Of a stretch of 32,267 nucleotides of DNA, positions 1 to 32,267 are shown in pieces. Below the pieces are notes generated by a model. The model saw only the letters and a program-made list of their open reading frames with translations, had not been told where the DNA came from and did not search any database. The stretch covers positions 1-32,267 of the forward strand of contig JAAYBW010000003.1 in the NCBI GenBank assembly GCA_012729975.1, written 5' to 3'. The stretch comes from Clostridiales bacterium (lineage in GTDB: Bacteria; Bacillota; Clostridia; Oscillospirales; Oscillospiraceae). The position numbers and the translations under genes were made by a program. The first letter of the stretch is position 1. The number at the start of each line of letters is the position of its first letter.

Positions 1-43
1 TAATAGCCGCAACGACTTCTTTTCCGCTTAATATCTGTGCCAT
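1..43 (-). CDS. folD: Methylenetetrahydrofolate dehydrogenase/cyclohydrolase FolD, N-terminal fragment (runs off window)
   Basis: Reverse complement of 1..43 reads ATG GCA CAG ATA TTA AGC GGA AAA GAA GTC GTT GCG GCT ATT = MAQILSGKEVVAAI, a typical FolD start; located next to fchA/fhs/metF. Not in ORF track because truncated. Confidence 0.7.
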   Translation of the reverse strand, partial: MAQILSGKEVVAAI

Positions 44-52
44 TATTCTACC

Positions 53-682
53 TCAATTCAAACGCTCGTTCACACCGGCGAATATTTCGTCGGCCAAAAC
101 GGTGTACTTAGCTATCATATTATTTGCTTTTGTATTCAGTGACGCGGCGTACTCTTTATCCGTCATTGCTTTCGTATTGATAAATACATTCAGACTCGCT
201 CCGAGCAGAGCCGCCTTGCTGAATGCAACACCCACACCTGCGTCGCTGATTGCCAGAGTGCTTCCCTTGTCGGCGAATATTTTACACAGATCAATTGACT
301 CGCAGCATTTTTCCATTATAGCCACAGGTACGGAGCATGCGTCTCTGAGGCATTTTTCCATATACTCGGTTTTATATGCCTTTTGTTCTTCGGTGTCCTT
401 CGGAAGCCCGTAAGCCTTGGAAAGCGGTTCGAAAACATCGGCATCTTTCTGGATCAAATCGAGAAGCTCGCGCCAGACAGACTCGGCCTTCTCCATTGCC
501 GCCTTAATTTCATCTTCAACGTCGGCGTATTTTTTCTTGCCCACTGTAAGCGAGCCTACCATGTTTCCGAGGGCGCATCCCAGCGCGCCGCATAGTGCGG
601 ACGCTCCTCCTCCTCCGGGAACAGATGCTTTGCTAGCCAGCTCGACGGTGAATTCCTTGCAGCTCTTATCTGAAAAAGTCAT
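53..682 (-). CDS. fchA: Cyclodeaminase/cyclohydrolase family protein (FchA-like methenyl-THF cyclohydrolase)
   Basis: MTFSDKSCKEFTVELASKASVPGGGGASALCGALGCALGNMVGSLTVGKKKY... matches FTCD_C/FchA signature (PGGGSxSAL-like). ATG at 682 preceded by AAGGAGGT, better than the ORF-track start at 721. Confidence 0.88.
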   Translation of the reverse strand: MTFSDKSCKEFTVELASKASVPGGGGASALCGALGCALGNMVGSLTVGKKKYADVEDEIKAAMEKAESVWRELLDLIQKDADVFEPLSKAYGLPKDTEEQKAYKTEYMEKCLRDACSVPVAIMEKCCESIDLCKIFADKGSTLAISDAGVGVAFSKAALLGASLNVFINTKAMTDKEYAASLNTKANNMIAKYTVLADEIFAGVNERLN

Positions 683-777
683 GTTTACCTCCTTATACAT
701 CGGAACTCGTGCGTCAGGCAAGGCCTAACGCACGAGCCGTTTTGCGGTTAGCTGATTAACAGATGTGTTTGCCGATG

Positions 778-2535
778 TCAGAACAGTCCGGAAACCTTGC
801 CGGTCTCTGTGTCAACATCAATGCGGCGGTAAGCGGGATCAGAGCTGGTTCCGGGCATCATGCTGATTGACCCGGCCATCGGGCAAAGGAACCTTGCGCC
901 GCCGTATACAAGAATGTCTCTGATCGGCAGTCTCCAGTTTTTCGGTACGCCCTTCCAGGTGGGCTCATGAGACAGCGACAGATGGGTCTTTACCATCATT
1001 GTAGAGAAATCGGCATAATACGGATCCGACTCAAAGCGCTCTGCTTTCTCTATGGCCAAGGGCGCCCAGTCGACGCCGTCGGCGCCGTAGACTTCTTTCG
1101 CGATAAGTTCGACGCGCTGGCGAAGAGGCATTTCAAGCGGATACAGGTACTTGAGATCGACCGGTTCGTTGCAGGCATCGACAACCTTCTCGGCCAGTTC
1201 GATGGCACCTTCTCCGCCCTTCATCCAATGGTCGGAAAGAGCGCAGCGTACATTATTCTCGTCGCACAGGCGCTTTATAAGAGCGATTTCCGCGGGCGTG
1301 TCGGTATAGAACTTGTTAATGCATACAACCGGATTGATGCCGGACTTCTTAACGTTGGCCACATGGTGGAACAGGTTCTCGCAGCCCTTTTCAAGAAGCT
1401 CAAGATTCTCCTGAGTATACTCTGTGGGAAGAGGCTTTCCGGCAACGACAGCCGGTCCGCCGCCGTGCATCTTGAGAGCGCGAATCGTCGCAACGAGAAC
1501 AGAAACGTTGGGCTTAAGGCCGCTCAGACGGCATTTGACGTTCCAGAACTTTTCAAATCCGATGTCCGCCGCAAATCCCGACTCAGTGACATGATAATCG
1601 AAAAGCTTGAGTGCGAGACGGTCGCCTATGATGGAGGATTGGCCGATCGCGATATTCGCGAAAGGTCCTGCGTGCACAAAGCAGGGCTGATGCTCAACGG
1701 TGTAGCAAAGGGTCGGGTTAATGGTATTGCGCATCCATGCGCACATAGCTCCGTCGACCTCAAGGTCATGGGTGGTAACGGGATTGCCCTTCTTGTCATA
1801 AGCGACAATAATTTTGCCTATACGGTCGCGAAGATCGGCGAGGTCGCGGGCGACCGCCAGGATTGCCATGAGCTCCGAACCTACCGCTATTCCGAACTTG
1901 GAATTCATTTCGAAGCCGTCCTGCTTGCCGCCTATACCGATGCGGATATTTCTGAGTCCCTGGGCGCAGAAGTCCAGAACCCAGCCCATTTCAACTCTCT
2001 CCGGGTCAATGTCGAGTCTCTTCAGGTTGCGCTTTGCAAGCTGAGCATCGTCATAGTTAGCCTCGTGCTGCATACGGGCGTTTAGAGCAACCATAGCGAG
2101 GTTGTGGGCGTTCATTATGTCGTTAATATCACCGGTAAGACCCAGCGAAAACTCAGTCATGGGTATTAAAAGCGCGTTTCCGCCGCCGGCAGCGGTACCC
2201 TTGACGTTCATTGTGGGGCCGCCCGAAGGCTGACGCAGACATCCGCCCACGTTCTTGCCGAGCTTGCCGAGTCCCTCGATAAGGCCGAGCGATGTGGTCG
2301 ATTTACCCTCTCCCAGAGGAGTAGGCGTGATAGCCGTTACTTCGATATACTTACCGTCGGGCTTGTCCTTGAGACGATTCATTATCTTAATGAAATCAAG
2401 CTTGGGGGTTTTGCCATAAGGAATAATCTCGTCGGGTAAAAGGCCCATCTTCTCACGGAAATAATCTATGCTGGGAAGTGATTTTTCAGCTTCCTCGGCA
2501 ATCTGCCAGTCTTTGAATTTGGTCGGGTCCAGCAT
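778..2535 (-). CDS. fhs: Formate--tetrahydrofolate ligase
   Basis: 585 aa; [71 protein letters not shown] upstream. Confidence 0.97.
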
Positions 2536-2652
2536 TTAGTATCCTCCTTATATATTTAGAATAATGCTATTTAGTTTCGCAGTTTACTTAAACTGCTTAA
2601 TACGGTTTCGATGGTCTGCTCAGTCAGATAACACAATTTCCAGCGCGGGTAC

Positions 2653-3579
2653 TTACATATCCTTTATGCCGGACTCTTTTACGAGGTAAGCGACATCCTC
2701 GTACTTGTTAAGCGCATAAAGATGAATTCCGTTAATTCCGCATACGCGATACTCATCGATAAGCTTAATTGTGTACTCAATACCGGCTTTTTTAAAGTCA
2801 GCCTTTTTAGCGGCGATAGATTCCTCGGATTCATTGGGAGCGAAGGGGTTGGGGAATATCCAGTATTTCGAAATCAGTTCGCATAAGGCCCTGGGCATAA
2901 CGCATCCGTTGCGCGAGAGCGCCATGTTAATCGTTGAGTCGGCAGCCAGAACGGGCATAATACCTACATCAACAGGCATTGTGATACCGGCTGTTTTTAT
3001 GGCATCCATCCAGTAGCGGAACTGATCCATATCCCAGCACAACTGAGTCATGATATAATCGGCACCCTCGTCCTGTTTCTGCTTAAGGAACGAGATATCC
3101 GCTTCGAGACTGCGGCAGGAGATATGGCCTTCGGGAGAGCCGGCAACTGCGATGGTAAATTTCTTTCCGAATTCGTCGCGAATAAACTTAACCAGTTCGG
3201 TTGCATAGTGCAGGTCTCCGCCCGTTCCGGTCCAGCCGTAAGGAAGGTCTCCGCGCAGAGCCAGTATATGGTCGATACCGTTATCCAGATATGCCTGCAG
3301 CTGCTCTTTGATTCCCTCACGGGTATTGCCGATACAGGTGAAGTGCGTAACCGGTACAGCGACACCGGATGCCTTAACAGCCTTGAGGACTTCGAGGTTT
3401 TTACCGACATTGGTTCCACCGGCACCGTAGGTGCAGGAGATATAGTCCGGCTTCATCGTGTAGAGCTGGTCCATGACCCCGCCCTTTCCGATCAGCTTAA
3501 CCATTCCGGAGTCCGTCTTAGGCGGGAACACTTCGAAGGAAAAGGCCATGCGCTGTTTCATAATTTCGCAAACGTTCAT
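2653..3579 (-). CDS. metF: Methylenetetrahydrofolate reductase (MetF family)
   Basis: FSFEVFPPKTDSG, YISCTYGAGGT, HFTCIGNTREGI, ILALRGDLPYG; ~308 aa short MetF; same strand as fhs/fchA. Confidence 0.93.
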   Translation of the reverse strand: MNVCEIMKQRMAFSFEVFPPKTDSGMVKLIGKGGVMDQLYTMKPDYISCTYGAGGTNVGKNLEVLKAVKASGVAVPVTHFTCIGNTREGIKEQLQAYLDNGIDHILALRGDLPYGWTGTGGDLHYATELVKFIRDEFGKKFTIAVAGSPEGHISCRSLEADISFLKQKQDEGADYIMTQLCWDMDQFRYWMDAIKTAGITMPVDVGIMPVLAADSTINMALSRNGCVMPRALCELISKYWIFPNPFAPNESEESIAAKKADFKKAGIEYTIKLIDEYRVCGINGIHLYALNKYEDVAYLVKESGIKDM

Positions 3580-3851
3580 TATAACTCTCCTTTAAAACTT
3601 TATATATTATCTGATGCTCAGTTATTCCAGCTATTACCTACTATACCTTATTAACCAAAAAACATTATATATGCCGTCATTTTTTTTGTCAATGAAACGC
3701 GACAGGTAACATCACACAATAATTTCCCCGTTTTCCAAACATACACCGCACTTATGCACAATATATGGTCCCGTTTCATATCCTGTCTTATAGACGACAC
3801 AATATCGTCTTTGCCGCTATCAACGGCAATATAAATAAATCGGAGGCACTG

Positions 3852-4307
3852 ATGGAACAAAATACGGAAAACACGACTTTTGACTGTGGCTATATGAAGG
3901 GTACACTTCCCTCCTGCGCTCCTCTGTCTGTACCTTTTGTGCCCTTCCAGGGCATGAACCAGCAGAAATACGACAGTGCAAAAGCGCTTTCACGGGGAAC
4001 TCTGTTCCCCGGTTTAGATCTCCCCTGGAAAAATGTCGTTCCGGGTGCGGCAGACACATCAACCCCTATCGGGGAGCTGTCTGCCCTCGGCTTCGTGATA
4101 AACGAGCTTGGCTTATATTTGGATACGCACCGTTCTGACACGGAAGCTCTCAAGCTATATCTTGACTACGTGGAACTATACAAAAAGGGCGCCGCTAAAT
4201 ATATCGAACTGTACGGTCCCCTTTTTCAGACCGATGTGACGAAAAACGGCTATACCTGGCTCGATAATCCCTGGCCCTGGGACGTCACTGAAAGGAGAGC
4301 CCGCTGA
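3852..4307 (+). CDS. CotJA-CotJB fusion spore coat protein
   Basis: ATG at 3852 preceded by CGGAGG. N-half VPFVPFQ...KALSRGTLFPGLDLPW is CotJA-like; C-half LGFVINELGLYLDTHRSDTEALKLYLDYVELYKKGAAKYIELYGPLF...WPWDV is CotJB-like; followed directly by cotJC. Confidence 0.88.
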   Translation: MEQNTENTTFDCGYMKGTLPSCAPLSVPFVPFQGMNQQKYDSAKALSRGTLFPGLDLPWKNVVPGAADTSTPIGELSALGFVINELGLYLDTHRSDTEALKLYLDYVELYKKGAAKYIELYGPLFQTDVTKNGYTWLDNPWPWDVTERRAR

Positions 4308-4900
4308 TGTTTATATATCAAAAAAAGCTGCAATATCCCGTAAACATATCGACAACCAACCCTAAGCTTGCCCAGATTATTATATCGCAATACGGCGGCC
4401 CTGACGGGGAACTCGGCGCGTCGCTAAGGTATCTGAGCCAAAGATATTCCATGCCTTATCCTGAGCTCAAGGGGCTTTTAACAGACATCGGCACGGAGGA
4501 GCTCGGCCACCTTGAAATGGTGGGGACCATTGTATACCAGCTGACAAAAAACCTGAAAGAACGCGAATTGATGGACAGCGGATTCGCCAATTATTTCGTC
4601 GATCACACGGCCGGCATCTATCCTACAGCCGCCTCGGGTTTCCCATGGAGCGCTTCCTCAATGCAGGTAAAGGGGGATATGATAGCAGACCTTACGGAAG
4701 ACATGGCCGCCGAGCAGAAAGCACGCGTAACCTATGATAATATTCTCAGAATGTCCGATGACCCGGATGTTTCAGACGCCATACGATTCCTTCGCGCGCG
4801 GGAAATCGTACATTTCCAGCGATTCGGCGAAGGACTGCGCCTTGCTACCGAAAGGCTTGATCAAAAGAACATATATGCCGTTAACCCGTCATTTGACTGA
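4307..4900 (+). CDS. cotJC: Spore coat protein CotJC (manganese catalase family)
   Basis: MFIYQKKLQYPVNISTTNPKLAQIIISQYGGPDGELGASLRYLSQRY, LTDIGTEELGHLEMVGTIV, AREIVHFQRFGE. Confidence 0.95.
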   Translation: MFIYQKKLQYPVNISTTNPKLAQIIISQYGGPDGELGASLRYLSQRYSMPYPELKGLLTDIGTEELGHLEMVGTIVYQLTKNLKERELMDSGFANYFVDHTAGIYPTAASGFPWSASSMQVKGDMIADLTEDMAAEQKARVTYDNILRMSDDPDVSDAIRFLRAREIVHFQRFGEGLRLATERLDQKNIYAVNPSFD

Positions 4901-4927
4901 CGGACGGTATAATAGCTTGCGCCCTTT

Positions 4928-4967
4928 CGCCCTTTATATTATTATTCAGGGGAAAGGGCGGTTTTTT
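4928..4967 (+). terminator. Intrinsic terminator-like hairpin abutting the PPTase start codon
   Basis: CGCCCTTT (4928-4935) / AAAGGGCG (4953-4960), then G + T6 (4962-4967), then ATG at 4968. Confidence 0.7.
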
Positions 4968-5582
4968 ATGCATGTGCGTTATTTAAATATCGGAAATATG
5001 ACCTCCGAGTCGGAGCTGGCCGCACTTGAAATGATGTCGCCCGAAAAGCGTGCCAGAGTTTTGAGAATGGCGAACGCACCGGCCCGAATGAGAAGTTGTG
5101 CCGGTGAGCTGCTGGCAAGAGATATGCTATCGCAAATAAGCGGAATTCGCGCAGAAGATATAACCATTACGGTAAATGCTCAAGGCAAGCCCCAAGCGCC
5201 TGGTACCGGTTTGGAGTTCAGTGTCTCACACTCCGGTAATTGGGTTGTATGTATAACCGCCGCAGTTCCTGTAGGTATAGACACGGAACTTCCGCGCCCT
5301 TTCAACGCTCACGTTGCGCAAAGAGTCTGCGGGCCTTTCGAGTTATCTTACATTTCAAAAGATCCGCAGCCGCGCTTTTTGCGGATATGGACTTTAAAAG
5401 AAGCATACGGAAAGATGACCGGCAGCGGTATTTTTATAAACCGCGTTATATTCGGAGATGAATGCCATAATGCGGAATTTTCGGCATTCGGGGCGAGGTT
5501 TTATACGCTCAGCGGCCCGGATAAAAACACGACTTCCATATGCCTTCTCGATAATTCTGCTCTGCCGAATGGCCGGACATAA
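4968..5582 (+). CDS. 4'-phosphopantetheinyl transferase (Sfp/AcpT type)
   Basis: LEFSVSHSGNWVVCITAAVPVGIDTELPRP...RIWTLKEAYGKMTGSG: SHS, GIDxE and WxxKEAxxK motifs. ATG 4968 chosen as the start (ORF-track start lies inside cotJC). Confidence 0.9.
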   Translation: MHVRYLNIGNMTSESELAALEMMSPEKRARVLRMANAPARMRSCAGELLARDMLSQISGIRAEDITITVNAQGKPQAPGTGLEFSVSHSGNWVVCITAAVPVGIDTELPRPFNAHVAQRVCGPFELSYISKDPQPRFLRIWTLKEAYGKMTGSGIFINRVIFGDECHNAEFSAFGARFYTLSGPDKNTTSICLLDNSALPNGRT

Positions 5583-5647
5583 GAACACAGCAGAAATATA
5601 TTTGAGCGCAGTTGCATCTCAACAGTAATATGTACCAAGGAGAGTGG

Positions 5648-6568
5648 ATGATGGGAAAGATAGTGCAAGTTAACGGTCTTCGCAAATCCTATGGCAAAGT
5701 AGAAGCAGTCAGAGGCCTTGACTTTTATGTCGAGGCAGGAAAGCTCTTTGCATTCCTGGGTCCCAACGGCGCGGGAAAGTCAACTACCATCGATATTATA
5801 TGCACTTTTCTCAAGCCGGACAGCGGTACGGTCCTTGTTGACGGTCACTTGCTCGGCAAAGAAGACGATGCGATCCGCCGATCTATAGGTGCGGTATTTC
5901 AGGACGGATTGTTGGACAGGCTTCTGACAGTTGAGGAAAATCTGCGCTTTCGCGCTTCTCTTTACGGGCTGAGGGGAAACACGCTCCGTGCGTCTGTGGA
6001 AAGAGCAGCCGAACTGGCCGGAGTTGAAGAGATAATGAAGCGGCCTTACGGTTTACTCTCCGGGGGGCAGCGGCGGCGCTGCGATATAGCAAGAGCGCTT
6101 GTCAATACACCTAAAATTTTGTTTTTGGACGAACCTACGACCGGTCTGGATCCGCAGACCCGTGCGAACGTCTGGGAAACCGTTCAAAAGCTCCGGAATG
6201 AATCCGGTATGACCGTGTTTTTGACAACACACTATATGCAAGAGGCGGCTGAGGCTGATTTTGTTATAGTGATTGACAACGGTGAGATAGCGGCAAAAGG
6301 CACTCCTTTTGATCTGCGGGAAATGTATTCGAGCGACAAACTGACCATAACCTGCACCGATTGCGGCAAAGCTTATTCAATATTAAGTAATAACAATATA
6401 TCCTTTACCGTCAATACCGATAAAATAACCGTTAGCATAAAGCGGACAATCGACTCCCTGCCGATTATTGAATCCGTTAAGCCGTATATTTCCGGCTTCG
6501 AGGTCACCGCCGGAACAATGGACGATGCATTCATAAACATCACCGGAAAGGAGCTTAGAGAATCTTGA
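5648..6568 (+). CDS. ABC transporter ATP-binding protein (drug/multidrug exporter type)
   Basis: Walker A GPNGAGKST, signature LSGGQRRR, Walker B ILFLDEPTTGLDPQTR, H-loop TTHYMQEA; start after AAGGAGAG. Confidence 0.95.
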   Translation: MMGKIVQVNGLRKSYGKVEAVRGLDFYVEAGKLFAFLGPNGAGKSTTIDIICTFLKPDSGTVLVDGHLLGKEDDAIRRSIGAVFQDGLLDRLLTVEENLRFRASLYGLRGNTLRASVERAAELAGVEEIMKRPYGLLSGGQRRRCDIARALVNTPKILFLDEPTTGLDPQTRANVWETVQKLRNESGMTVFLTTHYMQEAAEADFVIVIDNGEIAAKGTPFDLREMYSSDKLTITCTDCGKAYSILSNNNISFTVNTDKITVSIKRTIDSLPIIESVKPYISGFEVTAGTMDDAFINITGKELRES

Positions 6569-7419
6569 TAGGTTTCACTAAACGCAACCTTTTAGTATTT
6601 TTCCGTGATAAGGCTTCGGTTTTTTTCTCTTTACTTGCTTCGTTTATTATTATCGGCCTCTATATCCTTTTCCTGGGGAGAGTCTATTCCGCCGGATTGA
6701 GCAGTTTTGAAAACGCGAAAGAAATAATGGATAACTGGGTCATGGCCGGTTTGCTTTCAATAACCACAGTGACAACGACTATGGGCGCTTTCGGCATCAT
6801 GATAAATGACAAGACAAGAAAAATTAACAAGGATTTTATTTCGTCGCCTATAAAGAGATGGAGCATCTCGGGAGGTTATGTTTTCTCGGCTTTTATCATC
6901 GGTGTAATTCTGTCGCTTGTAACGCTTGTCCTGTCGCAGATTTATATTGCGGCAAACAACGGAACTCTTATCGGTATCAGTGCGCTTATAAAAGTCCTCG
7001 GCATAATTCTTCTGTCCGCCTTTGCCAACACAGCATTGACGTTTTTTATTATTTCATTCATTAACAGTGAAAACGCATTTTCTACGGCAAGCACGATTGT
7101 CGGGACTGTGATAGGCTTTTTGACAGGCATCTATATCCCGATAGGCAATCTGCCGTCTTCCGTTCAGTGGGTTATTAAGCTTTTTCCGCCTTCCCATGCC
7201 GCGTCGCTTCTTCGGAAAGTCATGATGGATGATGCCATGACAAAGGCTTTCACCGGCGAAGCATCGAAATACGCACCAAGTTTCAGGGAAGCTATGGGAA
7301 TTACCTTTAAATACGGCAGCAGGGAGATTAGTGACGCGCTGAGTATTATTATTTTATTATCCACCGGCGCATTGTTCTTTGCGCTGGCCATTTGGAGTGT
7401 TTCCGGAAAGAGAAAATAA
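6565..7419 (+). CDS. ABC-2 type transporter permease
   Basis: TTG start overlapping the ATPase stop; multiple TM segments; ABC-2 layout with 'IYIPIGNLPSSVQWVIKLFPPSHAASLLRKVMM'. Confidence 0.88.
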   Translation: MIGFTKRNLLVFFRDKASVFFSLLASFIIIGLYILFLGRVYSAGLSSFENAKEIMDNWVMAGLLSITTVTTTMGAFGIMINDKTRKINKDFISSPIKRWSISGGYVFSAFIIGVILSLVTLVLSQIYIAANNGTLIGISALIKVLGIILLSAFANTALTFFIISFINSENAFSTASTIVGTVIGFLTGIYIPIGNLPSSVQWVIKLFPPSHAASLLRKVMMDDAMTKAFTGEASKYAPSFREAMGITFKYGSREISDALSIIILLSTGALFFALAIWSVSGKRK

Positions 7420-7447
7420 GAGCAGCATACTATTGGGCAAAATGAAA

Positions 7448-7475
7448 CAAGGACAGGTTAAACTGTCCTTGTTTT
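7448..7475 (+). terminator. Intrinsic terminator after ABC transporter operon
   Basis: CAAGGACAG-gttaaa-CTGTCCTTG followed by TTTT. Confidence 0.85.
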
Positions 7476-7478
7476 AAT

Positions 7479-7554
7479 TGGAGCGGGCAACGAGATTCGA
7501 ACTCGCTACCTCCACCTTGGCAAGGTGGCGCTCTGCCAAATGAGCTATGCCCGC
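7479..7554 (-). tRNA. tRNA-Gly(GCC)
   Basis: Reverse strand GCGGGCATAGCTCATTTGGCAGAGCGCCACCTTGCCAAGGTGG...GGTTCGAATCTC-like T arm...TGCCCGCTCCA; anticodon GCC; CCA encoded. Confidence 0.95.
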
Positions 7555-7581
7555 AATCTGCGCAGCCTATTGGCTGCGCTT

Positions 7582-7657
<76 letters not shown>

Positions 7658-7707
7658 AGATACTTCCTCGTATCGGGCGGACACAAGATCCGCAACTCAG
7701 GAAGTAT

Positions 7708-7784
7708 TGGCGACCGAGAAGGGACTCGAACCCTCGACCTCTAGCGTGACAGGCTAGCGTTCTAACCGACTGAACTACTCGGCC
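7708..7784 (-). tRNA. tRNA-Asp(GTC)
   Basis: Reverse strand GGCCGAGTAGTTCAGTCGGTTAGAACGCTAGCCTGTCACGCTAGAGGTCGAGGGTTCGAGTCCCTTCTCGGTCGCCA. Confidence 0.95.
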
Positions 7785-7790
7785 AAATTA

Positions 7791-7866
7791 TGGTGGGAAC
7801 AACAGGGCTCGAACCTGTGACCCCATGCTTGTAAGGCATGTGCTCTCCCAGCTGAGCTATGCTCCC
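7791..7866 (-). tRNA. tRNA-Val(TAC)
   Basis: Reverse strand GGGAGCATAGCTCAGCTGGGAGAGCACATGCCTTACAAGCATGGGGTCACAGGTTCGAGCCCTGTTGTTCCCACCA. Confidence 0.95.
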
Positions 7867-7963
7867 TCAAACACCGAAACAGCTCGGTATTTTCGGCGGC
7901 GTGGAGTATTGTACTATATGAGTTTTTAATTGTCAACAGCTTTCAGTCAAAATTATTTCTATT

Positions 7964-8698
7964 TTAGCGTTCGGCAAAAATATATAGTCGCGCAGCGTCC
8001 GGGCCCGATATAGAGTTGTCTTCATCCGAAGTTACAACTTTTCGGAAACCGGAAGATAAAAGTTCTTTGCGCAGCTCATCCGCTCCGTACTCGTACTGGA
8101 TGTGGCGTTCCGAAGATCTTATCCAGGCGCTTCCTTTTTTTGCAAACACATCCATATCATAAACGATTCTTCCGGAATTATCGTCCCTTGCAGCCGACCA
8201 TACGCAGTAGGAGTCCGCGCTCTCACTTCTGAATATCCGCCCATGCATCCATTCGAACTTTTCGCTCGAATGAACGTCAAAAATAAAGACGCCCCCGGGT
8301 TCGATAAAAAGCGCGGCTCTGCCGAATGCTCTTCGCAATTCTTCGCGCGCTAAATAATTCACACCGTCGAGCGTACATACCGCGGCATCCACGGTGCCGT
8401 ACAGATCGAGTCCATCCATAGCCTGACATATGAATAAGGGGTTTCCGGCGGCACGCTTAGCCCTTTTGGATTCAGCCGCAGACAGCATCTCCGCCGATAT
8501 GTCCGCACCTGTAACGTCAAAGCCTCTGTCAGCCAGAATATAGGACAGCGTTCCTGTACCGCAAGCGAGATCAAGTACACTGCGGACAGCTCGGCCGGCA
8601 CGGGAAAAACAATTCTCGCACCAGTCCGCAATAGCGGCATAGTTTACCTCTTCCTGAAGCGCGTCATAATAAGGTGCTAAGAAATAGTATCCGCTCAA
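7964..8698 (-). CDS. Class I SAM-dependent methyltransferase
   Basis: VLDLACGTGTLSYILADRGFDVTGADISAEMLSAA (motif I and following acidic residue). Confidence 0.9.
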   Translation of the reverse strand: MSGYYFLAPYYDALQEEVNYAAIADWCENCFSRAGRAVRSVLDLACGTGTLSYILADRGFDVTGADISAEMLSAAESKRAKRAAGNPLFICQAMDGLDLYGTVDAAVCTLDGVNYLAREELRRAFGRAALFIEPGGVFIFDVHSSEKFEWMHGRIFRSESADSYCVWSAARDDNSGRIVYDMDVFAKKGSAWIRSSERHIQYEYGADELRKELLSSGFRKVVTSDEDNSISGPDAARLYIFAER

Positions 8699-8997
8699 TC
8701 GGTATCTTTCGCCTCTTTTGCTCTGTCAAATACAACCGAATAACCGCCTGCGCCGTAAAGCAGGCTGCGGTTTACGCGGCTTATTATTGCGCTGGAGGCT
8801 CCGGTGCGCTGCATTATGTCATTATAAATCATGTCGTTGTAAAGAAGCCTTGCAACCTCAAAGCGCTGTTCCATGGCAAGAAGCTCGGTTATGCTGCAAA
8901 GGTCGTCAAAGAACGCTTTGCACTCCTCAACGGTTTCCAGAGTCAGTATCGCCTTATAGAGATCCATGTTGCGGCTTTTATTATTGTTTTTTCTCAT
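8695..8997 (-). CDS. YerC/YecD family TrpR-related protein
   Basis: LTLETVEECKAFFDDLCSITELLAMEQRFEVARLLYNDMIYNDIMQRTGASSAIISRVNRSLLYGAGGY; 4-nt overlap with the methyltransferase gene. Confidence 0.92.
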   Translation of the reverse strand: MRKNNNKSRNMDLYKAILTLETVEECKAFFDDLCSITELLAMEQRFEVARLLYNDMIYNDIMQRTGASSAIISRVNRSLLYGAGGYSVVFDRAKEAKDTD

Positions 8998-9120
8998 GAT
9001 GTACCCTCCAGGCTAATTAATTATCAGCCGACAAAACCCTGCCGATATTTTAGCACACTATAATAGTAAAGTAAAGAAGCCCGGTGCTCTTATCGCTGCT
9101 TTGTTAGTATTGTAATGCTA

Positions 9121-9149
9121 TTGCTACTATGATATATTTCTGTTAATAT
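9121..9149 (+). promoter_or_regulatory. Putative sigma-A-type promoter upstream of the SGNH lipoprotein
   Basis: TTGCTA (9121-9126), 17-nt spacer, TAATAT (9144-9149). Confidence 0.5.
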
Positions 9150-9182
9150 ACTGCTCGGTATTTTATTTGTGGAGGTATCGCT

Positions 9183-10151
9183 TTGAAACGCATATCGTAT
9201 ACGCGATTGTTCTTTCTGCTTATCGCAGTAATGTTATTTATCGTGATCTGCGCGTCATGCTCGATATCTGCCGATGCCCCTTCCTCCCCAGATACTCCAA
9301 CGCCCGCACCCGAAGAAAACTATGATAATGTTCCTCCGCAGACCGCGCCCGCGGAGTATACCAGCCCACCGGAAACTCCGAAAATTACGGAAGGCACCGA
9401 AACGAACCCGGCCGAAACCGCTCCGTCCGTAAACCCCTCCGCTCCGACCGCTTCCACGGCCCCGACCGCCGGCACTTCGGTTACCTCTCCCCCCGGCAGC
9501 GGAAATTCAGACTTTGAAATTTCTTCACCCTCAATGCTGACCGAAACTGCCGATATGGGCCAGGATTATCTTGACAGAATTATTTTCCTAGGCGACTCAA
9601 CGACATATGGGTTAAAATACTATAAAATGCTGTCCGGCGGTAAAGAGACAATGCAGGTATGGACGCCTTCCAGCGGAACTCTTACTTTATCGTACCAGGG
9701 TTTTGCGACTATAGTATATCCGCGCGACGGAACCGAAATAACCATACGCGACGCGGTAATCAGAGAAATGCCCGAATATATGATAATAACGCTTGGTGTC
9801 AACGGAGTATCTTTCATGGACGAAACATACTTTAAAGCCGAATACACCTCGCTTGTTAACGACATAAAAGAATTAAGTCCGAATACGAAAATTATTCTCC
9901 AATCGATTTTTCCCATCGCCGAGAATTATGAACATCAGAGTTCTATCAACAATCAAAATATCTCCGCCGCTAACAGATGGGTCTGTGATATAGCCGAAGA
10001 ATGCGGAGTTCGCTTTTTAAACACCGCCTCCGTGCTTGTCGGCGCAGACGGTTGGCTGCCTGAGGCGTACCAGAACGGCGATGGTATTCATCTTAATTCC
10101 GAAGGTTTCGGAAAAGTTATAAACTATATAAGGACACACGGTTATCCTTAA
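9183..10151 (+). CDS. SGNH/GDSL-family hydrolase lipoprotein
   Basis: Lipoprotein signal LLIAVMLFIVICASC, Pro/Thr-rich linker, GDSTTYG block, LGVNG, C-terminal DGIHLN. TTG start after GGAGG. Confidence 0.85.
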   Translation: MKRISYTRLFFLLIAVMLFIVICASCSISADAPSSPDTPTPAPEENYDNVPPQTAPAEYTSPPETPKITEGTETNPAETAPSVNPSAPTASTAPTAGTSVTSPPGSGNSDFEISSPSMLTETADMGQDYLDRIIFLGDSTTYGLKYYKMLSGGKETMQVWTPSSGTLTLSYQGFATIVYPRDGTEITIRDAVIREMPEYMIITLGVNGVSFMDETYFKAEYTSLVNDIKELSPNTKIILQSIFPIAENYEHQSSINNQNISAANRWVCDIAEECGVRFLNTASVLVGADGWLPEAYQNGDGIHLNSEGFGKVINYIRTHGYP

Positions 10152-10168
10152 GCAGAGGAGATATTAAT

Positions 10169-10660
10169 TTGAGATATCGCATACTGTCGCTTATCCTTGC
10201 ACTTTGCGCGCTGTCAGCCTTATTCGGCTGCTCGAAAACAACCGAATACCGTGACGATCTGCCGGCAACCGATCTGGCTGACTTAGTTGCCGACACTCTG
10301 GGCTCAGACAGCTTCGCGGCAATGAAAGAATCTTACCTGACAGGGGCTATGAAGCTGGACCTTATTCTTTTCAGCGAGTACGATGTCAGGATTAACGCCT
10401 ATGGCGCTGATATTGACGAGTTCGGCATATTTAAGACTGCTGACGGAGTTTCGGTAAAAGATGCGGTTGCAGAGCTTGACAAGTATCTGAGCTTCAGGCT
10501 TGAAACCTGGATGGATGAGTATATGCCGGAAGAAAAGCCTAAGCTTGAAAAGGCCGAAACCCATTCGGCAGGCAATTACATCATGTATGTCATCCTTTCG
10601 GAAGAGAACAAAGCCGCCGCTCTTAAAACATTTAACGATTATCTTAAAACCGAAGGATAA
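10169..10660 (+). CDS. DUF4358-like lipoprotein
   Basis: Signal/lipobox LCALSALFGC; overall layout DLADLVADTL...LYD/EYDV...DEFGIFK...VKDAVAELDKYL...GNYIMYVIL resembles DUF4358; directly downstream of the SGNH gene. Confidence 0.65.
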   Translation: MRYRILSLILALCALSALFGCSKTTEYRDDLPATDLADLVADTLGSDSFAAMKESYLTGAMKLDLILFSEYDVRINAYGADIDEFGIFKTADGVSVKDAVAELDKYLSFRLETWMDEYMPEEKPKLEKAETHSAGNYIMYVILSEENKAAALKTFNDYLKTEG

Positions 10661-10686
10661 AAATTAACCAAAACAGGTATAAAACG

Positions 10687-10746
10687 GACCTTCCGGTGAA
10701 AAATAGAAGTGACGAAAGTCATAATCTATTCCGGGAGGTCTTTTTT
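10687..10746 (+). terminator. Nested hairpin + T6 abutting the SLH gene start codon (terminator / leader element)
   Basis: GACCTTCCGG (10687-10696)/CCGGGAGGTC (10731-10740); AATAGA (10702-10707)/TCTATT (10725-10730); TGAC-GAAA-GTCA (10710-10721); TTTTTT 10741-10746; GTG at 10747. Confidence 0.75.
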
Positions 10747-11745
10747 GTGAAAAAGCCAGTTTATCTTCGCGCTGTATCCATAGCCCTCGCTCTGCTGCTT
10801 TTTTCAGCTTGCCTTCCAATGCGGAGTTCCGCCGTTGTTATAGAATCGGTTACCACAGGGACAGGCACCAATTCCGCACCGGTGGCAGAGGATATTGAGA
10901 TCAGAACCTACAAAAACGTTTGCGTGAAAGCATATTTCAACTCAACTGACCCCGATGGCGACCAGGTAAGCTACCGGCTTGAATCCGAACCCGCAAAAGG
11001 TACGGTGGATATCAAGGACAACACTTTCCTGTATATGCCTAAAGAAGGGAAAAAGGGAAAAGATTCATTTACCTACGCCGCAGTCGACTCACAGGGAAAC
11101 GTATCCGGTAAAGCTACCGTCAGTATTGTCATCGACAAAATGAAGTGCAAGGTGACATATGCCGATATAAGTTCAAACGAACCGGCTTATGCAGCCTATC
11201 GCCTTGCGGAAGAAAGTATCTATACAGGCGGCAGAATAAGCGAAAGCTATTACTTCAAGCCCGATGAAATTGTCAGCCGCGGGGAGTTTCTGGCGCTCTG
11301 CATGAGCGCGGCATCGGTCGAACCGCTCAAAGATATTTTAAGAACCGGATTCGCTGACGATGCTTCAATGCCCTTCTGGGTTAAGCCCTATGTCTCCGCG
11401 GCTTTGTTGGATGGCGTAATTTCCGGATACGCAGACGCGAACGGTGCAATCGTCTTTTCTGCCGACAGCGCGATATCCGGCTCCGAGGCAGCCGTTATGC
11501 TCAACAATATGCTGGGCATCACCGATGTAGCTTCCGTCTCCTCCTTCCGCTACAGTGACTCCGTACCCGCCTGGGCACTGCAGGCGCTCGTAAATCTCGA
11601 TATGTGCAATATTATATCAGATGTCCAGGACACAGTCGGAAGCGGGTATTTAACCAGAATCGAAGCGGCGGAAATGATCAGCCGCGCCCTGGATTTTATT
11701 GAGACACGCAAAAAGGACGGCTCTCTTCTCGGTTGGGTAAAATAA
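10747..11745 (+). CDS. Secreted SLH-domain protein with cadherin/Ig-like (Big_9-type) domain
   Basis: Signal peptide MKKPVYLRAVSIALALLLFSACLPMRSSA; NSAPVAEDIEIRTYKNVCVKAYFNSTDPDGDQVSYRLESEPAKGTVDI...GKDSFTYAAVDSQGNVS; degenerate SLH repeats after residue ~160. Confidence 0.82.
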   Translation: MKKPVYLRAVSIALALLLFSACLPMRSSAVVIESVTTGTGTNSAPVAEDIEIRTYKNVCVKAYFNSTDPDGDQVSYRLESEPAKGTVDIKDNTFLYMPKEGKKGKDSFTYAAVDSQGNVSGKATVSIVIDKMKCKVTYADISSNEPAYAAYRLAEESIYTGGRISESYYFKPDEIVSRGEFLALCMSAASVEPLKDILRTGFADDASMPFWVKPYVSAALLDGVISGYADANGAIVFSADSAISGSEAAVMLNNMLGITDVASVSSFRYSDSVPAWALQALVNLDMCNIISDVQDTVGSGYLTRIEAAEMISRALDFIETRKKDGSLLGWVK

Positions 11746-11760
11746 GAATCTTGCGGGCCA

Positions 11761-11797
11761 AAGCCGCCGGGAATGATCGGTATTCCGGCGGCTTTTT
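11761..11797 (+). terminator. Intrinsic terminator after SLH gene
   Basis: GCCGCCGG(G)AAT ... ATTCCGGCGGC followed by TTTTT. Confidence 0.85.
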
Positions 11798-11832
11798 CGA
11801 GATTTAACTACGGGTATATTTTAAGAACAGCC

Positions 11833-13584
11833 TCATTTCCTGTGTTTTATAAGTCTTTCGGCGAGCAGCGGGTCGGGTCTTACGCGAATTGTTTTAAACC
11901 CGCTGTATATAACCATTCCCGGACGTGCCCCGGACGGCTTTTTGACGTTGCCGGCTCTTGTATAATCCACATCTACCGCTGCATCTCCTCTGCCTTGGGA
12001 AAACCACGCGGCCAGTCCGGCAGCTTCAGCGAGCGTTGTATCATCCACATTATCCCAATCATGCGAAACAATTACGTGAGCTCCGTGAATTCTTTGTGTG
12101 TGAAGCCACAGATCGTTGCGAAACGCTGTTCCGAAAGTAATGGCGTCGTTCTGTAAATTATTCCTTCCGACCAGTATTTCTATTCCCGCAGAAGACACGA
12201 AATGCATAGGAGCGCTCTGTGATCCTTTTTTTCTCATATTTGTCCGGGGTTTAATAAAGCCTTGCTCGATAAGCTCGGTGCGTATGTCCGATATTTCCTT
12301 TTCGCCATCGGCAAGCTCCAGCTCGCTTACTATACTTTCAAGATACTCAAGCTCCGCTTTGGTTGCGATGATCTGCTCTCTTAGAAAATACTCGGCTTTT
12401 TTTGCCTTTGAATATGCTTTATAATACTTCGCGGCATTTTGCTGCGGCGTCAGCTTCGGATCCAGAGGAATACGTTTTTCCGCTCCGTCGGGTGAAAAGA
12501 AATTTTCGGCTGTGAGCACCGACATGCCCTTTTCCATCCTGTATATGTTAGCCTTTATTATGTCGCCATGCTCCCGGAGTTCGTCTCTGCCCAGAGTGCC
12601 CCCGAGCTCTTCTCGCTGTGCCGAGAGCTTTCTTTCGGCTCTGTCCCGGAGCGTTTTCGCTGTTTTCATCAGCGATTGCTTTCTTTGCCTGTTTCGCTCT
12701 TCCTTTTCCTTAAGTGTAAAAAACGCGTCCAGCAGTTCGGAGTATGACCGGTACCGTTTTAGCTCAAAGCGGTGTCCGTACTGCCTGATATCTATACAAG
12801 AGATATCTTTAGCTATGCCCTCTTCCGACAGAAGGTAAGGAGCAGTACGTTTTTCCCGGAATATCGCTATAAATTCCGAAAACGCATCGGGGAAATTTAC
12901 TGCCGGAGCTTCATGAATGCGTATGCTGCTGTCTCCGAAAATTCTGAACGATGCTTCACGGCACATCAAAGGTGACAGGCTGCCGAATGTTTTAAGAACC
13001 CACTTGTCTGTTTCGGAATTATAATCGGCCGATTTCCAAAGAGCCTCTGTCTCTTCCTTCGTCAACACGAAAGGGTCGGCTTTTAGCTGCTTTTCCGGAA
13101 ACCTGTAAAACATTCCCGGCATCATGCTTCTGCCGGCATCTCCTCCGTCGGATTTGCGCAGACAGTCTATGATTCGTCCGTCTTGACCGACAAGGACGAT
13201 ATTTGTGGTTTTTCCCGTCAACTCCACTACTAATTGTCTTGATACCGTATCGCCCAAGTCGTCGGTTGAAAGACACTCTATTCTTGCAATACGGTCTGCG
13301 CCCGGCTGGGTTATCGCTTGTATTCTGGCGCCGGCGAGGTGTTTTCTCAGCAGCATGCAAAACGCAGGCGGTTCCTGCGGGTTTTCTCTGGCATGCTCTG
13401 TAATATGCAGGCGCGCGCTCCCGCTGCCGGCCGATACGAGCAGCTTACGGGTATACCCGCGTCCGCGGACGGTTAAGATAAGCACATCGTGTTCCGGCTG
13501 CTGAATCTTATCGATTTTTGCATCCTCGAGCTCTCCGTCAAGTTCTTCAATTACCGCGGAAAGCGTCAGAGTATCGAGCGGCAT
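11833..13584 (-). CDS. rqcH: NFACT-family protein RqcH (ribosome quality control / Rqc2 homolog)
   Basis: N-term LDTLTLSAVIEELDGELEDAKIDKIQQPEHDVLILTVR; coiled coil; C-term NFACT-R DLWLHTQRIHGAHVIV ... DVDYTRAGNVKKPSGARPGMVIY. Confidence 0.93.
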   Translation of the reverse strand: MPLDTLTLSAVIEELDGELEDAKIDKIQQPEHDVLILTVRGRGYTRKLLVSAGSGSARLHITEHARENPQEPPAFCMLLRKHLAGARIQAITQPGADRIARIECLSTDDLGDTVSRQLVVELTGKTTNIVLVGQDGRIIDCLRKSDGGDAGRSMMPGMFYRFPEKQLKADPFVLTKEETEALWKSADYNSETDKWVLKTFGSLSPLMCREASFRIFGDSSIRIHEAPAVNFPDAFSEFIAIFREKRTAPYLLSEEGIAKDISCIDIRQYGHRFELKRYRSYSELLDAFFTLKEKEERNRQRKQSLMKTAKTLRDRAERKLSAQREELGGTLGRDELREHGDIIKANIYRMEKGMSVLTAENFFSPDGAEKRIPLDPKLTPQQNAAKYYKAYSKAKKAEYFLREQIIATKAELEYLESIVSELELADGEKEISDIRTELIEQGFIKPRTNMRKKGSQSAPMHFVSSAGIEILVGRNNLQNDAITFGTAFRNDLWLHTQRIHGAHVIVSHDWDNVDDTTLAEAAGLAAWFSQGRGDAAVDVDYTRAGNVKKPSGARPGMVIYSGFKTIRVRPDPLLAERLIKHRK

Positions 13585-13587
13585 ATC

Positions 13588-14058
13588 CTACTCCTCCATG
13601 ATAATCGAAAACAGCTCATTGATCCTCGCGTATTCGCATTGCAGCCAAAGCCATCCGAAAAGCGCCTCAAGCCCGGTCGCCGCATGATACTCGGATAGTC
13701 CGGCGGACTTCGGGACACTGGATACTCTTGCATTGCGCGCTCTTCTGAAAACATCTTTTTCTTTATCGTTTAAATGCGGTAAAAGCACGGCTGCGGCTTT
13801 CGCCTGGGCAGGAGCGTTAACACGCGCCACAGAATCTCTGTGGAGAGCAACTGCGGTGAAATCGCCTTTTATGCACATATGAGTCCTGACCATCAGCTCA
13901 TAAACCGCATCTCCTACATGTGCCAAAGCAAGATTGCTTATTTGGCTCAGCTCACGCTCATTCATGGGATGCGCCCCGTTAACGATGGCGGCCGATGCAT
14001 TCGAATTTGCGCTGCCACGGTTATTAATAACTTTCATGTCTCCGGTATTATTATGCAT
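13588..14058 (-). CDS. mrnC: Mini-ribonuclease III
   Basis: NLALAHVGDAVYELMVRTH ... YHAATGLEALFGWLWL; RNase III catalytic-domain motifs without dsRBD. Confidence 0.9.
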   Translation of the reverse strand: MHNNTGDMKVINNRGSANSNASAAIVNGAHPMNERELSQISNLALAHVGDAVYELMVRTHMCIKGDFTAVALHRDSVARVNAPAQAKAAAVLLPHLNDKEKDVFRRARNARVSSVPKSAGLSEYHAATGLEALFGWLWLQCEYARINELFSIIMEE

Positions 14059-14070
14059 TCTGCCTCCGTC

Positions 14071-15378
14071 TTATTTGATCACATGAGATAGGTTTAAAGC
14101 CAATCCTCCGATACCGGTCAGGTTACTCTCGCTGCAGATAACGACTACCCTGTCTGCTTCTCCAGTAGCCACGATGGTATTTACCAGCGCCTGTAATGCT
14201 AAATTCAATCGGGGTTCCGCTCCCGGGAAAATGAACTCCTCGCTGACTTCCACGGTACAGACGCGGTTTTCCGTATATACGGACTGAATCTTTGTATACT
14301 TCGGTACCGGGCTCACATATCCGCATACCTCAAGGCCCGAAACGAGAGCATAAGCGGCGCATTCTTCCATTGAGCTGTATTGCGAAGCGTCCGCAATATA
14401 CGGTATCGCAATCAGTTCGTTTGTGTCTGTAGCCAGATAGACGGGAATAATAACATCCGAACTGAGAAAACGCAGCTCCCGGGAAAGATATATCTCGGGT
14501 CTTATCGAACCGCTGATGTCAATATAGACATACTTCTCCATTTTCTCTCCGTCTATGAGAAGTTTAACGCTCTGAATACCCGATATTGAGCAGAGAGAAT
14601 TAACGATCGAGTAAACGGCCATTCTCTCCAAAGCCGCGATGTCCGGCCTGTTGGAATAAAATTCTCTGGACAGATTGACCGTGCACAGATCCCCGGAAAC
14701 CTCGATTGAAAGAATCTGCGTGCCCTGCGGCAAAGCAGAATGAAGCTGAGAGTCCTGAGGACCCTTTAAAAGCTCATCTATTACATATTCCGCAAGCAGC
14801 TTGTCGTAACCGGTTGTGAGCATGCGGTGCTCCGAATACAGGAAGTCGTCACCCGGACCGGGGTAATAAAGTGTTATTCTTTGCTCAAAGGCGTTTGTCT
14901 CCGAGTCCTGCAGAATAATCATATCGGGAGTCAGCCCATGCTCCAGCGTAATACCGTCCACATTGAGATTCAGCTGGCTGACTTCATCCAGCGCGCAAAG
15001 CGTAAGCACCATGCAGGCTAATATAATATTCTTATCTACTTCGGAAAGGTTCAGATAGCCCTGTGTCAGATCTACGGTTAAAACGCCGTTCTCCAAAGTA
15101 TATGCGCTTATTCTGACACTTGGCGGAAAGGCGGAATAATAGCCGTCTTTGTCGGGTTTCGCCGTAATCGCGGTAAGTGCCGCATGGAGCTCATCCGTTT
15201 CTTTTGAGACAGGCAAATCCAGTTTTGCAATCAGCTCTCCGGATTTCTGGATCTCCTCGCCGCACAAATAGAAGACAGAGATAGTTTCAATGCTCTCCCG
15301 CTCCGCCCTTTTATCGGCGCACCCGCATATTGCGACAAGAGAGGCGATAACCAACACGGCGGAAAGTAATCTTCTCAT
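14071..15378 (-). CDS. GerMN-domain lipoprotein (about three tandem GerMN-like units)
   Basis: Lipobox LVAICGC; canonical unit LLAEYVIDELLKGPQDSQLHSALPQGTQILSIEVSGDLCTVNLSREF...YSIVNSLCSISGIQSVKLLIDGE with flanking related units. Confidence 0.85.
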   Translation of the reverse strand: MRRLLSAVLVIASLVAICGCADKRAERESIETISVFYLCGEEIQKSGELIAKLDLPVSKETDELHAALTAITAKPDKDGYYSAFPPSVRISAYTLENGVLTVDLTQGYLNLSEVDKNIILACMVLTLCALDEVSQLNLNVDGITLEHGLTPDMIILQDSETNAFEQRITLYYPGPGDDFLYSEHRMLTTGYDKLLAEYVIDELLKGPQDSQLHSALPQGTQILSIEVSGDLCTVNLSREFYSNRPDIAALERMAVYSIVNSLCSISGIQSVKLLIDGEKMEKYVYIDISGSIRPEIYLSRELRFLSSDVIIPVYLATDTNELIAIPYIADASQYSSMEECAAYALVSGLEVCGYVSPVPKYTKIQSVYTENRVCTVEVSEEFIFPGAEPRLNLALQALVNTIVATGEADRVVVICSESNLTGIGGLALNLSHVIK

Positions 15379-16829
15379 TGTACCTTCTCTCCTGGCGCCG
15401 CTTCATATGCCGGAAACGACACCTCGAAGCTGGTGCCCCCGCAATCGCGTGCCGTCGCCGTTACCGTGCCTCCATGCTTATACACCATATCCTTGACAAT
15501 TGCCAGCCCCAGCCCGCTTCCTCCAATATCGCTGCTTCTGGCTTTATCCACACGGTAGAACCTGTCAAATATGTTTGGCATATCCTCGCGCGGAATTCCG
15601 ATGCCGGTATCATTTACAATGAGATAAACCCGGCCGTCCCGTTTGAAAAGCAGGACAGTAACGCTGCCTCCGTCTATATTATACTTAATGGCGTTTTCTA
15701 TCAGATTAAAAACCACCTGATGTATATCATCCGGATTGGCCCGAATTACACACTTTCCCGAAAATCTGCTCTCGATAGTCACATTCTTCTTTAAAGCGAG
15801 TGTGCGCAGCATCTTAAGGGCCTGTTCCGCAACCCGCTTTACTTCCATCGGCACACTGTTTGAGGCCGCTTCGTTTGTCAGCCGGGACAGGTCAAGCAGC
15901 TTCTCAGTGATCCTCGCAAGTCTTTCAGCCTCGGCTCCGATATCGTATATAAACTCGCGGACGGTAGCTTTGTCCATATCCTCATTTTGCACAATACTGT
16001 CCGTTAACAGCCTGATAGCCGCAAGCGGAGTCTTAAGCTCATGCGAAGCATCGGAAACAAAGCGCTGTCGTATTTCCTCAACCTTTTTCAGTCTGCTGAT
16101 AAGGTTGTTGAACTCCTCCGTGAGTTCACTTAACTCATCGCGGCCTTTGACGGTAATTTTATAATTATAGCTTCCGTCTCCGACGGATCTTACGGCACGA
16201 AGGATTGAGCGTATACGAGAAGTAAGCACGGTCGAGAACCCGACGCCCAAAAACAGCGCGGCTATAAGCATGATGTACGACACCTTTAAAAGATTCTCGT
16301 GCAGACCGGCAATAAGCCCTGCCTGATCGGTATCGTACTCATATATATAGACCGCGCCTATCGTTGTTCCTTTATACACCACCGGTATCGCGGCTCTGCT
16401 GCGCAGTACCGAGTCCGAATAGCTTGAGTAAAAAACGTTCTTCCCGCTCAGCGCCCTTGTTATCTCCGAAAACATTACGTATTTGCCCGGGTTATTTTCC
16501 ATATCGGCGGTATCGTAGATTATTCGGCCGGAGGAATTAACAATGATTATTCGGCTGAGTCCCATATCGTCCAGGAGCCCCATGACCTGCTTTACTTCAT
16601 CACTTTCAAGCTCGGCTAAAGACGATAACGACGAGGCAAAGACGGATGCCTGGTTGAGCATTGAGGCATACTTGGATTCAAAGAGCGCATCCCTGACGCG
16701 TACGACCGGATAAACATTCATGAAAACCAGCAGTACGATAAATATAGCAAGATAACTCAGAACCGACTTAAGCTGGACGCTGTTTTTTATATCGAGCGCT
16801 CGGAAGTTAGTCTTTGAAATAGTAGCCAA
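15375..16829 (-). CDS. Sensor histidine kinase (HAMP-HisKA-HATPase)
   Basis: Two TM segments, HAMP, RQRFVSDASHELKTPLAAIRLL, NLIENAIKYN, NDTGIGIPREDMPNIFDRFYRVDKARSSDIGGSGLGLAIVK. Confidence 0.96.
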   Translation of the reverse strand: MATISKTNFRALDIKNSVQLKSVLSYLAIFIVLLVFMNVYPVVRVRDALFESKYASMLNQASVFASSLSSLAELESDEVKQVMGLLDDMGLSRIIIVNSSGRIIYDTADMENNPGKYVMFSEITRALSGKNVFYSSYSDSVLRSRAAIPVVYKGTTIGAVYIYEYDTDQAGLIAGLHENLLKVSYIMLIAALFLGVGFSTVLTSRIRSILRAVRSVGDGSYNYKITVKGRDELSELTEEFNNLISRLKKVEEIRQRFVSDASHELKTPLAAIRLLTDSIVQNEDMDKATVREFIYDIGAEAERLARITEKLLDLSRLTNEAASNSVPMEVKRVAEQALKMLRTLALKKNVTIESRFSGKCVIRANPDDIHQVVFNLIENAIKYNIDGGSVTVLLFKRDGRVYLIVNDTGIGIPREDMPNIFDRFYRVDKARSSDIGGSGLGLAIVKDMVYKHGGTVTATARDCGGTSFEVSFPAYEAAPGEKVQ

Positions 16830-17487
16830 CTCCCCATTTTGTCATGATTTTTGTAGGTTCTGCCGGATCCTTTTCCAGTTTTTCACGCAAACGCCTGATA
16901 TGGACGTCAACCGTTCTTATATCGCCCTGATAATCGGCGCCCCAGATTGTCGAAAGCAGACTTTCTCTTATATATACCTTACCCGGGTTTTTCATCAGCA
17001 GCTCTATAAGGTCGAACTCCTTCGCGGTAAGATCGACCTCAACCCCGTCTTTCGTGGATGTACGGCGCTCCGTATCAATACATATGTGTCCGCTTGTTAT
17101 GACGCTTTCAGCCGCTTGAGGCTCATTCATCGAGACGCGGCGAAGCAGTGCTCTTACGCGGGCTTTGAGCTCAAGTATATTAAACGGCTTTGTTATATAA
17201 TCATCGGCTCCGCATTCAAAACCGATAATTTTATCGACATCCTCGCTTTTTGCCGTTAACATTATGATGGGGACCTTCGAAAACTCTCTTATGTTAAGAC
17301 AGGCATCAAGGCCGTTTAGTTTCGGCATCATCAGATCCATGATAATCAAATCCGGCTCGGCAGTAGTGGCCAGCTTTACAGCTTCTTCACCGTCATAAGC
17401 AACCTCAACGGTATACCCTTCGTTCTCCAAGTTGAACTTAATCCCCTTCACCAGGGATTTTTCATCATCGACAACCAGAATCTTCAC
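16807..17487 (-). CDS. OmpR/PhoB-family response regulator
   Basis: MKILVVDDEKSLVKGI, DLIIMDLMMPKLNGLD, PIIMLTAKSE, DDYITKPF; winged-helix TAKEFDLIELLMKNPGKVYIRESLL...RTVDVHIRRLREKLE. Confidence 0.97.
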   Translation of the reverse strand: MKILVVDDEKSLVKGIKFNLENEGYTVEVAYDGEEAVKLATTAEPDLIIMDLMMPKLNGLDACLNIREFSKVPIIMLTAKSEDVDKIIGFECGADDYITKPFNILELKARVRALLRRVSMNEPQAAESVITSGHICIDTERRTSTKDGVEVDLTAKEFDLIELLMKNPGKVYIRESLLSTIWGADYQGDIRTVDVHIRRLREKLEKDPAEPTKIMTKWGVGYYFKD

Positions 17488-17498
17488 GAATTTTCCTC

Positions 17499-17864
17499 CT
17501 ATTTAAGAGTGATGTGGTTCGCTATGCCTTTATAAACCGACTCTCCGATCCCTGACACATCCAAGAGCTGCTCCGTATGTATAAAGCCTCCGCAAACTTC
17601 CCTGTATTCGATTATTCTTTCTGCAAGAGCGGGGCCGATACCGTCCAGCAGCTCAAGTTCGGCAGCAGACGCAGTATTAATGTTGATTAATAAAGGCGGC
17701 TCGTCCGGATGCGCGTCCGCTGTATCCGATGCTGTATTCGATTGCCTTTCTACGGTGATCTCAGGCTCATTTTGCGCCGTATTTCCGGATATAAGGACGC
17801 CGATCATACACAGGGCAAACACGACAGCTGCCCCCGCTATTGTAAGTACGGCTGCTCGCGCCAT
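17499..17864 (-). CDS. comEA: ComEA-type helix-hairpin-helix protein
   Basis: N-terminal TM, then ININTASAAELELLDGIGPALAERIIEYREVCGGFIHTEQLLDVSGIGESVYKGIANHITL. Confidence 0.85.
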   Translation of the reverse strand: MARAAVLTIAGAAVVFALCMIGVLISGNTAQNEPEITVERQSNTASDTADAHPDEPPLLININTASAAELELLDGIGPALAERIIEYREVCGGFIHTEQLLDVSGIGESVYKGIANHITLK

Positions 17865-18064
17865 TTATATCCTCCGTCATCATATGCTTAAAACAGTTGC
17901 ATTTGCTTGATACATTTAATATAATCATATATAACAGATTAAGTTTTATCTTAACTTTCCGGCGGATAGTCAATTCCCATATTATTTAAGCAAGACAGCA
18001 CTCGCCGAACTTCTCCGAACAGCGGCCATCGTGCAATATTATAGCACAAATACGGGAGATTTCT

Positions 18065-19456
18065 ATGGCTAAATTTAAATATATAGCTTATATGTTCATA
18101 TTTTCCCTTCTGTGCGGTATTATCCTCCCGCTGTACTGTCATGCCGTGGAGCAGCCTGATATAGACGCGGCGGCCTGCGTTATAGCGGAGGTAGACACAG
18201 GCGAGATTCTTTATGCGAAAAATGAGCATAATAAAATGTACCCCGCCAGCACCACAAAAATGGTGACCGCTCTTCTTGCGATTATTGCCTGCGAGGAAGG
18301 CGCCGCTTCCCTTTCCGATGTCGTAACCGCTTCCGAAAACGTAAATGAAGGTCTCACCTGGGACAGCAGTACGGTGTACATACAACCGGGTGAACAAATG
18401 ACGCTCGAAAGTTTACTGTACTGCGCTCTTGTTCCCTCGGCGAATGAAGCTTGTAATATCATTGCCGAGCATATCGGCGGATCTATCGAGAACTTTGTTG
18501 CAATGATGAACAGTTATGCGGCGAAGCTTGGCTGCAGCGGAACTCATTTTACAAATACTCACGGCATGCCGGACGATAACCACTATACTACCGCTTACGA
18601 CCTTTATCTTTTAACTCGCGAAGCTATCAAGTACGACAGTTTTATGACAATATGCAATACACCGTCAATAGAAATTCCCGCCACAAACATGTCTGATGTA
18701 CGTTATCTTGTCACCACCAATTACCTCATATCTCCGGATCAGCCGAATTACCGCTACCAGTACGCAGTCGGTATAAAAACCGGAAGTACGGATTCCGCGG
18801 GTTTTTGTCTTGTATCCTCTGCCAGGAAAGACGGAATAAATATGATATCCGTTGTACTGGGCGCCACAGCTGTTCCGCTCGGGGACGGCGCATTTCGGAT
18901 TACCAGTTTCACTGAAACCAAGACCCTTTTTGAGTGGGCATTTCGCAATTTCAGTTACCGGGAGATACTCAGCGCCACCGAGCTTACCGCAGAGGTTCCG
19001 GTCGCAATGGGCGAAGGAATGGACAGCGTAATCATACATCCCGCGACTTCGCTTACGGAGTTTTTGGCAAACGACATCGATGTCGATTCGTTTGACCGGT
19101 CTGTAACAATATTCGGTCTTGAGGACGGCACCGGCGAGATTGCTGCTCCGATCGCGGCGGGTGAGGTACTCGGCGAGATTTACATATACTATGACGGTAA
19201 AACTTACGGTCCCGTTTCCCTGCTCGCAAATACGGATGTTCCGCTTTCCAAGGCCGAGTATATGAAAGCTCGCATAAAAGAAACGCTCCGTCAAGCCTGG
19301 CTCAAGTGGGTTTTGGGAGGTATATTCTTTATCTTCCTGCTGTATGCCGCATTTGTCATAAGGTATAATATTTTAAGAGCCAGGCACAGAAAAAGGCGCA
19401 GGCAGGCTTATGAAGCCGGTATCATATCCACTATTGACAGAGATAAGCGCAGATAA
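18065..19456 (+). CDS. D-alanyl-D-alanine carboxypeptidase (DacF/PBP5 type)
   Basis: Signal peptide, SxxK in PASTTKMVTALLA, SxN in VPSANEACNII, KTG in GIKTGSTDSAGFCLVSSA, C-terminal TM anchor. Confidence 0.95.
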   Translation: MAKFKYIAYMFIFSLLCGIILPLYCHAVEQPDIDAAACVIAEVDTGEILYAKNEHNKMYPASTTKMVTALLAIIACEEGAASLSDVVTASENVNEGLTWDSSTVYIQPGEQMTLESLLYCALVPSANEACNIIAEHIGGSIENFVAMMNSYAAKLGCSGTHFTNTHGMPDDNHYTTAYDLYLLTREAIKYDSFMTICNTPSIEIPATNMSDVRYLVTTNYLISPDQPNYRYQYAVGIKTGSTDSAGFCLVSSARKDGINMISVVLGATAVPLGDGAFRITSFTETKTLFEWAFRNFSYREILSATELTAEVPVAMGEGMDSVIIHPATSLTEFLANDIDVDSFDRSVTIFGLEDGTGEIAAPIAAGEVLGEIYIYYDGKTYGPVSLLANTDVPLSKAEYMKARIKETLRQAWLKWVLGGIFFIFLLYAAFVIRYNILRARHRKRRRQAYEAGIISTIDRDKRR

Positions 19457-19564
19457 GTTATATCTCTACCGATATGCGATTAAACGATTGACAAAATCCA
19501 ATGACCGGTGGGCGCTGTTTTCCCGGAAAAATTTTTTCCTGCGGACGCGGACGGGGGCGCATTA

Positions 19565-19676
19565 TGCGCACACACGCCATCCGCGCAATGCATACGCGCA
19601 ACACACCCGCACAATGCACCCGCATGACACACCCGCATGATGTACCCGCACATGACACCCGTGATGCGAAAGCGCG
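19565..19676. repeat. Degenerate ~12-13 nt tandem repeat (consensus about CCCGCATGACACA)
   Basis: CCGCACAATGCA / CCCGCATGACACA / CCCGCATGATGTA / CCCGCACATGACA / CCCGTGATGCG with more diverged units upstream. Confidence 0.65.
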
Positions 19677-19811
19677 ACATACACGCGCGCCGGAGGGCGG
19701 AGGCGACGGGGACGACGGAGGAGCGGCAATCCTCAGTCAGCTGCGCTGACAGCTCTTTACACAATGCTCGCCGCTACGGGGACGAGGGGTGTTTTTGGGT
19801 ACGCGCCGCGG

Positions 19812-19838
19812 GAAGCTCCGCATCGGAGCTTCTTTTTT
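19812..19838 (+). terminator. Intrinsic terminator
   Basis: GAAGCTCCG-cat-CGGAGCTTC followed by TTTTTT. Confidence 0.88.
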
Positions 19839-20063
19839 GCTTTTTTATACGATTATGCGATATCTTCATGAAGATGCAAACGTTTACAGAAAAGATAATA
19901 GTACGCTTGTTCTATTTTGTCAAGCTTTTAATTAAAATAATTCGGTTATGCCGAAGCTAATCAGGGTATAGTACAACGGTTTCATGATGCCTTACTTCCG
20001 TCTGAGTTCTATCTCTGTATCGGATATCGGTATCATTTTTTTGAGGGATAAAAGAACATAAAG

Positions 20064-20088
20064 GCGGGGCGCAAATCGTGCGCCCCGC
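20064..20088 (-). terminator. Hairpin downstream of EF-G-like gene, probable terminator
   Basis: GCGGGGCGC-aaatcgt-GCGCCCCGC; only a broken T-tract on the minus strand. Confidence 0.55.
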
Positions 20089-20126
20089 TGAGTCTTTTAT
20101 GCCCGAATATATTTGATCCGCAGCGC

Positions 20127-22193
20127 TTATTCAGCTTCCGCAAGCGCTTTAGCTTCTTCTATTATCTTTTGCTGAACGGCAGCGGGCGTTTCTTCGTACC
20201 TGATGAACTCGAAGGAGAACGAGCCTCTTCCCTGTGTCATGGAACGAAGGTCTATGGCATAGCTGCTCATTTCGGCTGCCGGTACCTCCGCCTCTACTTC
20301 CTGGTTGCCGTCTCCCTTCGGATTCATTCCCAGAACTCTGCCGCGCCGCTTGTTAAGATCGCCGATAACGTCTCCCATGTTTATGTCGGGGATATTGACC
20401 TTAAGCGAACCGATCGGCTCCAGAATTACCGGGGAAGCCTGAGGAAGTCCGTTTTTGTAAGCCAGGTTTGCCGCTGTTTTAAATGCCATTTCGGAAGAGT
20501 CGACATCGTGATATGAGCCGTCAACCAGAGTGGCTTTCAGATATACGACAGGATAGCCCGCAAGCACACCCTTTGTCATGCTCTCTCTGATGCCCTTTTC
20601 AACGGCGGGGAAATACTGCTTGGGTACGCTGCCGCCGAAAATCTTCTCCTCGAATATAAGGTCCTCTGTTTCGGACTGCGGCTCGAATTCTATCCAAACA
20701 TCGCCGTACTGCCCGTGTCCGCCGGACTGTTTCTTATGCCGGCCCTGGATCCTGACCTTTTTGCGTATCTTTTCCCTGTAGGCCACTCTGACGGGAGAAA
20801 GTTCCACTTCCACACCGAACTTGTTTTTAAGCTTGGAACATAAAACGTCAAGATGGATATCGCCTGCGCCCGAGAGCACCATCTGATGTATCTCGGCGTT
20901 GTTCTCGACGCTGAACGTCTGATCCTCCTCTGCCAGTCTGGTGAGGCCGCCGGAAATCTTGTCTTCCTGTCCTTTGACTTTCGGGGTAACAGCCATTGAG
21001 TAGCATGGTGCATTAAACTCTATACCCGCAGCTCTGGCCACATTTTTAGGATCGCAAAGAGTATCGCCTGTCTTACTGTCCGAAAGCTTTGAAACCGCGC
21101 CTATATCTCCGCAGCCGATCTGCTTTACTTCCGTACTCTTTTTGCCCTGCATCATATAGATATGACCCATTTTTTCGCTTGAGCCGCTCCTGGGATTGAT
21201 GAGAACCATATCTGTATCGACTGTGCCGGAGAGCACCTTGAAAAATGAAAACTTGCCGTATTGGTCGGAAGTAGTTTTATAAATAAGCATGCAGGTAGGC
21301 GCGCTGCGATCACAGGGAATCGATACCTGTTCGCCCGCAGCGTTTATCCCTAACTCCGGTGTGATGTCTGCCGGAGACGGGAAAAGGTTGATCACGGTAT
21401 CAAGGAGCAGTTCTGTGCCCAGTCCGGTAAAACCGCTTCCGCAAACAACGGGCACAAGAGAAAGATCGCGGATACCCTGCTTGAGGCCTCGAATTATTTC
21501 TTCATCAGTAAACGGCTCCTCGGCGAAGAACTTTTCCATGAGCTCCTCTGAAGTCTCCGCTACATTCTCGGCCAGTACCGTGTACATCTCGTCAAGAGTT
21601 GACTGCATATCCGGCGGAATCGCTGTCTCTATGCTCTTTCCTTTTTCAATCGTATATGCCTTTCGCAGCACAACGTCGATAATGCCCTGAACCCTGCCGT
21701 CCTTCACTATGGGAAATACCAGGGGCGAGAGAGTGTGCCCGAATTTTTCTCTAAGAGCCTGAAACGTGGCGTTAAAGTCCCCGTTTTCCTCATCAATCTT
21801 GGAAATATAAAAGAGTTTCGGATGTTTTGACAGAGCCTTCCAGGCCTTTTCGGCGCCTACTCCTACCCCGCCCTTAGCCGAGCAGACAATTATTCCGGCA
21901 TCCGCAACTCTTACCGCCTGACTGACTTCACCCGCAAAGTCAAAATAACCCGGGGTGTCGATTATATTAATTTTATGACCCTTATATTCAGTAAACAGGG
22001 TGGCAGCCGAAATGGATATCTGACGCTTAATCTCCTCCGCGTCATAGTCTCCTACTGTGTTGCCGTCCGATACTCTCCCAAGTCTGTCCGATGCACCGGT
22101 AAGAAATAGCATGCTTTCCGCCAGGCTTGTCTTACCCGTGCTGCCGTGACCGAGCAGGCAGACATTGCGGATTTTGTCTGTCGTGTAGCCCAT
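20127..22193 (-). CDS. Elongation factor G-like GTPase (EF-G paralog)
   Basis: GHGSTGKTSLAESML, IDTPGYFDFAGEVSQAVRVAD, EF-G domains IV/V (RHKKQSGGHGQYGDVWIEFEP; EPIGSLKVNIPDINMGDVIGDLNKRRGRVLGM). Confidence 0.92.
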   Translation of the reverse strand: MGYTTDKIRNVCLLGHGSTGKTSLAESMLFLTGASDRLGRVSDGNTVGDYDAEEIKRQISISAATLFTEYKGHKINIIDTPGYFDFAGEVSQAVRVADAGIIVCSAKGGVGVGAEKAWKALSKHPKLFYISKIDEENGDFNATFQALREKFGHTLSPLVFPIVKDGRVQGIIDVVLRKAYTIEKGKSIETAIPPDMQSTLDEMYTVLAENVAETSEELMEKFFAEEPFTDEEIIRGLKQGIRDLSLVPVVCGSGFTGLGTELLLDTVINLFPSPADITPELGINAAGEQVSIPCDRSAPTCMLIYKTTSDQYGKFSFFKVLSGTVDTDMVLINPRSGSSEKMGHIYMMQGKKSTEVKQIGCGDIGAVSKLSDSKTGDTLCDPKNVARAAGIEFNAPCYSMAVTPKVKGQEDKISGGLTRLAEEDQTFSVENNAEIHQMVLSGAGDIHLDVLCSKLKNKFGVEVELSPVRVAYREKIRKKVRIQGRHKKQSGGHGQYGDVWIEFEPQSETEDLIFEEKIFGGSVPKQYFPAVEKGIRESMTKGVLAGYPVVYLKATLVDGSYHDVDSSEMAFKTAANLAYKNGLPQASPVILEPIGSLKVNIPDINMGDVIGDLNKRRGRVLGMNPKGDGNQEVEAEVPAAEMSSYAIDLRSMTQGRGSFSFEFIRYEETPAAVQQKIIEEAKALAEAE

Positions 22194-22318
22194 ATATATC
22201 CAATCCTCTCATTTAATCCTGCCCGCCAATGCCGGGCATTGCTTACGTCATAACCCGCTGATTATACACTACAATCGGTATAAATACAATATTAATTATA
22301 CTCACAAATTACATTGTT

Positions 22319-24631
22319 TCAAGTCTTGTTGAGCAGAACGACGGGTATCAGCCAGAATATATGAAATAAAAGCATATTTGCCGCACTTGCGGAAGTGAAG
22401 GCCGAATTGCGAAATACCAGCAGCAGAACAAGCAAACCCACTATGCTTCCCACAGCCGATATAAGCGTACCGAGCCTTACCTTTGATACGAGAATACGGC
22501 TTCTGGACGCTATCTCCACAAAATGTCCCAATCCCTCGCGGCTCATAAGCGCACTTGGCTTTATTCCCGTATCGCCGGAGTCCGCAGACAGGTTATATCT
22601 TGCCTCAAACGAAAGAAACTCTATGTGTTCGGTAGATACTTTAAATTTTGACCTCACCATGGTGGGCGTAATATTAAAATCCCTGACCGCGAATATCGGT
22701 CTTACCTTTGAGCGGGCAAGTGTAACAAGAGCGTTTTGTACCATGTCGACCGGCATATAATTCACGATAAATACACCGGCCAGCTCATCGTTTACGGCAG
22801 TGAATACCGCACTTTTCAGATTGAGATTCGCTGCGAGTCTTATCCCCATCAGGTTCATAAAAGCACCGGACCCTACAAGCACCTTATCTCCGTCTATTAT
22901 CGCACCGATACCGCCGCTTTCATAACACGAGAACTCGTCAACCCTGTAAATGCTGCAGGCATACTCTTTGAGCAGGTCACCGAAGACTCGTGAAAGACCG
23001 GATCCGGAGGCAAGAATCATACTTCCGGTATATGAAACTACCTTCTCGATTTTAAAATCCGAAAAGCATTTAACTCCGTTCAGTGATAGCGTACTCTCCG
23101 GAAACAGATCCGAATCCTTTATAACGATACCTATCGAGTCTTTAATTTCAACAGCGCCGCTCCATCCCGCAAGCGCCGCGCCGGAGGAAGCAAGCTTTTT
23201 GGCCGCGGAATTGAACGGAAGGTTGAAGATCATCGTGGTGGATGCTGACGCGGTTACAGCGGTCATAGCGGCAAAACAGTGGAGGAAAGCGCCTCCCGCA
23301 CCGGCAAAGACGGTATCAATCATAGCAAATATAACCGATGCTATCATCAGAAGCGGCGCAAGCTTATGGAACACATTTTCGGACATATCAAATTCCGTGC
23401 TCTTTGAAACAAAACCTCTGCTTGTGCCGTATCTTTTCGTAAGAACGGTCCCCTCATCCGCCTTTTCCCATTCGGCCGCGACAACTAACGGAAGGCTTGA
23501 AGCCGCCATCGTTTTAAATGTTGTTCTGTAAGCGCTGCGTCCGACCCGCTCACCATACATTGCGCATGTAAGAGAGAACGCGGCCGTCGCGCAGTATGGC
23601 AGACCCAGTTCGTAGTTAGAACCGGCAATAATGAATACAGCGTCCGCAACAGCGGTCAGGCAGGCAACACATGCAAGAGATCTCCCACCGGCTCTGCCGC
23701 GATACAGGTCAACGACACCCGCGATGAAAATATCAATACCCAGGAGCATAACGACAAGCAATAGAATAAGCTGCAGACCCGCAGATGTGAATTGATCGGA
23801 TATGGCTAAGCCGGAGTTGTATTCATCGGCAAAGGCAAATATCGCCATGACGAGGAATATGACGAATGCCAAAAAAGTTCTTCGCCTTAAAGATGATACT
23901 CCGGACGCGTAGACCTTCAGAGCTTCCTCATTGCTCAGTTCAGGCCGTTCTGCCGCTTTCTCCTCTTTTATAAGGCGCTGTTTATCCTTTTTTTCACGCT
24001 CTTTCCGACGCTTTTCGGCTTCGCGGGATATTACGCTTTCTACTTCCTGCGAGCTTTCGGAAATAACATCACTGCGAGCGTACTTGCCGACGCCGAAAAA
24101 CTCTTGTTCTTCATCACTCAAAGCGAGCTGCGCGGCACGATTTTCTTCCTCGCGGCGAAGCTCTTCCTCCTGCCTTAGCCGCTCAGCCCGGAGCCGGGCC
24201 TCTTTTTCGCGTTCTTCTCTGACATTCCTGTGAGCTTTCGCGCTTCCGGGCTTTTCGCCTCGAATCGGTTCTGGATTCTCCGCGGGCAAGGCTCTGGAAA
24301 TATTGCTTTCTTCGTCGGGAATAACTTTCTTACCGGTTTTTCGAGGCTTATCCTTTTGCTCTTCCTCAACTGCCTGCGGTTTTGGTATCGTTTGCGCGGG
24401 CCGCTTCGGCGCCGGTTTGTATTCCTTAACTGTTTCGGATTCGCCGTCCAACTCAATCTCTCTTGTCAACTCGGCGATTATTCTCGCCGCCTGCTCCTCA
24501 AGCTCTTCCTTGGACAGCTTCTTTTCACCGGCGATATATGCCTTACCCTTGTATTCGGCCAGAATATTTTCAAGAGTATAGACCGTCTCTTCCTCGGCGC
24601 CCATATTAAGTTTTGAGCTGTCCTCTGCCAT
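22319..24631 (-). CDS. Membrane protein with degenerate P-type ATPase-like architecture
   Basis: Charged ~230-aa N-terminal region, TM bundles, then P1B-ATPase-like order: SGAALAGWSGAVEIKDSIGIVIKDSDLFPESTL; GGIGAIIDGDKVLVGSGAFMNLMGI; ELAGVFIVNYMPVDMVQNALVTLARSKVRPIFAVRDFNITPTMVRSKFKV; C-terminal TM pair. DKTGT not present. Confidence 0.7.
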   Translation of the reverse strand: MAEDSSKLNMGAEEETVYTLENILAEYKGKAYIAGEKKLSKEELEEQAARIIAELTREIELDGESETVKEYKPAPKRPAQTIPKPQAVEEEQKDKPRKTGKKVIPDEESNISRALPAENPEPIRGEKPGSAKAHRNVREEREKEARLRAERLRQEEELRREEENRAAQLALSDEEQEFFGVGKYARSDVISESSQEVESVISREAEKRRKEREKKDKQRLIKEEKAAERPELSNEEALKVYASGVSSLRRRTFLAFVIFLVMAIFAFADEYNSGLAISDQFTSAGLQLILLLVVMLLGIDIFIAGVVDLYRGRAGGRSLACVACLTAVADAVFIIAGSNYELGLPYCATAAFSLTCAMYGERVGRSAYRTTFKTMAASSLPLVVAAEWEKADEGTVLTKRYGTSRGFVSKSTEFDMSENVFHKLAPLLMIASVIFAMIDTVFAGAGGAFLHCFAAMTAVTASASTTMIFNLPFNSAAKKLASSGAALAGWSGAVEIKDSIGIVIKDSDLFPESTLSLNGVKCFSDFKIEKVVSYTGSMILASGSGLSRVFGDLLKEYACSIYRVDEFSCYESGGIGAIIDGDKVLVGSGAFMNLMGIRLAANLNLKSAVFTAVNDELAGVFIVNYMPVDMVQNALVTLARSKVRPIFAVRDFNITPTMVRSKFKVSTEHIEFLSFEARYNLSADSGDTGIKPSALMSREGLGHFVEIASRSRILVSKVRLGTLISAVGSIVGLLVLLLVFRNSAFTSASAANMLLFHIFWLIPVVLLNKT

Positions 24632-24659
24632 CTGTTACTCCCCGGAAGTATTAGAAGTA

Positions 24660-25424
24660 TTATAGGGTGCTGCGCTGCCTTAGCGCTTCATAAAGGAGAA
24701 TCGCTGCGGCGGCGGATGCGTTAAGCGACGATATTTTCCCGCGCATCGGGATAGAAATAAGGAAGTCGCAGCTTTCGCTGACAAGCCTTCTCATCCCCTC
24801 TCCCTCGGAGCCTATTACTATCGCGGCAGGACCGCTTAAATCTGTTTTCCACAAATCTGTCCCGCCGCCTGCCGCTGCCCCGAATATCCATACTCCGGCT
24901 TCTTTAAGCTCTTTAATCGCAGCCGCAATATTCGCGACTCGCGCGACGGCAAGGTGCTCGGCCGCTCCCGCGGAAGTTTTGCCTACAACCGCGGTAAGTC
25001 CCGAACTTCTGCGCTTTGGTATGATAATCCCGTGTGCCCCGGATGCCTCGGCTGTTCTGATTATCGCGCCCAGGTTGTGCGGATCGGATATCTCGTCGCA
25101 TATTACTATCAGCGGGACCTCACCCCGATCCCGTGCGGTCTGCAGAATATCGCCGACCGACTCGTAAGCGCGCACGGAAGCTACCGCAATAACCCCCTGA
25201 TGCGAATGCGTGACGCTCATTGAGTCCAGCTTTCGCCTGTCGGCTTCCGATACGACCGCGCCCGCTGCGCGTGCCTTTGAGGCTATATAGCGAAGGGTAT
25301 TGTCGGTATCGCCCTTTACGATATATACTTTATCCAGGCTGCGCCCGGCTTTCAGCGCTTCCAAAACGGCATTTCTGCCTTCTATCTGACCTTCTCTGGG
25401 GTCAAATCCTTCTTTTTCATCCAT
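24660..25424 (-). CDS. rlmB: TrmH/SpoU-family RNA 2'-O-methyltransferase (RlmB-like)
   Basis: IEGRNAVLEALKAGRSLDKVYIVKG, DEISDPHNLGAIIRTAEASGAHGIIIPKRRS, IVIGSEGEGMRRLVSESCDFLISIPMRGKISSLNASAAAAILLYEA. Confidence 0.95.
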   Translation of the reverse strand: MDEKEGFDPREGQIEGRNAVLEALKAGRSLDKVYIVKGDTDNTLRYIASKARAAGAVVSEADRRKLDSMSVTHSHQGVIAVASVRAYESVGDILQTARDRGEVPLIVICDEISDPHNLGAIIRTAEASGAHGIIIPKRRSSGLTAVVGKTSAGAAEHLAVARVANIAAAIKELKEAGVWIFGAAAGGGTDLWKTDLSGPAAIVIGSEGEGMRRLVSESCDFLISIPMRGKISSLNASAAAAILLYEALRQRSTL

Positions 25425-25598
25425 TATAGGTCACCACCGGTGCTGCGGTTTGATTTCCGCTTAATATGAAGGGTCCGCGTTTATGTCCGATACCGGCAAT
25501 CCGCGTCGCTGTATTATTTTCCTAGTGCCCCGTTTTTGATTATTGATTTTACCATACTTTCGGTATTACTTCAAAGAACTTTTTAATTTTGCTTGTTA

Positions 25599-25627
25599 TA
25601 GACATAAAAGTGCGGGTATAGTAATAT
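25599..25627 (+). promoter_or_regulatory. Putative sigma-A-type promoter for rhomboid-like gene
   Basis: TAGACA (25599-25604), 17-nt spacer, TAATAT (25622-25627). Confidence 0.45.
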
Positions 25628-25658
25628 TGAAATGATTTAAACTTATGGAGGCATGCGC

Positions 25659-26516
25659 TTGAAATCCTTAAACCGTATAATTGACCGCTTTTGTGCAAGG
25701 CATAACAGGTTCGGTATACCAAACCTGATGCTCATTGTTATATTCGGAAACGCACTCGTTTTTCTCCTCAGCAAAATGGACACAACCGGGGAGCTTTACG
25801 GCATACTTACTTTAATACCCTATTACGTAGTAAGGGGGCAGGTATGGCGTCTTATTACTTTCATTTTTGTACCGGAGTCCGGAAACATTATATCATTAGC
25901 GCTGTTTATGTATTTTTATTACTTTATAAGCAAAGCGATCCTGCAAAGCTGGGGCAGCGGAAAATTCACCATCTATTACTTCAGCGGCGTATTCCTGACG
26001 ATTGTTTTATCTTTCATACTGTATGCCTTTAAAGTCAATGTAGCCGTAAGCGGAGCGACATATGTAAATCTGTCTTTGTTTTTCGCCTTTGCGAGCTTAT
26101 ATCCCGATCACCGCCTGCTGTTGTTATTCATAATACCCTTAAAAGTCAAATGGATGGCATACGCCAATGCCGCTTATTTTATTTATGTTATAATAATAAA
26201 CGCCGCGCACCGCTCGCCCTTCGCGTTCTTCCCGCTGGTCGGATTTGCCGTATTTCTTCTGTTCTGCGCCGACTCGCTTATATCTTCCGTAAGCTTTTTA
26301 AGATATCGGGCTTCTGCCAATGTTATTAATTTCAGACGGGCGTCTAAAAACGCAAAACGGAATTCCGAAAACCGTTCATATATATATAAATGCGCTGTAT
26401 GCGGAAGAACCGATACCGAAAACCCCGATCTGGAGTTCCGCTACTGCTCACGCTGCAAAGGATATCATTGTTTTTGCAAAGATCATATAGACAGCCATAT
26501 ACACTTCACGGAATAA
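25659..26516 (+). CDS. Rhomboid-like membrane protein with C-terminal Zn-ribbon-type Cys/His region
   Basis: N-term PNLMLIVIFGNALVFLL, YYVVRGQVWRLITFIFVP, VAVSGATYVNLSLFFAFA (rhomboid-like); C-term YKCAVCGRTDTENPDLEFRYCSRCKGYHCFCKDHIDSHIH. TTG at 25659 is 7 nt after GGAGG; track ATG at 25653 is only 1 nt from it. Confidence 0.7.
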   Translation: MKSLNRIIDRFCARHNRFGIPNLMLIVIFGNALVFLLSKMDTTGELYGILTLIPYYVVRGQVWRLITFIFVPESGNIISLALFMYFYYFISKAILQSWGSGKFTIYYFSGVFLTIVLSFILYAFKVNVAVSGATYVNLSLFFAFASLYPDHRLLLLFIIPLKVKWMAYANAAYFIYVIIINAAHRSPFAFFPLVGFAVFLLFCADSLISSVSFLRYRASANVINFRRASKNAKRNSENRSYIYKCAVCGRTDTENPDLEFRYCSRCKGYHCFCKDHIDSHIHFTE

Positions 26517-26557
26517 TCGCTTTCCATCTTCTTTAAAGTCTCGCTTTGATAATGACA

Positions 26558-26594
26558 GGGGCTGCGGCATCTTATATGCCGCAGCTCCCTTTTA
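26558..26594 (+). terminator. Intrinsic terminator after rhomboid-like gene
   Basis: GGG-GCTGCGGCAT-cttat-ATGCCGCAGC-t-CCC followed by TTTT. Confidence 0.8.
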
Positions 26595-26647
26595 TCGCAT
26601 ATTTACGGATATTCCTCCGTCATAAGTAAGAGATTGCCCGGGAAGTC

Positions 26648-28261
26648 CTATCTCTCCCATTTGTCGATAAGAGCCTGAATCTGCTCCGTAAAGGACCGAA
26701 GATCTCTGTTGCTGCCACCCTTATTTTGCTCAATAACCTTTAAAAGCGTTTTACCGGCAGCCAGAAGTTTCTCATAAATCGTTGCGCTTCGTGCCGCGGC
26801 TGTTCCGCTGGGCATCGGCGGAGTTCCTTCCTGAATTATCCTGTCGGCGGCAAGGTCATATACTTCATCCATATACGGTGTATGCGCCTTGATACCCATT
26901 GAATTTAAAAGGTCTGTGAACCCCTCGCTGACCTCAGCCTCCCCGTGAACCACAAACACGTTCGCGGGACGGGGATTATAAGCCGATATCCACCTGATAA
27001 GGCCGCTTCTGTCGGCGTGAGCGGACATACCGTTTAGCTTAACTATCCTTGCGGCCACATTTATCTGTTCGCCGAACAGCTTGACTTTTTTGATCCCGTC
27101 CGTCAATAGTCTTCCCAATGTGCCCTCAGCCTGATAACCGACGAAAATTATCGTGCATTCGGGCCTCCAGAGGTTATGCTTGAGATGATGACGTATTCGG
27201 CCCGCTTCACACATGCCGCTGGCGGAAATAATTATTTTAGGCGTGCTGTCCTCATTTAAAGCTTTTGAGTCATCGGTAGTCATGGATAAGCGCAGGCCCG
27301 CGAAGGAAAACATTTCACCCCCGCCCCGCAGGATCTCCTCGGCATCGGTATCCACGTACCCATCGAGATTACCCGAGTATATCCTCGTTGCCTCGTTTGC
27401 CAGAGGACTGTCGACATAAACGGGAAAGTCGGGGAAGGATTTTACAAGGCCGCGCTCCTTGATCTCCCTTATAAAATAAAGCAGCTCCTGAGTTCTGCCC
27501 ACAGCGAAAGACGGTATTATTACATTGCCTCCGCCGCGGAAGGTGTCGTCTATAAGCTCAGCCAGAGTTTCGGTATAGCTTTCGACGGGTTTATGATCTT
27601 CGTCGCCGTATGTACTCTCCATTACTACATAATCGGCACTTGGAATCAGCTGCGGATCTCTGACTATCGGTTGATTGAGGTTGCCGATGTCGCCTGAGAA
27701 AACTATTTTTTTACTGATGCCGTCTTCAGTCAGCAAAAGCTCGGCGGAAGCGCTTCCGAGAAGATGTCCGGCGTCGGTAAAGGACAGAACTATTCCGTTA
27801 AAGATAGTCTGCTTTTCCCCGTAATTCATGGATATGAGATCTTTAAGAGCTTCATTTACATCTTCAATCGTGTACAGAGGCTCAACGGGCACCTTGCCCG
27901 CTCTTTTTCCCTTGCGATTTTCATACTTCGCTTCCGACTGCTGAATAAAAGCGCTGTCGCGGAGCATTATCTGCAAAAGCTCACCGGTCAGCCGCGTAGC
28001 GTATATGCTTCCGGAAAATCCCCGAGCTTTAAGCAGCGGGATGCGCCCCGAATGGTCTATGTGCGCATGCGTCACCACAACAGCGTCGATCGTACGCGGA
28101 TCAAAACTTAAAATATCGTTCGGATAATCGTTGTCGTCCCTCCCCTGCCGCAGACCGCAGTCGATAATAATGCGCTTTCCGCACGCCTCCAGCAGGTAGC
28201 AGCTCCCCGTGACCATTCTCGCTGCTCCGAAAAATGTAAGTTTAATATGCCCACCACCCAA
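26648..28261 (-). CDS. MBL-fold / beta-CASP RNA metallo-hydrolase
   Basis: VVVTHAHIDHSGRIPLL, FSGDIGN, ESTYGDEDH, VIIPSFAVGRTQELLYFI, IIISASGMCEAGRIRHHLKHNL, GMSAHADRSGL. Confidence 0.94.
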   Translation of the reverse strand: MGGGHIKLTFFGAARMVTGSCYLLEACGKRIIIDCGLRQGRDDNDYPNDILSFDPRTIDAVVVTHAHIDHSGRIPLLKARGFSGSIYATRLTGELLQIMLRDSAFIQQSEAKYENRKGKRAGKVPVEPLYTIEDVNEALKDLISMNYGEKQTIFNGIVLSFTDAGHLLGSASAELLLTEDGISKKIVFSGDIGNLNQPIVRDPQLIPSADYVVMESTYGDEDHKPVESYTETLAELIDDTFRGGGNVIIPSFAVGRTQELLYFIREIKERGLVKSFPDFPVYVDSPLANEATRIYSGNLDGYVDTDAEEILRGGGEMFSFAGLRLSMTTDDSKALNEDSTPKIIISASGMCEAGRIRHHLKHNLWRPECTIIFVGYQAEGTLGRLLTDGIKKVKLFGEQINVAARIVKLNGMSAHADRSGLIRWISAYNPRPANVFVVHGEAEVSEGFTDLLNSMGIKAHTPYMDEVYDLAADRIIQEGTPPMPSGTAAARSATIYEKLLAAGKTLLKVIEQNKGGSNRDLRSFTEQIQALIDKWER

Positions 28262-28267
28262 ATAAAT

Positions 28268-29362
28268 TTAGCCTAATCCGGTTTTTATAATGTATCTGTT
28301 TATAACACTGCAGACCTGGGCTCGATCCGCTTCTTTTCTCGGACCGAAAACCGCGGCGTCCGTTTGTTCTCCGCTTATGAGCCCGGCGGCTCTGGCACGC
28401 CTTACGTATTCTTCCGCCCAGGGGCTTACCTGAGCCTCATCGGCAAATGGCTGCGAATTCTGACTCTGATCAAGTATTGCCCCCATATAATCGGCGTAGG
28501 ATATGATTATCTTCGCCATCTGCTCTCTTGTAATATTGTCATTGGGACCGAATCTGTCCGCATCGTAACCGTTTACGATACCGCCGGAGGCCGCCCACGC
28601 TACATAAGGCCCGTACCACGTGTCCATACGGACATCCTTGAAGGTAACCGAAGTATACATAGAAGTGTCCACCCGGCTCACGCGTCCCAAAATGGTTACG
28701 AACATAGCGCGCGTTAACGTCATGTCAGGCGAAAACATATAGTTTCCGGTTCCGTTGACATAGCCCTTTGCCGCGAGAGCTATAATATCGTTTTCTGCCC
28801 AATTTCCCGAGATGTCAATGAATACCGTATTGTACGGTATTGTTCCCGACACGGCGTGCTTGTAATATCCGTCTGCCAGCGCAGAAGCCGAATCGCTGAA
28901 AACTCTTATCAGTGACGAGGAGTTCTCGGCCGAGAAATAGCGGTTGCCGGTTTTAAGTACGGATCCGCTTTTTATGCTCTCGCCGGTGGATAGGTTGAGC
29001 ACCTCACCGGCTTCGATTGTGATTGTCATTGTTCCGGACAGCGGCACGAATGAAGCAAACTCACCCATGGTCAAAGTGCCTCCGAAAGAGAACGCGATAT
29101 CTTTATACTGAGGGGAATACGAATACCCCGCACCGCCGGGCAAAGAAATCTCATCGAGCCTTTTGAGCATGCCTGAATAGAGCTTCCCCACGGTTCCCTC
29201 TATGCTCACCGAGGCCAGCTCCATAATTTGAGGTTTGAAGGTGCTTTCGATATAGCTGATCGAGACCAAAGGATCCGCGGCGCTTCCGCCTGTCGCCGCC
29301 ACCCCTCCCGCGCAAACGGTAAGCAGGATTATGGCAAGCAGAACCGTAGCTATTCTTTTCAA
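28268..29362 (-). CDS. SLH-domain-containing secreted protein
   Basis: Signal peptide; three SLH repeats (DISGNWAENDIIALAAKGYVNGTGNYMFSPDMTLTRAMFVTILGRV; FKDVRMDTWYGPYVAWAASGGIVNGYDADRFGPNDNITREQMAKIII; PFADEAQVSPWAEEYVRRARAAGLISGE). Confidence 0.93.
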   Translation of the reverse strand: MKRIATVLLAIILLTVCAGGVAATGGSAADPLVSISYIESTFKPQIMELASVSIEGTVGKLYSGMLKRLDEISLPGGAGYSYSPQYKDIAFSFGGTLTMGEFASFVPLSGTMTITIEAGEVLNLSTGESIKSGSVLKTGNRYFSAENSSSLIRVFSDSASALADGYYKHAVSGTIPYNTVFIDISGNWAENDIIALAAKGYVNGTGNYMFSPDMTLTRAMFVTILGRVSRVDTSMYTSVTFKDVRMDTWYGPYVAWAASGGIVNGYDADRFGPNDNITREQMAKIIISYADYMGAILDQSQNSQPFADEAQVSPWAEEYVRRARAAGLISGEQTDAAVFGPRKEADRAQVCSVINRYIIKTGLG

Positions 29363-29521
29363 GTTTAATCTCCACTTACATATTTATTTTTTGATTATAT
29401 CACCGTTTCAGACCGAATTCAATTAAAAACCTGCACTGCCGCGGCTGTTGCGGCTGTGTGGCGTAGCAAACCGAGGCGTTAGCGCATAGAAATGTACATA
29501 GCTGATAGTATGGAGGTTATT

Positions 29522-30604
29522 ATGGGCAAATGCATTTCTTATTACCTGGGCGCAAATACCGGAAAAGGTTTTGTGAGCGCTTTCGAGGGTTTTATCCGCA
29601 GGCCCGAGGTTAAATTCGTATATGTGCTCAAAGGCGGCCCGGGCTGCGGGAAAAGCAGCTTTATTCGCAATATTGCGCTGGCCTTGCAAGACATCGGCTG
29701 TTACGCAGAGTACATATTATGTTCCGCAGACCCGGATTCTCTTGACGGCGTTTTCTTTCCGTATCTGGGCGTGGCATATCTTGACGGAACGGCGCCGCAT
29801 GTCCTTGAACCGTCACTTGCGGAGGCAAAAGGAAATTATGTAAACCTGGGCACCTTCTGCGATACGGAGCGGATGGCTAAAATATCCGAAGAAGCGGCAC
29901 GTCTGATCGGGGAATATAAAAACAGTTATGCAAACGCTTACGAACGCCTCGGAGCCGCATGCGCAATAAAGGCGTCTGTGCGAAACGAAAGCCTTAATGC
30001 CGATATCTCAAAGCGTCTGGAGGAACGCGCTTCATCCGCCGCAAGACGCGAAATAAAACGTTTGTCAGGTCCCGGAGGACAAAAGGATGTTTTTCTGGAC
30101 TCTTTCGGGTCACAGGGATTTGTGAGCGAATGGCAGACGGCCGCAGCGTCTGCCTCCCGCATATTGCTCGCGGACAACGAACTCGGGTACGCCGACCATT
30201 ATCTGTCTTTTATCCTCGCGGAAGCTTTAAGCAGAGGCGCAAGCGTGACTGTATGCCGCGACGCGCTCTTCCCTTCCCGAATCGCTCATCTGCTGATTCC
30301 CGAGCATTCACTTGCGGTACTGTCGGAAACAAAAGACTCACCATGTCCTCTTGAAGGTGTCAGACGTGTCAGGCTTGACTGTTTGATTTCCGGCAGTGCT
30401 GTAAACAGATCTGAAAGCCGCAGCGACGCGAAGCTTGTCCGGTCTCTGCTCACATCGGCACAGAAATATTTCCGGCGCGCGAAGGAATATCACGATGAAC
30501 TGGAATATATCATAAATCCCTATGTAGATTTCGGGGGCGTATATACGCTTTCCGACGCTCACGCCGCTTTGCTTAAGGAAAAATTCAAGGAAAAAGTACG
30601 GTAA
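29522..30604 (+). CDS. P-loop ATPase, PRK06851-like
   Basis: VYVLKGGPGCGKSSFIRNIALAL (Walker A); ATG 29522 preceded by GGAGG. Confidence 0.75.
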   Translation: MGKCISYYLGANTGKGFVSAFEGFIRRPEVKFVYVLKGGPGCGKSSFIRNIALALQDIGCYAEYILCSADPDSLDGVFFPYLGVAYLDGTAPHVLEPSLAEAKGNYVNLGTFCDTERMAKISEEAARLIGEYKNSYANAYERLGAACAIKASVRNESLNADISKRLEERASSAARREIKRLSGPGGQKDVFLDSFGSQGFVSEWQTAAASASRILLADNELGYADHYLSFILAEALSRGASVTVCRDALFPSRIAHLLIPEHSLAVLSETKDSPCPLEGVRRVRLDCLISGSAVNRSESRSDAKLVRSLLTSAQKYFRRAKEYHDELEYIINPYVDFGGVYTLSDAHAALLKEKFKEKVR

Positions 30605-30831
30605 AACTCAAGTCCGACAGCATAAACCGGTTGAGTGCTCTTATCATCGGAACCGTTTTTTTCCGCTCTGCCGAAGCAGATCGGTATTAATGGCCATGCG
30701 GGCGTTTTTCGTCCACGGCCTTAGATAAGGCACGTTTTCATTGTGTTTTATAGATTTTTTGTCGAATCTGTTGTATGATTTATCACAATGAGCGAAATGC
30801 CCCGAATTATAAGATTGTGAGGATGCTGCTT

Positions 30832-31359
30832 ATGGCCAGAGTTTCCACAAAAGAGAACAAGAATATTTATCAGCTGACCCGTGAGAGTCTGCAGCTCACC
30901 AGAGAATCGGCCGGTGAGCTGCTCGAAATAATCTCCCCCGAGAGAATCGAGAAAATTGAGAACGAGCGCTCTTTGCCCCACCCGGACGAAGTTCTTATTA
31001 TGGCGGAGAAATATAAACAGCCCGGTCTTTGTAACTATTACTGCGCCAACCAATGCCCCATCGGACAGCAGTACGTTCCCGAAGTTAAAATAAATGAACT
31101 GGCCCATATCGTATTGGAGATGCTGGCCTCTTTGAACTCCATATCAAAACGCAAAGATCGTCTTATAGAGATTACCGCGGACGGCAAAATCTCCGGCGAT
31201 GAATTAAAAGACTTCATCTACATACAGGAGGAGCTTGAGCGCATCTCAATTGCCGTGGAAGCTCTGCAGCTTTGGTCCGAACGGATGCTGGCAACAGGCA
31301 GCATTGATGCCGAGCAATACAAGGCATATAAGTCCGCGGATACCTCCGAGCCGGTCTAA
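30832..31359 (+). CDS. Helix-turn-helix (XRE-like) protein with CxxxCxxxC motif
   Basis: NIYQLTRESLQLTRESAGELLEIISPERIEKIENERSLPHPDEVLIMAEKYKQP (XRE HTH) followed by LCNYYCANQCPIG. Confidence 0.7.
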   Translation: MARVSTKENKNIYQLTRESLQLTRESAGELLEIISPERIEKIENERSLPHPDEVLIMAEKYKQPGLCNYYCANQCPIGQQYVPEVKINELAHIVLEMLASLNSISKRKDRLIEITADGKISGDELKDFIYIQEELERISIAVEALQLWSERMLATGSIDAEQYKAYKSADTSEPV

Positions 31360-31485
31360 TTTGCCGAAACGGGAGAAATACAGCCGTCTATTTTGCTAAA
31401 ACAATCATTTATTCCCCCGAGTCTTAAAGATACAATAATGATACTGCAGGAACATGTATCGTTAATTCTGAAAGGAGAAAAAAGA

Positions 31486-32267
31486 ATGGAAATTATAATC
31501 GGAGTTGCCGCAGCGGTCGTATTCATCATTATCATTGCGATGATAGGCTACGTCAAATCCCCGCCCGATACGGCATATCTGATTTCCGGCTTCCGTAAAC
31601 CCCGCATTCTTATCGGCAAGGCCGGGGTGCGCATTCCCTTCCTGGAGCGGCTGGATAAGCTGTCGCTTAAGATGTTCTCCGTGGACGTAAAGACTACCGA
31701 CTACGTACCGAATGCCGAGTACATCAACGTAAAGGTGGACGCCACCGTTAAAATTCGCATCGGGCAAAGCGAAGAGATGATGACCCTGGCCTCAAAGTTC
31801 TTCCTCAACGAGGGCGAGGATATGATCATCCGCCGTGTGCAGGACACTCTGGAAGGCAACATGCGTGAGATCGTGGGTCAAATGCGTCTGGAAGAAATGG
31901 TCACCGACCGCAAGGCTTTCGGTGAACGCGTCCAGGAAAACGCCATCCCCGATCTGCAGAAGATGGGTCTGGAAATGATTTCGTTTAATGTCCAATCCTT
32001 CTCCGACCAGAACAACGTTATCGATGACCTGGGTATCGACAACATCTCCCAGATTAAAAAGGGCGCCGCTGTCGCCAAAGCTCAGGCAGACCGCGACATC
32101 GCTATCGCCCAGGCGCAGGCAGCCAAGGAAGCCAACGACGCCAAGGTTCAGTCCGAGATGGAAATTGCGGTAAAGCAAAACGCACTGGCAATCCGTCAGG
32201 CCGAGCTCAAGCAGCTCTCCGACGTGAAAAAAGCCGAAGCCGATGCGGCCTACTCCATCCAGGAGCA
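31486..32267 (+). CDS. Flotillin-like SPFH-domain protein (C-terminus beyond window)
   Basis: ATG at 31486 after AAAGGAGA. MEIIIGVAAAVVFIIIIAMIGYVKSPPDTAYLISGFRKPRILIGKAGVRIPFLERLDKLSLKMFSVDVKT...; open to the end, so missing from the ORF track. Confidence 0.9.
   Translation, partial: MEIIIGVAAAVVFIIIIAMIGYVKSPPDTAYLISGFRKPRILIGKAGVRIPFLERLDKLSLKMFSVDVKTTDYVPNAEYINVKVDATVKIRIGQSEEMMTLASKFFLNEGEDMIIRRVQDTLEGNMREIVGQMRLEEMVTDRKAFGERVQENAIPDLQKMGLEMISFNVQSFSDQNNVIDDLGIDNISQIKKGAAVAKAQADRDIAIAQAQAAKEANDAKVQSEMEIAVKQNALAIRQAELKQLSDVKKAEADAAYSIQE

Follow-up and report, generated by a model that had tools for sequence, protein, structure and literature searches.

Catalytically dead relatives are well known among kinases, proteases and phosphatases. 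The Post-Albers cycle of phosphorylation and dephosphorylation is not possible in a P-type protein that lacks TGES, DKTGT and GDGxND. Human TMEM94/ERMA has a degenerate P-type fold that lacks TGES, and no ATPase activity was detected for it (PMC12134183); such a fold can thus persist without detectable ATPase activity. The status of TMEM94 is disputed, as it is named the ER Mg ATPase in the abstract of PMC13322241. A literature search that covered few subscription journals did not turn up any description of a bacterial pseudoenzyme among P-type ATPases that is conserved throughout a whole order. Here we analyze a candidate for such a protein, hereafter the pseudo-pump, encoded by a clostridial stretch of 32,267 nucleotides (the window).

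An anonymous gene homologous to P1B-type ATPases

The pseudo-pump gene is located at 22319..24631 on the minus strand, as are all the features of the protein given below. The intact 770-codon frame reported in a preliminary description of this DNA was borne out, as it is open from its ATG start with no internal stop, and all the sequence strings quoted there were found in the 770-aa translation. Searches of Pfam, NCBIfam (at cut-off) and PDB sequences with the single protein returned nothing relevant, which explains why the gene is anonymous in annotation. A weak FeoB match, located mostly on the charged tail, was discarded. In the HMM comparison suggested in the preliminary description, the Pfam E1-E2_ATPase and hydrolase models were matched by 0/48 members of the family; the NCBIfam P1B models gave weak matches in 19/48 (TIGR01525).

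The P1B-type segment order was nevertheless confirmed when alignments were used. In hhalign, the comparison with 34 aligned genuine P1B ATPases encoded by the same genomes gave an E-value of 4.6e-36 over 552 columns, compared to 6.5e-10 with non-P1B (mostly P2-type) pumps and a best value of 0.03 among 20 block-shuffled decoys. A profile built from 48 core sequences of the family (A2) matched 25 of all PDB chains, every one a P-type ATPase, with Legionella CopA (LpCopA) at the top (4.8e-31). This P1B-like core spans residues 215–770 (22322..23989) and has eight predicted transmembrane helices. Structure prediction pointed to the same fold with high confidence: the AlphaFold model of the core has a mean pLDDT of 93.1 and a pTM of 0.89, and Foldseek placed the copper ATPase 4bbj (CopA) first at 4e-17, followed by more P1B pumps. 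The global TM-scores are moderate (0.4–0.6), which is to be expected when domains have been lost. In a tree, the family forms a monophyletic group that is placed with the P1B pumps when P2 pumps are the outgroup (support 0.66, long stem). Homology to P1B pumps is therefore well supported. It should be noted that the host genome encodes five ordinary DKTGT-bearing P-type ATPases in addition to the pseudo-pump, which is thus not the pump of this organism.

Deletion and replacement of the catalytic motifs

Both the alignment and the model indicate that the eight-helix membrane domain, the Rossmann core of the P domain and the N domain are kept. The alignment also contains two clean deletions: the first removes the actuator domain, located between M2 and M3, and the second the P-domain GDGxND block. 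Where the actuator domain would be, the hhalign gap, DSSP and the alignment columns revealed a two-stranded beta-hairpin (residues 382–401, 23429..23488), and TGES is absent; this loss had been missed in the first reading of the sequence. The GDGxND block, of about 35 aa, was deleted rather than mutated. The string SGDTGIKPSALMS, previously proposed as a degenerate GDGxND, was thus misassigned, as its SALMS aligns with the strand that follows the block.

The loss of CPC was upheld. By alignment and model, this P1B site falls in ASASTTMIF (residues 461–469, 23225..23251), which contains neither Cys nor Pro and hence no metal-binding Cys, and the M4 helix is still broken there in the model. Across the family, this position is mostly of the A-P-F or A-S-L type. 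A passive channel or carrier, in which the membrane domain would move a substrate without ATP hydrolysis, would fit the eight helices and the M4 break that are all kept in the model. We consider this improbable, as the CPC metal ligands are lost, M4 is variable and no conserved Cys site was seen at M4 among 50 homologues.

Where VDKTGTLT is expected, hhalign and the alignment columns place DSDLFP (residues 506–511, 23099..23116), as first described, and the phospho-acceptor-equivalent aspartate itself, D506, is kept in 45/50 homologues. DKTGT is absent from the position in 50/50 homologues. The second aspartate of the DxD, D508, is present in 39/50, with a glutamate in 8/50. The LFP that follows is nearly fixed. 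DKTG strings do occur in two homologues, located in the tail and not at the phosphorylation site. The change from DKTGT to DxD could recreate the nucleophile and acid-base pair of a HAD-type phosphatase or phosphotransferase, with D506 and D508 in these roles. However, the Ser/Thr of motif II and the residues of motifs III and IV have no conserved counterpart, the block that holds motif IV is the deleted GDGxND, and the near invariance of LFP also argues against such an activity, which we regard as very improbable.

The string GIGAIIDGDKVLVGSGAFM, described from the start as a retained nucleotide-domain-like segment, corresponds by alignment to the N domain. The N-domain-like region (residues about 528–612, 22796..23050; hhalign, model and columns) lacks the HP motif and includes two glycines, G574 and G587, found in 49/50 and 50/50 homologues, respectively. 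At the TGD position, in FAVRDF, hhalign and the columns place RDFN (residues 650–653, 22673..22684), with D651 aligned with the TGD aspartate and kept in 47/50. These two glycines and D506/D651 are among the most conserved residues of the family, and it is for this reason that a nucleotide or metabolite sensor ranks as the main rival to a scaffold. In such a sensor, the N domain would bind nucleotide, or the D506/D651 pocket phosphate or metal, and the tail would signal without hydrolysis. TMEM94 offers a parallel, as it binds AMPPCP at micromolar affinity with undetectable ATPase activity (PMC12134183). In the pseudo-pump, however, the HP motif of the P1B nucleotide site is lost and the Mg-ligating GDGxND is deleted, and we hold the sensor to be possible but on balance unlikely. 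Since a pure scaffold would not need D506 and D651, their conservation suggests that some ligand binding may remain.

The loss of the catalytic motifs across the family is well supported. Neither of the outcomes that would have refuted the preliminary description was observed, as a P-type fold was predicted and no homologue had DKTGT at the position. With TGES, DKTGT and GDGxND lost, the pump cycle cannot run according to established P-type biochemistry, and the original proposal of a transport-dead protein, as judged from sequence, is strongly supported.

A single-copy core gene under purifying selection

The host order of the family is probably the GTDB Oscillospirales. Using the single sequence as a query, the pseudo-pump was found in 56/60 related genomes and in all 43 of those with at least 90% completeness and low contamination; a search of genome contigs with the single protein returned two relatives only. 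The A2 profile detected it in 144/148 genomes of the order that are at least 95% complete, practically always as one copy and with a match spanning most or all of the core. Outside the order, a full-length match was found in 0/187 sampled genomes of the same class. The best matches there (E about 1e-33 or weaker) covered the M3/M4-P-N part only and lay in frames with the size of ordinary P1B pumps. The pseudo-pump is a core gene across the order, and its order-wide retention is well supported. Four near-complete genomes of the order had no detected pseudo-pump (G298, G308, G315 and G321, two of them in one genus), which may reflect loss or missing assembly.

A close pair with unsaturated divergence (L131/L279) gave a dN of 0.0068, a dS of 0.267 and a dN/dS of 0.026, indicating purifying selection; the remaining pairs gave dN/dS values of 0.02–0.12, with dS higher or saturated. 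Flags for in-frame stops were raised in six genomes of the order, five of which correspond to the normal end stop only. The sixth is genuine: L066 (G057:C38) is the sole family member in which a true premature stop was seen, a TGA within the membrane domain, which may be a sequencing error, a split gene or decay.

Viewed in isolation, a gene that has lost every motif would suggest a normal P1B pump that has recently decayed or was misassembled. This explanation is refuted by the 144/148 genomes, the dN/dS of 0.026 and the 50/50 homologues free of DKTGT at the position, and is given practically no weight. The preliminary description had excluded decay on the basis of the open frame, a view that the single copies, full-length frames and purifying selection sustain.

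Genomic context

A gene for an rlmB-like SpoU 2'-O-methyltransferase (24660..25424, minus strand; Pfam and synteny) lies 28 bp upstream of the pseudo-pump gene. An rlmB-like gene is found immediately upstream on the same strand in 47/50 pseudo-pump loci, and two of the three loci without this neighbor are cut by a contig end. Judging from the spacing, the two genes are probably cotranscribed. The rlmB link is as old as the pseudo-pump family and is by itself uninformative on function. Downstream, an EF-G-like GTPase gene (20127..22193, minus strand; Pfam and synteny) is conserved in 18/39 neighborhoods compared. Elsewhere in the window, 29492–30604 encodes a 370-aa protein with a P-loop-like GGPGCGKSSF and no Pfam match at 1e-3.

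A tail motif shared with LspA

The presence of a charged extension of about 230 aa at the N-terminus was also confirmed. It is an E/K/R-rich cytosolic segment (residues 1–230, 23942..24631; composition and full-length model), mostly disordered, in which two long helices are predicted at residues 131–169 and 194–225. Relatives have it as well, but its length is far from conserved: the tail before the core is highly variable and reaches 579 aa. Within the disordered region, pattern scans and the model identified a short linear motif, YTLENILAEYK (residues 18–28, 24548..24580), predicted to form a short helix. Similar motifs occur near the N-terminus through much of the order and are less clear in the most distant members.

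We scanned 40–60 genomes with back-translated patterns of this motif, using the reversed pattern as a control. Most matches fell at the pseudo-pump N-terminus or at the C-termini of LspA (signal peptidase II), and a few isolated ones were in other proteins; no match was obtained with the reversed pattern. A long-tailed LspA ending in the motif was found in seven related genomes of different genera, an example of such a terminus being EYSLEDILAEFRDI. The LspA proteins with long disordered tails are those of L164:642-1880, L165:904-1860, L166:1853-2869, L237-L239 and L243; their tails end in a YSLEDILAEF-like motif, and several also share DPFAEWE. The LspA of the host genome itself (186 aa frame) has no long tail, and the LspA link is therefore not universal. 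When further carriers of the motif were sought in f23, another family of the order, mainly the pseudo-pump family itself was returned. Given what is known of how P1B pumps and LspA are oriented in the membrane, the pseudo-pump N-terminus and the LspA C-terminus are both expected to be cytosolic. The simplest reading of these sequences would be a common docking partner of the two tails.

Proposed function and comparison with known systems

Taken together, we propose with a probability of about 0.6 that the pseudo-pump is a descendant of, or sister to, the P1B-type metal-transporting ATPases and a pseudoenzyme kept as a transport-dead membrane scaffold or receptor. Its nature as a pseudo-pump is well supported, whereas we infer the scaffold or receptor function, for which the tail motif shared with LspA is the only new hint. 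The dead pump would work as a membrane anchor whose flexible N-terminal tail offers the short helical YTLENILAEYK-like motif for docking of a cytosolic partner, and the frozen N and P domains would form an output or sensing surface. Long-tailed LspA carries this peptide at its C-terminus as well, which suggests that the partner is shared between membrane proteins. More speculatively, and in our view doubtfully, an ancient bacterial P1B pump may have been converted once, at the base of the order, to a core membrane hub in which the dead pump body serves as a platform and the tail docks the cytosolic partner of the LspA tail. If this were true, a pump-shaped scaffold would be tied to lipoprotein or envelope biogenesis. 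In any case, the pseudo-pump is a near-universal single-copy core gene of one of the major groups of gut Clostridia, with a well-predicted fold and no Pfam P-type match, and it makes the use of a pump scaffold without pumping testable.

P1B-type ATPases (LpCopA 4bbj/3rfu, CopA, ZntA and ATP7B) are the best sequence and fold matches of the pseudo-pump and share its eight-helix topology, M4 break and order of P core and N domain. In contrast to them, the pseudo-pump has lost the A domain with TGES, DKTGT, GDGxND, CPC and HP and carries a long, disordered tail that bears a docking-like motif. The ordinary P-type ATPases of the same genomes (P1B and P2) are homologous to it; they keep DKTGT and nearly all keep GDGxND. 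The nearest precedent is human TMEM94, likened here to the pseudo-pump from the literature and not by alignment; TMEM94 differs in being eukaryotic, in having ten transmembrane helices and in keeping an A-like domain.
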